This document shows, in pieces, positions 1 to 64,000 of a stretch of 64,000 nucleotides of DNA. The DNA comes from Brevibacillus laterosporus DSM 25. Lineage in GTDB: Bacteria > Bacillota > Bacilli > Brevibacillales > Brevibacillaceae. The position numbers and the translations under genes are program-made. The DNA lies in assembly GCF_002706795.1 (NCBI RefSeq), contig NZ_CP017705.1, positions 1,010,001 to 1,074,000 on the forward strand, written 5' to 3'. The notes below the pieces were generated by a model. That model saw only the letters and a list, made by a program, of their open reading frames with translations, was not told where the DNA came from and made no database searches. Within the stretch, counting starts at the first letter, position 1. Each line of letters begins with the position of its first letter.

Positions 1-1143
1 GGAGGATTTACAGGTAACAGTACGGAGCAAATTCAGCCTCCACAGGTAGCTTATGCACCAACTCCTGAGGGGTCTACTTCCTATATGGCTCAGTCACCAC
101 AAATTGACACCAAGCAAGCTCCTATCGGGGGAGGATCACCTGAAACTAATGCGCAAGTATCTGATCCAAAAGCTACATCACAAGAAAAATTACTAGAAGC
201 TCCTGCACCTAGCTTGAAAAAAGCGGAAGGAACAACAGAGAAGAAGGACATCAAGCAGGCTAAAAGTGACAAAGATACGGCGGTAGCTCAGGCAAAGAAA
301 TCGCAAGCACCTTCCGCAAACTCAGCAATTGCTATGCATGATAATAGTAAACAAGCCGTTCAACAAGACCAAAACAATAAGCCAGCTTCGTCTTCTCTGC
401 TCGCTTCACGCTCACTATCTCCGATGCAAACAGCGTCCAAAGAGCATGCGGTAACAGCTTCTAGTGCAACAGAGAAAAAAGCTGATCAAAATTCTGGTTC
501 AGAGTCTACACTGTCCTCTGATCAATTAGAAAAATTGAATGACATGGCAATAGCGGGCCCTGAGAATCAAGGAGGCGTAACAAGCCCAAATAATTCCTTG
601 ACAGCAACTGAGGCTCCCTCCGTAGACGAAAATAAGGTAGAGTCAGTTGGTGGCGCAACAAGTGAAATGTTCACCCAAGAGGCAGAGAAGGAAAAGGAGA
701 AACCACAAACCTTCTCCAGCTTTACCTCCTTGGAAAAAGCAAAGCAATCTTCTGATATGCCACTTGCTGCTTTAGTCAAGGCAGATTATAAGCTTGCTTC
801 TGTTGCTATTCATTATGAATCAGAAACAAGTAAGCATGTTACTTCCCAAACCTCTGTCTATCATCATGGTGATGCTCAGATTAAGCTAGAGGTACTACGT
901 AATGACACGCAAAAACGCACCTTGTCCATTCCAGGGACCTTTGCGGGTTCTCCGCAAATTTTCTATGTTGGTACTGATAAAGCAATCGGAGTAACTTTCG
1001 ATTCTCAAGAAAAAAACACAATGCAGCATGCTGTTCACCTTATTACCACCAAGTCTTCCCAACCGCTCTATGTGATTGCAACAGCAAAAGGAATGAGCTT
1101 GCAAGATTTAATGGATATTGTAAAAACCATGAATTGGTCATAG
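1..1143 (+). CDS. Partial disordered protein with C-terminal folded domain (5' end outside window)
   Basis: The frame is open from base 1, so the first ATG at 85 is probably internal and the true start lies upstream of the window. About 380 residues are visible. The first two thirds are rich in Ala, Ser, Lys, Gln and Glu with no hydrophobic core, so probably a disordered linker. The last ~125 residues look folded, with alternating hydrophobic strands and a closing helix. That tail vaguely recalls DUF4367-type domains in anti-sigma or sporulation proteins, but I do not recognise it securely. It ends just before a terminator shared with the convergent ABC operon. An anti-sigma-like role is only a guess, because any N-terminal zinc finger or membrane segment is not visible. 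Confidence 0.6.
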   Translation, partial: GGFTGNSTEQIQPPQVAYAPTPEGSTSYMAQSPQIDTKQAPIGGGSPETNAQVSDPKATSQEKLLEAPAPSLKKAEGTTEKKDIKQAKSDKDTAVAQAKKSQAPSANSAIAMHDNSKQAVQQDQNNKPASSSLLASRSLSPMQTASKEHAVTASSATEKKADQNSGSESTLSSDQLEKLNDMAIAGPENQGGVTSPNNSLTATEAPSVDENKVESVGGATSEMFTQEAEKEKEKPQTFSSFTSLEKAKQSSDMPLAALVKADYKLASVAIHYESETSKHVTSQTSVYHHGDAQIKLEVLRNDTQKRTLSIPGTFAGSPQIFYVGTDKAIGVTFDSQEKNTMQHAVHLITTKSSQPLYVIATAKGMSLQDLMDIVKTMNWS

Positions 1144-1173
1144 CTTGATGGCGTTTGCCAGACCAAATAAAAG

Positions 1174-1216
1174 AACCCTCTAGCCAAAGGTAAAGCGGTA
1201 GCTAGAGGGTTTTTGG
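1174..1216. terminator. Bidirectional intrinsic terminator
   Basis: AACCCTCTAGC (1174-1184) pairs with GCTAGAGGGTT (1201-1211) and is followed by T residues. It sits between two convergent genes and has an A-rich flank on the other side, so it can serve both. Confidence 0.85.
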
Positions 1217-1227
1217 TTATATCTTCA

Positions 1228-2208
1228 TTATGTAACATCTTGTCTAGTAAACACTACATAGGCAATCACTAAAGAAACGACTCCCCAAATAGATAATACT
1301 CCAAGGGAAAAAGGGAGATTCATCCCTTTAATCGGTGGCAAACTTCCTGCTAGATAGGTCGTAAGCTGTAAATTTACATTAAATAAATACTTAGCTTGTT
1401 CCCACGTAGAGGCCATTTGGGTCAAAATAGCTCCACTAATGAGAGCAGCCATCATAATACCCATACCAGCCGCTGTACTTCTCACCAATACAGAGATCAT
1501 CAACGATATTGTACCAACCACGACACAAACGAACCAACCTAATCCATATTGCATCAAAATATATTTCCATTGATCTAATACGAATACCTGTGAGGTTTGT
1601 AAGACTTCTCCTGTCGCCTTAAAACCTGTTAAAACAGGCATCGTCCACCCTCCATAGCCAAAGACAACCCCTGAAATAGCATACGCTAGTACCAAAGATA
1701 ACAACAAGGTCAGCGAGGTGAACAATAGAAGTGTAATATATTTACTCGTAAGGATTTTCCAACGTTTGACTGGCCTTGTCAGCAACAGTTTAATTGTCCC
1801 TTCACTAAATTCTGAAGACACGAGATCAACTGCTAAAATTACAATAATCATCGGTAGAAACAGCCCAACAGACTGATCCATGAATCCACGTGCAAACGTA
1901 ACTGCTCCTGGTGCTGAAGGATCGATATCATGATCCAGATAATACTGTTGTAGCTCTAATTGGGTTTTTAGAAAATCTCTCCATTCGGGGGGAATACGAC
2001 TGGAAGCCAATCTATTTTGGGTATCTACAATCTTTTGTTGCAGAATGGTACGCCAGTCATCTGTACCAATTTGCGCTCTAGCCACCTCTACTGATTGATA
2101 TTGCGCATATGTAAATAGCGGAATCAGAATAAGCAAAATGAGGACGACTACATAGAAGCGCTTACGTTTGACTAGCTTTAAGCTTTCATTATACACCAGA
2201 TCAAGCAT
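1228..2208 (-). CDS. ABC-2 type transporter permease
   Basis: Membrane subunit of an ABC exporter, paired with the ATPase encoded just upstream. The 326-residue protein has one N-terminal membrane helix (about residues 17-37), a soluble loop of about 90 residues, then five or so hydrophobic helices. This is the usual ABC-2 layout of one helix, an extracytoplasmic domain and a bundle. The charged run KLVKRKRF precedes the first helix, as in NatB/BcrB-like permeases. I start at the ATG at 2208 because AGGAGGGGAAGC lies directly before it. This start overlaps the ATPase stop by 8 bp, indicating translational coupling. The substrate (drug, peptide or ion) cannot be told from sequence. Confidence 0.85.
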   Translation of the reverse strand: MLDLVYNESLKLVKRKRFYVVVLILLILIPLFTYAQYQSVEVARAQIGTDDWRTILQQKIVDTQNRLASSRIPPEWRDFLKTQLELQQYYLDHDIDPSAPGAVTFARGFMDQSVGLFLPMIIVILAVDLVSSEFSEGTIKLLLTRPVKRWKILTSKYITLLLFTSLTLLLSLVLAYAISGVVFGYGGWTMPVLTGFKATGEVLQTSQVFVLDQWKYILMQYGLGWFVCVVVGTISLMISVLVRSTAAGMGIMMAALISGAILTQMASTWEQAKYLFNVNLQLTTYLAGSLPPIKGMNLPFSLGVLSIWGVVSLVIAYVVFTRQDVT

Positions 2209-3148
2209 GCTTCCCCTCCTCATCTAGTGATTTATCTTGAGTTAGTGTAAGGAAGAGATCTTCCAATGTAACAGCCTTTTCTTCAATGCCAGTAACATGT
2301 ACTCCTGCCAGGATGAGGGCACGGTTAACTTCAGCTATTTTATCCGTATCCATTCGACACTTCACTCTGCCATCTGACAACGCCATAAGTTCATATACAT
2401 GTGGACTTGCCTGCATCAGCTCAACAGCCTTCGGTAAATTATTATCTATAAATTTCCAATTAACCTGATCAGCGAATTGCTCCATTAATTCTTTGACTTG
2501 ACCAATTGAAATAACTCGTCCCTTATTAATAATAGCTACACGGTCACACATGAGCTCAATCTCACTTAGCATATGACTGGAAATAAAGACACCGATTCTT
2601 TCTTCCAGCGCCAGACGACGTATGAATTGCCGCAATTCACGAATACCAGCCGGATCTAATCCGTTGGTAGGCTCATCTAAAATGAGTAAGCGGGGACGAT
2701 GTAGTAACGCTTGCGCAATTCCCAAACGCTGACGCATACCAAGCGAATAAGTTTTTACTCGTTCATGAATCGCTCCCGTCAGCTCCACCAGTTCTACTAC
2801 TTCACGAATTCTCTCAGAGCTTACCTTTTTACTCATTCGAGCAAGCATTTCTAAGTTCTCCTGCCCTGTTAGAAAGGGATACAATTCAGGATTCTCGACA
2901 ATACATCCCACCTGATCAATCGCCTTCAAAAAATTGTTTTGCAAAGAGTAGCCACCAATTTTTATCTCTCCCGCATCAGGTCTGGTAAGCCCGACCAACA
3001 TACGAATTGTGGTGGTTTTTCCAGCTCCATTGGGTCCAAGAAAACCAAATACCTCCCCTGCCCGCACATCAAATGTAATATCATGAATCAGTCGTTTTTT
3101 CCTAATTGATTTTTGTAAACGAGCAACAGAAAGAACTTTGTCTGCCAC
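2201..3148 (-). CDS. ABC transporter ATP-binding protein
   Basis: Energises the ABC-2 permease encoded downstream. The 315 residues contain a Walker A (GPNGAGKTTT, around residue 40), the signature YSLGMRQRLGIAQ, the Walker B LLILDEPTNGLDP and a switch His in ISSHML. A C-terminal extension of about 90 residues follows, as in the BcrA/NatA/drug-resistance subfamily. GGTGGGAGAC precedes the ATG. It is first of a two-gene operon that ends at the bidirectional terminator. This subfamily often confers self-protection against peptide antibiotics, but no biosynthetic genes lie nearby, so the cargo is unknown. Confidence 0.9.
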   Translation of the reverse strand: MADKVLSVARLQKSIRKKRLIHDITFDVRAGEVFGFLGPNGAGKTTTIRMLVGLTRPDAGEIKIGGYSLQNNFLKAIDQVGCIVENPELYPFLTGQENLEMLARMSKKVSSERIREVVELVELTGAIHERVKTYSLGMRQRLGIAQALLHRPRLLILDEPTNGLDPAGIRELRQFIRRLALEERIGVFISSHMLSEIELMCDRVAIINKGRVISIGQVKELMEQFADQVNWKFIDNNLPKAVELMQASPHVYELMALSDGRVKCRMDTDKIAEVNRALILAGVHVTGIEEKAVTLEDLFLTLTQDKSLDEEGKHA

Positions 3149-3334
3149 ATGTCTCCCACCTTTCTATCTGTAAATTCGTTAACATAGGATTTCTTATTCT
3201 TTCACAAGGACAGATTCCCCATGCCTTTTCTTCCACATGAACCTCTCTGGTTTGATCACAGACCAGAATGGTACAATAGAAGTACAATGTAACAAGACAT
3301 GACATGGACATGCTCTATGATAAGGAGGTTCTCT

Positions 3335-4147
3335 GTGCTCAGATCTAAACAACATCCGTTAACCAAATGGTTGCTGCTACTGGCTTGCTTATCCTTTTTT
3401 GCTCTATTAGTTGGCTTCTGCTTTGCTTTTACGCCAGTGCATTTAGCTGACAAAAGCACAGCTGAGCTTCAGGCCCCCAAACAAGACCAAACATCAGAAA
3501 CTCCTCCTCCTGCTATCTTGCCCACTACAGGCACATTAAAAATGGTAGCGTTGGGTGACTCCTTAACACGTGGGCTAGGAGATTCAAGCGGATTAGGCTA
3601 TATTGGGATTTTTAAACAAAGAGCTGAAAAAGAGCGTAATCAAAGCATTCAATTAAGCAATCTAGCCATTAGTGGCAGTGAATCAGGAGATTTAGTAAAC
3701 CAACTGAAACAAACAAATGTCAAACGCCTGATTTCCGAGGCCAACCTCATATTGTTTACGATTGGGGGGAATGATTTGTTTCGCCAAAGCGGTGGTATAT
3801 TTGAATTTGATCTTGAAAAACTATTGGATGCTTCAACCCAACTTACTATCAACTATGAAGCCATTGTAAAACAAATTCGATCTATAAATCCAGAAGCACC
3901 TATTTTTTACACCTCTCTCTATAATCCATTTGGCGATACAGAGTTCAAACAAGAATCAAGTACCCATGTACAGGAATGGAATAATGAAGCGGCTACCATC
4001 TCAGCACGTTATCATAACGTGTTAGTAATACCGTCCTATGACCTATTTTGGAACAAGGAGAAAGCCTATTTATACACGGACCATTTCCATCCTAATCATG
4101 CTGGATATGAACGTATAGCAAATCGAATTATGCAGGCAGTAAAATAA
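3335..4147 (+). CDS. SGNH/GDSL-family lipase/esterase, membrane-anchored or secreted
   Basis: Predicted serine hydrolase acting on ester bonds outside the membrane. An uncleaved or cleavable N-terminal hydrophobic segment (about residues 8-30) precedes a short linker. The SGNH blocks follow in order: GDSLTRG (block I Ser), a Gly in the LAISGSESG stretch, GGNDLF (block III Asn) and DHFHPNHAGY with the Asp-His pair. An in-frame ATG exists at 3299, but AAGGAGG (3322-3328) sits six bases before the GTG at 3335, so I prefer the GTG and 270 residues. It resembles Bacillus YpmR-type GDSL lipases. The gene stands alone between two terminators and is divergent from the ABC operon. Confidence 0.85.
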   Translation: MLRSKQHPLTKWLLLLACLSFFALLVGFCFAFTPVHLADKSTAELQAPKQDQTSETPPPAILPTTGTLKMVALGDSLTRGLGDSSGLGYIGIFKQRAEKERNQSIQLSNLAISGSESGDLVNQLKQTNVKRLISEANLILFTIGGNDLFRQSGGIFEFDLEKLLDASTQLTINYEAIVKQIRSINPEAPIFYTSLYNPFGDTEFKQESSTHVQEWNNEAATISARYHNVLVIPSYDLFWNKEKAYLYTDHFHPNHAGYERIANRIMQAVK

Positions 4148-4174
4148 TTCGATTTCGTATTATCCACTTACACA

Positions 4175-4213
4175 AAAAACTGTCGAGAACTTATGCTTCC
4201 CGACAGTTTTTTT
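4175..4213. terminator. Intrinsic terminator between convergent genes
   Basis: AAAAACTGTCG (4175-4185) pairs with CGACAGTTTTT (4201-4211), with A and T runs on either side. It can end both the GDSL gene and the convergent MFS gene. Confidence 0.85.
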
Positions 4214-4230
4214 ATCTGTTACTCATTTTC

Positions 4231-5454
4231 CTACCGGATCATCGTCATGGGCTCACCCGTACGAGCAGTATAACAATTACGTCCCTGGGTATAAAACAGA
4301 ATACTAAAAAGTGTTATACAGGCAATGATCGTAAACATAACCGTTCCATTATATACTCCGAGTAAATATCCCCCTAGCACCGGCCCTAAAAATTGCCCTA
4401 GATTATGAAAGCTTTGGGCGCCAAAATAGGTCCCGCGCATACCATCAGGTGCTAAATAATCAATGAAAACCGTGGAAGCAGGGAAGGTTAAGATCTCCCC
4501 AATGGTAAAGACACACATCGAAATCATAAACGCCCACCAATTTGATGAAATTCCGAAGCCTAACAAGCCCATGGCATACATGATCGTTCCAGTTACAAGG
4601 CTAAACAACGGGGTCTTTTTTTCGGCCCATCTGGATAACGGAAGCTGAAAAGCAACCACCACTATTGCATTTAAGCTCATGAGATATGAAAATAGGATGG
4701 CTCCGTCAATGAACATTCCCTGAACGAATTGAGACAAGGTCACAGTCATTTGTGAATAGCCTACTGAGACTAGGATGCCACCGACAATAAAATAGCGCAA
4801 AGCGACATCTTGACGTACTACCTTCCAAGCCGAGGCAAATGTAACCTTTTCTTTCTTTTGACCTTCAATTTGTTTGATACCAAATTTATTCAACAAATAT
4901 TGTAGGCTTATGACATAGAGCAAATATATAATCGCCGTTACGATAAACGGAAGAGCCCCTCCTAATAAGGCTAAATAAGCCCCAAGCAAAGGACCTACAG
5001 AGACACCGATGTTAATGGCCAGATATCGCATGGAAAAAACTCGAAAGCGTCGCTCTGGTTCTGTTAAGTCAGCCATAAGTGCTTGCGATACAGGTTCGTA
5101 AAATGAGCGGCAAAATCCCGCCAAAATGTTAAGTAAAATAAAAAAGATTGCGCTTTTTCCAATCGCAAATCCTAAAAAAACAAGTATCCAGGTGTACAAA
5201 GCCCACAGCATAATTCTTCTTCGTCCAAACAAATCAGATAACGTTCCTGCAATAAATCCGCCCACTGTAGATGCCAGAGGCCCAGCCCCAATTGTAATAC
5301 CAATCATGACTGGACTCAGATCCGTTGTCTTTGATAAATGAATGGCCAAAAATGGCATGCTCATAGAACTAGCCGCTCGTACAAAAATCGTCCCGATAAG
5401 TAAGGAGTGTATTATAGGGTGAAATTCTTGCCAGTATGCTCGTAGTCTGTTCAT
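4231..5454 (-). CDS. MFS transporter, probably drug/metabolite efflux
   Basis: A 407-residue polytopic membrane protein with about 12 hydrophobic helices. The cytoplasmic loop 2-3 carries GTLSDLFGRRRIM, the classic MFS motif A, and a half-repeat is visible after residue 200. The second helix begins with a GxGPL-type segment common in H+-antiporter MFS exporters. AAGGGGAG lies 7 bp before the ATG. The gene is monocistronic and divergent from fabH. No substrate can be assigned from sequence; drug efflux is the default for this group. Confidence 0.85.
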   Translation of the reverse strand: MNRLRAYWQEFHPIIHSLLIGTIFVRAASSMSMPFLAIHLSKTTDLSPVMIGITIGAGPLASTVGGFIAGTLSDLFGRRRIMLWALYTWILVFLGFAIGKSAIFFILLNILAGFCRSFYEPVSQALMADLTEPERRFRVFSMRYLAINIGVSVGPLLGAYLALLGGALPFIVTAIIYLLYVISLQYLLNKFGIKQIEGQKKEKVTFASAWKVVRQDVALRYFIVGGILVSVGYSQMTVTLSQFVQGMFIDGAILFSYLMSLNAIVVVAFQLPLSRWAEKKTPLFSLVTGTIMYAMGLLGFGISSNWWAFMISMCVFTIGEILTFPASTVFIDYLAPDGMRGTYFGAQSFHNLGQFLGPVLGGYLLGVYNGTVMFTIIACITLFSILFYTQGRNCYTARTGEPMTMIR

Positions 5455-5599
5455 CTCTTTACTCCCCTTTATCTATTTTTATCTTTTTCAGATAACCCAA
5501 ATTGTAGAAATATTCAAATGAAAAGTCAATGACAGCTACCTATTCTTCCATATGAAAAATTTGATTAGGATTATCTAAAAATGTAATGGGGATAAACTA

Positions 5600-5631
5600 T
5601 TGACTTTTCATTATTAGTACCTGATACTAAT
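5600..5631 (+). promoter_or_regulatory. fabH promoter with overlapping FapR-type operator
   Basis: TTGACT (5600-5605), a 17-bp spacer and GATACT (5623-5628) form a sigma-A-like promoter. Over its -10 lies ATTAGTACCTGATACTAAT (5613-5631), an inverted repeat with arms ATTAGTA and TACTAAT. This closely matches the remembered FapR consensus of Bacillales. FapR represses fatty-acid and phospholipid genes and is released by malonyl-CoA, so fabH here should be in the FapR regulon. Confidence 0.8.
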
Positions 5632-5684
5632 ACCAGATAATAAAATAATTCATTTTCAATTAAGTAAGAAATGGGGTCTTACCG

Positions 5685-6740
5685 ATGTCTGCTTACTCGA
5701 ATACTTTTACAAGCTCTTCTTCACAACATTTTGGTCCGCATGCTTTGTCCTCTAAAGCCCGTATCACCGCTATAGGCTCTTACGTTCCAGACAAGCGACT
5801 CACTAATTTTGATCTAGAAAAATTAGTTGAAACTAGCGATGAATGGATTGTTAGAAGAACTGGCATGCGAGAGCGACGCATAGCTGAACCCAACCAATTT
5901 ACAAGCGATCTTTGTCTACGAGCCGTTCAGCACTTGCAGCAAGCGTATGATAAAGAAGTAGAAGATGTTGATTTCATTCTTGTATGTACCTCCACCCCAG
6001 ACTATGCTTTTCCCAGTGTAGCTAGTCAGTTACAGGCTAAGCTATCAATTCGTTCAGCTGGAGCACTTGATCTAAATGCAACATGTGCTGGCTTTGTCTA
6101 TGGATTACACATGGCAAATTCCCTTATAAGTAGTGGCCTACATAAAAAAATTCTTGTAGTAGCCGGCGAGACGTTATCAAAAGTAACTGACTATTCCGAC
6201 CGTAATACCTGTGTTTTGTTTGGAGATGGCGCAGGTGCAGCACTTGTAGAACGTGATGAACAGAACCCTAGCTTCCTTCATTCCTTCATTAGCAGCAATG
6301 GTAATGGCGGGATTCATTTATATCGTTCAGGTCTTTCTAAACAAATGGGAGATGTAGAACTTCTTGGGAAGGGAAATATCTATCAAAATGGACGGGAATT
6401 ATATAAGTGGGTGGTCTCGCAATTACCTCAGGGAATGAACCAACTGGTAGCACAAAGCAATCTTTCCTTGTTAGATGTAGATTGGTTTGTGCCACACAGT
6501 GCTAACTTACGAATGATTGAATCGATTTGCGAAAAAAGTGGATTTCCATTAGAGCGAACCCTACACAGTCTGGAATATTTCGGAAATACTTCCTGTGCTA
6601 CCATACCCCTTGCTTTAGATATGGCTTTATCTACCCAACAAATTAAACAAGACGACACAGCTATCCTATACGGATTTGGCGGCGGTTTAGTTCAAGCGGC
6701 TTCCCTTGTTCGTTTGTCTTTAGATACACGAAAATCATGA
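5685..6740 (+). CDS. fabH: 3-oxoacyl-ACP synthase III (KAS III)
   Basis: Condenses an acyl-CoA primer with malonyl-ACP to start fatty-acid synthesis. The catalytic triad is complete: Cys134 in NATCAGF, His271 in VPHSANLR and Asn301 in GNTSCATIPLAL. TGMRERRI and a Gly-rich C-terminus (GFGGGL) are also typical. At 351 residues it carries about 23 extra Ser-rich N-terminal residues before the usual ARITAIGSYVP start; no internal start codon would remove them. It looks closest to Bacillus FabHB-type enzymes that favour branched primers, which is inference. It stands alone, with no other fab genes beside it, behind a FapR-type operator. Confidence 0.93.
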   Translation: MSAYSNTFTSSSSQHFGPHALSSKARITAIGSYVPDKRLTNFDLEKLVETSDEWIVRRTGMRERRIAEPNQFTSDLCLRAVQHLQQAYDKEVEDVDFILVCTSTPDYAFPSVASQLQAKLSIRSAGALDLNATCAGFVYGLHMANSLISSGLHKKILVVAGETLSKVTDYSDRNTCVLFGDGAGAALVERDEQNPSFLHSFISSNGNGGIHLYRSGLSKQMGDVELLGKGNIYQNGRELYKWVVSQLPQGMNQLVAQSNLSLLDVDWFVPHSANLRMIESICEKSGFPLERTLHSLEYFGNTSCATIPLALDMALSTQQIKQDDTAILYGFGGGLVQAASLVRLSLDTRKS

Positions 6741-6760
6741 TTGCACCAAAAAGGACATGT

Positions 6761-6800
6761 AAAAAACCATCCCCTTCGAAGCCTAGGCTTCTAGGGATGG
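6761..6800 (-). terminator. Intrinsic terminator overlapping the stop of the SdpI-like gene
   Basis: On the minus strand CCATCCC (6800-6794) pairs with GGGATGG (6773-6767), followed by six T residues (6766-6761). The 5' arm lies in the last codons of the gene. It may also end fabH from the other side, less strongly. Confidence 0.75.
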
Positions 6801-7478
6801 CTTGTTCTGTTTTCCTTTCCCACGGCGGAAATATAAGTAGGAGTAAATATAAGTAGATAGAATCGTTAGACACACGGAAGAGATGATTAACACCAAGCCC
6901 AGCCATCCTGGTAAATACGGACATAGCAGATAGACTACACCTGTCAGCATCCAGAATACGGACAGCTTACGATGAGTATTAACCCAGACCTCTTGTTCGG
7001 TTTTGGTCCAGGACGTACGCATACCCAACGGATGTAAATACGATATCCACGGCAACAAATATCCATAAACTAACAAAATAATCCCTACTAGAATCATGAT
7101 ATACATTTCCATGCCTATAGGAATAAGTAAATTTTGCAATATCAATAAACAATACATCGTACTAAATACTACTGCTTGAGCTATTCGTAATAAATCAAAG
7201 CAAATCTCCATCTGTTTCGTCTGCCGTTCTCGTTGGCGAGAGATCGTAATAAATGCTCGTAACAAAATGGGTGCTACGATTTGGACAAGACTAAAAATAA
7301 GGAGAAACAGCAGTTTATCCTGATAGTATCCGGTCTTTTCCCCAATCCTCGTCGCTACTAATAGCTTATCGGGCATTTGGGTGTAAAAACCGATCGCCGC
7401 AATAATGGGAGACAGAGTAATCAGTACCAGCATAAAGTCAAGCCAATACCACACTCTTTGCGCACGATGCAATTGCAT
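6783..7478 (-). CDS. SdpI/DUF1648-like membrane protein
   Basis: A 231-residue protein with six predicted membrane helices. An early segment, MPDKLLVATRIGEKTGYY, fits the DUF1648 pattern. Later LGMRTSWTKTEQEVWVNTHR matches the SdpI signature (G-R-T-W...N/E..W..TH). SdpI of Bacillus subtilis protects against the SDP cannibalism toxin and signals through SdpR. No sdpABC or sdpR homologues lie nearby, so an immunity role is not shown. GGCGGTG lies 7 bp before the ATG. Its stop codon is embedded in a terminator stem. Confidence 0.7.
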   Translation of the reverse strand: MQLHRAQRVWYWLDFMLVLITLSPIIAAIGFYTQMPDKLLVATRIGEKTGYYQDKLLFLLIFSLVQIVAPILLRAFITISRQRERQTKQMEICFDLLRIAQAVVFSTMYCLLILQNLLIPIGMEMYIMILVGIILLVYGYLLPWISYLHPLGMRTSWTKTEQEVWVNTHRKLSVFWMLTGVVYLLCPYLPGWLGLVLIISSVCLTILSTYIYSYLYFRRGKGKQNKPSLEA

Positions 7479-7542
7479 GTTGTTTCACCGCCATTCTTCC
7501 TTTTAGAAACTTAATTTTTATCCCTTTAGAGTGAAAAACACC

Positions 7543-8391
7543 TTAGTGATGGTTAATTGGTATGGACTGAAGCATCTGACCTTGTTCATTCCATTTCACT
7601 GCTCGATACTTGGCATCATGGTAAAAAGTAAACCACGCCTGTTGGGATATCATTTCCTTCAACCATTTTTCCTTTGCATAGATAGACGTCATTGGATAAT
7701 CATCATAAGCCATAACCCAGAGTGGGTTCTGGTGTGCATGTGTTGGCATAATATCCGCCATATGACAAGCTTTCTCACCTTTACTTTCAAACAAAATGAT
7801 AGCATGTCCATCACTGTGACCGCCTGTATGTACCATTTTTATTTCTGGCACAATCTCTTTTTGGTCGGCATATGTGCACACTTGTTTCTCGATAGGGCGC
7901 CAATTATCTTCCCAATACGTGTTTTTAGATCTGATATTAGGAGAACGTAATTCATTCCATTCAATTTCGTTGATATAAATAGTGGCATTAGGAAAAGTAG
8001 AATAGAGACTACCATCTTCTGCAACACTTACTAATCCGTTTGCATGATCATAATGCATGTGAGTCATCAGAACCATATCAATGTCTTCAAAAAGTAACCC
8101 GACTGCCTGAAGGGATTCTGATAATTCCGATTCTTCAACCAAACCAAAGTTACGTTTCTGTTTGTCATTTAAGCGATTTGTACCCATTCCCGATTCGATC
8201 AATATATTTTTTCCGTGAACTTGTACAAGAATAGGGTCGGAACGTAGCGGAATTTGATTGAGTTCATTAGAAGGGTAGCGTTTACTCCACAAAGCCTTTG
8301 GAACAACTCCAAACATCGCTCCTCCGTCTAACTGGGTCATTCCACCCTTCATCCACGTTAGTTTACAATCACCAATTTGCAATGTATTCAT
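7543..8391 (-). CDS. ytnP: Metallo-beta-lactamase-fold hydrolase, YtnP-like lactonase
   Basis: A 282-residue zinc hydrolase. The metal motif MTHMHYDHANG (HxHxDH), HTGGHSDGH and the late HDAKY segment provide the ligands expected of the family. The N-terminal stretch with GGAMFGVVPKALWSK strongly recalls B. subtilis YtnP, a quorum-quenching lactonase that blocks Streptomyces signalling. Lactonase activity is family knowledge; the substrate here is unproven. It starts 65 bp upstream of the SdpI-like gene and transcription may run through both. Symbol by remembered similarity only. Confidence 0.85.
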   Translation of the reverse strand: MNTLQIGDCKLTWMKGGMTQLDGGAMFGVVPKALWSKRYPSNELNQIPLRSDPILVQVHGKNILIESGMGTNRLNDKQKRNFGLVEESELSESLQAVGLLFEDIDMVLMTHMHYDHANGLVSVAEDGSLYSTFPNATIYINEIEWNELRSPNIRSKNTYWEDNWRPIEKQVCTYADQKEIVPEIKMVHTGGHSDGHAIILFESKGEKACHMADIMPTHAHQNPLWVMAYDDYPMTSIYAKEKWLKEMISQQAWFTFYHDAKYRAVKWNEQGQMLQSIPINHH

Positions 8392-8595
8392 GCTACTCCT
8401 CCTCTAGCCATTTCTCACACGCAACTCTTATCTCTACGTTACACCAAGACAGCTTCCTGGTAAAGAAAACTTCCTTGATTAGATTGTTTTGTGGATAAAT
8501 CTGAAAAATTTGTAGGCAAGGAAAGCCTGATAAATTAAAGCCTATGAATACCATCATAAATTTATTCCTATCTGCTTAAAAACCGATAAAAGAAA

Positions 8596-8615
8596 GACAC
8601 CCGATGAGGGGTGCC
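8596..8615 (-). terminator. Intrinsic terminator
   Basis: On the minus strand GGCACCC pairs with GGGTGTC around a short loop, followed by the T-rich CTTTCTTTT. It lies 25 bp after the stop of the 100-residue gene. Confidence 0.7.
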
Positions 8616-8639
8616 TATGTTAAATTGAGCCTATTATAC

Positions 8640-8942
8640 CTACTTTTCCTGAAAAACAACTGTTTTTGATAACCCAATTATTTCTACTGCATAATCACTA
8701 GATACTGCTTCCATAATAAATTGAAATTCTCCATCAGATCTACGCAAGATCATTTGTGCTATTTTTTCTGATTTCTTAAACAAACTGATAGCATGGTCAT
8801 TTTCTGGATAGCCATCCCTCGTTGCTATAAATCGACAACCTGCAGGCAAACAGAATCTCCAACCTTTTACTCGAATATTCTGCTGTTGTGCATTAAGAAA
8901 ATGACGCTTCCCTAATAATATCATGTGCTCGCCCATTTCCAC
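8640..8942 (-). CDS. Hypothetical protein (about 100 residues)
   Basis: I do not recognise the family. The product is small, soluble and beta-rich, with no signal peptide or membrane helix. Several Met codons near the 5' end leave the start open; the ATG at 8936 (MGEHMILL) is an alternative. A clear terminator follows the stop and a long AT-rich region precedes it, so it is probably monocistronic. Coding status rests on length, composition and the terminator. Confidence 0.55.
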   Translation of the reverse strand: MEMGEHMILLGKRHFLNAQQQNIRVKGWRFCLPAGCRFIATRDGYPENDHAISLFKKSEKIAQMILRRSDGEFQFIMEAVSSDYAVEIIGLSKTVVFQEK

Positions 8943-9394
8943 GCCACCTTCACCCTAAAGGGCTATAAAGTTATTTTTATTGTGCAATGAAATCGTTAGA
9001 AAAGAAAGTGCTTCGACAAAAACTCCAATAAAGCGACAGCATAAGTAAAACACTGTAAATACTTTACATTTACAGATAAATTTGTGCGATAAACTAACAG
9101 CCACTCCCTGTCCGTCTCATCGCACCTATTATTTACAAGTGTATAATCCCTATCTTATGTATTTATTTCCAAATTTTATGCAAGAGATATTTTAGTAATG
9201 TCTAAACTTAAATCATCTTGAAGCAGGAATAATATGAAATCTTATTTATATTTTCCGAAAATTCCCTTTTGTTTTTCTTTTTACTCTAAACTTTTTTCTT
9301 TATCGTTCGACATTTTCCTCTAATTTCGAGCCTTTTTTCATTATCAATTTTTTGCTATTATATTTTTTTCGGTATTGCTTCCTATTCCATCTCC
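8943..9394. other. AT-rich intergenic region without a recognised gene
   Basis: About 450 bases of low-GC sequence. I see no convincing ORF with a ribosome binding site. It should contain the promoter of the minus-strand 100-residue gene and borders the candidate small RNA described next. Confidence 0.5.
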
Positions 9395-9424
9395 TTGTGA
9401 GGATATCTATAAAAGAATTATGAT
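9395..9424 (+). promoter_or_regulatory. Candidate promoter for a small RNA
   Basis: TTGTGA (9395-9400), an 18-bp spacer and TATGAT (9419-9424) resemble a sigma-A promoter. They point toward a series of hairpins ending in a plus-strand terminator. Confidence 0.4.
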
Positions 9425-9430
9425 AACTTT

Positions 9431-9552
9431 CTCAAAAAACCCAATTATTACGTTTGAGAAAATACGAATAACCAAGTAAACTAAATCATGGATAGTCTGA
9501 TATCCGCAAGTATTTGCCCGCCTAAAACATGCAGATTGGCGGGCATTTTTCT
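9431..9552 (+). ncRNA. Candidate small structured RNA convergent with mgtC
   Basis: Three inverted repeats follow the candidate promoter: TTTCTCAAA/TTTGAGAAA (9428-9436, 9453-9461), GGATA/TATCC (9490-9494, 9501-9505) and TGCCCGCC/GGCGGGCA (9515-9522, 9538-9545). The last is followed by TTTTTCT, so it is a terminator oriented on the plus strand. No plus-strand gene precedes it and no ribosome binding site or ORF is evident. The transcript of about 120 nt would end ten bases past the mgtC stop on the opposite strand. The family is unknown to me. Confidence 0.45.
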
Positions 9553-9562
9553 ATTCATCGGA

Positions 9563-10225
9563 TTATTTATCCATACGTACAAATGTAACCCCACTCATAT
9601 CTTGAATTTCTAGTAGCATGTGATTTATTTCTGTAGAGATCTGTGCCTGAATCTGCAAATCTAGAATTGTTTTTGTGTCCTCTTGTTCATTGGGCATTTC
9701 AACTTGATAGGTCGTAATTGTAACTCCTTTATTGGCCAATTTATCAATAACATCCCGTACGTGGTTTTGTTCCTGCAAATGAACAACTAGGTGCATCGTT
9801 TTGGGAAATAGCAATTGTAAGCTACGATCTAGAATTTCCAACCCAATCAACACCAGAATCGTGGCACAAAACCCGATGCCATACATACCTGAACCGATAG
9901 CAAGTCCAATACCCGCTGTAGCCCACAAACCAGCTGCTGTTGTTAAGCCACGAATAGACTGTTTTTGTACTAAGATCGTCCCGGCTCCAAGAAAGCCAAT
10001 CCCACTCACCACATTGGCCGCAATACGACTTGGATCTAGTTTGACAGAATCCCCTAAAACATCAAAAAAAGCATATTTAGAAACAATCATGATCAATGAA
10101 CTGCCCACCGCTACTAGGAAATGGGTACGCAATCCCGCAGCTTTCTGTCTACTTTTACGCTCAAATCCAATAAGCGCGCCACATAAACCACCAACAAATA
10201 AACGTAGGAGTAACTCCCATTCCAT
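9563..10225 (-). CDS. mgtC: MgtC/SapB family membrane protein
   Basis: A 220-residue protein with an N-terminal block of about four membrane helices. It has family-typical LCGALIGFERKSRQKAAGLR and VSGIGFLGAGTILVQK segments, then a cytoplasmic ACT-like domain of about 75 residues. MgtC proteins affect growth in low magnesium and acid, and in pathogens modulate ATP synthase. In Bacillus relatives (YhiD/SapB) the role is less clear. The ATG at 10231 directly abuts GAGGGGGG, so I use the second ATG at 10225, six bases from the ribosome binding site. No mgtA/mgtE neighbour is present. Symbol is by family only. Confidence 0.85.
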   Translation of the reverse strand: MEWELLLRLFVGGLCGALIGFERKSRQKAAGLRTHFLVAVGSSLIMIVSKYAFFDVLGDSVKLDPSRIAANVVSGIGFLGAGTILVQKQSIRGLTTAAGLWATAGIGLAIGSGMYGIGFCATILVLIGLEILDRSLQLLFPKTMHLVVHLQEQNHVRDVIDKLANKGVTITTYQVEMPNEQEDTKTILDLQIQAQISTEINHMLLEIQDMSGVTFVRMDK

Positions 10226-10301
10226 CTTCATCCCCCCTCACATTCTCTATACCCTTATGTGTAGTCCGTTAAAACCAAATCGATGTCATAGGAAAAACAG
10301 C

Positions 10302-10332
10302 AAAAATCTGACTCTCCTATAAGAGAATCAGA
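10302..10332 (-). terminator. Intrinsic terminator after the metalloprotease-like gene
   Basis: On the minus strand TCTGATTCTC (10332-10323) pairs imperfectly with GAGAGTCAGA (10315-10306), followed by T residues (10306-10302). Confidence 0.75.
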
Positions 10333-10353
10333 CTTTCTATAGCTACCCTTCTC

Positions 10354-11865
10354 TCAATTCGGTTCTAAAACATACGAATATGGTACATGTAAAAAGGAAA
10401 GTAAACGGTTTTGCCCCTCTTCTTCCTGAACACCTTGAAGAATTTCACTGATCTCCTTTTGGACAGATTCATAGCGAAGCTGGTGTTGTTGCTCTGATTC
10501 CACAGTGGCTTCATGCTCTACTATCCAACTTGCTACTTTCTTTGCCACAGGTAATAGAGCCTGCTGAATGCTTGTATACATCGTTGATAATTCGTGATTA
10601 TTTTGCTCTAGAAGTTGATCAGAGCGCTGTTCTAAATATCCACGAATCTCCGCCAGACGTGACAATAATTCTCTCCATTTCCATAGTTGCTTATGCTGTT
10701 TACGTTGTTTCGAATCTAGAAGTGGGAACGGCTCACTGGATAGGAGAGATTGCACGTCTGGCCATGGTTTTTTCTGAAGTGATTCCTCCAGCTTTTTCAT
10801 GCAATACGCATGAGCAGGTAGCAATTCTACCGTTTCTCTGAAGACAGGTAACGTATTTCTTGCATAGCTTTTAACTCCCCAAGCACTATGAGCTTGTAGA
10901 GCTTTCACAAAGGAAAAACAATGTGTATGTAATGATTTCAGTTCCCATTCCTCTAATTCATGATTAGACAAAATCGTTTGTTTAACGATATTATCTGGAA
11001 TGTGAAAATTCCCTTCCCCCAATTGCATTCCTCTCTTCACATAGGTCCGCAATGTTTCTCCTGTCAAAGAAGAATCCTCACTTCCTTGATAAAGCTGAAT
11101 CCGGAAGGCAGCAAAATCTTCAAAGCCCTGCATATTTCCGTAACCATCATCAATAATATGCAAGTCTGTCTGCACTTCCATCAGCTCACTTAGTACCTGT
11201 TCTTCTAATGCATAGATACATCCCTCGATGTGAGTCCAATAGCTTCTACATTCCGCCTCTGATCCCAGTACCCTTTGATACACATCGTGAAACAAGAGAA
11301 TATGAGCAATCTCATGAAAATAATTTTGGAATGGAAATTTGAGATTTTCCCCACGGAGGTAGGAGCCTGCATTCTGATAAATTTTCCCGTGTTCAGGTCG
11401 GAACAAGGTAGGTAATGTGGAATCTATGTCTAAAAAGAGCTCGATGCCAGCGTTATAGCTATTTGCCCATACGGCTAGGTAGGTTGGACTTAATAAAAGT
11501 GCAATAGAATGGTTGGTAATTTGTACAGGCAGATTAAAATGTAGACCATTCGTTTCTTCCTGCAAAGATAACCATGTCATTCCCACTGCCAAAGCCTGAT
11601 ACAGCGCAAATTCACCTTGTGCAACCGAATGTCGTGCATACAGCTGTAGCTGTCTGAGGCAATTCGTGACACCTTCTACTTCATATGTATATTGTTGTTG
11701 AAACTGTTCAAGGCCCTCTACAAAATCTTCGTGCTCGATCGTTAAAAATACATTAATTCCATCTACCCAGAGGTCCGAGCCCATTTTAGACTCCAACCAT
11801 TGATCGGTATGATGAGCTAGCTGACGAAGTTCTTTATAACGCTGTATCATGTGAAAGGAATTCAT
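10354..11865 (-). CDS. Zinc metalloprotease-like protein (HEIAH + EVQTD), peptide-associated
   Basis: I do not recognise this 503-residue protein. Residues 184-188 are HEIAH in the setting NYFHEIAHILLFH, a zinc-metalloprotease HExxH helix. Forty-one residues later E230-V-Q-T-D234 fits the ExxxD third-ligand helix of gluzincin and M48-like enzymes. The C-terminal 150 residues are Gln/Glu-rich and mostly helical, perhaps coiled coil. No signal peptide or membrane segment is evident, so it is probably cytoplasmic. Only a weak AGGGATAGG precedes the ATG. It lies 93 bp downstream of two tiny paralogous peptide genes, behind a strong terminator, so it is probably made by read-through. Processing or modifying those peptides is an attractive inference, not shown. 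Confidence 0.7.
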   Translation of the reverse strand: MNSFHMIQRYKELRQLAHHTDQWLESKMGSDLWVDGINVFLTIEHEDFVEGLEQFQQQYTYEVEGVTNCLRQLQLYARHSVAQGEFALYQALAVGMTWLSLQEETNGLHFNLPVQITNHSIALLLSPTYLAVWANSYNAGIELFLDIDSTLPTLFRPEHGKIYQNAGSYLRGENLKFPFQNYFHEIAHILLFHDVYQRVLGSEAECRSYWTHIEGCIYALEEQVLSELMEVQTDLHIIDDGYGNMQGFEDFAAFRIQLYQGSEDSSLTGETLRTYVKRGMQLGEGNFHIPDNIVKQTILSNHELEEWELKSLHTHCFSFVKALQAHSAWGVKSYARNTLPVFRETVELLPAHAYCMKKLEESLQKKPWPDVQSLLSSEPFPLLDSKQRKQHKQLWKWRELLSRLAEIRGYLEQRSDQLLEQNNHELSTMYTSIQQALLPVAKKVASWIVEHEATVESEQQHQLRYESVQKEISEILQGVQEEEGQNRLLSFLHVPYSYVLEPN

Positions 11866-11910
11866 TTTATCCTATCCCTTCTTCGATTGATAGAAATGCC
11901 TTCTTCCGAT

Positions 11911-11949
11911 AAGAAAACAAGAGCACGCGTCATAAAATACGTGCTCTTG
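11911..11949 (-). terminator. Strong terminator/attenuator between peptide genes and protease gene
   Basis: On the minus strand CAAGAGCACG (11949-11940) and CGTGCTCTTG (11927-11918) form a perfect 10-bp stem, followed by TTTTCTT. It would let the peptides be made in excess over the downstream 503-residue protein. Confidence 0.85.
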
Positions 11950-11958
11950 CCTTTAACA

Positions 11959-12054
11959 TTAATATTTACAAACCATGGTGATAATTGGATGATGCAACAC
12001 TTTAAGTTCAGCTACTTTTTCATTGTTGACCGTAATTTTTACAACTTTTTTCAC
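11959..12054 (-). CDS. 31-residue peptide B (paralogue of peptide A)
   Basis: A short gene starting at GTG with AAGGAGA nine bases upstream. The product begins MKKVVKITVNNEK, has VAELKVLHH in the middle and ends TMVCKY. It aligns with peptide A with one gap: the same KKVVK start, shared Asn, Val, Lys and Leu positions, a (I/V)(I/V) pair, and a Val-Cys near the end. It has a single Cys, no signal peptide and net positive charge. The ribosome binding site, the paralogue and the downstream terminator support a real gene. A modified-peptide (RiPP) precursor, pheromone or small regulatory protein are all possible. Confidence 0.7.
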   Translation of the reverse strand: MKKVVKITVNNEKVAELKVLHHPIITMVCKY

Positions 12055-12111
12055 AGTAAAAACTCTCCTTTACGTTGAAAGATAATTTTACTTTTTAAAA
12101 AAAGTACTACA

Positions 12112-12207
12112 TTACAAACAAACATCAACAACTACACGCCACATTAAATCTTTCATTTGCTTTACATTTTTGTTATCCGAGAGTTCTACTTTTACTACTT
12201 TTTTCAT
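12112..12207 (-). CDS. 31-residue peptide A (paralogue of peptide B)
   Basis: AAGGAGGGTG precedes two adjacent ATGs at 12210 and 12207. I choose 12207 because it gives a 31-residue product that aligns from its first residue with peptide B. The peptide starts MKKVVKVELSDNK, continues VKQMKDLMW and ends VVVDVCL. The KKVVK start and the Val-Cys near the C-terminus are shared with peptide B. It has one Cys and one Trp and no signal peptide. It is first of the peptide-peptide-protease unit and lies behind a good promoter. The family is unknown to me. Confidence 0.7.
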   Translation of the reverse strand: MKKVVKVELSDNKNVKQMKDLMWRVVVDVCL

Positions 12208-12265
12208 CATTCACCCTCCTTATAACTAGACTTACATGATAGGAGTAAAATCTATCAATATCGTT

Positions 12266-12294
12266 ATTGTGACAGATAGTTCTGAAAATTTCAA
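12266..12294 (-). promoter_or_regulatory. Candidate promoter of the peptide locus
   Basis: On the minus strand TTGAAA (12294-12289), a 17-bp spacer and CACAAT (12271-12266). Further upstream the octamer ATTAGCTA occurs twice in direct orientation, 28 bp apart (12397-12390 and 12369-12362), possibly a regulator site. Confidence 0.5.
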
Positions 12295-12428
12295 TAATAT
12301 TACAAAAATTTTATATTATACTAATTTTAGTGGGTAAAATACACTATTTAAGATACATCTTTAGCTAATTTCTTGGGTATTTTCACATATAGCTAATGAA
12401 TTAGAACTGAAATATGAGACAATGGAAA

Positions 12429-12472
12429 TAAAAAAGGAGCGATAGAAGGACAAATTCCTTTCTACTACTCCT
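12429..12472 (-). terminator. Terminator after the amino-sugar recycling operon
   Basis: On the minus strand AGGAGTAGTAGAAAGGA pairs with TCCTTCTATCGCTCCT (with mismatches), followed by TTTTTTAT. It lies 77 bp beyond the kinase stop and separates the operon from the peptide locus. Confidence 0.75.
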
Positions 12473-12548
12473 GATAAACTTGATTATGGATTGTTTATTT
12501 TGTTCTATCCTACGTGGCCGTTTTGCTCTGATGCTCTATCTGTTTTGC

Positions 12549-13463
12549 TCACTGCTCACTCATTGCTTGCATTGCCAAATAATAAGCCCCTTTAGAAGAA
12601 CAAACCTCGTCTATAACAAATACGGCGTCTGGTATCAATTTTTTTACTTCTTTGTAAAACGCCTTTTGGACAATGGTAATCTTGGTCAATACACTACCCT
12701 TTAGAGCAATGGAAACAGGTGCTTCAAACTTGGATTTATGATACAAACGAATCGTCATTTGGGCCAAATATTTTCCTGCCATCCGTAGAATTCGTTGCGC
12801 ATTCGGCTCACCAGCTTCCGCTTCTCTCACAACTAATGGAGTTAGGGCTGCGATTTTATCCTTTGAAGAAGAATAGACAAAGCCTTTCATCTGTGCTGCC
12901 TTTTGGATCTTCAAATTTTCGACCAGCACCTGGCCTAATGAACTGTATTCAAGTCCACACTCTTCCTCTAGGATCAACTGACGTAGAGCTTCAATTCCAA
13001 TCCAATATCCACTACCTTCATCACCTAGTAGATGCCCCCATCCTCCCGTCATCAAGCTTTGACCTTTGTGCACGCCAAGCGCTACCGCTCCCGTACCTGC
13101 TATAGTCAATATACCGTCTTTCCCTTGCAAGCAGGCCGCATGGGCAATTCGAGCATCATTTGTGATCGTGAGGGGTATCCCAAAACGCTCTTGTAGACTT
13201 GTTTCTACTACTTCCCGATGTGTTCCGCCCTCAATTCCGGCTAGCCCCAAAAATAAATAGACACATTCACTATCATCATCAATTGCACTCTGGCATTGTT
13301 CAATGGCTTGGATCATATGAGAGATAGCTGTCTCTGTATGCACCAGGACATTACCGTATCCGCTCTCTGCCCTAGCAAGCTCTGTGCCTTGAAAATTGTA
13401 GGCTACTGCTATTGTTTTCGTTCCGCCGCCATCAACTCCGATGATATAGGCCAATTTCTTCAC
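12549..13463 (-). CDS. N-acetylglucosamine/N-acetylmuramate kinase-like (BadF/BadG ATPase family)
   Basis: A sugar kinase of about 304 residues. The N-terminus carries the phosphate-1 motif GVDGGGTKT, and TNDARIAHAA and TIAGTGAVALG are the other nucleotide- and sugar-binding motifs of the ASKHA fold. Clostridial MurK and eukaryotic NagK belong here. In this cluster it would phosphorylate the amino sugar released by DUF871/MupG cleavage or free MurNAc/GlcNAc. The annotated start is a GTG almost touching AAGGTGA; a TTG at 13454, eight bases from that site, may be the true start. It is last of the operon and its start lies 10 bp beyond the DUF871 stop. Confidence 0.8.
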   Translation of the reverse strand: MKKLAYIIGVDGGGTKTIAVAYNFQGTELARAESGYGNVLVHTETAISHMIQAIEQCQSAIDDDSECVYLFLGLAGIEGGTHREVVETSLQERFGIPLTITNDARIAHAACLQGKDGILTIAGTGAVALGVHKGQSLMTGGWGHLLGDEGSGYWIGIEALRQLILEEECGLEYSSLGQVLVENLKIQKAAQMKGFVYSSSKDKIAALTPLVVREAEAGEPNAQRILRMAGKYLAQMTIRLYHKSKFEAPVSIALKGSVLTKITIVQKAFYKEVKKLIPDAVFVIDEVCSSKGAYYLAMQAMSEQ

Positions 13464-13472
13464 TCACCTTAT

Positions 13473-14561
13473 TTACGCTTTTTCCACAAACGCAAACTTA
13501 CCCCATGGCTGTAATTGATCCAACAAGAAAATTTCTTCTTCAGCAATACGACCAACCACATTTGTTTTACCTGAATTCTCCATATCCTGCAAAGCTAATT
13601 GTAGTTCTCCTTTGTACTGTCCATATAGATTATTTTCCACCAGTACATCTCCACGGCGAATGTGTGGTGTGTTTGATGGTGGGAAATCCTCTTGCTTATA
13701 TTTCACGCGAGACTGTGTGGAACGAATCAGGTAATCGGAAACGTCCCCACGATAAAAATGTGGCTCTTCTAATACAATCTTTTTCTCAAGAGATGTAATA
13801 CTCTCATGTAGTTCGACCCTAAATGTTAATTTATTAGGATTCACTTCACTTACTTCACGCAGCTCAGACTCTGACGCATAAGCATTTGCGATAATGATAT
13901 CGTCAATCAGCCCCATTGAATACAGGTGTTTAACCTGTGTACTAATAGGGAGCGTACGGTGCATTTCCAGTGAGCAAAGCCCCTCAGTCACGGGCCATGG
14001 TCCAAACGTAGCTGCCTGCGAAGTAACAAACGCCGCTGTTCGAATTCCTTTTTCTTTAAATTGTCTGCTACAAGCTTCAAAATGCTTCAATGATAAACCT
14101 GCATACCGATGAGGATAAAAGTTATGTGAGCCCAAAATATTATCTACTTGAGGCTGGTAGGTCATGATATTATCAATGTATTTCGTTCCACTGCTCATAT
14201 TTAACTCAATTTTTAGCCCATATGGATTATAGGTCATCATCGCTTCTTCATGACCAGTAAATCCCATATCAAGACGAATGCCATAAGCACCTAGACGATG
14301 GAAAAAGGATAGATCATCATAGGAAATGCCCAGTTTACCAAAAACACGCGGTGCTATATCTACGATGACTTGCATACCTAGACTATTAGCATAATCAATG
14401 GTTTCCCTAAATTCCTGCACGATTGTCTCAGCATCACCCTCAACAGACAATAGGCAAGTAAAAATCCGTGTGAAACCATACCGATGGGCTAGTGCGATAT
14501 ACGCTTTGTCCTTCTCGACTGTACTATGTTCAGGGTAAATAGAGATACCTAGCTGATGCAT
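13473..14561 (-). CDS. mupG: DUF871 protein, 6-phospho-N-acetylmuramidase (MupG-like)
   Basis: A 362-residue TIM-barrel-type protein of the DUF871 family. Staphylococcus aureus MupG of this family hydrolyses MurNAc-6P-GlcNAc after PTS uptake. Family-typical pieces include GISIYPEHS at the N-terminus, VDIAPRVFGKLGI, YGIRLDMGF, GSHNFYPHRY, and a C-terminal beta domain with IRRGDVLVENNLYGQY. GGGAGGG precedes the ATG. Context agrees well: murQ, anmK, PTS and a sugar kinase share the operon. The predicted product pair is MurNAc-6P, which goes to MurQ, and GlcNAc, which goes to the kinase. Enzymatic role is by family and context. Confidence 0.85.
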   Translation of the reverse strand: MHQLGISIYPEHSTVEKDKAYIALAHRYGFTRIFTCLLSVEGDAETIVQEFRETIDYANSLGMQVIVDIAPRVFGKLGISYDDLSFFHRLGAYGIRLDMGFTGHEEAMMTYNPYGLKIELNMSSGTKYIDNIMTYQPQVDNILGSHNFYPHRYAGLSLKHFEACSRQFKEKGIRTAAFVTSQAATFGPWPVTEGLCSLEMHRTLPISTQVKHLYSMGLIDDIIIANAYASESELREVSEVNPNKLTFRVELHESITSLEKKIVLEEPHFYRGDVSDYLIRSTQSRVKYKQEDFPPSNTPHIRRGDVLVENNLYGQYKGELQLALQDMENSGKTNVVGRIAEEEIFLLDQLQPWGKFAFVEKA

Positions 14562-14578
14562 ACCAAACCCTCCCTTGT

Positions 14579-14926
14579 CTATTTTGAAGTCTCTGCTTTT
14601 ACTTTTTGTAAAATACGAATCATATGCTCAATTAGCTTTTGCTCACTCATTGAGGTCATAAGATGGTCTTGTGCATGAATCATTAATAATGTCTTCTCCG
14701 CAGGTGTTCCGTTTAATTCAGCTTGAATTAACTCTGTTTGTGTGTGGTGAGCAAGTGTTAATTCTTCCTGTGCCTGCTTCATCAACTCAGCCGCTTGATC
14801 AAAGTTGTACTCTTCGGCTGCTGACAAGGCTTCAAAAGCAAGACCACGAGCATTTCCACTGTGGACGATAATTTCGAAAATGGCTGTTTCATTGTTATTG
14901 ATTTCGTTGTTCATTTCGTTTTGCAT
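14579..14926 (-). CDS. PTS lactose/cellobiose-family EIIA component
   Basis: A 115-residue helical phosphocarrier. HSGNARGLAFEALSAA and the phosphorylation site HAQDHLMT (the His of this motif receives phosphate from HPr) identify the Lac/Cel EIIA family. AGGAGTGG lies before the ATG. It completes a split PTS with the IIB and IIC genes 3-5 kb upstream in the same operon, although three other genes intervene. Substrate is likely a beta-linked amino-sugar disaccharide, judging from the neighbours. Confidence 0.9.
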   Translation of the reverse strand: MQNEMNNEINNNETAIFEIIVHSGNARGLAFEALSAAEEYNFDQAAELMKQAQEELTLAHHTQTELIQAELNGTPAEKTLLMIHAQDHLMTSMSEQKLIEHMIRILQKVKAETSK

Positions 14927-14963
14927 CTTGATCCACTCCTATTCATATCCTACTTGCTATTCT

Positions 14964-16118
14964 TTACACTCTTCTCGGAGGATACGTTACGTTCCCCAAA
15001 ATAACAGGTTCCCGGGCCCCTGTTGCAGTTGGTACATTGCTTGGCAGGCGGTGTAATGTTTCATGGGCCAACAACGCAAATGCAACTGCTTCCTTAGCCT
15101 CGGATGACAATCCGACATCTTCCTGTGTGATAACTTTGCACGTATTCCCCAGCTGTTGTTGTAACATGGAGAGTAGCGTTTTGTTATAGCTACCGCCACC
15201 TCCAATAATCACCTCATCCACCTGTAATGTGGGAAAGATAAATTTCTTGTAATGATAAGCAATGGAGCTAGCTGTAAACATCGTCATGGTAGCAAGTAAA
15301 TCGTATGGGGATAGATGGGTATTTTCTCGTATGATCCTCTCTACAAACTGCTTCCCAAATAGCTCTCTACCTGTAGATTTAGGTGGTGCTAGCTGCATAT
15401 AATCGATGCTCATACACTGTTCAAGCAACGCCTCATTCACAACTCCTTTAGCCGCCCATGCCCCATCCTTATCATAAGCTGTACCGAAGCATACTCGACA
15501 TATCTCATCAATAATCATGTTACCTGGACCTGTGTCAAAGGCATACACATCATGTAACTGAGCTGCTTTAGGAATGACGGTTACATTACCAATCCCACCA
15601 ATGTTTTGCAACAGCCGCGACTTCTCCTGATCTCGGTACATGATCAGCTCAGTGTAAGGTACAAGAGGAGCTCCTTGTCCTCCAGCAGCCATGTCCATGG
15701 TGCGAAAATTGGAAATGACAGTTGTGTTGGTACGATAGGCAATTATTGCAGGTTCACCGATCTGCAAAGTGGATGCTACATACTGTCCATTTGACTGGGG
15801 CTGATGATAGATCGTCTGACCATGGGAACCAATGACAGAAACACTGGTAAAGTCAAGCTGATTCCGCCTACAAATGGCTTCTACGGCATCAGCAAATAAT
15901 TCTCCCAGTTTAAAGTTAAGACTACAAATTAACTGTACGTTCGAGCGATCAAGTGACAAGCTATCCACAATCTCCTCGCGCACAGACTGAGCAAATGGAA
16001 GTGTCATGAAATCAAGTAGCTTAACCTGTGAGTCATAACCCTTTCCATGAATATCGACCAGGGCTACATCAATGCCATCCAAAGACGTACCTGACATAAG
16101 TCCGATCACGTAGGCCAT
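14964..16118 (-). CDS. anmK: Anhydro-N-acetylmuramic acid kinase
   Basis: Opens and phosphorylates 1,6-anhydro-MurNAc to MurNAc-6-phosphate, which MurQ then uses. The N-terminus carries [37 protein letters not shown] and GGGGSYN are further AnmK signatures. I start at the ATG at 16118, one base after the upstream GH4 stop codon, because it gives the family-typical [10 protein letters not shown] start and has GAGGAG upstream. The longer frame would overlap GH4. The protein has 384 residues, close to the family norm. Presence implies that the cell meets anhydro-muropeptides, products of lytic transglycosylases. Confidence 0.93.
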
Positions 16119-16119
16119 A

Positions 16120-17451
16120 TCAAGCTTGCTCCTCTTTATAAAATTGAGGCAGATAATCACGATGTACCTCTAACAAATCATCTAGAACAGCCTTAGCTTT
16201 TTCATCACTTGGCACTAGAGGATTAATAGTTAATGCCAACAATGCTTTCTCATAGGAACCAGTCACAGCCGCCTCTGCTCCTACTCGTTCAAACGATTTA
16301 ATCTGTTGAACAAGTCCATTAATAGCTGTAGGTAACTCGCCTACTGTGATTGGTTTTGGGCCTTCCTTCGTAACGATACAATTCACTTCTACAGCCGAAT
16401 CATTAGGAATCCCCTGAATGGTTCCATTGTTTCTAACATTTAATGTCTGAATATCATTTGTTCCATTATACAAAGAGGAAATAAGGCTACATGCGGCATC
16501 ACTATAATACGCACCACCTCGTTTTTCCAATTGTGGAGGTTTTATTTGTAGATGTTCATCCCGATATAGCTCAAATAGGTCGTCTTCCAACCGTTTTACT
16601 ACCTCTGCTCGCGTGGTTCCTGATGCGAATGCTTTTAATTCCTCTACTAAAATATCTTGTGTTTTATAGTAGTAACGGTGATATGGGCATGGGATCACTC
16701 CTAATGCTTGCAAGAAAGCTGGTTCCCAAGGCATTGGAGCAATATTACGCATAGATAATTGTTTTTCCGGGTCAGCCAACATGTGCAAGACCTGCTCGGT
16801 TACATCCTTTCCATCAACAGTAGCCCGAAGTCCATATACAAGATGATTAAGTCCAGCAAAATCAATATGAAGTCGTCCTACATCAATATCAAGCATCTTT
16901 GCTATCGTCATCTTTGTGGTAATAGGTACGTTACAAATACCAATGACTTTAGAATGCTTACCATAACGCAATAAGGCTTCTGTTACCATACCAGCCGGAT
17001 TGGTAAAGTTAATTAGCCACGCATTCGGACAAAGCTCTTGCATATCCTCGGCGATTTGTAACAGCACAGGTATCGTACGCAATCCTTTAAATAATCCACC
17101 TGCTCCATTTGTTTCCTGGCCAATCATGTTATGCATTAATGGAATCCGTTCATCCTTAATCCGCGCTTCCAGTAATCCAACCCGCATCTGTGTCGTAACA
17201 TAATCAGCATCCCGTAGAGCTTCCCTGCGATCCAACGTTAGATGAATCTCCATCGGTACTTCCGCTTTTTTGACCATGCGTTTGGCTAATTCACCCACAA
17301 TGTGTAGCTTCTCTCGTCCCTCTTCAATATCTACCAGCCATAATTCACGGATTGGCATTTCAGCATATCTCTTAATAAAACCTTCCACCAACTCCGGAGT
17401 ATAGCTAGAGCCGCCACCGATCGTTACAATTTTAATCCCTTTTTTATTCAT
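16120..17451 (-). CDS. Family 4 glycosidase, 6-phospho-beta-glucosidase/phospho-chitobiase type
   Basis: NAD+ and metal-dependent GH4 hydrolase of phosphorylated disaccharides. The N-terminal Rossmann motif is [26 protein letters not shown] (metal Cys) and GLNHLVYG (metal His) follow. It is very like Bacillus LicH (cellobiose-6P) and E. coli ChbF (chitobiose-6P). The ATG at 17451 has AGAGGAG eight bases upstream; the in-frame ATG at 17475 lacks one. At 443 residues it matches the family. In this cluster GlcNAc-containing phospho-disaccharides are the likelier substrate, which is inference from context. Confidence 0.88.
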
Positions 17452-17528
17452 CTTAGTTTCTCCTCTCTGTCCCATTTCTCCTATACTTTTTCGTAGATTT
17501 CTAGTCTTTTGAGGAAATATTGGTAATC

Positions 17529-17816
17529 TTAATACAAGTAAACGAGATAATAACTAGCCGCCGTACAAACCACCAATGAACCGATGATAAATGTGATGGC
17601 CTGCTTACGACTTTTATATTTGCCTTCAAAGTAGAGCATGACCATGCTAACTCCTATGCCTCCAGCCAAGCTATTTACTAGAAACAGACTTGCTCGTTGG
17701 GATAGTCCCAACCACGTCAGGAGCGGGGTGAGTAGCAAATTTAAACCCACAACAAACGTAAAAAAGAAAAAGGCGCTTTTCCAACGAAATTTCATAAGCT
17801 TGTTGCTCTCTTCCAT
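17529..17816 (-). CDS. Small membrane protein of the recycling operon
   Basis: A 95-residue protein with three predicted membrane helices (about residues 14-34, 42-60 and 74-93). The family is not recognised. GGGGAGGAATGG lies before the ATG. It sits between the PTS IIC and GH4 genes, just after an internal terminator. It may be a partner of the PTS or unrelated; nothing in the sequence decides. Confidence 0.65.
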   Translation of the reverse strand: MEESNKLMKFRWKSAFFFFTFVVGLNLLLTPLLTWLGLSQRASLFLVNSLAGGIGVSMVMLYFEGKYKSRKQAITFIIGSLVVCTAASYYLVYLY

Positions 17817-17872
17817 TGTCCATTCCTCCCCTATATGTCGTAGAACCCTAGTTACTTATTCCTCATGTATGC

Positions 17873-17933
17873 TACTAAAACAAAAGAGACGTGGACAAAG
17901 AATGCCATAAGCTCCCTTTGCTCCACGTCCCTC
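17873..17933 (-). terminator. Internal terminator/attenuator after PTS IIC
   Basis: On the minus strand GAGGGACGTGGAGCAAAG (17933-17916) pairs with CTTTGTCCACGTCTC (17900-17886), followed by TTTTGTTTTA. It lies within the operon and probably reduces expression of the genes downstream of IIC. Confidence 0.75.
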
Positions 17934-17955
17934 CTCTCTTTATCTTACATCATGT

Positions 17956-19233
17956 TTAGATTGTTGCTGTTTCCTCAGCTTCTCTTTCTTGTTCCACTAC
18001 TTTTTTGTCATACATTTTAAAGAATGGAATGTAGACAAGGAATGAAATTAGGATATTAATTACGACCAGTATAATGGCTCTCCAGTCCCCACCAGTTGCC
18101 AGATAAGCTCCAATTGGTGCTGGCAGTGTCCACGGTACCATGATGTAGGTCGGATTCACCAACCCGAGCACAGTAGCATAATACGACAAGGAGGCTGTAA
18201 TAACGGGAACAATAACGAAAGGTATAATCAGCACTGGATTTAACACAATTGGCATCCCGAAAATAACTGGTTCGTTAATATTGAAGATCCCTGGTACAAT
18301 GACAGTTTTCCCTAATGTCTTGTGATAGTTTGATTTGGCAAACAACAGCATGCATAGGACGAGACCAAGTGTCGCACCAGATCCCCCAACCCAGATAAAC
18401 CATTGAAAGAAGGTTTCAGGTGCCACGTGCGGAATCGCTTGACCTGCGGCAACGGCCTCAGCATTTTTGGCCAAATACACTTCCCATAGTGGACGGGCAA
18501 TCGTACCTACAATGGAAACTCCATGGATACCAAATGCCCAGAAGAAAGTAATTAAAATGACTGGGATTAAAATACCTGGTAAGCTATCTCCTGCTTTAAC
18601 TAGCGGTGCAATAATTTTATCAACAAGTCCATGTAAATCAATTTTGAAGACAACAGTAATGATTGTCATGACCAGAAGTACTACTGCTACTGGAATCAAG
18701 GCTTCAAAGGAACGTAGCAAGGAAGGTGGTACCTGATCTGGAAGTTTTATCATTAAATTGCGCTGTTTACAGAAACGCAGCACCTCTACGGCAAAAATAG
18801 AAGCTAGCATCGCTACGAACAAGCCGTGTCCGCCTAGATTGGTCATAGGAAGAACAAAACCTACACCATCCATCACTTTAGGCGCAATCGTCATTAGAAA
18901 TGCCATGATTGCTAATTGTGAACCGGCCAACGGATCAAGATTATAGCTCTTCGCTAGATTATGCCCGATCCCAAATGAAATGTAGAGCGACATGATAAAC
19001 ATCGTCAAACGATAAGGAATTAGAATTTGACCTGCATTCTCTTTTGCCCACATGGTAATTGCCCAATCTTGTGGCAACGGTGGAAAAGCGATGATTAAGA
19101 AGAAACTACCTACGATAATAAATGGTAAAGCGGAGATAACCCCGTCGCGGATTGCACGTAAATGTCGTTGTTCAGCGATACGAGCAATAGGACCTGACAA
19201 GTGTTTATCTAGAAATTGCACAAAAGCGTCCAT
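17956..19233 (-). CDS. PTS lactose/cellobiose-family EIIC permease
   Basis: A 425-residue membrane channel that imports a sugar while it is phosphorylated. It starts in the family manner (MDAFVQFLDKHLSGPIARIAEQRHLRAIRDG, given here in part), followed by about ten hydrophobic helices. Family motifs include FWAFGIHGV, WFIWVGGSGATLG and FNINEPVIFGMPIVLNP. Lac/Cel-type EIIC proteins handle beta-disaccharides such as cellobiose and diacetylchitobiose. Beside murQ and mupG it may import MurNAc-GlcNAc or chitobiose, in contrast to the glucose-family MurP of S. aureus. Starts 62 bp after IIB. Confidence 0.9.
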   Translation of the reverse strand: MDAFVQFLDKHLSGPIARIAEQRHLRAIRDGVISALPFIIVGSFFLIIAFPPLPQDWAITMWAKENAGQILIPYRLTMFIMSLYISFGIGHNLAKSYNLDPLAGSQLAIMAFLMTIAPKVMDGVGFVLPMTNLGGHGLFVAMLASIFAVEVLRFCKQRNLMIKLPDQVPPSLLRSFEALIPVAVVLLVMTIITVVFKIDLHGLVDKIIAPLVKAGDSLPGILIPVILITFFWAFGIHGVSIVGTIARPLWEVYLAKNAEAVAAGQAIPHVAPETFFQWFIWVGGSGATLGLVLCMLLFAKSNYHKTLGKTVIVPGIFNINEPVIFGMPIVLNPVLIIPFVIVPVITASLSYYATVLGLVNPTYIMVPWTLPAPIGAYLATGGDWRAIILVVINILISFLVYIPFFKMYDKKVVEQEREAEETATI

Positions 19234-19295
19234 GTCTTACTTCCCCCTTTACTCCTGCGTACATCCTCTTTACAAGAAATGTTCTAGGTGTCTGA

Positions 19296-19601
19296 TTACT
19301 TTGCTACTTCTTGTACTTTTTTAAATAATGTTGCTCCACCAAGTGGTGTGTAGCCTTGAGGTGGAATCAGTTCGCACGGCACTCCCGCTACATCCGCTTC
19401 TTGTTTTAACTGATCAAAACGGTGACGTACCTGAGGAGCTACCATGGCTACATTCCAGCCATTTTTCACTTCCTCAGCAAATTCTTGTGTACTGACAGCC
19501 TTCACTTCCATCTCTACCCCATGCTTATCTGCCTCTTTTTTAAGAGCGTTTACCACAATAGCACTGGACATCCCTGCGGAACATACGAATAATACCTTCA
19601 T
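19296..19601 (-). CDS. PTS lactose/cellobiose-family EIIB component
   Basis: A 101-residue cytoplasmic phosphotransfer protein. The N-terminal loop LFVCSAGMSSA holds the Cys (residue 7) that is phosphorylated by EIIA and passes phosphate to the sugar. AAGGAGG lies before the ATG. The gene follows murQ by 230 bp and precedes IIC. The gap to murQ holds an inverted repeat AGGTTT/AAACCT (19700-19717) but no clear terminator, so co-transcription with murQ is possible. Confidence 0.9.
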   Translation of the reverse strand: MKVLFVCSAGMSSAIVVNALKKEADKHGVEMEVKAVSTQEFAEEVKNGWNVAMVAPQVRHRFDQLKQEADVAGVPCELIPPQGYTPLGGATLFKKVQEVAK

Positions 19602-19831
19602 TATGATTCCTCCTTTTGCATGTATGAAAGTTTTTTGTAACCTTTGATGGATAAAGCACTTGCTACAAGAGCGGGGGAAGCCCTTGGATACCAGCAGTTA
19701 GGTTTATATACAAACCTGATGATATCGGAATACTTTTCGATAGCTGCTTAGTACCTGCCTTTAGTGTTACACCCCACTATGCATGTTGTCGAATCGATTT
19801 GTTTATAATGGTTGTATTTCTACTTGCGTCA

Positions 19832-20731
19832 CTATTCTGACGGTTGCTGTAGGGCATGCTGGACAAATCCTTCATACTTTTGCAAGCGCTCTAGCGCTTC
19901 TTCATACTCACATCCAGCTAAAATCATCACGATTGCTGCTTTTACATTCTTGTTAGCCTTTTCATAGAATTGGGAAGCGTGCTCGTAACTGACCTCTGTA
20001 GCCTGCATGATAATCCGTTTGGAACGTTCCACCAGCTTTAGATTAGTTGGCTGAACATCTACCATCAGGTTTTTATACACTTTGCCAACACCAATCATCG
20101 AACAGGTAGAGATCATATTTAACACGAGCTTCTGTGCTGTTCCCGCCTTTAGTCGAGTGGAACCAGTCAAGATTTCAGGACCCGGAACTACCTCGATTGC
20201 TACATGAGCAAAATGACTAATTTCCGCACCCTTATTGCAAGCGAGGCTGGCCGTGCTGGCTCCTACACTGCTCGCATACTGAAGAGCGCCGATAACATAA
20301 GGTGTACGTCCGCTGGCAGCAATCCCGATAACGGTGTCTTTGTCAGTTAATCCAATGGCTTGCAAATCATTTTTAGCAAGCTCAGCATTATCCTCGGCAC
20401 CTTCCACCGCAACGACAAAAGCCTCTTTGCCCCCAGCAATCAATCCTTGTACCATCTCAAAATCAGTACCAAAAGTAGGAGGGCATTCCACTGCATCTAG
20501 GATTCCTAATCGCCCGCTGGTACCAGCCCCTATATAAATGAGTCGCCCACCTTGTTTAAAGGATCGGATCACTAGCTGAATGGCTCTTTCGATCTGTTCC
20601 AGTTCAGCTGCAATGGCGAGTGGTACCTTTTGATCTTCTTCATTCATGATTTGCAATACGTTTAGGATCGTCATCTGGTCCAAATTCATCGTTCTATTAT
20701 TACGTGTCTCTGTTACCAATTTCTCCAGCAT
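19832..20731 (-). CDS. murQ: N-acetylmuramic acid 6-phosphate etherase
   Basis: Cleaves the lactyl ether of MurNAc-6-phosphate to GlcNAc-6-phosphate and D-lactate. The 299 residues contain the SIS fold with [34 protein letters not shown] and [13 protein letters not shown], all diagnostic for MurQ. The start [11 protein letters not shown] with a following TMNLDQM is family-typical and AAGGTGAG precedes it. It is first gene of the recycling operon, behind a promoter overlapped by an inverted repeat. nagA and nagB, needed to finish the pathway, are not in the window. Confidence 0.96.
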
Positions 20732-20767
20732 GCGCTCACCTTCTACTCCTATTTTGTTTCCGCTTTC

Positions 20768-20806
20768 ATTTTACCACTTTGAAATAAAACGTCAATTATT
20801 TTATTT
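20768..20806 (-). promoter_or_regulatory. murQ-operon promoter with candidate MurR operator
   Basis: On the minus strand TTGACG (20795-20790), a 16-bp spacer and TAAAAT (20773-20768). AAATAAAA and TTTTATTT (20782-20789, 20799-20806) form an inverted repeat across the -35. RpiR-type repressors such as MurR bind sites of this general form; the assignment is inference from position. Confidence 0.55.
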
Positions 20807-20846
20807 AATTTATGAATCAACATTTCATTATTGAACAAAAAAATAG

Positions 20847-20887
20847 GTAGGCAAAAGAGCAAGGATGCAGCATAAAGGCAAGCATCC
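20847..20887 (-). terminator. Terminator after murR
   Basis: On the minus strand GGATGC (20887-20882) pairs with GCATCC (20868-20863), followed by TTGCTCTTTTG. The stem is short and the T tract interrupted, so termination may be partial. Confidence 0.5.
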
Positions 20888-20906
20888 GCGCATCTAGTCT
20901 CCCTTC

Positions 20907-21758
20907 CTACCTGCTAGACTTTAATACCTCTTCACGAATTTCATTAAAGTGCTCAATTACCGTTTCTCCTATTTGATTAAACACGCTGACATATAAGGCA
21001 TCCACAATCGTTAAATGCATGATTCTGGAAGCAAAACTACCTACTCGAAAATCCTGTTCAATGTTTGGCGTACATAGTTTAATATCAGCTTCTTTATACA
21101 AAAGAGACTTCGTTAAATTGGTAATAGCGATCACAATCACTTGTTTCTTTTTAGCAAAACGTACAATTTCCAGTACCTCTTTTGTATTACCACTTACGGA
21201 AATAGCAATCAATACTTCCCCTTTTTTCATATTGGACACTACCGGAAGCATCATATGAAAATCGGTGGTCATCTCAGAATAATAGCCGATTTTTCTAAAC
21301 TTATGACAACCATCCAAAGACACCACTGAAGAACCACCTACACCATAAAAGACGACGCTTTTCGTCTGTAAAATGGCCTCTATGGCTTTTTCTAATTCCC
21401 TTTTATCGAGAGAAGTTGATATTTCCTCAATCGCAGTCTTATTGTGATACTGGACTTTTTGAAACAATTCATATGGCTCATCCTGCTTTTTAATGATGGA
21501 GAAGTCGCTCATATTCATATCTGAGCGGGTTAAATCCCGAACTAGTGCCAACTTAAACGCCTGAAAGCTACTCATCCCAATTGATTTACAAAACCGAACG
21601 ACACTCGCTTCGCTTGCCCCCGATTGTTTGGAAATTTGTTTTGTTGTCATGGTTGGAATTAATTCGGCATGATTCACAATATAGCTTGCTACTTTTTTCT
21701 CTGCCTGCGTAAAGCTACTTAACTGACTTTCAATCTTGCTTACAATCATGGAATGCAT
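20907..21758 (-). CDS. murR: RpiR-family regulator (MurR-like)
   Basis: A 283-residue repressor type. The N-terminal HTH has MTTKQISKQSGASEASVVRFCKSIG (in part), followed by a C-terminal SIS domain with FYGVGGSSVVSLD and AISVSGNTKEV that senses phosphosugars. It lies directly upstream of murQ and is transcribed the same way but separated by a hairpin. E. coli MurR is released by MurNAc-6P; the same inducer is likely here. The start could be the first or a later Met; the first has GGAGGAGAATGAG upstream. Confidence 0.88.
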   Translation of the reverse strand: MHSMIVSKIESQLSSFTQAEKKVASYIVNHAELIPTMTTKQISKQSGASEASVVRFCKSIGMSSFQAFKLALVRDLTRSDMNMSDFSIIKKQDEPYELFQKVQYHNKTAIEEISTSLDKRELEKAIEAILQTKSVVFYGVGGSSVVSLDGCHKFRKIGYYSEMTTDFHMMLPVVSNMKKGEVLIAISVSGNTKEVLEIVRFAKKKQVIVIAITNLTKSLLYKEADIKLCTPNIEQDFRVGSFASRIMHLTIVDALYVSVFNQIGETVIEHFNEIREEVLKSSR

Positions 21759-21963
21759 CTCATTCTCCTCCGTTCTTCTCTAGTTTTACCACATCTTACC
21801 TAGTTTGTAATAGTAGAAACTAATCTATTAGGATAAATCCACAATTAAATTTTTATATTAAATTCAAAAAAATGTAATAAATAAGAATGGAATATTATGT
21901 AATTTATTGATAATATAGTATTCAAGATGTTAATTTCATCACAAAGGGAGGTTTATTATTTAT

Positions 21964-23373
21964 ATGTTAAAAAAAGTGTTATTATCGGTCGCTATTCTCT
22001 TTACAACCGCTTTTAGTAATGTAAGTTTTGCCAAAGAAGTAGTAGAAGAGAAAGAACATGTGAAAGAGCAAGAGACAAAGAAAAAGCAAGACAAGTCCCT
22101 TATTAAAGAAGTAGATTTAGGCTCAGAAAAGCTAGGAAAACCTCTAGGAGATAAGCTAGTTGTTGAAGAAGGTGCAGAAGACCTACTTGAGCCTGAAGAA
22201 AAGACTGTCGACATTGATGACACTCTGTCAACCGCCAAAAAGAAAAAATCCGCTACTGCCGAAACTGAAGCAGAAAATACGGACGCAAATAACGCGAAGC
22301 CAATCACGATCGATTCCATTCACTCGGGTACCATCAATAAGGAAGGCGAAATTAGATGGTATGCTTTCTATAATACTAAGCCTGGAAAATTAACCGTTTT
22401 CCTTCAAACGGTTCGCTCCACTGACGTCAATTATGATCTGCATTTCTTTAAATTAAATGAAAATACGATGAAACTTGAAGAAGAAATTATCTCCTCCTAT
22501 CAAGCGGGGAAAAACGAACAGGTTGCCCGCATCGCCCCTGAAGGCTATTACTACATAGCCGTAAACTCAGTTCAAGGCTTTGATACAGCTAATACATTTG
22601 CTCTCGTAGTTAAACACTCCACTACCTACGACACCTCTGAACCCGATGACAACGCATGGCTCGCTCATGAGAAAGAATCCACCACCTTTACCAATACCCA
22701 AACCATTGATAACCCATTCGATGAAGATTGGAGCTACTTCCACGTACTAGAACCAAAATCAATCTCTGTCACTTTAAACAATCAAATTCCAGGTACCGTT
22801 TATCGTGCAGATATATTAGATGCAGCAGCAAATGTACTTGCTAGCCTCGATCAAAACAAACAGTATCTCATTAATTTCCCTAAAGGTGACTATTTTGTCC
22901 GTGTTCTCTCTTCATCAGGCTATAGTGATTCTCAGACCTATACGTTAAGTGTAAAAGACCAATCAGTAGCTAGCTCTGTTGTCATCAGTAGCATTAACTC
23001 AGATGGAGGTGTGGAAGGATTAGTCGATTATTCACAGGGAAAAAAATGGAGAATTAAAAATAATATTACCGTACATGGAAAAGCATTCGATGCCAATGGT
23101 TACCCTGCTTATAACGTTCCCATTACGGTTTATGTCGTGACGCGTCTGAATAATACAGTCTATTCAGGTACAGGAACAGCTGATGCGAATGGTAATTTTA
23201 GTATCGCTGTTAACGGAATTGGTCCAGCTATCGGTCAGAACACCCACTACCTCTACTCATTTATACACTATTATGATGTGATTCCGCTTGTAGTAGCAAG
23301 TGGATCAACGAAGCTGAATTCTAATGTAGACAGTGTCTATCACTTCGCTTACTCGATTTATAATAGAAGCTAA
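21964..23373 (+). CDS. Exported protein with PPC-like beta domains
   Basis: A 469-residue secreted protein of unknown function. A Sec signal peptide (about residues 1-23, ending FAKE) precedes a highly charged Lys/Glu region to about residue 105. Two beta domains follow, with HSGTINKEGEIRWYAF, RIAPEGYYYIAVNS and, later, FPKGDYFVRVLSS. Such patterns occur in bacterial pre-peptidase C-terminal (PPC) domains. A third, Ig-like domain lies at the C-terminus (VHGKAFDANGYPAYNVPITV). No catalytic motif was seen. AAAGGGAGG lies upstream and a very strong terminator downstream, so it is monocistronic and perhaps well expressed. Confidence 0.8.
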   Translation: MLKKVLLSVAILFTTAFSNVSFAKEVVEEKEHVKEQETKKKQDKSLIKEVDLGSEKLGKPLGDKLVVEEGAEDLLEPEEKTVDIDDTLSTAKKKKSATAETEAENTDANNAKPITIDSIHSGTINKEGEIRWYAFYNTKPGKLTVFLQTVRSTDVNYDLHFFKLNENTMKLEEEIISSYQAGKNEQVARIAPEGYYYIAVNSVQGFDTANTFALVVKHSTTYDTSEPDDNAWLAHEKESTTFTNTQTIDNPFDEDWSYFHVLEPKSISVTLNNQIPGTVYRADILDAAANVLASLDQNKQYLINFPKGDYFVRVLSSSGYSDSQTYTLSVKDQSVASSVVISSINSDGGVEGLVDYSQGKKWRIKNNITVHGKAFDANGYPAYNVPITVYVVTRLNNTVYSGTGTADANGNFSIAVNGIGPAIGQNTHYLYSFIHYYDVIPLVVASGSTKLNSNVDSVYHFAYSIYNRS

Positions 23374-23395
23374 TAAATCCCTATCTGTGTAGAAA

Positions 23396-23440
23396 AAAAC
23401 GTAGCAAGAAGCTTTATACTCATGCTTCTTGCTACGTTTT
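23396..23440 (+). terminator. Strong intrinsic terminator
   Basis: AAAACGTAGCAAGAAGC (23396-23412) pairs perfectly with GCTTCTTGCTACGTTTT (23424-23440), a 17-bp stem followed by CTTTATTT. Confidence 0.92.
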
Positions 23441-23530
23441 CTTTATTTCTTGCAATCAAAATTAAAATGTTATTTATAGTTCATTTTGTTGGTTCTCTGA
23501 TAAACCAATGTAAATCTATGATGTCCCGGC

Positions 23531-23562
23531 AAAAAAAGCTGCCGAGGTATCTCGACAGCTTT
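23531..23562 (-). terminator. Intrinsic terminator after the M23 lipoprotein gene
   Basis: On the minus strand AAAGCTGTCGAG (23562-23551) pairs with CTCGGCAGCTTT (23546-23535), followed by T residues down to 23531. Confidence 0.9.
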
Positions 23563-23573
23563 CACGTAAAATT

Positions 23574-24575
23574 CTATGAGCCCTTCTTCATGATCTCGCC
23601 ACGTATCGGGTTGACATTCCCTTCCCATTTAATACGAACTGACTTATTCTCCATAACCTCAGGTGAGTTAGAGACTTGAAAATGAATATGTGCCTCACTA
23701 GAATTACCTGAATTTCCACACAGGCCGATGACCTCGCCTCGTTTTACCTGATCTCCTACTTTTACTGTAAGAGATCCTGTTTTTAAATGTGCAGTGACAC
23801 TGTACTCGCCATTCCCATGGTCAATAATCACATGATTACCGAGCAGTTGTGTTTTATTCGTCGTGCCAACTGGGTCATTATCAGGGATTTCGTTTTCCAC
23901 CTTGACTACCTTTCCGTCTGCCGCAGCACTTACCTCCTGCCCGTAAGCATAGTAGCTCTCATTCTTAGTAGGGTCACCCTGATGGGACTTTCCTTGCTTC
24001 ATGATAACCAAATCGTAGGCATAGCGTTGACTTTCATAATCATAGTGATAGTTAAATAATTCATTGGTCCCTCCCCAGAAGACAAACCAATCCTGTTTGA
24101 GAGGGGGAGAATAGACATTTTTGGTGAAGGTTTGATCCGTCTGTGGAAAAGTTTTGAGCGGCATAATTTGAAGCCCCCCAATTTTTTGTTGTTGGTCAAA
24201 TATAGAACTTAATCCCTTTGTCCCACTTTGATCAAGCCACAGATATTGCTGTTGTCCATCACCTATCGGTACAGTAGCCTGTAAAGTATAGCCTGTTATT
24301 CCTTCCTGAAAAGGATGGGCAATTTGTTTTAGCTGCTCTAGGCTTACTTGCTGCTGAAATTCCTGAGACATTTGTGCATGGATCCGCTCATACTCTTCGT
24401 GTAAAAATACATCACCTAATTGCTTGGGCTCGATGGGCTGCATAGTGCTTCCAATCTCCTTTTTTTGCACTACTTGTTCTTTCCCAGACTGATTAACCAT
24501 CTGTTGTTCGCAAGCAGTGAGACTTATCCCCACCACAACTACTAAAAGAATAGGTTGGCAAATAGATCGTTTCAT
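23574..24575 (-). CDS. M23-family peptidase, lipoprotein
   Basis: A 333-residue predicted wall hydrolase or LytM-like factor. The lipobox LTAC (Cys at about residue 21) gives a membrane-anchored lipoprotein. A unique N-terminal domain precedes the LytM/M23 domain with AAADGKVVKVEN, GNHVIIDHGNGEYS, VGDQVKRGEVIGLCGNSG and EAHIHFQ. The first Zn-ligand position of canonical LytM (HxG...D) appears as KSHQGDPTKN (HQGD). It is divergent from the two-component system, which may control it. Confidence 0.85.
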   Translation of the reverse strand: MKRSICQPILLVVVVGISLTACEQQMVNQSGKEQVVQKKEIGSTMQPIEPKQLGDVFLHEEYERIHAQMSQEFQQQVSLEQLKQIAHPFQEGITGYTLQATVPIGDGQQQYLWLDQSGTKGLSSIFDQQQKIGGLQIMPLKTFPQTDQTFTKNVYSPPLKQDWFVFWGGTNELFNYHYDYESQRYAYDLVIMKQGKSHQGDPTKNESYYAYGQEVSAAADGKVVKVENEIPDNDPVGTTNKTQLLGNHVIIDHGNGEYSVTAHLKTGSLTVKVGDQVKRGEVIGLCGNSGNSSEAHIHFQVSNSPEVMENKSVRIKWEGNVNPIRGEIMKKGS

Positions 24576-24695
24576 GAATAAACCCCTCTCGAAATTTTCT
24601 CTATAACCATATCAAAATAACATTACAACTCACGAAACTCTGCCTTACGAGTAGCTTACTTTGTACCCCTGTCCTCCTACTTCCCTCCTTTATTC

Positions 24696-24750
24696 GTTAA
24701 GACTGAGTTAAGATCGAGTGTCTAAAATCCCTTCAGAATCATGGTATGAT
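24696..24750 (+). promoter_or_regulatory. Candidate promoter with OmpR-type direct repeats
   Basis: GTTAAGACTGA (24696-24706) is followed at once by GTTAAGATCGA (24707-24717), two 11-bp direct repeats with 9 of 11 bases identical. A -10 TATGAT lies at 24745-24750 with a poor -35. OmpR-family regulators bind 11-bp-spaced repeats next to weak -35 elements, so autoregulation by the adjacent response regulator is likely. Confidence 0.55.
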
Positions 24751-24801
24751 AAACCCTAGAAGCATTTGGGAAAGGATACATACATAAAGGAGGAATGGTG
24801 C

Positions 24802-25527
24802 ATGCTTCATGCACAACTTTTGGTGGTGGACGATGAGCTAGCCATCGGTAAAATGCTAACAACCGTTCTCTCTAAAGAAGGGTTTGAGGATGTGGATGTG
24901 GCAACCTCAGCCGAAGATGCCTTGAATGCCTGTCAGATTAAAACCTATGATCTTATCCTATTGGATGTCATGTTGCCTGGAAAAAGCGGAATAGAGATAT
25001 GTCCATTACTACGATTACATACCAATGCCCCCATACTATTTCTAACAGCAAAGCATACGGATTTAGATAAACTGTCTGGCTTTGCGGTGGGTGCAGACGA
25101 TTACATTACCAAACCCTTTCATCCTTTAGAAGTGGTCGCCCGTATAAAAGCCCATCTCCGTCGTTATTTACAATCAACAGAACGTGAGCCAGTGCCAATC
25201 ATTCCGACTACAATCTATAATTTTGGCCATTTTCAGTTAGATGAACAAGCTGGAGAAGTGAGAGTAGCCAACAAGGTTGTCGATTTCCCCGCTCAGGTTT
25301 ATCAGCTCTTGCTATTTTTATGCCAGAATCCTAATCGGATTTTTAGCAAGCAACAGCTTTATGAACACGTTTGGGGACACGATTCGTTTTCTGATGACAA
25401 TACGGTAATGGTACATATTCATCGGATTCGTGAACGAATTGAACCAATTCCAAGTAATCCAATCTATCTAATTACTATTAGAGGACTGGGTTACAAGCTA
25501 CTTCAGCACGGGGCCAAGTCAGTATGA
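24802..25527 (+). CDS. OmpR-family response regulator
   Basis: A 241-residue transcription factor. The receiver domain has the acidic pair VDDE, the phospho-acceptor Asp55 in LLDVMLPG, a Thr in FLTAKH and the Lys in TKPFHPLE. The C-terminal winged helix has NPNRIFSKQQLYEHVWG and IRGLGYKL. I start at 24802, eight bases after AAGGAGG, rather than at 24766. Its stop overlaps the kinase start by 4 bp. The divergent M23 lipoprotein suggests a role in wall homeostasis, an inference. Confidence 0.92.
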   Translation: MLHAQLLVVDDELAIGKMLTTVLSKEGFEDVDVATSAEDALNACQIKTYDLILLDVMLPGKSGIEICPLLRLHTNAPILFLTAKHTDLDKLSGFAVGADDYITKPFHPLEVVARIKAHLRRYLQSTEREPVPIIPTTIYNFGHFQLDEQAGEVRVANKVVDFPAQVYQLLLFLCQNPNRIFSKQQLYEHVWGHDSFSDDNTVMVHIHRIRERIEPIPSNPIYLITIRGLGYKLLQHGAKSV

Positions 25528-27341
25528 ATATGAAGAATCGACTTATCCTTCAATTCATTTCCTTATTATTGGTCGCCTCATTAATCTCGATTGGCTTAGT
25601 CACTGTTGCTTTTTCTTTTATGCGCTCCAAAATCAATGAGCTAGAGATGAACCGAGATTTTACTCGTGCAGGTTTATCCAATTTAGTAACCACACTACGC
25701 TTAGAGAACGGGAATATTATTTTTGACCCTGACATGCTGGCTCTGGTGAAAAGAACAGGAGGTTGGTTGCAAACCATTGATGAAAACGGAGTAGTAACCT
25801 CCAACTACTTGACCCCTCCTGATGTGCCAACTCACTATAAACCTGGAGAAATTCATGCGATTTGGAGCGGTGAAAAGCAGTTTCCTTACTCTCTGTACAT
25901 TTGGATTGAACCTAAAGATGGTATAACCTACACACTTTTATATGGGGTTAAATACAGGGAGGCAGAACTAATTAAACAAATTAGCAAAGCTGCAACCCTG
26001 CAATCAGACAGATTATCTATCCCACCCTCCTTAGAACAGGAAATAATTCAACGGAATATGTGGGTTCAAATCCTAGATGCAAACGGGACAGAAATTGCTT
26101 CCTTATCGAAACCACCTAATGCCCTAAACCACTATTCTGTGCAAGAATTAACGCTGCGGGTACAGTATCCAGCCCGCTATCAAGAACATCTTTTCACCAC
26201 CTATGATGATAAAACGGAACAAACCTGGATTCTCCATGTACCTACCACTGCTTCAGGTGAGCCTACAAGCTTGATTTCCCTTTCATCCGAGGATCAGATT
26301 GCTGGTGTCACTATCATTGTCCTGCTAATCGCTATCATTACCTTATTTTTATTATTGTCTCTTTGGTATGGACATCGGTTTGGAACACCTATGCTACATT
26401 TATTAGAATGGCTGAAGCAGATCGCGAAAGGAACATGGGAGGAACCCCAAGATAGGAATGGGTTACCTAAAAGTCTCACCAAATCCGGTAGCTATAAACG
26501 TAACTATCGCATCTATCAGGAAGTTATGCTGTCTATGCATCATCTTGTTGAATGCTTACAACGTAACAACGAAATTCGAAATCAACTAGAGAAAACTCGT
26601 GAGGAATGGATAGCGGGTGTCTCACATGACCTAAAGACTCCTCTTTCCTCGATACTGGGATATTCCAAGATGCTGGAGAATACAACCTATGAATGGACAC
26701 CGGAAGAAATTCAGGATTTTGGCTCTATTATGAGCGAAAAATCTGCTTATATGGATGCATTAATAAATGATTTGAGCATGACCTATCGTTTAAAAAATGG
26801 AGCTTATTCGCTTACTTTTACATCTCAGGATATTAATGAGCTTGTTCGACGGTCTATTATTTCCTTTTTGAATCATCCTCCATTTCAAGAGGCAGCTCTT
26901 ACCTTTCAACCAGCCTTAAAAACCATTCATTATCCTGTAGACTCGTACGCCTTTCAGCGGATGGTTGATAATGTGATTGCAAATGCCATCCTGCATAATC
27001 CTGTAGGTACACCAATTGAAATTTGCTTGTCAGCATGTGAAACGGATGGTCTGGATGCAGAGGGCTTCGCGTTAACGATCCGCGATTGTGGTACAGGAAT
27101 GGAACCCGAAGTTACCCAACAATTATTCGAACGCTACTATCGGGGAACGAATACAGAAGGATTGGCCCAAGGAACTGGATTAGGCATGGCAATTGCAAAA
27201 GAGTTAGCATTGGCACATGGAGGAGAAATTCAGGTGGAAAGTGAGCTTGGGCAGGGGACGACTATTCAATTTACATTTCATAAAGAGAAAAGTTTATTCC
27301 CTTCTTATCATCTAAAAAGCCTCTCTACCCACAGTAATTAA
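25524..27341 (+). CDS. Membrane sensor histidine kinase
   Basis: A 605-residue partner of the response regulator, coupled by an ATGA overlap. Helix 1 (about 8-32) and helix 2 (about 252-277) flank an extracytoplasmic domain of about 220 residues. A HAMP-like linker and a HisKA domain follow, with phospho-His368 in GVSHDLKTPLSSILGY. The ATPase domain has VIANAILHNP (N box), IRDCGTGMEP (G1) and GTGLGMAIAKEL (G2). The signal is unknown. The last codons form the 5' arm of the terminator. Confidence 0.92.
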   Translation: MNMKNRLILQFISLLLVASLISIGLVTVAFSFMRSKINELEMNRDFTRAGLSNLVTTLRLENGNIIFDPDMLALVKRTGGWLQTIDENGVVTSNYLTPPDVPTHYKPGEIHAIWSGEKQFPYSLYIWIEPKDGITYTLLYGVKYREAELIKQISKAATLQSDRLSIPPSLEQEIIQRNMWVQILDANGTEIASLSKPPNALNHYSVQELTLRVQYPARYQEHLFTTYDDKTEQTWILHVPTTASGEPTSLISLSSEDQIAGVTIIVLLIAIITLFLLLSLWYGHRFGTPMLHLLEWLKQIAKGTWEEPQDRNGLPKSLTKSGSYKRNYRIYQEVMLSMHHLVECLQRNNEIRNQLEKTREEWIAGVSHDLKTPLSSILGYSKMLENTTYEWTPEEIQDFGSIMSEKSAYMDALINDLSMTYRLKNGAYSLTFTSQDINELVRRSIISFLNHPPFQEAALTFQPALKTIHYPVDSYAFQRMVDNVIANAILHNPVGTPIEICLSACETDGLDAEGFALTIRDCGTGMEPEVTQQLFERYYRGTNTEGLAQGTGLGMAIAKELALAHGGEIQVESELGQGTTIQFTFHKEKSLFPSYHLKSLSTHSN

Positions 27342-27364
27342 TAAAAGTGGGTGAGAGGTTTTTT
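27320..27364 (+). terminator. Terminator overlapping the kinase stop codon
   Basis: CCTCTCTACCCAC (27320-27332) pairs with GTGGGTGAGAGG (27347-27358), followed by TTTTTT. The stop codon (27339-27341) lies in the loop. Confidence 0.9.
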
Positions 27365-27475
27365 GAAATATTTTCGTTCGAGCACTTCAATTCTGTGATT
27401 CTATGTGATGGAAAAAAGTAAAGCATGACTTCATGTAGCACTAAAAGCTCCTGTCATGCGCCAGCTTTTTAAACA

Positions 27476-29476
27476 CTACACTTCTCTCCCCACGCTCATG
27501 CCCTCCCATATTGCTCGTTTTGCATCCAATTCCCCTGCTTCTTTAGCTCCACCAATCAGATGAACTTTCATATCAGGTGGCAAAGAATCCACAAGTATCC
27601 GATTAGGTGTGCTTCCAGCTGCAATAATTACAGTGTCAGCCGGAATAAATACTTCTTGTTCTTTCTCTATAATACGCACACCATCTGGTAGAATTTCTTT
27701 GTACTCAATTTCTGTTTTCATCATTACTCCATGCCTCTTTAATAACGATAGAACAGCCCAACGAGTGGTTTTACCTAATCCGGTTCCAACATGTTTGCCA
27801 CGGCGTAAAAGTGTGATAGAACGCTTGTTATGTTGCATGCTAACATATGATTTGGCAGACACGATTCCATACTCCGCCAAGTATTGGCCTGATTCTGCTG
27901 ACAGGGTGGTGTTCGTTACCAGTAAATGTGATAAATCGCAGGCAATTCCCCCTGCCCCAATGATCACTACCTGTTGACCCACTGGTACCTTTCCTGTAAA
28001 AACATCAGCATAGCTTACGACATGTGGTAACTCTATTCCTGGAAGCTCAGGTGATCGTGGTGTTACTCCAGTAGCTAGAACGACTTCACTCACCCCTTCG
28101 GTGACAAGTTTATCACTGGTTGCCTCCTCCCCCAGATGCACCTGTACCCCAAGCCTACGTAACTCATTCTCATAGTAACGGAGCGTCTCCTTAAACTCAC
28201 TCTTCCCAGGTACCTGACTGGCAAAATTAAGTTGACCACCCAATCGATTATTCTTCTCCCATAATGACACGTCATGCCCGCGTAATGCCAGCACACGCGC
28301 CGCTTCCATCCCAGCTGGACCTGCTCCGATAACTGCCACTTTCTTGATCTTTTCAGCTGGTGTAATACTGATGTCCCATTCACGCCCTGCTAATGGATTA
28401 ACTAAACAAGAAGCCGTCTTTCCTTCAAAAATATGGTCGAGACAAGCCTGATTACAGGCGATGCATGTGTTAACCTCAGCAAAACGCCCAGCTCTGCTCT
28501 TAGCTACAATATAAGGGTCTGCCAAAAATGGACGAGCCATGGAAACAAGATCACTATGTCCCTCTGCAACGATTTGATTAGCCAAACGAACATCGTTTAT
28601 ACGATTACTAGCAATAACCGGAATGCCAACTGCCTCTTTAATCTCCTTTGCTACCCAGACATAGGAAGCACGAGGAACCATCATTGAAATGGTTGGCACC
28701 TGCGACTCATGCCAGCCAATGCCAATATTTAAGGCGTCGATACCTAGTTCCTCCAGTCGTACAGCAAATTGAACAGTTTCTTCTAGCGTTGTGCTGTTCG
28801 GCATGACATCAAGTCCAGACATTCGAAAGATAACAGGATACCCAGGACCAGCAGCTTTCCTAACCTGCCTAGCTACCTCCAGTCCAAATCGTGCACGTCG
28901 TTCAAAGTCTCCTCCCCATCCATCTGAACGCTGATTGGTCACAGGTGATAAAAATTGATTAATTAAATAGCCTTCCGAGCCCATGATTTCAACAGCGTCA
29001 AACCCTGCTTCCTTTGCTCGACGCGCTGCCTCTGCAAAAGCTTGAATGGTATGTAAAATTAATTCTTCATTCATTTCAAGAGGGGCAGTTCGATTAATTG
29101 GTGCTTGTAATGGAGATGGAGCTACAGGATCGAGACCTGTCATTTCCTTATAAGCATAGCGTCCCGCATGGAACAGCTGTAGTGCAATCCTTCCACCAGC
29201 TTCATGGACTGCACGGGTCATGTTATAAAGTGGCTGAATATGCTCATCTGCATAAATGTTCGTAAAGCCTGCTCCGCCACCTCCTTCTGGTAGGACTGCG
29301 GCCCCTCCCGTAACAATTAAGCCTGCTTCCCCTCTTGCACGCTCTACATAAAAGGCAGTAAGACGCTCGTATCCATGATCTAATGCTTCCAATCCCACAT
29401 GCATGGAACCCATAATGACACGATTAGGCAGCTTTAGTGTAGCAATTTGAATCGGTTGGAAAATATGCGATAGCAT
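27476..29476 (-). CDS. Old yellow enzyme-type 2,4-dienoyl-CoA reductase/NADH:flavin oxidoreductase
   Basis: A 666-residue flavo-iron-sulfur enzyme. The N-terminal OYE barrel has LPNRVIMGSMHVG, GRIALQLFHAGRYAY and EGYLINQFLSPVTNQR. The [4Fe-4S] cluster Cys are in CIACNQACLD and, further on, ASCLVNP. FAD and NAD(P) Rossmann motifs VAVIGAGPAGMEAARVLA and VVIIGAGGIACDLS follow. The layout matches FadH, which reduces 2,4-dienoyl-CoA in unsaturated fatty-acid beta-oxidation; bile-acid and trimethylamine enzymes share it. I use the ATG at 29476 because a FadR-type operator covers the in-frame ATG at 29518, which would make that a promoter region. Confidence 0.88.
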   Translation of the reverse strand: MLSHIFQPIQIATLKLPNRVIMGSMHVGLEALDHGYERLTAFYVERARGEAGLIVTGGAAVLPEGGGGAGFTNIYADEHIQPLYNMTRAVHEAGGRIALQLFHAGRYAYKEMTGLDPVAPSPLQAPINRTAPLEMNEELILHTIQAFAEAARRAKEAGFDAVEIMGSEGYLINQFLSPVTNQRSDGWGGDFERRARFGLEVARQVRKAAGPGYPVIFRMSGLDVMPNSTTLEETVQFAVRLEELGIDALNIGIGWHESQVPTISMMVPRASYVWVAKEIKEAVGIPVIASNRINDVRLANQIVAEGHSDLVSMARPFLADPYIVAKSRAGRFAEVNTCIACNQACLDHIFEGKTASCLVNPLAGREWDISITPAEKIKKVAVIGAGPAGMEAARVLALRGHDVSLWEKNNRLGGQLNFASQVPGKSEFKETLRYYENELRRLGVQVHLGEEATSDKLVTEGVSEVVLATGVTPRSPELPGIELPHVVSYADVFTGKVPVGQQVVIIGAGGIACDLSHLLVTNTTLSAESGQYLAEYGIVSAKSYVSMQHNKRSITLLRRGKHVGTGLGKTTRWAVLSLLKRHGVMMKTEIEYKEILPDGVRIIEKEQEVFIPADTVIIAAGSTPNRILVDSLPPDMKVHLIGGAKEAGELDAKRAIWEGMSVGREV

Positions 29477-29499
29477 CCGAAATCCCCGCTTTCTATTTT

Positions 29500-29517
29500 T
29501 GAATGAATGTTCACTCA
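29500..29517. promoter_or_regulatory. FadR-type operator
   Basis: TGAATGAATGTTCACTCA differs at about two positions from the remembered B. subtilis FadR consensus TGAATGANTANTCATTCA. It lies 23 bp upstream of the OYE start. FadR (TetR family) represses beta-oxidation genes and is released by long-chain acyl-CoA, fitting a dienoyl-CoA reductase. Confidence 0.65.
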
Positions 29518-29549
29518 TTTCTCTACAGACTTCAAAAATTCCTTTTTTT

Positions 29550-29600
29550 CTGACTATGTTTGTTTGCCCTGTTATAATAAAACGTAAGCGTAAGCGTAAG
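29550..29600 (+). promoter_or_regulatory. Promoter and hexamer repeat leader of the dehydrogenase gene
   Basis: CTGACT (29550-29555), a 17-bp spacer and TATAAT (29573-29578) form a promoter. Immediately downstream, CGTAAG is repeated three times in tandem without error (29583-29600), at or near the transcript start. Confidence 0.6.
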
Positions 29601-29631
29601 CATTAGTAATGTAAAATTGGAGGAGATTACA

Positions 29632-30528
29632 CTGGATACGATTGGATTTATTGGACTAGGTACGATGGGACTACCTATGGTACAAAATTTACTAAAGGCT
29701 GGATTTTCTGTGCATGTTGTTTCGAGAAGTCGTGGTCCTATAGACAAAGCTGTTTCTCTAGGCGCCGTTGAAGCTAAAAATCCTGCTGATCTAGCGGAAA
29801 AGGTAGATATTTTACTTACCTGCTTACCTCTTCCCTCTACAATTGAGGAAGTTTATTTTGGAGAAAATGGCATTCTAAGCGCCGATCTGACGGGAACACT
29901 GGTTATTGATCACTCAACAATAAGCCCATTATTAAATCAACGTGTGTTTGATGCTATCACACAAAAAGGTGGATCTTACATGGATGCTCCTATCAGTGGC
30001 GGTCCTATGGGGGCTACTGCCGGAACTCTAGCTATCATGTGTGGTGGCTTAGAAAACGATTATGAGCGAGCTAAACCAGTATTTGAAGCACTCGGAACAA
30101 ATTTGTTTTACTTAGGAAAAATCGGTAATGGTAGTATTGCTAAGCTGATGAATAACTACATTATTGGTGTACATACGGCTGCTTTAGCAGAAACCTTCAT
30201 TTTGGCTACCAAAGCAGGGGTTGATACAACTCAGTTGTATGAGGTTCTATCAGCAAGTACAGGTGATAGCAAAATGCTGCATCGTATCGTTCCATTGGTA
30301 CACCAACGTGATTTTGATGCACGCTTTAGTAATCAATTGTTATATAAAGACATGCGTATTGCTGGAGAATTAGCAAAAGCCTACGAGTTGGACATGCCTA
30401 TCAATAAGTTGGCTGAACAAATGTACCAACAAGCTTGCGAAAAATATCCACTGGAGGATATGGCTGCTTTATTTAAAATTTATGAAGAAAAAACTGGAAT
30501 TATGGTTAAAGAAAAGGCTCTCGATTGA
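29632..30528 (+). CDS. 3-hydroxyisobutyrate dehydrogenase-like NAD(P) oxidoreductase
   Basis: Beta-hydroxyacid dehydrogenase family, 298 residues. The N-terminal Rossmann motif is GFIGLGTMGLPM, the substrate loop DAPISGGPMGA, and the catalytic Lys is in GNGSIAKLMNNY. The only good ribosome binding site, GGAGGAG (29619-29625), is six bases before a CTG at 29632, giving the family-typical start (M)DTIGFIGLG. The TTG at 29617 would overlap that site. A CTG start is unusual. Candidate substrates include 3-hydroxyisobutyrate, tartronate semialdehyde and succinic semialdehyde; no neighbour decides. Confidence 0.88.
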   Translation: MDTIGFIGLGTMGLPMVQNLLKAGFSVHVVSRSRGPIDKAVSLGAVEAKNPADLAEKVDILLTCLPLPSTIEEVYFGENGILSADLTGTLVIDHSTISPLLNQRVFDAITQKGGSYMDAPISGGPMGATAGTLAIMCGGLENDYERAKPVFEALGTNLFYLGKIGNGSIAKLMNNYIIGVHTAALAETFILATKAGVDTTQLYEVLSASTGDSKMLHRIVPLVHQRDFDARFSNQLLYKDMRIAGELAKAYELDMPINKLAEQMYQQACEKYPLEDMAALFKIYEEKTGIMVKEKALD

Positions 30529-30540
30529 GAGCCTTTTGCC
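30512..30540 (+). terminator. Terminator spanning the dehydrogenase stop codon
   Basis: AAAAGGCTCTC (30512-30522) pairs with GAGAGCCTTTT (30527-30537). The loop is four bases and the TGA stop straddles loop and stem. Confidence 0.85.
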
Positions 30541-30549
30541 TTTAGCAGA

Positions 30550-31014
30550 TTAATAACTAATACGAACCAATTTTCCTATATGTGCTGCCATGTTTGTAAT
30601 TACTGTTTCCCACTCAACCTTCTCATCCATTGGATGTAACGGAAGCATAAAATGAAAATCAGCAATCCACTCCACCTGTGAGTCCTGATCTGGCGATAGC
30701 ATGCGCTTTTTACTTGTGATGGCGATCTCTGGCACAATTGCTTGAGCAGCTTGCCACAAAGCATTGGTATCTCGTCCCTCTACAGGATAAGTAACCTCTA
30801 CTTCAATTTCACACATATTTGCTTCTTCAAGCGGAAATAAATGAATAACAGCGACCGGAGCACCTTCTCTTGTTTCATCTTCCATAAATCTCATCTCTAC
30901 TTCGTGGTACTCTTCCCCTTCTAAAATAGAGCGCTCTGTTTTTAGCAATACCTCTGTGGTTACACCGTAGGCTGAAAGTTCCTCATCTACTTTTGCTACC
31001 AATATATCTAACAT
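30550..31014 (-). CDS. Hypothetical protein (154 residues)
   Basis: I do not recognise the family. The product is acidic and soluble, with alternating strands (EVEMRFMEDE, AVIHLFPLEEA, EIEVEVTYP) and no signal or membrane segment. I choose the ATG at 31014, which has GAGGAGGAAG six bases upstream, over an in-frame ATG at 31044. It lies downstream of a small membrane-anchored protein in the same direction. Confidence 0.7.
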   Translation of the reverse strand: MLDILVAKVDEELSAYGVTTEVLLKTERSILEGEEYHEVEMRFMEDETREGAPVAVIHLFPLEEANMCEIEVEVTYPVEGRDTNALWQAAQAIVPEIAITSKKRMLSPDQDSQVEWIADFHFMLPLHPMDEKVEWETVITNMAAHIGKLVRISY

Positions 31015-31128
31015 TGTTTTCTTCCTCCTCATGATGCACTTCATCCATCATACTGAAATCCGAGGAAGCCGTAAAGTTACACACAAAGAAACCGCTTTCA
31101 TAAAAAAGGGGACAGATTGCTTTCTTAT

Positions 31129-31431
31129 TCATGATGTCGGATGGCAGTCCTTTTTATTGAGAAATTCCGACAGCCATATCCGCCTGACATCTTTATTTGG
31201 ACAGTATCCAAGCAGGTAACTATCTCCAAGCATATACTTTTCTTTTAGCCACTCCTTATGCTTACGGAAGAAGGCATTCTGAAATTCAATTGGCATTTGT
31301 TGATATTCTTCCAACGCAGAAGGGTGTTCGAGGAAATAATTTTCATCATACAGGATTTCATCTTCGTTCTGATGACTGATAAAATACAAGAATAAAAGAA
31401 CAAGGCCCGTATTCACCAAAAAAAGTGTCAT
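31129..31431 (-). CDS. Small membrane-anchored hypothetical protein
   Basis: 100 residues. One N-terminal hydrophobic helix (about residues 3-18) and a charged helical tail with two Tyr-rich patches. No known family. GGGGAGATAGG lies before the ATG. Its stop is about 115 bp before the next gene's start, so the two may be co-transcribed. Confidence 0.6.
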   Translation of the reverse strand: MTLFLVNTGLVLLFLYFISHQNEDEILYDENYFLEHPSALEEYQQMPIEFQNAFFRKHKEWLKEKYMLGDSYLLGYCPNKDVRRIWLSEFLNKKDCHPTS

Positions 31432-31786
31432 ACCTATCTCCCCTTTCCCTTACAGCCAATGTCATTCATACATAACATATACCACTATAAATATTCTGAT
31501 TGTTCCTTTTATTTTATCATGTTTTTACTCTTTGGTAACTAGCCCCTTTCCCTTTGCAACAATTTATTTGGAAAATTTTTATAAATCCAAAAGCCTGCAA
31601 CTAAGAATAACGGGCAGGACTTACTCTGACGGTTATTTTTTACTTTAGCGAAAGTCCGAGAGTTTGTCCTCATATACACGCAGACCCTTACTATACTGTT
31701 GATGAGCAACCTTCCCAGTTATATAAAGGATAAAGGATTACCTGTCTACTTATGCTAAAAAAGCTGAGTTATAAATTCTTATCTGC
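31432..31786. other. Intergenic region with small hairpins, no gene seen
   Basis: No ORF with a ribosome binding site was found on either strand. Two short inverted repeats occur: CCTGC/GCAGG around 31593-31614 and ACTTT-AGCG-AAAGT near 31653. Neither has a T tract. The region must hold the promoter of the 100-residue gene. Confidence 0.4.
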
Positions 31787-31816
31787 AAAAAAAACCAGCT
31801 GGGGTTCTCCAGCTGG
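31787..31816 (-). terminator. Terminator after the LCP gene
   Basis: On the minus strand CCAGCTGG (31816-31809) pairs with CCAGCTGG (31802-31795), followed by eight T residues (31794-31787). Confidence 0.9.
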
Positions 31817-31882
31817 CCTGCTACTATATTTTTGGGGCTATAGATATCCTACTATCTCTATTCTCGTTGGCTGTCCAACCTT

Positions 31883-33391
31883 TTAAGACACCTGTCTCTC
31901 CGGAAGTGTTACCCGTCCAACTGAAGGTGAACTCATACCTGAAGATGGCGTAATAGTTACTGGTGGAGGTGTCATTTCATTGTTAGAAGCTGGAGTGTTT
32001 TGCTGGAAATTAGGTGCGTCAATAATATCAGCTGGTGGTGAATTACTCTCTGATTGTCCTGAGCTTCCATTATTGTTATCCAAGCCATCGTTCCCCGAAC
32101 CATTTACACCGTTTTGTCCATTATTATCTAGCAGCTCTTGTTCGTTACCTTGTTGTTGCTCATTCAAGGTAGCATCTTTGTTTGTTTCGGAACCTTTTGC
32201 TTCCGATTGGACTTTGTTTACCGATTCCTTTGGTTTACTTGATTGCTGCTTCTTATTTGATTTGGAATTGTTTACATATTCCACTACTTGATTATCAAAT
32301 GGAGAGTCATTGTAATCAATTTTAGCCAATTCACTACTGTCTAGTTTCATAGCAGCCTGTAGGGCTTGGCGAATCTCATCTTTTTTGCTCGTTGGTAGCA
32401 ATGTGTAGCTTGTACTTGAACTCCAGAAAGCCCCACTGTCAACTACGATAAAATTATCCATGTTAAAGCTTTTAAAATCAGTTGCAATTCCTAGTATTTG
32501 TTGCTTGCTAAAATCAGTGTGCACATGATCGCCAGTGGTCTCGATCACTTTAGGCAATTTAGCAAAACCTTCGATCGATAGCATCTTATTCATAATCGCT
32601 TTTATTACTTCCTGCTGACGTTGGTTTCGATCAAAGTCGTTGGAATAATACTTGGTCCCGCGATTATCGTGACGATGACGCACATAATCAAGTGCATTCT
32701 TCCCATTCAGCACTTGTTGACCCGGATTAAGGTTAATATGGGTGTTATCAGTTGGATCATCGTATACAAGTCGACGATCTATGTTGACTTCCACTCCACC
32801 TACCGCATCCACGACCGCTTTAAATCCATTAAAATCAACCTCAACATAGTGGTTAATTGGAATGCCTAATACTTGCTCAAGAGTTTTTTTCGTTAAGGTG
32901 ATCCCATTTTCAGTAGGTGTCTCACCCTTTGCTTTTGCCTGACGGCGCTCAACCTCTCCGTTGGCAAATACAGCATTCACCTTATGATATCCGCGGTAGC
33001 CTGGAATTTTTACTCGAGTATCTCGAGGAATGGAGATCATTGTCACCTTTTTCGTATCAGGATCAATAACTCCCACAATCATTACGTCGGTATTAGCCGA
33101 GCCTGTCTCTGGCCTCGAATCTCGTCCTAACATTACAACAGAGATAGGTTTACTGGAGCTATAGCTCGTATCAACAGGCAATGTACTGGTTACGTCTTGA
33201 TAAGGATCTTCCGTTGCTTTATCCATAGCTTTATCGATTGTCTGGTACACATAATAGGCATATGCCCCGCCACCCAAAACCAGTAAGGCTAATAGGGTGA
33301 GTAGAATTATGCGCAGCTTTGTCTTCTTTTTCTTAGGTTTCTTCGGTTTGGAAGCGGTGCGCTTACTCGTGTTCGCAACCGTTTCTTGCAT
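31883..33391 (-). CDS. LytR-CpsA-Psr (LCP) family protein
   Basis: Predicted transferase that attaches teichoic acid or other glycopolymers to peptidoglycan. The Lys-rich cytoplasmic head (KPKKPKKKKTK) precedes one membrane helix (about residues 27-48). The LCP domain follows, with VVMLGRDSRPETGSANTDVM, SIPRDTRVKIPG, YVRHRHDNRGTKYYSNDFDR and a RNQRQQEV segment that bind the polyprenyl-phosphate substrate. After about residue 345 a long Ser/Asn/Gln/Pro-rich tail extends the protein to 502 residues, about 150 more than typical; it may thread through the wall. AAGGAGA precedes the ATG. Monocistronic. Confidence 0.92.
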   Translation of the reverse strand: MQETVANTSKRTASKPKKPKKKKTKLRIILLTLLALLVLGGGAYAYYVYQTIDKAMDKATEDPYQDVTSTLPVDTSYSSSKPISVVMLGRDSRPETGSANTDVMIVGVIDPDTKKVTMISIPRDTRVKIPGYRGYHKVNAVFANGEVERRQAKAKGETPTENGITLTKKTLEQVLGIPINHYVEVDFNGFKAVVDAVGGVEVNIDRRLVYDDPTDNTHINLNPGQQVLNGKNALDYVRHRHDNRGTKYYSNDFDRNQRQQEVIKAIMNKMLSIEGFAKLPKVIETTGDHVHTDFSKQQILGIATDFKSFNMDNFIVVDSGAFWSSSTSYTLLPTSKKDEIRQALQAAMKLDSSELAKIDYNDSPFDNQVVEYVNNSKSNKKQQSSKPKESVNKVQSEAKGSETNKDATLNEQQQGNEQELLDNNGQNGVNGSGNDGLDNNNGSSGQSESNSPPADIIDAPNFQQNTPASNNEMTPPPVTITPSSGMSSPSVGRVTLPERQVS

Positions 33392-33636
33392 ATGTAATCA
33401 GTCTCCTTATGTGACAAATAATCTTGTCACTCGCAATCTATGTTCCTTTGATAAGACAGCCAATATCTCCGAAAGGTTACAATCAACATTACAACTCAAG
33501 CCTCTTGTCTCACAATTCCCATCATTATAAATTGAGTTTTCGGGAAGTGAAATAGAGCTTTTCACCTATTTTTGCTAAAAACTACATCCTCTATCATATC
33601 ACAAGCATGTGGGATTTTGTAGAAAAATGTCTATGA
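33392..33636. other. Intergenic region upstream of the LCP gene
   Basis: About 245 bases of AT-rich sequence without a supported ORF. It should contain the LCP promoter on the minus strand; I could not single out one convincing pair of elements. Confidence 0.4.
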
Positions 33637-33674
33637 AATTAGAAACCCCTTTCGCTAATAAGAAACGAAAGGGG
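33637..33674 (-). terminator. Intrinsic terminator after the 47-residue gene
   Basis: On the minus strand CCCCTTTCG (33674-33666) pairs with CGAAAGGGG (33654-33646), followed by TTTCTAATTT. Confidence 0.75.
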
Positions 33675-33722
33675 GCAGGAAAAATGAAGCTAGCGAGATA
33701 CTATTTGGAGTCTACAGATGAG

Positions 33723-33866
33723 CTATTGCATCCCATGAGGTGCTTGGCTAAAGCCTTTTACCGGCTTACTTTCATTCTCATGCCTTGCATTTTGACCACT
33801 ATGGTGCGCATCTCCGCCATGACGAATATGATACTTATCGCTTTTACCTTTGATTTGCTTTGCCAT
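33723..33866 (-). CDS. Small basic His-rich protein (47 residues)
   Basis: AAGGAGGAGAGC lies just before the ATG at 33866. The product starts MAKQIKGKSDKYHIRHGG, is rich in Lys, His, Gly and Asn, has no hydrophobic segment and ends PHGMQ. It has its own terminator. Such small hydrophilic proteins are common among spore-associated SASP-like or hypothetical proteins of this group; I do not recognise it as a specific one. Confidence 0.65.
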   Translation of the reverse strand: MAKQIKGKSDKYHIRHGGDAHHSGQNARHENESKPVKGFSQAPHGMQ

Positions 33867-33940
33867 CTGCTCTCCTCCTTTTATCTTGCTTTCTCTATTG
33901 TGTGAGTATGCTTCCTTCTCCATTCATAATTGACCATAAG

Positions 33941-33978
33941 CAAAACATCCCGTCTCACTCAACTAGTAAGACGGGATG
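33941..33978 (-). terminator. Terminator after the interrupted SEC-C gene
   Basis: On the minus strand CATCCCGTCT (33978-33969) pairs with AGACGGGATG (33954-33945), followed by TTTTG. Confidence 0.85.
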
Positions 33979-33986
33979 AAAGTAAA

Positions 33987-35244
33987 TTACGCTTTTTGTT
34001 TAGTCGCAGCTATCACCAAATCAGTGATGGCAGGTGGATAAATCTCTGGAGCACCATAGAGACGGAGTGTACCATCCTCTACAAGACCAGCGATAGCAAA
34101 CATACTCCAACCCTCGCTCATCACTATTTCTTGTTCTGTTACAAATGATAGTTGTTCACCATTTTGACGCATCAAGACATGCTCAGGTCCAGCATAAGCT
34201 AACATTTCTTCTAGCACCACCTGCGGTTGTAGAGTGGCTTGGTGCAAAGAATGATTAGCTTCCTTGGATAGTAACGTACGCATACGGTATGCTTCAGGTA
34301 AATCTTCTTTAAGATGACCAATCAATGTAAGCATATCAGTAGACAATAAAGTCTGGTGCTTCTTATCTAGCCATTTAAAGAACGCTGTCAATACAGAAAG
34401 CAGATTGGTTGCCAATGTTTTGGAAGGCGTATCTACACGTTCCAACACATCATGTGCTAAGAAATAAGCAACATGCTGAATACGTAATGTGTTCCAATCA
34501 AAAGTAGGACCAAATGCATTACGAATAAATGTACGGAACAAATTCATCGTCTCATCATATTTTTTCATCGTTAGCTCAGATTTTCCTGTTGTCATTTCCT
34601 CTACGAAAGACGCAATATCAGCCAGCACTTCTGGGCGAACAGTAAAAATGCTCTCTGGTAGACCTTCGATTAACGGACGGTCCAACAAATTAGCAACATG
34701 ATGTAGATGATTCGGCATGGACAGTTTGGTTTTCAGCACTTCAATATTCATAAAGCGCGCAAGACCTTGTCCCATCGATTCCTCATGCTCTAGCTTTTCC
34801 AGAATTTGATTGAGAATATTTTTTAACTCTTGTTTATCAGAAGCAGCTACCAGCAATGGTGGTACATCCTGAAGCTCCATCTGAGACGTCTGCAACCACT
34901 TCTCTGTAAAGTAACTCTGGATAGCCCATTGTAATACTTTAGGTGGTAATGTAGGCGCACTCGTGATAAACAAAGTACCCTTCGTCAATTTGGTTCCTGT
35001 CGAGCTTAATTGATCAATAGCTATCTCTTCAGTGGGAGCACTTAGTTGAAGCGCATCACTCGCCTTTTCGACGCCTGGTTTATAGCCTTCAATCGTTAGT
35101 CGATTTTTTTCTAAAATCAATTCAGCTGCTATTTCATGAAGTTCCAACAAAGCACTATCCAAAGAGCGAATCAGGAACTCATCCTTTTGCGAAGCATAAA
35201 CCCAAGTCTCTTGAGAAGCTTCTTGCTTTTTTGATTCAAAGGAC
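33987..35244 (-). pseudogene. C-terminal part of a SEC-C protein gene split by an IS element
   Basis: This is the 3' portion of the gene whose 5' portion is at 36544-37316. Removing the IS (35245-36543) and one copy of the GAC target repeat joins the two parts in frame: ...CAC-GGG-TCC-TTT-GAA.... This gives a 675-residue protein. The part here (about 418 residues) has no recognised domain. It could be re-initiated at a TTG (35162), but no strong ribosome binding site is present, so it is probably silent. Codon use matches the neighbourhood and no further damage is seen, so the insertion looks recent. Confidence 0.85.
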
Positions 35245-35316
35245 TGATATTATCCCCTTTTAGTAGACAGTAAGAAGCAAGACCCCTTACTGTATTAACT
35301 AGGAGGGGAATTTTCT

Positions 35317-35625
35317 ATGGGGGAAATTAGAAAAACATATTCAAAGGATTTTAAGTTAAAAGCCGTACGGCTTTATTTGAGCGGTGAACAAGGGTACAAA
35401 ACACTTACAAGGGATCTCGGCATTAGTGACCCTTCTATTTTAAGAAGATGGGTTGATCATTATAGAAAGGAAGGTATACAGGGACTAGATGAAAAACGCG
35501 GGAGAACAAAAAATCCTCTTAGAGGAAGACCACGAATAAGGCCAGAGAGTACGGAGGAAGAGATAGTTCGATTACGTGCAGAGAACGAATTCTTAAAAAA
35601 GTGGCTAGGTCTAGAAAAGAGGTGA
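35317..35625 (+). CDS. IS3-family transposase OrfA
   Basis: A 102-residue DNA-binding protein. It has the HTH segment KDFKLKAVRLYLSGEQGYKT with ISDPSILRRWVDHY, and the C-terminal leucine-zipper-like helix EEEIVRLRAENEFLKKWLG that mediates oligomerisation. AGGAGGGG lies before the ATG. A AAAAAG at 35595-35601 is a -1 frameshift heptamer in the correct phase to fuse it to OrfB. Confidence 0.93.
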   Translation: MGEIRKTYSKDFKLKAVRLYLSGEQGYKTLTRDLGISDPSILRRWVDHYRKEGIQGLDEKRGRTKNPLRGRPRIRPESTEEEIVRLRAENEFLKKWLGLEKR

Positions 35626-36500
35626 AACCGAAAGATAAATGCTGTTTTTTCGAGCTTATTAAAGAATTGTCTAAAAAGTATTCTATTACTTTATTGTGTA
35701 AAATTACGAAAGTATCTCGTAGTGGTTTTTACAAGTGGCTTTCTCGTGAGAAACACCCCACCTCAAAACAATTGGTAAATGAAAAATTAAGAGAAATGAT
35801 CATGGAGTGTCATCAAGAGGTCAAAGGTATTTACGGGTATCCCCGAATAAAAGTGTGGTTATTTAGAAGGTACGGGCTAAAAGTCAATCATAAACGTGTG
35901 TATCGCATTATGAAGGAACTTGGGATACAAGCGCTAATCCGTAAAAAACGAAAATTCTTTGGGCGCAAAGAGAAGGTTGTCATCTCCGAAAACAAGCTGA
36001 ATCGAAATTTTTGCGCCTCACGGCCAAATGAGAAATGGGCTACAGATATTACCTACATACTATTTAATGGTCGCCGTCTTTATCTGTCTGTCATATACGA
36101 CATGTATAACAACGAAGTTGTTGCCTACAAAACAAGCAAACGTAATGATTTACGACTCGTAATGGATACCGTAAAATTAGCGATTAAAAAGCGGGATGTA
36201 AGCGGAGTCCTCCTACACAGTGATCAAGGATACCAGTACACCTCAAAGCAGTATAACCAGTTCCTTCAGCAATATAAAATCGTAGCAAGTATGTCTAGAA
36301 AAGGTAACTGTTTAGATAACGCCTGTATTGAGGGGTTCTTTGGGCATTTAAAAACAGAGTGTTTGTACCTTCATTCGTTTCAAACAGATAAAGAAGTGGA
36401 AGAAGCTCTTCACGGTTACATTAATTTCTATAATCAGCAACGGTTTCAATCTCGATTAAAAAACCTGAGTCCGATAGAATACCGAACTCAGGTAGCCTAG
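35601..36500 (+). CDS. IS3-family transposase OrfB (DDE integrase)
   Basis: The catalytic half of the transposase, 299 residues from the first in-frame GTG. It lies in the -1 frame relative to OrfA and is normally made as an OrfAB fusion. An HTH_21 segment (KGIYGYPRIKVWL...VNHKRVYRIM) precedes the rve integrase core. The catalytic residues are visible: Asp in ATDITYI, Asp in LHSDQGYQY and Glu in ACIEGFFGHLK, followed by the usual YINFYNQQR tail. Confidence 0.93.
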   Translation: MARSRKEVKPKDKCCFFELIKELSKKYSITLLCKITKVSRSGFYKWLSREKHPTSKQLVNEKLREMIMECHQEVKGIYGYPRIKVWLFRRYGLKVNHKRVYRIMKELGIQALIRKKRKFFGRKEKVVISENKLNRNFCASRPNEKWATDITYILFNGRRLYLSVIYDMYNNEVVAYKTSKRNDLRLVMDTVKLAIKKRDVSGVLLHSDQGYQYTSKQYNQFLQQYKIVASMSRKGNCLDNACIEGFFGHLKTECLYLHSFQTDKEVEEALHGYINFYNQQRFQSRLKNLSPIEYRTQVA

Positions 36501-36543
36501 ATGGGGCTTGTTTAAAGTTGTCTACTTGACAGGGGCAAGATCA

Positions 36544-37316
36544 GACCCGTGTGTTTTTAATAAGCGTCTGATTTCAGGAGCATGCACGCCTTCATAAACA
36601 AAGCGAACCATACTCTCTTCCTCAGGCTCCTGCTCATAGCTTACACCCTGTTCATTTAAACGCTTGTAAAGAGCTAGTGAAATAGCTTCTCTCCCAGCAC
36701 TCTCCAGCTTTTTCACTATCGATAGCAATTCTGCCTTTAAAGTAGCGCTGACCATTAGACTACCTGAGAAGATAGAATCACGGAAGCCAAGCGGAATCAA
36801 TCTACCGAGCAATAACTGGCCTGGCTTTAACACAACAGATTGGGAAGAGATTAGATTGTGTTCCTGATTACTGTACAAATCAGTAACAACAGTCATATTT
36901 TCTGTAACAGATGTAATCTCGTATAGACCTAATTGAAGATGCAATAACCCATCTTTTATCTCTTGATCCATTCGTTTACCGTATTGAGCGATGAAATGTT
37001 CAAGGACAGAAACACCCTCGTTTTTCACATCGAACACATACCAATTCATAAAATGGTCCATCCAGCGTGGTTGGAACAGCTCTTTTAGAGTAAGACCTGT
37101 TTCTTCAGCAAAACGGTCTCTAGCTCTACTTATTTCTATATCGTTTACATGCTGCACCACATACTTGGTTAGACGTTCTGTCCAAGTAGCAAACTCTTTG
37201 CGCAGCTTTTGCTCGCGAGCCATACGTACATGGGCAATGTCCGTCACAACACCACAGCACTTTTTATATTTCTTACCGCTGCCACATGGACACAGTTCAT
37301 TTCTACCGACTGACAT
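36544..37316 (-). pseudogene. N-terminal part of the SEC-C protein gene split by the IS
   Basis: Encodes the first 257 residues of the 675-residue host protein; read-through into the IS adds five residues before a stop. The N-terminus GRNELCPCGSGKKYKKCCG is a SEC-C zinc-binding motif (C-x-C...CC), here at the front rather than the usual C-terminus. The rest is helical without an assigned function. GGAGAAAC precedes the ATG. The truncated product may still be made. Confidence 0.85.
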
Positions 37317-37426
37317 GGGGGGTTGTTTCTCCTTTCGACCCAGCTAACCTTCAGCTAGGAATTGCCACAATCCTTCTAGTTATATCGCATTTCCCGAATT
37401 GATTGCAAGTTATTCTACCCGAATGC

Positions 37427-37669
37427 CTAGTAATCAATACTCATATCTGTGTATGCTTCCCATTTTTCAACAAATTGTTGTAGCTTTTTAATAAGCTTCT
37501 CAATTCTCTCACGTTCAGCAACACATTCAGATATCGCTTCTAATTGATTGGTGGAAAAAAATTGTACCACCATCATTTCCATATGCTTTAAGCGAGCCTC
37601 ATACTGCAAAATGATCTCACGGATCACATAAAATCTCTTTTCCATGCAAATGGACTCTTCTGCTTTCAT
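37427..37669 (-). CDS. Small coiled-coil hypothetical protein
   Basis: 80 residues, predicted mostly helical with heptad-like spacing (ERERIEKLIKKLQQFVEKWEAY). The ATG overlaps the upstream gene's TAA as TAATG, indicating translational coupling. No family is recognised. It is probably a partner of the upstream product. Confidence 0.65.
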   Translation of the reverse strand: MKAEESICMEKRFYVIREIILQYEARLKHMEMMVVQFFSTNQLEAISECVAERERIEKLIKKLQQFVEKWEAYTDMSIDY

Positions 37670-38640
37670 TATTCTTGATCAAGTGTAGTCACAATGGTTT
37701 TAATGTCGGTAACTACCTGTTCGTTTTTATGTTTCTCTTTCATCAAAATTTCAATCGCATCCATGTTACTCTCTTGGAAATGAGAAATTACCTCTTGGGA
37801 CATTTCTGCATTGCGTTGATCCAAAAGGGAAACTGCTTTATTTAATAGCTGTTCTACTTCTGCTAATACGTTTTTCGTTTGCGTTGTAATCATGATTTTT
37901 TCCTCCTGTACGGCCTCTAAATTTTTTCCTTGTGGCTCGGTTTGGTCAAGTGCTCGTTGTTCGATTTCAATCACAGTATCTGTCGTAGCTACTTGTGCCT
38001 GTGCTGTTTCCATTTCCTGCACAGCTATTACCTTATCATCTTGGCCATTTACGTAAATGTTTTCACCACTAACAGTAAAGCGCCCGTCCAATTCCGGTAC
38101 AAACATGCTTTCTTTAATGGACAGCTTCAACTCATTTTCCACCATGTGGAACAAAAGGCGGATGGAGAGTCTGTCGATTTCCTTACTAACCAAAAATTCA
38201 TAAATGGAGTCATTGGCCAGTTTCCATTCAGCAAGATACCAACGTTCATCTCCAACGTACTGAATGAAACGAGGATCTTTATCCAGTATCAGCAATTTTG
38301 TGATCTGATTCCAGGAAAAATGGGTATGTTGACGCAATTCACGCATCATTTGGTCTAAATTTTTGGGAGAATGAGATTTTCTCACAAAACGATATGCCTG
38401 ATCAAATAATTGATGTGGTTGGTAAGTAAGCTCTAGTATCGCTTCGGTTCTGCCAACCTTTATGGGCGATTCAGTAAGCTGCATGGCTTCGGAGAGGGTT
38501 TCTTCCGCGCTTTTTCCATTTGGCATAAGATGTAATTGCTCTTCCAAGCGCGTAATGATATCAGTTCTTGGAAGTGAACGCTCCCCTGGCCGAAAAACCT
38601 TCTTGATGTAACTAGCGATGGTATATGTTGGCCTATTCAT
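37669..38640 (-). CDS. Hypothetical protein with helical C-terminus
   Basis: 323 residues from an ATG at 38640 with AGAAGGAGAATG upstream; an in-frame ATG at 38676 lacks one. The N-terminal 170 residues look like a winged-helix or nucleic-acid-binding arrangement (RSLPRTDIITRLEEQL, HFSWNQITKLLILDKD), a guess only. The last 80 residues form a coiled coil. I do not recognise the family. It is first gene of a two-gene coupled unit. Confidence 0.65.
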   Translation of the reverse strand: MNRPTYTIASYIKKVFRPGERSLPRTDIITRLEEQLHLMPNGKSAEETLSEAMQLTESPIKVGRTEAILELTYQPHQLFDQAYRFVRKSHSPKNLDQMMRELRQHTHFSWNQITKLLILDKDPRFIQYVGDERWYLAEWKLANDSIYEFLVSKEIDRLSIRLLFHMVENELKLSIKESMFVPELDGRFTVSGENIYVNGQDDKVIAVQEMETAQAQVATTDTVIEIEQRALDQTEPQGKNLEAVQEEKIMITTQTKNVLAEVEQLLNKAVSLLDQRNAEMSQEVISHFQESNMDAIEILMKEKHKNEQVVTDIKTIVTTLDQE

Positions 38641-38742
38641 GAAACATTCTCCTTCTGCATTGCAAAGACTTTCCACAAGACGGAATAGTAACCTATATTC
38701 TACATCAAAGCAGAAAATCCTACATTTACTATTGTTTTTTTA

Positions 38743-38825
38743 TGACTGAATGTGATTTTGTAACAGCCTAGCCACCATTGTAATCGCATACATGCTTATC
38801 CTATCTAGGCTTCAGTCATTTTTTT
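38743..38825 (+). ncRNA. Structured terminator-like element upstream of the PAP2 gene
   Basis: TGACTGA (38743-38749) pairs with TCAGTCA (38812-38818), and AGCCTAG (38765-38771) pairs with CTAGGCT (38805-38811). A small GCAT/ATGC hairpin lies inside. Seven T residues follow (38819-38825), so it is a plus-strand terminator. No plus-strand gene precedes it, which suggests a leader attenuator or a small RNA. Alternatively it blocks antisense transcription from the divergent gene. Confidence 0.5.
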
Positions 38826-39016
38826 AAAACAACTCGTTAGCTTCGTAACCTTTTTCTTTCCTCAAACGTAATGGTAAATAGCCTATGGAAAGCATACTTC
38901 CATCTTTGATTTTAGATGGAGATAAAATAGTAAGGATTGGTGGTGGATTTACTACCCCTACGGTATATAATGGGGAAAGGTTGTTTGACAGAGTTTATGA
39001 ACTGGAGGAAATAACG
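38826..39016 (+). promoter_or_regulatory. Leader and possible ECF-type promoter of the PAP2 gene
   Basis: GTAACC near 38841, then about 17 bases, then CGTAAT near 38863 weakly resembles an ECF sigma promoter (AAC...CGT), the type that drives bcrC in B. subtilis. An in-frame ATG at 38885 exists without a ribosome binding site. Low confidence. Confidence 0.3.
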
Positions 39017-39631
39017 TTGGATTCTACTGTTGTACAAGCCCTCAGCTCCTTTGCTGGTTCCTATTCAGTTGTCGGCTGGATTAGTATTTTTCTAGCTAAA
39101 TATGCAGAATACCTGTTTTATTTGAGCATCCCAGTTTATTGGTTTTTTGGAAATCGTAAAAATAAGCGAATGATTATCCAAACCATTATTGTCTGTTGTA
39201 TTTCCATGGGAATAAGTTGGTTGCTAGGACAGCTCATCCATCGTGAGCGACCATTCGTCACATTACCACTTACACCATTGGTACCACATGATGCGGATGC
39301 TTCTTTTCCAAGTGACCATGCGACAGCAGCACTAGCCATCGCAGCTACCTACTGGTATTACATCAAACCAAAGGGTAGACGCTTCTGGATGATCCTTGCT
39401 GTGGGTGTCTCCCTTTCCCGCGTATTCATTGGTGTGCATTATCCAACAGACGTTTTATCCGGTATGGTGCTTGGAATGAGTTGTGCTTATGCTATTCACA
39501 GGTTACTTCCAAAATTCCCTCGTGTAGTAGGCTTAATCGATGAGGGTATTCTTTTGTACGAAAAAATGGAGAGTGCCATCATACCACCTAAAAAATCAGC
39601 TACACGCAAAAGACATCACACGATTGAATAG
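39017..39631 (+). CDS. PAP2-family phosphatase, probable undecaprenyl-pyrophosphatase (BcrC-like)
   Basis: Predicted to recycle the lipid carrier for wall synthesis and to confer bacitracin tolerance. 204 residues with about five membrane helices. The three PAP2 motifs are HRERPF, FPSDHA and SRVFIGVHYPTD. I start at TTG 39017, eight bases after GGAGG; B. subtilis BcrC has 193 residues, so the length fits. The longer frame adds 44 atypical residues. A structured terminator-like element lies upstream. Confidence 0.85.
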   Translation: MDSTVVQALSSFAGSYSVVGWISIFLAKYAEYLFYLSIPVYWFFGNRKNKRMIIQTIIVCCISMGISWLLGQLIHRERPFVTLPLTPLVPHDADASFPSDHATAALAIAATYWYYIKPKGRRFWMILAVGVSLSRVFIGVHYPTDVLSGMVLGMSCAYAIHRLLPKFPRVVGLIDEGILLYEKMESAIIPPKKSATRKRHHTIE

Positions 39632-39640
39632 TAACCTGAT

Positions 39641-39698
39641 AAAAAGCCCTTTTCATCACTTGAAACTTCAGCAAGTTTCCTGATGAGAAGGGCTTTTT
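39641..39698. terminator. Bidirectional terminator
   Basis: AAAAAGCCCTTTTCATCA (39641-39658) pairs with TGATGAGAAGGGCTTTTT (39681-39698) with one mismatch. It serves the PAP2 gene and the convergent glycerate kinase gene. Confidence 0.92.
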
Positions 39699-39704
39699 GG
39701 TTTT

Positions 39705-40856
39705 CTATTTACTCTTCTGCCACATGGCACCCAGTTTCAAAGACATTGCCACATTACGTGCCGTCCGCTCCATATTTTGTGCGCCTTCTTGCAAAATTTC
39801 TTCCAAGGGAGCTAAGTGAGGGATAATCGGGAATAAAAGGTCGATTCCATGCTCATGTACAACCTTACTCTCCTCTGTCACACAACCCGCAATTCCGATC
39901 ACTGGAACATTGAATAGCTTAGCTGTTTTGGCTACACCAATCGGAGTTTTTCCATGGATGGTCTGGAAATCTACACGCCCTTCCCCTGTGATGACAAAGT
40001 CAGCGTCCTGTACATGTTTAGTTAACTCAGTTGCCTCTATTACAATTTGAATGCCTCGTTTTAATTCGCATTGAAAGAAAGCTAGCACACCTGCTCCTAG
40101 ACCACCTGCTGCCCCAGCTCCTTCGATCCTATCAACATCTTTTCCAAGGCATTCTTTCAGTTTTTTAGCATAATGTACTAAATTTTGATCCAGTAGGGCT
40201 ACCTGTTCAGGGGTTGCGCCTTTCTGTGGTCCAAATACAGCGGAAGCTCCCTTTGGTCCTGTCAAAGGATTATCAACATCACACGCTATCTCAAAGGTTA
40301 CTTGCTGCAAACGGGGGTCCAAACCGCTTATGTCGATCTGAACAAGCTTATCAAGCTCTCCGCCTCCATTACCAAGCTCCTTACCGTTACGGTCTAGTAG
40401 CTTTACACCTAGCGCTTGTGCTACACCCGCACCACCATCATTCGTTGCACTTCCACCAAGACCTAATATAATATGTTTGACGCCTGAGTCCAGAGCATGG
40501 AGAATTAATTCGCCAGTACCTCGCGTTGTTGTTACAAGCGGATTTCTCTGTTCTCGTGGTACTAGGTGCAAGCCTGAAGCTGCTGCCATTTCAATGACTG
40601 CCGTTTTTTTATCACCTAATAAACCATAGAATGCCTTCACAGGTTGACCCATAGGACCGGTTACTTGGCAAGTAACAATCTCTCCACCTGTTGCATCAAC
40701 CAGCGATTGAACCGTTCCTTCTCCACCATCTGCCATTGGTATCAAAACACACTTAGCGTTAGGGAAGACTTCTTTTACTCCTTTTTCAATTGCCTCTGCT
40801 GCTTGCATAGCCGTTAGACTTTCTTTAAAAGAATCCGGTGCAATAACGAATTTCAT
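39705..40856 (-). CDS. glxK: Glycerate kinase (GlxK/GarK family)
   Basis: Phosphorylates D-glycerate with ATP. 383 residues; family segments are KFVIAPDSFKESLTA at the start, PMADGGEGTVQSLVDATGG, GLGGSATNDGGAG and a late TGEGRVDFQT. I start at 40856, with GAGGAGAG upstream, giving the canonical MKFVIAPDSFK. It lies 36 bp after gntP and probably in one operon with it. Together with the CdaR-type regulator this suggests uptake and use of glycerate or sugar acids. Confidence 0.93.
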   Translation of the reverse strand: MKFVIAPDSFKESLTAMQAAEAIEKGVKEVFPNAKCVLIPMADGGEGTVQSLVDATGGEIVTCQVTGPMGQPVKAFYGLLGDKKTAVIEMAAASGLHLVPREQRNPLVTTTRGTGELILHALDSGVKHIILGLGGSATNDGGAGVAQALGVKLLDRNGKELGNGGGELDKLVQIDISGLDPRLQQVTFEIACDVDNPLTGPKGASAVFGPQKGATPEQVALLDQNLVHYAKKLKECLGKDVDRIEGAGAAGGLGAGVLAFFQCELKRGIQIVIEATELTKHVQDADFVITGEGRVDFQTIHGKTPIGVAKTAKLFNVPVIGIAGCVTEESKVVHEHGIDLLFPIIPHLAPLEEILQEGAQNMERTARNVAMSLKLGAMWQKSK

Positions 40857-40892
40857 CGTTGTCTCTCCTCTCATGTGTCGTACTCGCCATCT

Positions 40893-42161
40893 TTATACCA
40901 TAATTTGAAAAATACCAAATAAAAGAGTAGAAATTACAGCAAGTACAAAACCAATCATTGTCTCATAAGGAATTAAGCGTAACCGTTCTTTCATTGCCAT
41001 ATTAATGCTACCACCCGTAGCATGGAAGAAGCTTCCGTGTGGCATATGATCAAATACAGTCGCACCTGCATGTATCATCGCTGCCGCCGCTAGTGAGCTT
41101 ACACCTAACTCAACGATCGTACTGCCAAATACAGAGCTTGCTACCACAGTACCAGCTGTTGTAGAAGCTGTAGCCAAAGACATCAACGCACCGCTGATTG
41201 GTGCCAACAAGTAAGCAGGGAGACCAGAAGCAGTCAATGCAGAAATAATGACACCTTTTAGTTCTGAGTTAGCAATAATTCCGGCAAGCGTTCCCGTTCC
41301 AATCAGCATGATTGCTACACCAGACATCTTACCTAACCCATATATCGCGTACTGATTAACTTTCTTTATCCGTCCCATTGCAATTGCTCCTACAAGACCA
41401 CCCACTGGCAAAGCAATTAACGGATCGATATTGATATCAAATAGAGGTCGTAAAGACAGTAGAACAATAGCTGTAAGCGGTGCTAAAATCGCTGTTCCAA
41501 AGCTCGGAAGCTTACTTCTATCAACTTCATTACTTTCATTTGCCGCTACTTTACTTCCTTTTTGCGATAATCTTTTTGCAATCATGTAGGTCACAACTAC
41601 TCCAATGAGAGCTGGAATAATTCCGGCGGCCATCACAGAGGTCAATGGTACGTGAAATGTATCTGCCGCTGCGATTGTATTAGGATTCGGTGACATGATG
41701 TTACCAGCTTTACCTCCTCCAATCATCGCAAGCAAAATACCCATCTTCGATATATCAGCGCGCAGCGCGATCGCTAGAGCAATCGGAGCTACGGTAATTA
41801 CTGCTACGTCAATAAAAACCCCCACAGCTGTCAAAATCATCGTTGCGATAGCTAGGGCTAGTAGTGCTCTCGTTTCGCCTACTTTTTTCACAATGGTCTC
41901 AGCAATCGTGGATGCTGCTCCCGATTCAATTAGTACCCCTGCCAAAACACCAGCTGCAAGGATACGTAAGACAGCTGGTATAACACCCTTGGTTCCCTCA
42001 ATCATTAGGGTAACAGTATCCGGCAAATTGACTCCGCCTATGACGCCACCAACCAAGGCACCAGCAATCATTCCATAAGCAGGTGGCACTTTACGTAAAA
42101 TAAGAACGATAGCTACAATCAACGCCGCCAATGCCCCGAAAACGCTTACGGTTACATCCAT
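40893..42161 (-). CDS. GntP-family permease (gluconate/glycerate type)
   Basis: A 422-residue transporter with 12 or so hydrophobic helices. GGGKAGNIMSPNPNTIAAAD and the late HAGATVFDHMPHGSFFHATGG are typical of GntP-family carriers. AAGGAGGAG precedes the ATG. It is followed directly by glycerate kinase, so glycerate is a good candidate substrate. Upstream lies a palindrome with a match to a CcpA cre site. Confidence 0.9.
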   Translation of the reverse strand: MDVTVSVFGALAALIVAIVLILRKVPPAYGMIAGALVGGVIGGVNLPDTVTLMIEGTKGVIPAVLRILAAGVLAGVLIESGAASTIAETIVKKVGETRALLALAIATMILTAVGVFIDVAVITVAPIALAIALRADISKMGILLAMIGGGKAGNIMSPNPNTIAAADTFHVPLTSVMAAGIIPALIGVVVTYMIAKRLSQKGSKVAANESNEVDRSKLPSFGTAILAPLTAIVLLSLRPLFDINIDPLIALPVGGLVGAIAMGRIKKVNQYAIYGLGKMSGVAIMLIGTGTLAGIIANSELKGVIISALTASGLPAYLLAPISGALMSLATASTTAGTVVASSVFGSTIVELGVSSLAAAAMIHAGATVFDHMPHGSFFHATGGSINMAMKERLRLIPYETMIGFVLAVISTLLFGIFQIMV

Positions 42162-42225
42162 GTATGACTCCTCCTTCTGACTTTTGCTCTATTTGTCTCA
42201 TTTTTATTTCCTGTCTATATCATAG

Positions 42226-42247
42226 CGCTTTCATGAAAGCGGATTCA
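42226..42247. promoter_or_regulatory. Palindrome and cre-like site upstream of gntP-glxK
   Basis: CGCTTTCATGAAAGCG (42226-42241) is a perfect 16-bp palindrome. ATGAAAGCGGATTCA (42233-42247) satisfies the cre consensus WTGNAANCGNWNNCW. On the minus strand a TATGAT -10 lies next to it with a poor -35. It could be bound by CcpA, by the CdaR-type regulator, or both. Confidence 0.55.
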
Positions 42248-42260
42248 TCAGCCACTAAAA

Positions 42261-42294
42261 CAAAACTCCCGCCTTACGGACAAGGAGTTTTTGT
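42261..42294 (-). terminator. Terminator after the CdaR-type gene
   Basis: CAAAACTCC and GGAGTTTTTG (from 42284) pair around a 14-base loop. The stem has T runs on both strands, so it can act on the CdaR transcript, separating it from gntP. Confidence 0.65.
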
Positions 42295-42358
42295 TCATTT
42301 GCACAATAAATTCTTTTCAGTTGGCAGAATTGGAAGTTGTTACTTATTTACTACATGA

Positions 42359-43507
42359 TCATTTTTTTAGCTTATATAGCCACATAGCAAATTGTAACGA
42401 AATTAAATCACTGATTCGCTTAGGGTCCTTTCCTGTGATGTCATGAATGCGTTGTAGTCGGTACCTGAGCGTATTACGGTGAATTACGAGCCGCTTAGCA
42501 ATTCGATTCAGCTCTCCCTCTTCTGCCATATAAACTTGAAGGGTTTGCTGAAGCTCTCCGCTTTTATCCTGTGCGATAAGATTCTTATACACCTTGATCA
42601 TCTCTTCTGATTTCCAAGAATCCTGAACCGATACCATCAGTGTCTCATTTAAAAAATCATCATAGTAATAAACCGTTAATTCTGGAGCCATAGCTTTACC
42701 AGCTAGTAAAGTATCTTGAGCAGACTCATAGCAATACCGTAGCCCTTCTGCACCTGAAAAAGCTTTTCCTACTGAAACCTTAATAGGTGTAATGAGCTGA
42801 TTTTTTAGCAATGATAAAATTTGTTCAACACCTTCACAAATTGCTTCCTTATCTCGATAATGACGTGATTCTTTCACTAAAACAATCTGTTTTGAATTCT
42901 TAATAGCCATCATCTCAATGGTATCACGCATCTCCAATAAACCGACCATTTGGCGTAATGTCGTGTAAGCACTATCATCAGAAATTCCTATATCCACTAA
43001 TTCAATGACAACCGCCACCCTCTTAATGGACAAATCGATTTGCAGTCGCCTTGCCTGTTCCTTCCATAAGGATATATCCTGCTGGTCAGAATGTATGATC
43101 GACAACAAAAAATCTTCCCGTAACCGTTTATCCAGCTTGGCCTGCTCTAGCAAATAGGATTGCTCTAGAAACATTTCTGCTGTCATTTTGACAAGCTCTC
43201 CATACTTCGTCACTTCACGTGGATCACCGGTGATGCCAATGACACCCACAATTTCATTTTGAAATTGAATAACTAAATTGGTCCCAGCCTGCACACCAAC
43301 CAAACGCTTTACATCTTCTGGATACACTTCAAAACGACCTCGACGCTCAATAGCAATAACCGCACCTTCATGTTTTTGATGCAGTCTCTTTTTATCTCCT
43401 GAAGCAATGATGTATCCACGCTCATCCATCACGTTTACGTTATAACCAATGACTTTCATCATCCTAGTAACAATTTCTTGCGCGAGCTCTTGTGTAACTT
43501 GCAACAC
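42359..43507 (-). CDS. CdaR-family sugar-diacid/glycerate regulator
   Basis: An activator of the CdaR/PucR type, about 382 residues. The N-terminal diacid-recognition domain has AQEIVTRMMKVIGYNVNVMDERG and VGVIGITGDPREVTKYGELV; pieces of it match E. coli CdaR closely. The C-terminal HTH is RLVIHRNTLRYRLQRIHDITG. The open frame reaches 43579, but CdaR alignment and a GGGAAG site favour a GTG at 43507 or TTG at 43504. It probably activates gntP-glxK downstream. Confidence 0.85.
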   Translation of the reverse strand: MLQVTQELAQEIVTRMMKVIGYNVNVMDERGYIIASGDKKRLHQKHEGAVIAIERRGRFEVYPEDVKRLVGVQAGTNLVIQFQNEIVGVIGITGDPREVTKYGELVKMTAEMFLEQSYLLEQAKLDKRLREDFLLSIIHSDQQDISLWKEQARRLQIDLSIKRVAVVIELVDIGISDDSAYTTLRQMVGLLEMRDTIEMMAIKNSKQIVLVKESRHYRDKEAICEGVEQILSLLKNQLITPIKVSVGKAFSGAEGLRYCYESAQDTLLAGKAMAPELTVYYYDDFLNETLMVSVQDSWKSEEMIKVYKNLIAQDKSGELQQTLQVYMAEEGELNRIAKRLVIHRNTLRYRLQRIHDITGKDPKRISDLISLQFAMWLYKLKK

Positions 43508-43578
43508 TCCGGCCACTTCCCTTACCTGATCGATGTTTTTTGCTCCATGTATTATCTTACAAAAGCAGACTAGTAGCA

Positions 43579-43620
43579 AAAAACCATCGGCTAAGGCTCT
43601 CGCCTCTTTCGATGGTTTTT
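43579..43620 (-). terminator. Terminator between the permease and CdaR-type genes
   Basis: AAAAACCATCG (from 43579) pairs with CGATGGTTTTT (43610-43620), with T tracts on both strands. On the minus strand it ends the NhaD/ArsB transcript. Confidence 0.85.
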
Positions 43621-43638
43621 AAACATATTTAGATACTG

Positions 43639-44925
43639 TTAAGCAAAGTAGAAATAACGCAAATAGACGTATAAGTGAGATACGAGCAATGTAATGATCG
43701 TGATCGGGAACGCAACCTTGAAAAACATCCCAAAGCTAATTGGGTATTTTTCTTTCGAAGCCATTCCTACAACAATTACGTTAGCACTAGCACCGATAAT
43801 CGTACCATTCCCACCCAAGCAAGCACCAAGCGCAAGACTCCACCATAGTGGCTCCAGATTAGTAATACCAAGGCTTCCCATCTCTTTAATCATGGGGATC
43901 ATTGTTGCTACGAATGGAATGTTATCAACAAATGCAGATGCAATCCCACTCATCCACAGAATGATTAGCGATGTTTTCATTGTATCACCTTGTGTGAATT
44001 CGATTGCTTTTTCAGCTAAGGAAGCTATAACACCTGTGTTAACCAGACCAGATACCAATACGAACAACCCTGCAAAGAAGAAGATCGTATTCCATTCTAC
44101 TTTAAGCAAAGCTTCTTCTAAATAATGCTCTCCTGTTAACAGTAGTAATAAGAATGCTCCTACTAATGCAATCGTGGCTGATTCTAAATGGAATACACCA
44201 TGCAAGCCAAAGCCAATAATGGTCAGCGTAAGCACTGTTAATGACTTCTTTAATAAAGTAGGATTCGTTAGTTCTTGTTTTTCATCTAGTAACATTAGTT
44301 TTTGCTGTAATTCTGGAGTTGTCTTTAATCCCTTTCGATAAACAAGTAGCAAGTAAATAATTACAACAACTAAAATAATAGCTATGACTGGAGCCATATG
44401 TACCAGAAAAGCCACAAAGGTTAATTCGGGTACAGCACTCCCTATCATGATGTTGGGCGGATCACCAATCAGTGTCCCAGCTCCCCCAACATTGGAGCAA
44501 ATGATCTCACTAATCAGATAAGGAATCGGATTTACGTTCAACTGACGAGCAATACTAAATGTGATAGGGACCATGAGTAGAACAGTCGTTACGTTATCCA
44601 GTAAAGCAGACGCAAGAGCTGTAATTAAGCTCAGTGCAATCAGAATTTTAACCGGGTCACCCTTTACTGCTTTAGCGGCCTTAATGGCTACGAAGGTGAA
44701 CACCCCTGTTTGTGCGGTTATGCTCACGATAATCATCATCCCGATTAATAAGCCTAATGTATTAAAATCAATATGATGAATCCCTTCCTCCTGGGTAACT
44801 ATACCCGTGAGGATCATGAGCAATCCCCCTGCCATCGCAACAATTGTGCGGTGCAGTTTTTCACTGATAATAAAAGCGTAGGTAATGAGAAAAATCGCAA
44901 TTGCTAGTAATGCTTGATTATCCAC
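43639..44925 (-). CDS. ArsB/NhaD-type ion transporter (SLC13-like fold)
   Basis: A 428-residue membrane protein with about 11 hydrophobic helices. LLDNVTTVLLMVPITFSIA and GGAGTLIGDPPNIMIGSA in the first half are echoed by FVDNIPFVATMIPMI and GGNGTIIGASANVIVVG in the second, the inverted-repeat signature of ArsB/NhaD proteins. Substrate could be arsenite, Na+/H+ or a dicarboxylate; no ars genes are near. Monocistronic. Confidence 0.85.
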   Translation of the reverse strand: MDNQALLAIAIFLITYAFIISEKLHRTIVAMAGGLLMILTGIVTQEEGIHHIDFNTLGLLIGMMIIVSITAQTGVFTFVAIKAAKAVKGDPVKILIALSLITALASALLDNVTTVLLMVPITFSIARQLNVNPIPYLISEIICSNVGGAGTLIGDPPNIMIGSAVPELTFVAFLVHMAPVIAIILVVVIIYLLLVYRKGLKTTPELQQKLMLLDEKQELTNPTLLKKSLTVLTLTIIGFGLHGVFHLESATIALVGAFLLLLLTGEHYLEEALLKVEWNTIFFFAGLFVLVSGLVNTGVIASLAEKAIEFTQGDTMKTSLIILWMSGIASAFVDNIPFVATMIPMIKEMGSLGITNLEPLWWSLALGACLGGNGTIIGASANVIVVGMASKEKYPISFGMFFKVAFPITIITLLVSHLYVYLRYFYFA

Positions 44926-44997
44926 TTGATAACCTCTCTTTCTTTCCCATGAAGTTTATTTTGTTATATTATCCAAAAGCTGGATGTAAAAAACGAC

Positions 44998-45024
44998 AAA
45001 AAGAGCCCATCTAATGACAGGCTC
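44998..45024 (-). terminator. Terminator after the molybdate regulator gene
   Basis: On the minus strand GAGCC (45024-45020) pairs with GGCTC (45007-45003), followed by TTTTTG. Short stem. Confidence 0.6.
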
Positions 45025-45096
45025 CTCCATAACACATTCGTATCAAGTTTATACCCTATAGCATACCGGGATTTTGATCATTTGTAAAGTAATTTA

Positions 45097-46065
45097 TCAC
45101 CAAGAATGAATAGGACCCTTCAGCTTGGTCTGGCCCGTGAGCGTTACATCATATCCCCCGATAGCCTGTAGTTCTTGTTTAAAAGCTTCACTTTGTAACA
45201 ATTTCAGGAGACTGTTTACCCAATAATGACTCTCTTCCGTCACTAACATTACCAGATCATAGTGCTCTTTGATTAAGGGGATAAACTCCACGTCTACAAT
45301 CCTAGCAGCTTTTTCAATTCCAATCCCTACGTCAGCCGATCCCCTCGCCACAGCCGTTGCAACTGCTAAATGACTATGTTCCACATGATCAAAATAGCCA
45401 TATAATCGAGATGGATCAAGCTGATGAAGGCGCAATTGCTCATCTAATAGAACTCTCGCTCCAGAACCCGCCTCCCGATTGACTATTCTGACTCCTGACT
45501 TTTGTAAATCAGCCCACGTACGTAGCTGTAAGGGGTTCCCCTTCGCTACATATAGACCGGCTTGGCGAGCCATCATATGAACAATCAGGTATGGCCGCCC
45601 CGTTAATATACGTTGTACATAAGGTACATTGTAGATCCCGCTGTCTCCATCAAATAGATGTGTACTCACAATATGCGCTTCTCCTCGATAAAGAGAAACC
45701 AAGCTATTCAAGCTTCCTTGGTAGGAACGTAGCGCTCTCAGTTGGCCTGTTTGCTTTTCTAGCTGAGAAGCTAACAAATCTAGCGCCATATCCTGTCCAC
45801 TTATAATAATAGATTGTACTCCACTAGAAGATGGTTGATCAGCTACGATAGGTTTTCCCGCTTGTGAAAAGGAGGGGGTGTAAGCACCTTTTTTCGATTT
45901 TGTTTTTTGCTTGTAGGATTCTAGGTCGCTTGCATCTACTCGCATCTGTCTACCAACCCGATAAGCAGACAGCTCCCCCTTCTTAATGAGGTCATATACT
46001 GTCAGCTTGGATACTCGCAAAATATTGGCAACTTCTTCTGTCGTATAGGAGATGTTTTGCGTCAT
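45097..46065 (-). CDS. HTH regulator with molybdate-binding-protein-like domain
   Basis: 322 residues. The N-terminus is an excisionase/MerR-type HTH (SYTTEEVANILRVSKLTVYDLI...YRVGRQMRV). The rest is a periplasmic-binding-protein-like domain (PBP_like) with NREAGSGARVLLDEQL and GSADVGIGIEKAAR. Such proteins lie beside molybdate or tungstate transporters and probably sense the oxyanion in the cytoplasm. AAGGAGG precedes the ATG at 46065. It is divergent from modA across a 140-bp region with an inverted repeat. Confidence 0.88.
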   Translation of the reverse strand: MTQNISYTTEEVANILRVSKLTVYDLIKKGELSAYRVGRQMRVDASDLESYKQKTKSKKGAYTPSFSQAGKPIVADQPSSSGVQSIIISGQDMALDLLASQLEKQTGQLRALRSYQGSLNSLVSLYRGEAHIVSTHLFDGDSGIYNVPYVQRILTGRPYLIVHMMARQAGLYVAKGNPLQLRTWADLQKSGVRIVNREAGSGARVLLDEQLRLHQLDPSRLYGYFDHVEHSHLAVATAVARGSADVGIGIEKAARIVDVEFIPLIKEHYDLVMLVTEESHYWVNSLLKLLQSEAFKQELQAIGGYDVTLTGQTKLKGPIHSW

Positions 46066-46149
46066 GAATAGCCTCCTTTTCAAGTACCGAATCTTCGATA
46101 GTAAAAATATCTTATCATAACTAGTAATCCAAGCTATAATGTTCTTAAT

Positions 46150-46181
46150 TAGTTATATCTAAATATAATTAATTATAACTA
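46150..46181. promoter_or_regulatory. Candidate operator/promoter of modABC
   Basis: TAGTTATA (46150-46157) and TATAACTA (46174-46181) form an 8-bp inverted repeat 16 bp apart, enclosing a perfect TATAAT (46164-46169) for modA. The -35 is weak. The divergent regulator is the likely ligand. Confidence 0.5.
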
Positions 46182-46204
46182 CTTATATTGAAGGAGAGTC
46201 TTTC

Positions 46205-47035
46205 ATGTTAACATCACGCAAGAAAAAAACCTTTCTGAGCAGTTTGGTCAGTTTCTCCTTATTACTTGCAACAGTAGGCTGTTCCACTCCCGCTCCATCG
46301 ACCACCCAACCTACTACTGATTCGAAATCCCAACAAACCAAGACGGAAATCTTTGTGTCTGCCGCAGCAAGCATGACCGATGTGCTCCAAGATGTAAAAA
46401 AAGAATATGAAACAAACCATCCTGAAATTACACTGACCTATAACTTCGGTGGATCAGGTAAACTCGCCCAACAAATTGAACAGGGAGCACCAAGCGATCT
46501 CTTCATCTCTGCTAGTTCCAAGGATATGAATACGTTAAAAGATAAAAGCCTGATCATCGAAGACTCCCAAACCGAACTAGTCACAAATGAGATGGTATTA
46601 ATTGCTCCAAAAGAAAGTACCATTTCCGTTGATTCATTTGAGAAAATAGCACCTGAGGCAGGTAAGCAATTTGCGATTGGTGAGCCTAGCTCCGTCCCAG
46701 TCGGTCGTTATACGGAGGAAGCCTTGACAAAATTAGGTCTATGGGAAAAAATGAAGCCAACCATGGTTTATGCAAAAGATGTACGTCAAGTATTAACCTA
46801 TGTTGAATCAGGTAATGCCGAACTGGGTGTCGTATATAAAAGTGATGCACTTACATCTGATAAGATCAAAATTCTAGCAACTGCCAAGCAAGAGTGGCAT
46901 AGCCCCATTGTCTACCCAGCAGCTATAGTAAAAGCTACACAGCATCAAAAGGAAGCTCAAGAATTTTTAACATTCCTCACCGCTGATTTTTCAAAAGCTG
47001 CTTTTGAAAAATACGGATTTCACCCTGTAAAATAA
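46205..47035 (+). CDS. modA: Molybdate ABC transporter substrate-binding lipoprotein
   Basis: Captures molybdate or tungstate outside the membrane. 276 residues, with a signal peptide and lipobox ATVGC (Cys about residue 22). The mature part begins with the ModA signature EIFVSAAASMTDVLQDVKKEY (in part), then YNFGGSGKLAQQIEQGAPSD and YVESGNAELGVVYKSDA. AAGGAGAG precedes the ATG. It is first of modABC. Confidence 0.95.
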   Translation: MLTSRKKKTFLSSLVSFSLLLATVGCSTPAPSTTQPTTDSKSQQTKTEIFVSAAASMTDVLQDVKKEYETNHPEITLTYNFGGSGKLAQQIEQGAPSDLFISASSKDMNTLKDKSLIIEDSQTELVTNEMVLIAPKESTISVDSFEKIAPEAGKQFAIGEPSSVPVGRYTEEALTKLGLWEKMKPTMVYAKDVRQVLTYVESGNAELGVVYKSDALTSDKIKILATAKQEWHSPIVYPAAIVKATQHQKEAQEFLTFLTADFSKAAFEKYGFHPVK

Positions 47036-47088
47036 GCAACCTTTCAATCATGTATATGCAAAGCAATATAAAGTGAGGGTACTTTTTC

Positions 47089-47778
47089 ATGCCTGACATC
47101 TCTTATTCCCCGCTCTACCTGTCGTTGCAGGTAGCGGGGATTTCCACTATCGTTGTATTTATCAGCGGATTATTTATCGCCTATTGGTTCTCGCGTCGTC
47201 AATTTTTTGGCAAAAGTATTTTGGAGGCATTGTTTCTATTGCCTCTCGTGCTTCCTCCCACTGTAGTAGGCTTTGGTCTGCTTCTACTGTTTGGTAAAAA
47301 CGGATTAATAGGTAAATTTTTATTGGAAGCTTTTCAATTTCAAATTGTTTTTACCTGGGTAGGAGCAGTGATCGCCTCTGCTGTGGTCTCATTTCCCCTG
47401 ATGTATCAAGCCGCTCACGCTGCCTTCCAAAATATGAATCGACGCTACGAGCAAGCAGCTGTTATGCTTGGCGCTTCTGCTTGGAGGGTCTTTTGGACCG
47501 TCACGTTTCCTTTGTGCTGGCCCGGGCTTTTGGCTGGACTTGTGCTTTCCTTTGCAAGAGCGCTGGGTGAATTCGGAGCAACACTCATGTTAGCTGGTAA
47601 TATTCCTGGGAAAACGGAAACACTTCCCATCGCCATCTATTTTGCCGTCGAGGGTGGGCGTATGGAAATCGCCGCCTTTTGGGTAGCTATTATCGTTGCC
47701 ATCGGCTTTAGTACCATACTTTGGCTTAACTGGTGGAGTAAACATACATTAAATCGTCATACGCAGTTTAAAGATTAG
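47089..47778 (+). CDS. modB: Molybdate ABC transporter permease
   Basis: 229 residues with five membrane helices. The EAA loop YEQAAVMLGASAWRVFWTVTFPLCWPGL (shown in part) docks on ModC. LVLPPTVVGFGLL and FARALGEFGATLMLAGNIPG are ModB hallmarks. It starts 53 bp after modA, and its product forms the channel dimer. Confidence 0.95.
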   Translation: MPDISYSPLYLSLQVAGISTIVVFISGLFIAYWFSRRQFFGKSILEALFLLPLVLPPTVVGFGLLLLFGKNGLIGKFLLEAFQFQIVFTWVGAVIASAVVSFPLMYQAAHAAFQNMNRRYEQAAVMLGASAWRVFWTVTFPLCWPGLLAGLVLSFARALGEFGATLMLAGNIPGKTETLPIAIYFAVEGGRMEIAAFWVAIIVAIGFSTILWLNWWSKHTLNRHTQFKD

Positions 47779-47808
47779 AAGTCACTTTTATGTAGATGAG
47801 GTATTTCC

Positions 47809-48486
47809 ATGCTACAGGTCCAACTCATGAAACAACGTGCGCATTTCGCATTAGAAGTATCATTTACTGTTCATAACGAAATTGTCGTCTTGTTTGGTCA
47901 ATCTGGCTCAGGGAAAACCAGTATCTTGGAATGTATCGCTGGTTTGCTCACTCCGGATGCAGCTCAAATTACACTACACGGACAAGCATTATGCACTCCT
48001 GTAAAAAGCGTACCTCCCCAAAAACGAAATATCGGATATGTCTTTCAGGACTATGCATTGTTTCCTCACATGACCGTTGAAAAAAATATTTTGTACGGGA
48101 TTCATTCCAGAAAACAGGCTGTTGATAAGGCCTTCTTGGAGCAAATCTGCGAAACGCTAGGTATTCGTCATTTGTGGAAAAGCTTTCCGAGTAAAATCTC
48201 AGGTGGAGAAAAGCAACGAGTTGCATTGGCTCGTGCTTTAGCAATCAAACCAGATTTATTGCTTTTAGATGAGCCTCTATCAGCCCTAGATCCTGCAACC
48301 AGAGCAGAGTGTCAGGACGAGTTGCTTCGCTTGCATCAGCTCTGGAACATTCCCGTCTTATTAGTCACACACGATGAGGCAGAAGCGTACAAGCTAGGAA
48401 ATAGAATCTTGCGCTTACGAACGGGAAGGATAGAGGAGGAAATATTGCTTCACCCCCCCATGTCCGTTACTCACAAAAAAAGCTGA
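47809..48486 (+). CDS. modC: Molybdate ABC transporter ATPase
   Basis: 225 residues with Walker A LFGQSGSGKTSILE, a Q-loop FQDYALFPHMT, signature ISGGEKQRVALARAL, Walker B LLLLDEPLSALD and switch VTHDEAEA. It lacks the C-terminal MOP (molybdate-sensing) domain of longer ModC proteins, so transport is not inhibited at that level. The stop codon lies in the 5' arm of the terminator. Confidence 0.93.
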   Translation: MLQVQLMKQRAHFALEVSFTVHNEIVVLFGQSGSGKTSILECIAGLLTPDAAQITLHGQALCTPVKSVPPQKRNIGYVFQDYALFPHMTVEKNILYGIHSRKQAVDKAFLEQICETLGIRHLWKSFPSKISGGEKQRVALARALAIKPDLLLLDEPLSALDPATRAECQDELLRLHQLWNIPVLLVTHDEAEAYKLGNRILRLRTGRIEEEILLHPPMSVTHKKS

Positions 48487-48515
48487 AGTAGGATACAGCC
48501 TACGTCAGCTTTTTT
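48475..48515 (+). terminator. Terminator overlapping the modC stop
   Basis: AAAAAAGCTGAAGTAGG (48475-48491) pairs with CCTACGTCAGCTTTTTT with one mismatch around a six-base loop. Confidence 0.9.
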
Positions 48516-48596
48516 ACTATCAATTTCTAATTTCTAGGAAGGCTACATCTGGTTACACGCGTTTCCTTTAACAAACATACACTTATCTGTAGTCGT

Positions 48597-49544
48597 CTAA
48601 AAACCTCTCCATACCTTCCGTTTTAACACGGGTGCATAATGCCATTCTTGCTCTTCAGGCATCTCTTGTAAGGTATTTCCTAACGCATTCATTTTACTAT
48701 CAATTTGATCAAGATAGTGGAAAATGACAGCGGTTGGTGTCTTACCGGAAACAGCGCTTCCCCATCCCATTTCCAAATCGCCATGGTGACTTAAAATGCA
48801 ATGCTTCAGATGCAACACTTCACTATCCTCCAATGGAATAGCTAAGTCTGTACATGCTTTCGTCACCATCTCTACTCCCATAACCAAATGACCAATTAAC
48901 TGTCCTGGAGTCGTATACTCTGGTGCCACTGGATCGGATAGCTCATACAGTTTTCCAATATCGTGTAAGATGCAGGTTGTAAGCAATACATCATGATCTA
49001 CCTGCGGATATAGAGGTAATAAGCGTTTGCCTAAATCCAATAAAGAGACGATATGCTCCAATAAGCCTGAGTAGTAATGATGGTGCATACGTACACCCGC
49101 AGGGAAAGAACGCATCCGTTCATAAACGTCTTCTTTCCCGATCAGATGTGAAATGATGGCTCGCAGTGTTGGGCTTTGAATATCGGATATATGACTTTCC
49201 AGCCTTGTCCACAATTCATCTGTCGCATATTTAGAAGTAGGGACTAGAGATTCCATTAAAACCTCGTCCGCAGGAGTAGCATGGCGTACTCGTTGAATGA
49301 CCAATTGCTTTTTACCACGGTACATTTGGACCTGTGCATCAATTTTAATGATCGATTTTACTTGAAGATTTTCTTTAAGCTCATCCGTGACATCCCAAAT
49401 CTTTGCAGGCAAGCTACCAGATCTGTCACCAATCTCTAAATTCATATATTCGCTCTGGTTACTAGCAACGCCAATTTCTCTACTTTTAACGAGACAAAAG
49501 GCGATTACGCGTTCTCCCTCCACATAATCAGCCAAAAATTTCAT
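48597..49544 (-). CDS. yhaM: 3'-5' exoribonuclease YhaM family
   Basis: A 315-residue RNase/DNase. An N-terminal OB-fold domain has LVKSREIGVASNQSEYMNLEIGD (in part) and LPAKIWDV. The HD domain follows, with the metal site HHHYYSGLLEH, CILHDIGKLYELSDP and HCILSHHGDLEMG. Length matches B. subtilis YhaM (314). It follows the DUF1232 gene by 2 bp, so it lies in an operon with that gene and dedA. Confidence 0.9.
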   Translation of the reverse strand: MKFLADYVEGERVIAFCLVKSREIGVASNQSEYMNLEIGDRSGSLPAKIWDVTDELKENLQVKSIIKIDAQVQMYRGKKQLVIQRVRHATPADEVLMESLVPTSKYATDELWTRLESHISDIQSPTLRAIISHLIGKEDVYERMRSFPAGVRMHHHYYSGLLEHIVSLLDLGKRLLPLYPQVDHDVLLTTCILHDIGKLYELSDPVAPEYTTPGQLIGHLVMGVEMVTKACTDLAIPLEDSEVLHLKHCILSHHGDLEMGWGSAVSGKTPTAVIFHYLDQIDSKMNALGNTLQEMPEEQEWHYAPVLKRKVWRGF

Positions 49545-49546
49545 AT

Positions 49547-50026
49547 CTAATTCCCCTTTGTTTTTTGGAAAAGGAGGGCTTCAATCTTTTTCAAGATATG
49601 AGTCCCTACTAAATCATCCGCTTTCGAAATAACATCCGTAATCACCTGTAGCAAGTTATCTTTTCCGTTCCAATGCTCTTGGACAATGACTTGCTCAGTG
49701 CTACTAAGAATCTTATGTAAAGCATATACAGCTAGTACTATATCATCTAAATAACCAATAGGCCCTGTAAGAACCTCAGGAATTAAATCTACAGGTGAAA
49801 TAAAGTAGGCAACGGCAAATGCTGCTGTAGCCTTGGCTTTCGTAGCAACTCGCTTGTCCACTAGCAATCTGGCCAAAAGCACAAATAGATCAGGGGCAAG
49901 TAGAATATATTGAGTAGAATCCTCCCGCATGCCTTTGCCACGAATGAACTTCTCCACTTTTTCTCTTAGCTTATCATAAAATCGTTGATGATTTTTTGGG
50001 ATCAGCATAATTTGTTCATCATTCAT
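49547..50026 (-). CDS. DUF1232 (YkvA-like) protein
   Basis: 159 residues. The central segment KATAAFAVAYFISPVDLIPEVLTGPIGYLDDIVLAVYAL (given in part) is the DUF1232 hallmark: two short hydrophobic helices with SP(V/L)DLIP and a YLDD motif. Function unknown. AGGAGGAAAACC before the ATG at 50026 sits inside the 3' end of dedA, which it overlaps by 8 bp. Confidence 0.85.
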   Translation of the reverse strand: MNDEQIMLIPKNHQRFYDKLREKVEKFIRGKGMREDSTQYILLAPDLFVLLARLLVDKRVATKAKATAAFAVAYFISPVDLIPEVLTGPIGYLDDIVLAVYALHKILSSTEQVIVQEHWNGKDNLLQVITDVISKADDLVGTHILKKIEALLFQKTKGN

Positions 50027-50645
50027 CTGGTTTTCCTCCTGCTCTTTTTTTCCGAACACGCTGATAAATATATACCACAAGAACCACTGCAACAAAGATG
50101 AGTAGAATCCAAATAGTCACTTTTTTAATAGCTAATTGGAAGACTCTCTCCCAGCTCTCGCCTAAAATAAAACCTAAACTAACAAACAAAGCCGTCCAAA
50201 ATGCCCCTCCTGCATAGGCTAAAATAGCAAAGGTACGAAAACGTAACTCTGTAATACCAGCAAAGTAAGCAGTATATTGACGAATCCCTGGCAAAAAATA
50301 GCCAATGGGAATGGCCCACTTTCCAAAACGTTGAAACCATTCCTCCGTCTTTTTAAACACTCGATACCCTTTTTCGAAACGCTTCAAACGCTTTTCAATA
50401 AAAGGATGCCCCAATTTAAATCCAATCCAATAAGCTGCCGTCATTGCACTTATGGAGCCTAGATAGCAGACTAAAAAGGTTGGTAGAAAATACAGGTCTC
50501 CCCTAGATACCAAAAACCCTGAAAACACCAGAAGTGTCTCCTCAGGAACAGGTAAGCCAATCAAGCCAAAAAAGAATAGTCCATATAGAGCAAAGTAACC
50601 ATATTGTGAGATATATCCGCCAAAATGATTAATAAATTCATTCAT
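50019..50645 (-). CDS. DedA-family membrane protein
   Basis: 208 residues and about five membrane helices. GLPVPEETLLVFSGFLVSRG, WIGFKLGHPFIEKR, FGKWAIPIGYFLPGIRQYTAYFAGI (in part) and GGAFWTALFVSLGFILGESW are DedA motifs. Some DedA proteins flip undecaprenyl phosphate (UptA/PopT types) and others affect drug tolerance. First gene of the dedA-DUF1232-yhaM unit. Confidence 0.9.
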   Translation of the reverse strand: MNEFINHFGGYISQYGYFALYGLFFFGLIGLPVPEETLLVFSGFLVSRGDLYFLPTFLVCYLGSISAMTAAYWIGFKLGHPFIEKRLKRFEKGYRVFKKTEEWFQRFGKWAIPIGYFLPGIRQYTAYFAGITELRFRTFAILAYAGGAFWTALFVSLGFILGESWERVFQLAIKKVTIWILLIFVAVVLVVYIYQRVRKKRAGGKPDE

Positions 50646-50790
50646 TCAGGTCTTCCCTTTCCTTTCTCTATATATCGTGCCAAATCATAGCAAGTAAGTT
50701 CAAGTTGTCTTTATCTACCCAATATGACGTCCTTGTCCATCATTGGTTGCATACAAATACACAACATGTTTGCTTATAAATTGGCTCAAT

Positions 50791-50832
50791 AAAAAAGAAA
50801 GGAACCACGCTCCATAATGCGCTGGTCCCTTT
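50791..50832 (-). terminator. Terminator after the 79-residue gene
   Basis: On the minus strand AAAGGGACCAGCGC pairs imperfectly with GCGTGGTTCCTTTC, followed by TTTTTT. Confidence 0.8.
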
Positions 50833-50839
50833 CATGACT

Positions 50840-51079
50840 TTATTTTGCTTGTTGGCCGCGAGCAAATGCATTACGTTCATGGAGAACTACCATAATTTCG
50901 CTAACCGTATGTTTGTTATGAATCATTGTCATAACATGTTCAACGTCTTCTTTTTCTAAACCGGTCGCGATTAGACTTTCTTTTAAAAGAACGTCGTTGT
51001 TGCGACGGAAAAAGGATTGCAACGTTCGCAATACACGCCCTTCAAAATTCGTCTTTAACAATAGTTCAGTCGTTGACAT
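50840..51079 (-). CDS. Hypothetical protein (79 residues)
   Basis: Start at 51079 with GAGGTGGAAG upstream. Helical, soluble, no known motif; two Arg in FFRRNND follow a helix. A strong terminator follows. Possibly a small regulatory or stress protein, but nothing proves it. Confidence 0.65.
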   Translation of the reverse strand: MSTTELLLKTNFEGRVLRTLQSFFRRNNDVLLKESLIATGLEKEDVEHVMTMIHNKHTVSEIMVVLHERNAFARGQQAK

Positions 51080-51203
51080 TAACTTCCACCTCATCCTACA
51101 GTATAGAAACTATTATCTCCCAAACTGTCCAAGGAATCAACCTTCTGTCCATAACCTTATGTATTGCCAGCTTTAGACAGTAAATATACTTCCTTACAAA
51201 CTC

Positions 51204-51236
51204 AAAAGAGGCTACCTAATCCCTTGTGCCTCTTTT
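51204..51236 (-). terminator. Terminator after the 56-residue gene
   Basis: AAAAGAGGC (51204-51212) pairs with GCCTCTTTT (51228-51236). On the minus strand the T tract is TTTTGAGTTTG. Confidence 0.7.
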
Positions 51237-51244
51237 GCATGTCA

Positions 51245-51415
51245 TTATTTGTTTGTAACCGATGGACATGTTGTCAGCATCTCTTCTAACACTTGGACAT
51301 CATTTTCTAAACCACGAACGTCTTCTTCTAGCATCTTAAGCAGATGCTTTTTATCCCGAAGCATCTTTCGTGTTTGATCTAAGCGCTCTTGCATATCAAA
51401 AACACCGATATACAC
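51245..51415 (-). CDS. Small coiled-coil protein (56 residues)
   Basis: A GTG start at 51415 with GGAGGGAAACG nine bases upstream. The product begins (M)YIGVFDMQERLDQ, is helical with heptad Leu/Met spacing (KHLLKMLEEDVRGLENDVQV) and ends TTCPSVTNK. A terminator follows 9 bp after the stop. It lies between the 79-residue gene and the PspC gene on the same strand. No family recognised. Confidence 0.6.
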   Translation of the reverse strand: MYIGVFDMQERLDQTRKMLRDKKHLLKMLEEDVRGLENDVQVLEEMLTTCPSVTNK

Positions 51416-51499
51416 TATCGTTTCCCTCCCTATGTAAGATCCAACGAACCACCTTACATCATATGCAACGACAGCATATTGTTTCCACTTTCTTTTGCA

Positions 51500-51865
51500 T
51501 CAGGACTGATATTTTTCTAATTCCGCACGAAGCCGTTTTATTTCTTGACGCATTGCGGCTTTTTCCAGTCGTTCCATTTCTTGATCTAAACCTTTATCAT
51601 AGTTTGTTTTTTCATAGAAAGGTTCTTGATAAAATCCTGATGCAAATTCAGGCTGTGGTCGCTGATAACGTGCCTGCTCCCACATTGGTTCTTTTGGCAT
51701 GATGAAAGCAAGTAAGAAGTACAGCAATAATGGTACCCCTGTAAAAAAGGTGACAACAGCGGTTACCAAACGTAGTAATGTCGCATCAATTCCTAGATAA
51801 GCAGCGAAACCGCCACAAACCCCAAAGATTTTTTTATCAGATTGGGACCGATAGATACGATTCAT
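51500..51865 (-). CDS. PspC-domain membrane protein
   Basis: 121 residues. RIYRSQSDKKIFGVCGGFAAYLGIDATLLRL (in part) followed by a hydrophobic hairpin is the PspC domain, the membrane-stress sensor of phage-shock-type systems. The C-terminus is a coiled coil (MERLEKAAMRQEIKRLRAELEKY). The start at 51865 fits the family; the first Met at 51886 has an alternative context. LiaI/LiaF genes are not adjacent. Confidence 0.85.
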   Translation of the reverse strand: MNRIYRSQSDKKIFGVCGGFAAYLGIDATLLRLVTAVVTFFTGVPLLLYFLLAFIMPKEPMWEQARYQRPQPEFASGFYQEPFYEKTNYDKGLDQEMERLEKAAMRQEIKRLRAELEKYQS

Positions 51866-52034
51866 AATAGGCGCATCCCCTCTCAATATATATACCTGTT
51901 CTTGATACTACTAGGATACCGAAATCAGCTACTGTTCAAAACTGGCTAGAGTGGGATTTTTCCTCCGTCTATAGGCGGAGACAGGCTTGCATAAAAAGGA
52001 TCAGGTTGCTCACGCTATTGATGAGGTGATCAAT

Positions 52035-52358
52035 GTGAGTAAGACAAAAGCAATAACCGTATTGTGTATTGGCCTAGGATTGCTTTGTGTAGCTGGCTGT
52101 GATAGGAACCATTCAAGTCAAATACAAGGCATACCAGCTACCATTAAATCTAATCCGCATGTCTATTTTTTACAAAGTCATCCACAAACAGCAACAAATC
52201 AAGATAACTTTACTCCATATGGTATGCCGGTAAATTCAGGGAGTGGGACAGATTATGATTTGGTTGTTATACCTGAATCCGTGTCCGATTACGGAGGTTT
52301 GTTCGGGAAAAAACAAATCATTTTGACGAATAACCCAAATTCCCCCTATCACAAATAA
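52035..52358 (+). CDS. Small predicted lipoprotein
   Basis: 107 residues from a GTG at 52035 preceded by GAGGTGATC. A signal peptide with lipobox VAGC (Cys about residue 22) precedes a polar, Asn/Gln/Ser-rich mature part. No known family. It is flanked by genes on the opposite strand. Confidence 0.65.
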   Translation: MSKTKAITVLCIGLGLLCVAGCDRNHSSQIQGIPATIKSNPHVYFLQSHPQTATNQDNFTPYGMPVNSGSGTDYDLVVIPESVSDYGGLFGKKQIILTNNPNSPYHK

Positions 52359-52446
52359 CAGCAAGCTAAAGTAAAAACTCTTTATAAATGTTTTTGAGCA
52401 AGCAATATATGGGTACAAATAAATTAGTATTTTTTTTGGAGCAAAC

Positions 52447-52472
52447 AAAAAACGCTAAGGACTCCCTCAGCG
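52447..52472 (-). terminator. Terminator after gbsR-like gene
   Basis: On the minus strand CGCTGAGG (52472-52465) pairs with CCTTAGCG (52460-52453), followed by TTTTTTG. Confidence 0.85.
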
Positions 52473-52491
52473 CTACACTTGTATTGTCGTA

Positions 52492-53052
52492 TTACTCATC
52501 CTCCTTAGGTAAGAAAGTAAATATCTCACCTGTTTCAAAGGAACGGATTAATTTTTCTAACCACTTATAATAAGACAGTGCATGTTGCATTTTAAGCATA
52601 TCACCCTTAATTAAATAGTGAGCTTGAGGATTGTCTCCGTACTTATCTAACAGAATTTGTAGTTCTCTGAGGGACTTGTGCAAATGATGCACATTGCTTT
52701 CCATTGATTTGCGCCAACGAATCGAAAAGTAATCACCCAGATTTTGATGCCAATCTGGTTCTGTTTCATAAAGATCTTTACGAGAACCTTTGCTCCAAAC
52801 TTTGTTGACCATTTTCAGATCTATCAGGGTTCGCATTCCAGTACTCATACTGGTTTTGCTCATTCCCATCTTCTGACCCATTTCGTCAAGAGTAACTGGG
52901 CCTTGTGAAAAGTACATCATGCCATACAAATGACCAACTGATTGCGTCACTCCAAATAAATCCATGTTTTTACCAACCGTTTCAATCATGCGATGGCGCG
53001 TTTTTTGAATGGCAACCTGAAGCTCTTCAGGAAGTCCTTCAAATTCATCCAT
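52492..53052 (-). CDS. GbsR/OpcR-type MarR-like repressor
   Basis: 186 residues. An N-terminal helix (VGKNMDLFGVTQSVGHLYG), then a winged helix with TLDEMGQKMGMSKTSMSTGMRTL (in part) and a C-terminal helical domain. This is the GbsR family, choline-sensing repressors of glycine-betaine synthesis and choline uptake in B. subtilis. Divergent from an osmoprotectant ABC transporter, which it very likely controls. Preceded by GGAGG. Confidence 0.88.
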   Translation of the reverse strand: MDEFEGLPEELQVAIQKTRHRMIETVGKNMDLFGVTQSVGHLYGMMYFSQGPVTLDEMGQKMGMSKTSMSTGMRTLIDLKMVNKVWSKGSRKDLYETEPDWHQNLGDYFSIRWRKSMESNVHHLHKSLRELQILLDKYGDNPQAHYLIKGDMLKMQHALSYYKWLEKLIRSFETGEIFTFLPKEDE

Positions 53053-53148
53053 TGTTGTTTACCTCCTAGGACAGGTCAAACTTCATCTTTCATTATATCG
53101 ATTTTATTGTAGGAGGCAACCATACCCTAGTAAAGGACTGGGTATAGG

Positions 53149-53291
53149 TGAAATTTTACGAAAAATGGAGTATACTGTACATAAAGTGCGTAAAGTTTTT
53201 TCTGTACGTACTTGATCAAGTTATTTCCTGTTTGCTCATGTTCATACATTTTTCATACACTTACCGGAGCGTTTAGTTACTAAATTAAACG
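53149..53291 (+). promoter_or_regulatory. Promoter and inverted repeat upstream of the betaine transporter
   Basis: GTGAAA (53149-53154), 17 bases and TATACT (53172-53177) form a plausible promoter. In the leader CGTTTA (53270-53275) and TAAACG (53286-53291) form an inverted repeat around an AT-rich core. Either may be a GbsR-type site; untested. Confidence 0.45.
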
Positions 53292-53341
53292 TTTTCTCTG
53301 GGAGCAAAAGAAAGAAATTACCAGAAGAAGGGAGTGTCTTC

Positions 53342-54538
53342 ATGCCAATTATTGAAGTCAAAAACTTAACAAAGGTATTTGGACGTGATCCAAAAAAAGT
53401 ATTACCTCTGCTCAAAGAGGGCTGGACAAAAGAAAAAATCCTCAAAGAGACAAAAATGACTGTGGGGGTAAATCAAGCTTCTTTTTCCATAGAGGCTGGA
53501 GAAATATTCGTTATAATGGGGCTGTCCGGTAGTGGTAAATCCACATTAGTACGACTACTAAATCGTCTAATTGAGCCGACAGATGGCCATGTGTTTATTA
53601 ATGGAAAGGATATCGTGTCCTTAAATCATGAGGATCTTCGTGATGTACGCCGTAAAAATATTACAATGGTTTTCCAAAAATTTGCTCTTTTTCCACATCG
53701 CACAGTATTGGAGAATGTAGAGTATGGTTTGGAAGTATCTGGCATACCTAAAGCGGAAAGACAAGAAAAAGCAATGAAATCCCTAGAATTGGTTGGTTTA
53801 AAAGGCTGGGAAAACTCTTTACCCGATCAGCTTAGCGGTGGTATGCAACAACGTGTCGGTCTTGCTCGTGGATTAGCTAATGATCCTGATGTATTGTTGA
53901 TGGATGAAGCATTTAGTGCCCTTGATCCTTTGATACGCAAAGAGATGCAAGATGAACTATTAGAATTACAATCAAAAATGAAAAAAACCATTATTTTTAT
54001 CACGCATGATTTGGATGAAGCATTACGGATTGGTGACCGTATTGCCTTAATGAAGGATGGAAATGTCGTCCAGGTTGGAACACCGGAAGAAATTTTGACC
54101 AACCCGGCTAATAAATATGTAGAACGCTTTGTAGAGGACGTAGACTTGTCCAAGGTACTCACAGCTACTCATGTTATGAAACGCCCTGAAACCATTACAT
54201 TGGAACGTGGCCCGCGTGTTGCTTTGCAATTTATGCAAGAACGTGGTGTATCTACTTTATATGTGGTAGACACACATAAACGTTTATTAGGAGCCATTAC
54301 TGCTGATGATGCCGTTCAAGCAGTGAAAGAGGGTAAAAAGCTAGCGGATATTCTAATAAAGGAAGAGGTTCCTACTGTTGCTCCTGATACGGTGCTCAAT
54401 GATCTCTTTGATACCGTAAGCTCTACTCGGGTCCCTGTAGCAGTTGTAGATGAGGGAAATCGATTGCAGGGAATTATCATTCGCGGAGCCGTACTAGCCG
54501 CACTCTCAGGCAACACAGAAGGCGGTGAACCAGTATAA
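53342..54538 (+). CDS. Glycine betaine/carnitine-type ABC transporter ATPase with CBS domains
   Basis: 398 residues. The nucleotide-binding domain has IMGLSGSGKSTLVRLLNRL, LSGGMQQRVGLARGLA and LLMDEAFSALDPLIR. The head KVFGRDPKKVLPLLKEG is typical of OpuAA/ProV. A tandem CBS module follows (about residues 270-398), the ionic-strength sensor of OpuA-type systems. The stop overlaps the permease start by one base (TAATG). Confidence 0.93.
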   Translation: MPIIEVKNLTKVFGRDPKKVLPLLKEGWTKEKILKETKMTVGVNQASFSIEAGEIFVIMGLSGSGKSTLVRLLNRLIEPTDGHVFINGKDIVSLNHEDLRDVRRKNITMVFQKFALFPHRTVLENVEYGLEVSGIPKAERQEKAMKSLELVGLKGWENSLPDQLSGGMQQRVGLARGLANDPDVLLMDEAFSALDPLIRKEMQDELLELQSKMKKTIIFITHDLDEALRIGDRIALMKDGNVVQVGTPEEILTNPANKYVERFVEDVDLSKVLTATHVMKRPETITLERGPRVALQFMQERGVSTLYVVDTHKRLLGAITADDAVQAVKEGKKLADILIKEEVPTVAPDTVLNDLFDTVSSTRVPVAVVDEGNRLQGIIIRGAVLAALSGNTEGGEPV

Positions 54539-56274
54539 TGAATATGTTTAAAATTCCTTTAGGTTCATGGATTGAATCATTAGAAGCATGGTTCGATGCT
54601 TCCTTTGGTCCTTTATTTGCCGTGATTAGTGCTATTATTGGCGGTTTGGTTAGCGGTTTTGAGTGGCTATTTATTAATATTCCTGCTCTGCTCTTTATCG
54701 TCTTGTTCTCCCTGATTATTTATTTTGTAGCACGTTGGAAAATGGCTCTCTTCTCTTTATTGGGGTTACTCCTCATATATAACCTTGGTTATTGGCCACA
54801 AACAATGATGACGTTAGCCCAGGTTCTAACGGCAGCCATGATTTCTATTCTTCTTGGGGTGCCGATTGGGATTTGGTGCGCAAAGAAAAATACGGTTCAA
54901 AACATCGTTACACCAATTCTAGATTTCATGCAAACCATGCCAGCATTCGTATATCTGCTACCAGCGGTTACATTCTTTTCACTAGGCGTGGTACCAGGTG
55001 TTATCGCTTCTGTTATCTTTGCAATTCCTCCAACGATTCGCCTAACGAATCTAGGGATTCGACAAGTCCCAGAGGATTTAGTGGAAGCAGCAGATGCATT
55101 TGGCTCTACCCCTATGCAAAAATTAATCAAGCTGCAATTCCCATTAGCCATTCCTTCCATTATGGCTGGGATTAACCAGACCATTATGCTGTCGCTATCG
55201 ATGGTTGTTATTTCATCTATGATCGGGGCACAAGGCTTGGGTTCGGATGTTTACCGTGCCGTTACACAAACAAAGACCGGTGTAGGCTTTGAAGCAGGGA
55301 TTGCTGTTGTTATTCTAGCCATCATTTTGGATCGATTTACCCAAACGCTCATTAAAGGACAAGAGAAGAAATCAGCAAAGGCTACTGTGAAACATCGTAG
55401 GCCATTGATTTTAGCTTCAGTTGCCATTTTGGTTATTTCTAGCATTGTAAATGGTGTAGTTGGTCATGGAGGCAATGCGAAAAACATTACCCTTTCCTAT
55501 GTAGCATGGGATTCTGAAATTGCTAGTACACATGTAGTCAAACAAGTGCTAGAACAAAGATTAGGTTATCAAGTTAATATGTTGCAGGTCGAAGCAGGTC
55601 CAATGTGGACAGGCGTTGCTACCAAAAGTGCTGATGCCCTTGTTGCTGCTTGGCTACCGAAAACGCACGCTAGCTTCTACGCTAAAAATAAAGATCATGT
55701 AGAAGACTTAGGAGCAAATTTAGAAGGTACACGACTTGGTTTGGTTGTTCCAGAATATATGAATATCACGTCTATTCAAGACTTAAGACGTTCTGATATA
55801 AAAGATGCTACCAAAGCAACGATTATTGGTATTGAACCTGGGGCTGGTCTGATGTCGGCGGCTACTAAAATGCTCCAGGATTATCAACTAACGGATTGGA
55901 CTCTAATGGAGGCTTCATCCGCGGCAATGGCTACTGAGCTACAAAAAGCGTATAGCCAGCAAAAACCAATTGTTATCACAGGCTGGACACCACATTGGAT
56001 GTTCGCCAAAATGAAATTAAAGTATCTTGACGATCCAAAAAATTCATTTGGTGAAGACGAACAAATTCACACGATCGTCCGCTTAGGATTACAAGAGGAC
56101 TTACCAGATGCGTATCAATTCCTGCGCCAGTTTAAATGGACTCCGGATGATATGGCTCAAGTAATGGTTCGTATTCAGGAAGGCATCGAGCCCGATGATG
56201 CAGCCAACGAATGGATTTCGGCTCACCCAGATATAGTAGAAAAATGGCTGGCGGGTATTGAACTCAAGAAATAA
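54538..56274 (+). CDS. Betaine-type ABC permease fused to substrate-binding domain (OpuABC/BusAB-like)
   Basis: 578 residues. The N-terminal half has about eight membrane helices and the EAA loop VEAADAFGSTPMQKLIKLQFPLAIPSIMAGIN (in part), as in OpuAB/ProW. After a last helix (about 292-312) comes an extracytoplasmic OpuAC-type binding domain with the Trp-rich ligand cage (YVAWDSEIA, TGWTPHWMF, ADALVAAWLPKTHA). Fusion of permease and receptor is known from Lactococcus OpuABC. B. subtilis OpuA keeps them separate. Confidence 0.93.
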   Translation: MNMFKIPLGSWIESLEAWFDASFGPLFAVISAIIGGLVSGFEWLFINIPALLFIVLFSLIIYFVARWKMALFSLLGLLLIYNLGYWPQTMMTLAQVLTAAMISILLGVPIGIWCAKKNTVQNIVTPILDFMQTMPAFVYLLPAVTFFSLGVVPGVIASVIFAIPPTIRLTNLGIRQVPEDLVEAADAFGSTPMQKLIKLQFPLAIPSIMAGINQTIMLSLSMVVISSMIGAQGLGSDVYRAVTQTKTGVGFEAGIAVVILAIILDRFTQTLIKGQEKKSAKATVKHRRPLILASVAILVISSIVNGVVGHGGNAKNITLSYVAWDSEIASTHVVKQVLEQRLGYQVNMLQVEAGPMWTGVATKSADALVAAWLPKTHASFYAKNKDHVEDLGANLEGTRLGLVVPEYMNITSIQDLRRSDIKDATKATIIGIEPGAGLMSAATKMLQDYQLTDWTLMEASSAAMATELQKAYSQQKPIVITGWTPHWMFAKMKLKYLDDPKNSFGEDEQIHTIVRLGLQEDLPDAYQFLRQFKWTPDDMAQVMVRIQEGIEPDDAANEWISAHPDIVEKWLAGIELKK

Positions 56275-56278
56275 AATA

Positions 56279-56309
56279 AAAGGCATCCTCACTCAGAGGG
56301 TGCCTTTTT
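56279..56309. terminator. Bidirectional terminator
   Basis: AAGGCATCCTC pairs with GAGGGTGCCTT (56296-56306) with one mismatch, then T residues; A-rich on the other side. Confidence 0.85.
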
Positions 56310-56311
56310 GC

Positions 56312-56935
56312 TTACAAATATTTCTTTGGATCATACACAGGTCGAGGATGATCAAACAATTCACCTAACGTAGCATACGTATGCCCTGCTAAACGGCTAA
56401 CAGGAGCAAATTTTTCAGCATCGATTTTTCCATTAAAATACATGGAATCATCGACATGCACATGCACAACCTCGCCAATGATTAAATCAGAAGCAGCAGG
56501 CTCGCCTAAAGTAACAATCTGGTGTAGCTTGCATTCAAAATGGATGCGAGATAACGCTAACCTCGGTACCTTTATTGCTTGAGAAGGGACCAGATCAAGC
56601 CCTAGCGCCTCTGCCTCACTTTGATCAGCTGGAAAGTCGGCTGAAGTTTCGTTAACCAACGCAACATTATGCACATCTACTGTGTTAACGACAAATTCTT
56701 TTGTTTCAGAAATATTTCGAGCTGTATCCTTCATTACCTGACCCGGTTTACGCGAAACCGATATGGATATCATCATCGGTTCAATACAAGCAACATTAAA
56801 ATAACTAAATGGAGCTGCATTTACCACACCTAGCTGATTATGCGATGTAACCCAGGCAATGGGACGAGGAATTATGCCACCTATTAGTAATTTATATTTT
56901 TCTTGTCTATCTAAATCGCTTATTCGTAACTCCAC
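56312..56935 (-). CDS. Flavin reductase/DIM6-NTAB family FMN protein
   Basis: 207 residues with the split-barrel FMN fold: LIGGIIPRPIAWVTS, NAAPFSYFNVACIEPMMISISVSRKPGQVMKDT (in part). It lies downstream of hmgA in the same direction, so it may supply reduced flavin to, or act in, aromatic-acid catabolism. Function by family only. Confidence 0.82.
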   Translation of the reverse strand: MELRISDLDRQEKYKLLIGGIIPRPIAWVTSHNQLGVVNAAPFSYFNVACIEPMMISISVSRKPGQVMKDTARNISETKEFVVNTVDVHNVALVNETSADFPADQSEAEALGLDLVPSQAIKVPRLALSRIHFECKLHQIVTLGEPAASDLIIGEVVHVHVDDSMYFNGKIDAEKFAPVSRLAGHTYATLGELFDHPRPVYDPKKYL

Positions 56936-56956
56936 ACGCCATTCCTCCTTTTTACC

Positions 56957-58120
56957 TTATTCTTTTACAGGTAACCAGCTATACATATAAGCTGTATCCT
57001 CTACTGCGAGAGCCTGTTTTGTTGCTTTTAACGGACGGAATGTATCTAGCATGACCGCCAACTCTTTCGTCTCTTTTTTACCGATGCTTGCTTCGATCTT
57101 ACCCGGATGTGGCCCATGAGGAATACCCATTGGATGTAGCGTTATGGAGCCTTCTACCACACCTTTGCGACTCATAAAGTTACCATCCACATAGTACAGT
57201 ACTTCGTCACTCTCTACGTTACTGTGGTAATACGGTGCTGGAATAGCCTGCGGATGATAATCATATAAACGCGGGACAAAGGAACAAATCACAAAATTCT
57301 GACCAGCAAATGTTTGATGAACTGGAGGTGGCTGATGCACCCGACCCGTTATCGGTTCAAAATCATGAATACTCAGCGCATAAGGGAATAAATAACCATC
57401 CCAACCAACAACATCGAACGGATGAAAATCAAACGTATAACTATATAATGTTTGATTTTGTTTGACACGAACTTCAAAGCTACCTTCTTCATCGTAGGTT
57501 TCCAATCGCTCTGGCAGACGCATATCCCGCTCACAGAATGGAGAATGTTCCAACAACTGTCCATGTTCGTTTCGATAGCGTTTAGGTGGAACAATTTCAT
57601 TTTGAGATTCAATCACAAGGAAACGAGTCTCTTCCGTAGATGGTACAATTCGATAGGTCGTCCCAATCGGAATAACCAAATAATCTCCAGGCCGATACGA
57701 AATTGTGCCAAAGATGGTTTGAAGTTCCCCCTCGCCCTGATGAACGAAGACTACCTCGTCTCCTTCCGAGTTCCGATAATAATAATCCATTTTTTCAGTT
57801 GGTGAACAGACAGCCATCACCACATCATCATTTCCCAATAAGTAACGACGGCCAAGAATAGGGTCTCCACCTTTTGGAGCGTCAAAGCTCAAAAAATGCT
57901 GATGACGCAGCTCCTCTCGCTCAACATATTCCATATCAATAGTAGCAATTTTCTTTACTTCCGTCACTTGTGTAGGAGGATTGTGATGATACAAAATGGA
58001 TTGAATTCCAGAGAATCCTTTTGTTCCCATTAACTGCTCACGGTACAACTCACCATTTGGCTTGAAAAATGTGGTATGACGCTTGTGTGGTACTTCACCC
58101 ATTTTTGCGTAAAATGGCAT
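56957..58120 (-). CDS. hmgA: Homogentisate 1,2-dioxygenase
   Basis: Opens the aromatic ring of homogentisate to maleylacetoacetate. 387 residues of cupin fold. The Fe ligands are visible: His and Glu in PYYHSNVESDEVLYYV and His in GIPHGPHPG. AAGGGGAGG lies before the ATG. It follows the fumarylacetoacetate-hydrolase gene by 15 bp, so the two share a transcript. HPPD and the isomerase are outside the window. Confidence 0.93.
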   Translation of the reverse strand: MPFYAKMGEVPHKRHTTFFKPNGELYREQLMGTKGFSGIQSILYHHNPPTQVTEVKKIATIDMEYVEREELRHQHFLSFDAPKGGDPILGRRYLLGNDDVVMAVCSPTEKMDYYYRNSEGDEVVFVHQGEGELQTIFGTISYRPGDYLVIPIGTTYRIVPSTEETRFLVIESQNEIVPPKRYRNEHGQLLEHSPFCERDMRLPERLETYDEEGSFEVRVKQNQTLYSYTFDFHPFDVVGWDGYLFPYALSIHDFEPITGRVHQPPPVHQTFAGQNFVICSFVPRLYDYHPQAIPAPYYHSNVESDEVLYYVDGNFMSRKGVVEGSITLHPMGIPHGPHPGKIEASIGKKETKELAVMLDTFRPLKATKQALAVEDTAYMYSWLPVKE

Positions 58121-58135
58121 GAATCATTCCTCCCC

Positions 58136-59086
58136 TTATTTTTCTATAATAGTATTGCGCAACGTACCCAGATGATCGATTTCCAATTCAACAACATCTC
58201 CTGGCTGTAGCCAATTGTACTGTTCTCCACCGCCTAATTCTAACAAGCATCCACTACCTACCGTGCCCGAGCCGATAACATCTCCAGGGTACAAAAAACA
58301 AGCTTCGGAAGCACGGGCAATCATTTGGGCAAATGTATAATAGATATCTACAAAGTTTCCCTGTGAGTACTTTTTGCCATTTATGCTCGCCGTCATTTGT
58401 AAATCATAGCGATTGCCTTTTAAGGAGGGGATAAGGCGGCCTTGTAGTTCATCAACAGTAACTAACCAAGGACCCGTGGAGGTTGCAAAATCCTTTGCCT
58501 TGGCAGGACCAAGCCCCACTTTCACTTCTTCTCGTTGAATATCGCGTGCACTCCAGTCATTTAGAATCATAAAGCCAGCGATATACTCGTCTGCTTTTTC
58601 TATGGGTATATCAATCCCTTTTTTACTAATGACACAAGCGATCTCTAACTCGTAATCCAAAGACATCGTTTGCTTGGGGATAGTGATACTAGCTTCTGTA
58701 CCCACAAACGCAGCTGGATTTGAAAAATAAAAGACAGGTAACTGATACCACTCAGGGACCATCTCAAGGTCTCGACGCTGCCGACACGTTTTTACATGCT
58801 GCTCAAAGGCATAAAAATCTCGGAAACTGGGCGGTCGAGGGATAGGAGCACCAAGCTGTACCTCTTCCATAGAAATAAAACCGCCATACTCTACTCGCTG
58901 TTGTTCAAGTAAACATGGGTACCATTTGTCCCATTCGTCTAATACACCCTGCATGGTAGATGGAGCACCTTTCACTGCATGAGCTATGTCGATTATTCCC
59001 TTACCTACATACAAGCCAGCACGCCATTCTAACTGATTTCCTACCGATGTAATTTCTACTTTTCGTTGATAACTAACTAATTTCAT
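58136..59086 (-). CDS. Fumarylacetoacetate hydrolase family protein
   Basis: 316 residues. Start at 59086, with GGAGGTG upstream; the frame extends further but the added residues are a membrane-like leader out of family. Metal-site residues lie in LDYELEIACVISKKG and FMILNDWSARDIQ, and a family-typical PGDVIGSGTVGSGC follows. Acts last in tyrosine/homogentisate breakdown (fumarylacetoacetate to fumarate and acetoacetate). Upstream lies a long-loop hairpin with a T tract. Confidence 0.9.
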   Translation of the reverse strand: MKLVSYQRKVEITSVGNQLEWRAGLYVGKGIIDIAHAVKGAPSTMQGVLDEWDKWYPCLLEQQRVEYGGFISMEEVQLGAPIPRPPSFRDFYAFEQHVKTCRQRRDLEMVPEWYQLPVFYFSNPAAFVGTEASITIPKQTMSLDYELEIACVISKKGIDIPIEKADEYIAGFMILNDWSARDIQREEVKVGLGPAKAKDFATSTGPWLVTVDELQGRLIPSLKGNRYDLQMTASINGKKYSQGNFVDIYYTFAQMIARASEACFLYPGDVIGSGTVGSGCLLELGGGEQYNWLQPGDVVELEIDHLGTLRNTIIEK

Positions 59087-59114
59087 GACTTCACCTCCTA
59101 TTTTATACATAAAC

Positions 59115-59208
59115 AAAAAAACCAGTTGCACATAAAACCACACAAGAAAAACCAAAAGGAATCCTCCTTTCGAGTCACTTATTGTATGGCAGTATGAGCA
59201 ACTGGCTT
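59115..59208 (-). promoter_or_regulatory. Candidate leader attenuator before the FAH gene
   Basis: On the minus strand AAGCCAGTTGC (59208-59198) pairs with GCAACTGGTTT (59129-59119) across a 68-base loop, followed by more T residues down to 59115. The loop holds AAAGGAGGATTCCTTT, a second hairpin. The structure ends 28 bp before the ATG, so it looks like a transcription attenuator. Not a T-box: no AGGGTGG motif seen. Confidence 0.45.
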
Positions 59209-59316
59209 ATGTCTACTTCATTGAGAAAAATCTTCTTAGGATTTATTCCCCATAAACACCCAGTGCCTCTCTGCTATCTTATTACATATTCAAGATATCT
59301 AAGATTTATGTGTTAC

Positions 59317-59658
59317 TCATTGCTTACCTTCCAAATATCGATCCAGTGCAGAGCGGAGAGCTTGCAACACTGTCCCTTGTGTCGGTACCAAAGCTCGTTT
59401 GCGAATGGTTGCCTGTAGCTTATCCCATTCTAATGGCAAGCATACACCGATTACCAATCCCCGAATAAACTCTTCATTTAACCCCATTAAAAAAGTAAAT
59501 GATGCATCAACTACTTGGTCCGTTCGACTATCAATCACTAACGAACAGGCAAACATCTTTTGGGTATCTGTCAAAGGTGTTCCCTTAGGTAATTGAGCAA
59601 ATCCTGTGGCTAAAATGTAAGCGTCGTCGGTATAACGAGGTAGGGGCACATTTGCCAT
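59317..59658 (-). CDS. DUF3870-like small protein
   Basis: 113 residues, soluble. AYILATGFAQLPKGTPLTDTQKMF (in part), VDASFTFLMGLNEEFIRGLVIG and a closing ALRSALDRYLEG agree with the remembered DUF3870 pattern. Function unknown. It precedes the FAH leader by about 110 bp in the same direction. Confidence 0.65.
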   Translation of the reverse strand: MANVPLPRYTDDAYILATGFAQLPKGTPLTDTQKMFACSLVIDSRTDQVVDASFTFLMGLNEEFIRGLVIGVCLPLEWDKLQATIRKRALVPTQGTVLQALRSALDRYLEGKQ

Positions 59659-59713
59659 GATCCCTCCCCCCTCCTTCTTCCATAATAAAGCAAATGCTTT
59701 ACTTTGACTAGAA

Positions 59714-60607
59714 CTATTCTGAACATTCTACGATTTTCTGCATATCTTCTGGAAGTGGCTCTGTTAGATATATTTCTTCACCAGTTCGTGGATGTTTAAA
59801 TCGTAGCTCAAAGGCATGTAACGCTTGTCTTGCAATGAGCTCACGTCTTCCTCCATATAGATCATCTCCAAGCAATGGATAACCTAAATAACTCATATGG
59901 ACACGTATCTGATGTGTTCGTCCTGTTTCTAATTGTAGCTGAATATGGCTTATGTCATCTGAGCTTTGTAACACTTGATAGTGTGTCACCGCCTGCTGTC
60001 CATCTGGGCGAACCTCCCGCTCTACAATGGACCCCTCTTTGCGGCCAATTGGTGCATCAACTACTCCACTTTGCGTGGTTACACATCCATGAACGAGAGC
60101 TTGGTAACGTCTTTTTAAGCTTCGATCTTTTTGCATACGTGAGAATCGGTCATGCGCCCACTGATTTTTAGCAATAATAATTAGCCCAGTGGTATCCTTA
60201 TCTAATCTACTCACTGGACGAAATTTACGACGTTCCCCCTTTTGCTTCCAGTAATGTATGACACCATTTGCCAAGGTACCTGTTACATGCATGCCAGTAG
60301 GGTGGACTACTATTCCGGGAGGCTTAGCTAGTACTAAAACATCCTCGTCTTCATATCGAATCTGTAAATCCATTGCCTCGGGCTCAAGATTTTCAGATTC
60401 TTCCTCATCCATCCAGATCGTAATAATATCTCCTGCTTCTACAATTCTTGTTACAAAAGCAAGCTCTCCATTTATCTGTATTTCACCACTGAATTTAGCT
60501 CGGATCAACAGTTTACGAGATATCTCGTAGTCTTTTTGTAGAACCTCTCGCAAACTTCGCCCTGCTTGTTGCTCACTTGCATGAAAACGTAATAACAGCT
60601 CTTTCAT
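59714..60607 (-). CDS. RluA-family pseudouridine synthase
   Basis: 297 residues. The N-terminal S4-like RNA-binding segment (REVLQKDYEISRKLLIRAKFSG in part) precedes the synthase domain with catalytic Asp in RLDKDTTGLIIIAK. Further motifs are LVHGCV and GRTHQIRVHMSYLGYPLLGDDLYG (in part). Modifies uridines in 23S rRNA or tRNA; which target cannot be told. B. subtilis YjbO/YlyB/YhcT are the relatives. Confidence 0.92.
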   Translation of the reverse strand: MKELLLRFHASEQQAGRSLREVLQKDYEISRKLLIRAKFSGEIQINGELAFVTRIVEAGDIITIWMDEEESENLEPEAMDLQIRYEDEDVLVLAKPPGIVVHPTGMHVTGTLANGVIHYWKQKGERRKFRPVSRLDKDTTGLIIIAKNQWAHDRFSRMQKDRSLKRRYQALVHGCVTTQSGVVDAPIGRKEGSIVEREVRPDGQQAVTHYQVLQSSDDISHIQLQLETGRTHQIRVHMSYLGYPLLGDDLYGGRRELIARQALHAFELRFKHPRTGEEIYLTEPLPEDMQKIVECSE

Positions 60608-60729
60608 ATTTATATCCTCGCTCTGAGAAATGATTACCGTTAGTATAGCACAAAAGCCCTCCTCACTCTGCGTCCTCTAAAGAGAAAACAGTGCAAGAAG
60701 AGCTTCGTCTAAGATAGTTGTGTATTTTG

Positions 60730-61641
60730 CTAGCGTAGTGATTTCGGATTAAAAGCGTCTTTTAATCCTTCTCCTACGAAGTTAATCGCCAAAATTGTCA
60801 ACGTAATACAAGCACCTGCTGGTAGCCAAATCCACCATTGTTGTTCAATTACTTCTGGAGAGACTGCATCTGACATGATATTCCCCCACGATGGTACGTT
60901 AGAAGGAACACCAAATCCTAAGAAGCTAAGCCCTGTCTCTACTACGATCATGGAAGCCAACAGATAAACCCCTTGTACAATGATAGTGGAGATAACATTA
61001 GGTAAAATATGCTTGATAATAACCTGTGCGGGCGTACATCCAATTGAGACAGCACTATGCACATATTCGTTCTCTTTTTCTGCTAAAATCTTTCCGCGTA
61101 CCATCCTCGCGGTAGACCCCCAACTAAGTACACTGACCACTGTAATAAGTGTCAATACACCCGAGGCCGTAAAGACTGAGTTTAATACGATAACGAAAAT
61201 GAGAAACGGAAATGTAATAATAAAATCCGTAAAACGCATAAGTAAATTGTCCACCACTCCGCCAAAGTAACCAGCCATAGACCCTATTAGGGTACCGAAG
61301 ATCACGACAAATAAGGTAATGGAGAGACCAATAGTGAGCGAAATTTGTCCACCATATAAAAGGCGTGTATAAACATCACGTCCCCCTTTATCTGTACCTA
61401 GCCAATGCTCAGAACTAGGGGCTTGGTTCAAATTGCGGATATCAATCTTAATGGGATCATAATGAGTCAAAAAGTCTGCTAAAAAACAGATTAGAAAGAT
61501 CAATGCTAGAAAAATGATACTAGCGATTGCCAGCTTATTTTTTGTAAACTTGCGCATTCCGATAGCCCATGGAGAAGTTCCCCGACGCTTCCCCTGATGA
61601 GCAGAAGCCTCTGGACTGTTAGTTGTAATTACGGGTTCCAT
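60730..61641 (-). CDS. Oligopeptide ABC transporter permease (AppC/OppC-like)
   Basis: 303 residues with six membrane helices. The N-terminal OppC_N segment (MRKFTKNKLAIASIIFLA) and the EAA loop VHSAVSIGCTPAQVIIKHILPNV identify it. The GTDKGGRDVYTRLLYGGQ stretch is family-typical. It follows the B permease by 14 bp and is the last gene of the unit, so ATPases must lie upstream outside the window, as in B. subtilis appDFABC. Confidence 0.92.
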   Translation of the reverse strand: MEPVITTNSPEASAHQGKRRGTSPWAIGMRKFTKNKLAIASIIFLALIFLICFLADFLTHYDPIKIDIRNLNQAPSSEHWLGTDKGGRDVYTRLLYGGQISLTIGLSITLFVVIFGTLIGSMAGYFGGVVDNLLMRFTDFIITFPFLIFVIVLNSVFTASGVLTLITVVSVLSWGSTARMVRGKILAEKENEYVHSAVSIGCTPAQVIIKHILPNVISTIIVQGVYLLASMIVVETGLSFLGFGVPSNVPSWGNIMSDAVSPEVIEQQWWIWLPAGACITLTILAINFVGEGLKDAFNPKSLR

Positions 61642-61654
61642 ACCTCTTTCCTCC

Positions 61655-62620
61655 CTATTTCAATCGTATCCGAGGATCAACGACACTGTACAACCAATCC
61701 GCTATCAGGTTTCCTAATAGCGCCATAAAGGTTAGCAGCATAGTGATCGACATAACGACAGAATAATCTCGGTTGTTAACGGAGTTGATAAAGAGTTGTC
61801 CCAGTCCAGGATAAGTAAAGATGGTTTCGACTATTACCGCTCCCCCAAGTAGGTTACCAATATCAAGTCCTAGAAATGTTACCATCGGGATAAGAGAGTT
61901 GCGCAAAATATGCTTGTTATAAATAGCTGTTTCACCTGTGCCTTTTGCCATTGCTGTACGTACATAATCCTTGCCGCTTCCTTCGATAATGTCGTTGCGC
62001 AAAAATTGTGTATAGGCAGCCGTATTAAATAGACCTAGTACAGTAGCAGGCAAAATCGTATGTCCTATTTTGCTCAAATAGTAAGATAGGGTTCCCTGAT
62101 CAACATCCACGCCGATGGAACCGCTCGCGGGTACCCAGCCCAATAAAATGGCAAACACATATATGCACACAATAGCTGCAAAGAACGATGGAATGGCATA
62201 TCCAACATAATTTAGCGTCACAATGATATTATCTATCCATGTAAAACGACGCCGTGCTGCAATCATCCCCATCACCAAAGCGCCCAGATAAGTAAAAATC
62301 AAGGACATACTCATCAGAAAAATGGTATTAGGTAACCGTTCACCAATTAGCTGAGTAACTGGCATTTTATGATTGAATGAATCACCTAAATTTCCTTGTA
62401 AAAAGCCACCCACCCAGCGTCCATATTGAACAGGAATCGGATCGTTAAATCCGAGTGATTCTCGCATTTTGGCTATATACTCAGGATTGGCATTATTAGG
62501 GTCAATCTTCCCCGAAAGGGCGTCCCCTGGCATTAATTTTGCCAGGGTGAACACCGCAATGGAGATCAGAATCAAAATTGGAATCATGGTAAAAAATCTC
62601 CGCAGCGCAAACGCAACCAT
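61655..62620 (-). CDS. Oligopeptide ABC transporter permease (AppB/OppB-like)
   Basis: 321 residues, six membrane helices. MPGDALSGKIDPNNANPEY and LGFNDPIPVQYGRW in the N-terminal loop, and VRTAMAKGTGETAIYNKHILRNSLIP (in part) as the EAA loop, are the OppB/DppB pattern. It lies between the binding protein and the C permease. Confidence 0.93.
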   Translation of the reverse strand: MVAFALRRFFTMIPILILISIAVFTLAKLMPGDALSGKIDPNNANPEYIAKMRESLGFNDPIPVQYGRWVGGFLQGNLGDSFNHKMPVTQLIGERLPNTIFLMSMSLIFTYLGALVMGMIAARRRFTWIDNIIVTLNYVGYAIPSFFAAIVCIYVFAILLGWVPASGSIGVDVDQGTLSYYLSKIGHTILPATVLGLFNTAAYTQFLRNDIIEGSGKDYVRTAMAKGTGETAIYNKHILRNSLIPMVTFLGLDIGNLLGGAVIVETIFTYPGLGQLFINSVNNRDYSVVMSITMLLTFMALLGNLIADWLYSVVDPRIRLK

Positions 62621-62649
62621 TCGTACACTCCCCTTGTTCTACAGCTGTA

Positions 62650-64000
62650 TTAGTTGGTAACCCACCATTTATGTGTATCTATCTGGTTGGTAAAGGAGTT
62701 GGTGTGAACGCCTTGTAGACGTTTGTTATACGCGGTAATATCCTTACGAGCGTGCAAGATAATCATCGGCACTTCTTCGTTGACTAGTTTTTGCCATTTA
62801 AAATAAACTTCTTTACGGTAATTTTCATCAAACGCCTTTTCACTAATTCCTTCTTCAATCAATTTGTCTGATTCCGCATTTACCCATCGAGGGAAATTCC
62901 AGAAAGCATCTATTTTCCATAAACCTGTGGGATCAGGATCATTTGCCAGAGCCCAAGCTCCAGCAAACACCTCAACACTTGGCTCATCTTTTTCGACTGT
63001 TCGATAGAATAGGTTAAATTCTTTTAATGCTCCACCATTTAGCTTTGCATCTAAACCTACCTCTTTCCAGAATTGCATCACTGCTTGTGCCCGAGGTTCG
63101 GCAGTCTCGTCACGTGTCATCGCATCATAATTAATTGTGAATTTCTTACCTTGCGGATCTTCCCGGAATCCATCCCCATTAATATCCTTATATCCAGCCT
63201 CGTCTAATAGCTGTTTTGCTTTCTCAGGATTGTATTCGTACGCATTAATTTGGTCAGCAGGAACCTTTGCCCAGCTCACAGGTGGCATTGGTGAGTTAAG
63301 TGGTACAGCCTTACCATTTTCAAAGGCATCAGCCAACGCTTTACGGTCCAGCGCATAGGCCATCGCCTGACGTAACCGCTTATCAGCAAATTTTGGATTA
63401 TCCATCACATTTACCTTTTTATTTTCATCCCAATGACCTAGCTTAAATCCAATATAGCTATACGCTAGCTCATCCACTTCTTTCAATATCAAATTATCAT
63501 TTTTTTCTATCTCTTTAACCTGGGAACGCGGAATTGCCATAATGTCAACTTCGCCTTTTTTCAACAAGCTATTTGCTAATTTTCCGTCAATGACTTTATA
63601 TATAACACCATCCAAACGAGGTTTGCCTTGCCAGTAATCATCAAAACGCTCTAGTTCAACAAACTCACCTGGTTGAATTTTTTTCACTTTAAATGGTCCA
63701 AGTCCGATCGGCTGCTGACGAACCTTTGGAGAATTTGGTAGGTCTTTTACAGAGATGCCTGCATAATATTTTTTCGGCATTGGATTCGACCAAATATTAT
63801 CTAAGAAATTTACCATAGGTTTTTTAATTTTGATTTCAATATTGTACGGATCAATAATTTTTACACCAGAAATGGTTTTTGCAACTCCCTTATTATATTC
63901 ATCCATTCCTGCAATCATTTTTACATTCGAATAGCGTGATCCTTTATAGTCCTTATGTCCTATTACCTCAAAGGCATATAACCAGTCCTCAACCGTCAAC
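62650..64000 (-). CDS. Oligopeptide-binding protein (AppA/OppA-like), 5' end outside window
   Basis: A partial SBP_bac_5 protein; about 450 C-terminal residues are visible and the frame is open to the window end. Signature pieces include TVEDWLYAFEVIGHKDYKGS, MAIPRSQVKEI, LRQAMAYALDRKALADAFENG (in part) and YNPEKAKQLLDEAGYKD. It ends HKWWVTN. The signal peptide or lipobox is not visible. It precedes appB and appC, so peptide uptake is likely. Confidence 0.9.
   Translation of the reverse strand, partial: LTVEDWLYAFEVIGHKDYKGSRYSNVKMIAGMDEYNKGVAKTISGVKIIDPYNIEIKIKKPMVNFLDNIWSNPMPKKYYAGISVKDLPNSPKVRQQPIGLGPFKVKKIQPGEFVELERFDDYWQGKPRLDGVIYKVIDGKLANSLLKKGEVDIMAIPRSQVKEIEKNDNLILKEVDELAYSYIGFKLGHWDENKKVNVMDNPKFADKRLRQAMAYALDRKALADAFENGKAVPLNSPMPPVSWAKVPADQINAYEYNPEKAKQLLDEAGYKDINGDGFREDPQGKKFTINYDAMTRDETAEPRAQAVMQFWKEVGLDAKLNGGALKEFNLFYRTVEKDEPSVEVFAGAWALANDPDPTGLWKIDAFWNFPRWVNAESDKLIEEGISEKAFDENYRKEVYFKWQKLVNEEVPMIILHARKDITAYNKRLQGVHTNSFTNQIDTHKWWVTN

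Follow-up and report, generated by a model that had tools for sequence, protein, structure and literature searches.

Short twin peptides paired with an unclassified HExxH protein in Brevibacillus laterosporus: a probable minimal RiPP-like cassette

Introduction

Enzymes with an HExxH motif that act on the precursors of modified peptides (RiPPs) have precedents (PMC12636437, PMC13060819). The alphaKG-HExxH enzymes of RiPP pathways hydroxylate Gln, Asp, His, and Pro residues, and can cleave peptides either oxidatively or by hydrolysis (PMC12636437, PMC13060819). More specifically, PflC is described as also able to hydrolyze a peptide when the leader is missing (PMC12636437), and the family is described as having short precursors as its substrates in a relative of Bacillus (PMC13060819).

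These alphaKG-HExxH enzymes (TIGR04267/IPR026337; ChlH, PflC/PosC, PesO) resemble the locus presented here in that an HExxH metalloenzyme gene lies beside short ribosomal precursors. Gluzincin-type metallopeptidases (thermolysin-like, BlaR1/M56) also carry HExxH and use a downstream Glu as the third ligand. Short precursors are likewise used in RRNPP quorum sensing, and PMC10075063 presents such systems as a propeptide together with an adjacent receptor.

Here we describe a locus of Brevibacillus laterosporus DSM 25 that invites comparison with all three. The cassette is probably of a RiPP-like kind and is undescribed as far as the searched literature shows; no description was found among the matches listed, in a search that covered few subscription papers.

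Results

The locus lies in a 5.4-Mb single-contig genome (G000), and the window, the whole stretch of 64,000 nucleotides that was analyzed, covers positions 1010001-1074000. On the minus strand, the order is a possible promoter, peptide A, peptide B, a hairpin, and a 503-aa HExxH protein (Table 1). A first-pass annotation of the sequence had described twin 31-codon ORFs with ribosome binding sites, and these were confirmed, with GGAGG located 5' of the peptide A ORF and AAAGGAGA located 5' of the peptide B ORF. The two peptides do have the KKVVK start in common and do end in VC followed by one or two residues, and the 503-residue protein downstream of the peptides and the hairpin carries HEIAH at residues 184-188, all as first described. 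The EVQTD segment (residues 230-234) that had been named as part of the same metal site is present, but its E230 is variable; the Glu positions that never vary downstream of HExxH are E214 and E227 (16/16 aligned enzymes).

Table 1. Features of the peptide and enzyme cassette in the window
Feature	Position	Strand	Remarks
Possible promoter and peptide A ribosome binding site	12300-12215	(-)	TTGAAA...CACAAT at 12294-12266
Peptide A precursor ORF (MKKVVKVELSDNKNVKQMKDLMWRVVVDVCL)	12207-12112	(-)	31 codons and stop from second ATG at 12207; 32 codons from 12210
Peptide B precursor ORF (KKVVKITVNNEKVAELKVLHHPIITMVCKY after start)	12054-11959	(-)	GTG start; 31 codons and stop
Intrinsic-terminator-like hairpin in the gap between peptides and enzyme	11949-11918	(-)	Perfect 10-bp stem, 12-nt loop, TTTTCTTA tail
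HExxH enzyme, unclassified family	11865-10354	(-)	503 aa; H184, E185, H188; invariant E214, E227

The neighbors of the cassette, read by eye, are MgtC-like and N-acetylglucosamine-kinase-like genes. The same kind of reading of the Brevibacillus flanks revealed neither a transporter nor a regulator nor a second enzyme, which bears out the earlier remark that genes for transporters and radical SAM proteins are lacking next to the cassette. Searches of the window with Rfam and for tRNA genes returned no match.

The perfect-stem hairpin reported after the peptides was found again, with the arms CAAGAGCACG-(12 nt)-CGTGCTCTTG followed by TTTTCTTA. A standard terminator scan called nothing at this site, as the scan admits loops of only 3-8 nt and the hairpin loop is 12 nt long. 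Of the 18 peptide-first loci, 16 have a best perfect inverted repeat of 10-12 bp and two have one of 7 bp (a raw count), and the hairpins of loci L023 and L070 have no T-rich tail. The hairpin probably lets the peptide mRNA exceed the enzyme mRNA. Upstream of peptide A, the match to the promoter consensus is weak and the match count is not above that of shuffled sequences; at the corresponding position in relatives, TTGAAA...CATAAT or TTGAAA-18-TATAAT can be seen by eye.

Homologs of the enzyme were found in 12 of the 39 genomes of the order sample, all of which are Brevibacillaceae. At all 12 orthologous loci, where the enzymes are 58-89% identical to that of the window, both peptide ORFs lie directly upstream. 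The flanking genes are unlike between the two Brevibacillaceae genera (by eye), indicating that conservation concerns the cassette itself rather than its surroundings. The peptides had been found by reading the flanks before any profile was made, and a peptide profile then matched 24 ORFs in the order sample, two per genome, in exactly the 12 enzyme-bearing genomes (E <= 1.4e-10). These E-values are flattering, since the profile was built from such peptides, and the weight of the result lies in the absence of matches elsewhere and in their position. The co-occurrence has a hypergeometric probability of 2.6e-10 when genomes are treated as independent of phylogeny. Four further matches in the order sample (E 0.08-0.92) were dropped as chance.

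In the class sample, the enzyme occurs in 17 of 398 genomes, namely the 12 Brevibacillaceae and five from the Tumebacillus family (5 of the 7 genomes of that family searched). A wider peptide profile gave 31 strong matches (E <= 1.4e-7) in 12 of 250 class genomes, all of them beside an enzyme; two matches with E 0.026 and 0.037 were dropped as chance. Among the 398 genomes of the phylum sample, only G000 itself has the enzyme, and the wider profile retrieved the window's own pair and one weak match in G735 (E 0.003), which lies inside a longer frame and was taken as chance. No relatives were found in the viral contigs or in the plasmids searched. The enzyme is confined to two bacterial families in these samples, although very divergent peptides in other genomes could escape the profiles. 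Altogether, 23 enzyme loci were found (12 orthologs, three paralogs, and eight from the Tumebacillus family), 19 of which have adjoining peptides. The conserved pairing of precursor and enzyme is genuine: the expectation that homologous peptides would lie beside homologous enzymes elsewhere was borne out at 12/12 orthologous Brevibacillaceae loci and at 7/7 Tumebacillus-family loci with an intact HExxH.

The Tumebacillus family shows that the arrangement is flexible. Of the three enzyme genes in Tumebacillus flagellatus, one has two peptides upstream, another has a single peptide upstream, and the third has a single peptide downstream; the third (L022) contradicts the peptides-first order that had been suggested as the usual layout, and this order is not obligatory. 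In a second genus of the family, the four enzyme loci hold four, three, three, and one peptides, and multi-core precursors occur in three of these loci. In G178, a precursor of 103 residues holds six PIGI cores spaced 14-15 residues apart, each preceded by [VAT]K-x-x, an element that also ends the single-core leaders; in 100000 shuffles of this precursor, PIGI never appeared more than twice. The precursors of G188 and G208 are 70 residues long and have fewer, more varied cores.

Exceptions to the pairing were also observed. At three Brevibacillaceae paralogs (38-39% identity), the enzyme retains HExxH and is adjoined only by a decayed peptide remnant, in which, by eye, the promoter and ribosome binding site survive while the peptide start and frame are lost. 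Here the association of peptide and enzyme does not hold, so an enzyme gene can be maintained where no intact peptide adjoins it. The first-pass annotation had tied its proposal to retention of HExxH in relatives; the motif is invariant in the 16 aligned enzymes and was lost in one copy only, that of G138, which reads HSMAQ beside a deletion of approximately 28 residues and for which a pattern search found no peptide of this kind within 1.5 kb.

Peptide A has a pN/pS of 0.05 within the larger genus among the 12 Brevibacillaceae loci and is under strong purifying selection. Its core, WRVVVD(V/L)CL, is kept across both Brevibacillaceae genera; when the two genera are compared, only peptide A shows a core that has changed less than its leader. 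For peptide B, the pN/pS in the larger genus is 0.59 (leader 0.43 versus core 0.76), with the leader more constrained than the core. Peptides A and B are each closer to their counterpart in the other genus than to the neighboring peptide, from which it follows that the pair is probably older than the genus split and that both products are probably needed. In an alignment of 20 precursors, of which three were truncated after the first core, the leader MKKVVKx..V..xK is common to nearly all peptides with small changes, giving a conserved leader and a variable core in both single- and multi-core forms. By sequence, the peptide ORFs are coding and resemble precursors.

The succession of short ORFs, a terminator-like hairpin, and a gene is reminiscent of attenuation, and the ORFs might be leader peptides that regulate the enzyme gene via the hairpin instead of being products. 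We rejected this reading as very improbable, given that the amino acid sequence of peptide A is conserved amid many synonymous changes, that the L022 peptide lies downstream of its enzyme, that multi-core versions of 70-103 residues exist, and that the twin ORFs, with their unlike cores, persist in both of two genera.

A C-terminal Cys is found in 29 of 39 peptides (24/24 in Brevibacillaceae, 4/4 in T. flagellatus, and 1/11 in the second Tumebacillus-family genus). The proposed conservation of this residue therefore stands for Brevibacillaceae, where it is universal, but does not define the peptides overall, and Cys as a general rule, whether for metal chelation or Cys modification, was dropped given its absence from 10/39. 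A hydropathy scan of peptides A and B revealed no long hydrophobic, Sec-like stretch. Matches of the peptides to NCBIfam YukD (E 0.057) and Pfam RHH_3 (E 0.11) fell below the cut-off and were rejected.

H184, E185, H188, E214, and E227 are invariant in all 16 aligned enzymes. No credible Pfam family, including any peptidase family, was found for any of the 16 (weak matches at E >= 0.018), and no credible NCBIfam family was found for the five enzymes examined; PHROGs and PADLOC likewise gave no credible family, with best weak matches at E 0.006 and 0.009, respectively. The full-length structure model is of medium confidence (pLDDT 79.1, pTM 0.83), and a core-only model is poor (pLDDT 47.8). The first 140 residues are all-helical in the full-length model, and no leader-binding domain is recognizable by Pfam match or in this helical N-terminal region. 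Both E214 and E227 are placed on a predicted helix (203-231). Foldseek returned no PDB match at E <= 0.001, and a second structure comparison gave no match at Z >= 8; most of the matches listed span residues 334-496. The enzyme is probably cytosolic.

It is conceivable, though doubtful, that the enzyme belongs with ChlH, PflC, and PesO as a divergent member of the alphaKG-dependent HExxH oxygenases. The cores would then undergo hydroxylation or oxidative cleavage, with the Pro of HPI/RPIGI or a position close to the C-terminus as examples of the site. The family's activity on short precursors in a Bacillus relative is consistent with this, as are an hhalign superposition of the two HExxH helices (Prob 20% and 16%; E 0.0011 and 0.0016 as single comparisons) and a pre-motif stretch that is similar by eye (G-x-I-Y-Q-N in one and G-x-x-W-x-N-P in the other). 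However, the hhalign match between the enzyme and TIGR04267 members is limited to 25-39 columns around the motif. The TIGR04267 model, moreover, does not match the window protein (up to E 1) or four relatives (up to E 0.1) and has no match in the window's own genome, yet it finds true members elsewhere in G018 and G178. All eight aligned members of the family have an invariant third His, located 38 residues after HExxH in the first and mostly within an RP-x-x-x-x-H-like segment, which we take to be a ligand; this His is absent from all 16 enzymes, and the invariant E214 and E227 lie in the corresponding stretch instead. The eight members are 261-424 aa long versus approximately 500 aa here, no partner enzyme or transporter was seen at the Brevibacillus locus, and Pro is absent from core A and several other cores. 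ChlH (8s5f, present in the PDB) was not among the structure matches listed for the medium-confidence enzyme model, which does not count against a shared fold. The enzyme may nonetheless work like this family, of which it lacks two tested features, the profile match and the third His.

An HExxH peptidase with a Glu ligand is equally possible. The HExxH followed by the invariant candidates E214 and E227 recalls the gluzincins, and BlaR1 (8exp, 8exq) matches residues 111-243 of the model at Z 4.9, a value common for unrelated folds. Unlike the gluzincins, the window enzyme has no Pfam peptidase match and has a long helical C-terminus and dedicated neighboring peptides.

A possible use for the product, held tentatively, is that of a pheromone: the peptide would be exported, processed to signals of 8-12 residues, taken up again through an oligopeptide permease, and detected by an RNPP-family receptor, with the HExxH protein as processing protease or maturase. 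This concerns how the product is used and is compatible with a precursor and maturase reading of the locus. Genes with RNPP_C (PF18768) are rare in the 17 enzyme-bearing genomes (eight matches in four genomes, five of them above the cut-off in three). The sole such gene of G178 lies approximately 3 kb from the enzyme gene, one of the two in T. flagellatus lies approximately 0.5 kb upstream of the first L023 peptide, and these two regulators are 44% identical. Genes for Opp-type permeases come after the enzyme gene in G178 and lie close to it in G208 (Pfam) and G188 (by eye). These observations recall RRNPP quorum sensing as presented in PMC10075063, with a short precursor carrying a C-terminal candidate signal, an RNPP_C gene close by in two related loci, and Opp-like permeases near the cassette in one genus.

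However, at E <= 0.001 no RNPP_C gene was found in the 12 Brevibacillaceae genomes or in G188, so that the adjacent receptor of the RRNPP systems described in PMC10075063 has no counterpart in those 12 genomes. The two weak RNPP_C genes of G208 are far from the module, and the other two close RNPP homologs (G138:C4 and G168:C4) have no such peptide within 1.5 kb. More distant HTH-TPR homologs are plentiful in the Tumebacillus family (21-40 per genome in five genomes), the Opp genes near the enzyme were seen in one genus only, and the proximity of RNPP_C genes to the cassette was noticed post hoc. The cassette peptides also differ from RRNPP precursors in having, by hydropathy alone, no long hydrophobic export stretch, and their constant partner is a dedicated HExxH protein. 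The RNPP_C regulators near two loci hint at a signaling use in the Tumebacillus family.

Discussion

The pairing, the coding constraint, the leader and core layout, the multi-core relatives, and the invariant HExxH were established by computation, and we consider that the locus is probably a minimal RiPP-like precursor/maturase cassette. A dedicated enzyme is encoded with the precursor at most loci, and strong peptide matches occur only beside enzymes. The modified-peptide or pheromone layout that was first proposed is well supported by the conserved pairing, whereas the obligatory peptide-first order and the defining C-terminal Cys are not supported. We infer the enzyme-substrate relation, and the site of action, metal, location, export, and biological role are proposed in the same sense.

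In the proposed cassette, two short ribosomal precursors would have in common a recognition segment at the N-terminus (MKKVVKx..V..[VML]K) and would differ in their C-terminal cores, WRVVVDVCL and HPIITMVCKY, which measure approximately 8-12 residues. The precursor ORFs precede the enzyme gene, and the hairpin terminator, probably only partly effective, would hold the enzyme below the peptides. The leader would recruit or bind the HExxH enzyme, which would act on the core just after [VAML]K-x-x. The mature peptides would probably be signals or antagonists outside the cell, and their export would proceed via a transporter encoded elsewhere.

As for the reaction, there is about an even chance that the enzyme cuts after [VAML]K-x-x and releases the core. 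Possibly, though with less confidence, it oxidizes core residues like the alphaKG-HExxH RiPP enzymes while housekeeping proteases do the trimming; that it does something other than cut or oxidize appears rather improbable. Cleavage is slightly favored because a multi-core precursor has to be cut between its cores and no other protease is a constant member of the module.

It may be, at somewhat short of an even chance, that the cassettes represent a new class of ribosomal peptides with their own HExxH maturases. A single metalloenzyme would be guided to one, two, or six cores by a common leader grammar (MKKVVK..V..xK, with [VAT]K-x-x ahead of each core), and certain lineages would use the product as an intercellular signal read by a linked RNPP receptor.

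If the precursor and maturase reading is true, this would be a very small RiPP-like system consisting of peptides and one enzyme, the latter from a family for which no Pfam or NCBIfam model gave a match. A recognition element before every core would make substrate recognition testable by core number and identity, and the presence of two cores side by side across two genera suggests a two-peptide product. The cassette would also provide a case that bears on whether HExxH maturases from outside the alphaKG family cut or oxidize peptides.

Genes near the enzyme and its paralogues

In G178, from the second genus of the Tumebacillus family, two Opp-like permease genes lie between the enzyme gene and an RNPP_C-type regulator ~3 kb away, which is the sole PF18768 match in this genome. 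The ABC exporter and MauE/DoxX genes near the G188 module (same genus) are possible candidates for export machinery, and were not observed at the remaining loci examined.

Features outside the peptide/enzyme module
Feature	Coordinates	Genome	Remark
ABC exporter and MauE/DoxX genes	L068:2701-5072	G188	~3-6 kb from peptide/enzyme module
RNPP_C-type regulator	L067:4606-5532	G178	PF18768 match
Enzyme paralogue L014/L071	G000:C1:3006456-3007931	G000 (containing the window)	38-39% identity to enzyme (also L015, L016)
Two adjoining ORFs	window 35317-36500		look like IS3-type transposase pair, by eye

The Brevibacillaceae paralogues (L014/L071, L015, and L016) retain an intact HEMAH motif and, upstream, a conserved promoter-like region and RBS, with the peptide reduced to a decayed remnant. 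The gene next to L014/L071 encodes a serine hydrolase of the beta-lactamase family that also carries S-layer domains.

In the G138 copy (L013, Tumebacillus family), HSMAQ replaces HExxH alongside a deletion of ~28 residues. Because this copy also has no MKKVVK-leader-type peptide within 1.5 kb, enzyme and peptide seem to decay jointly.
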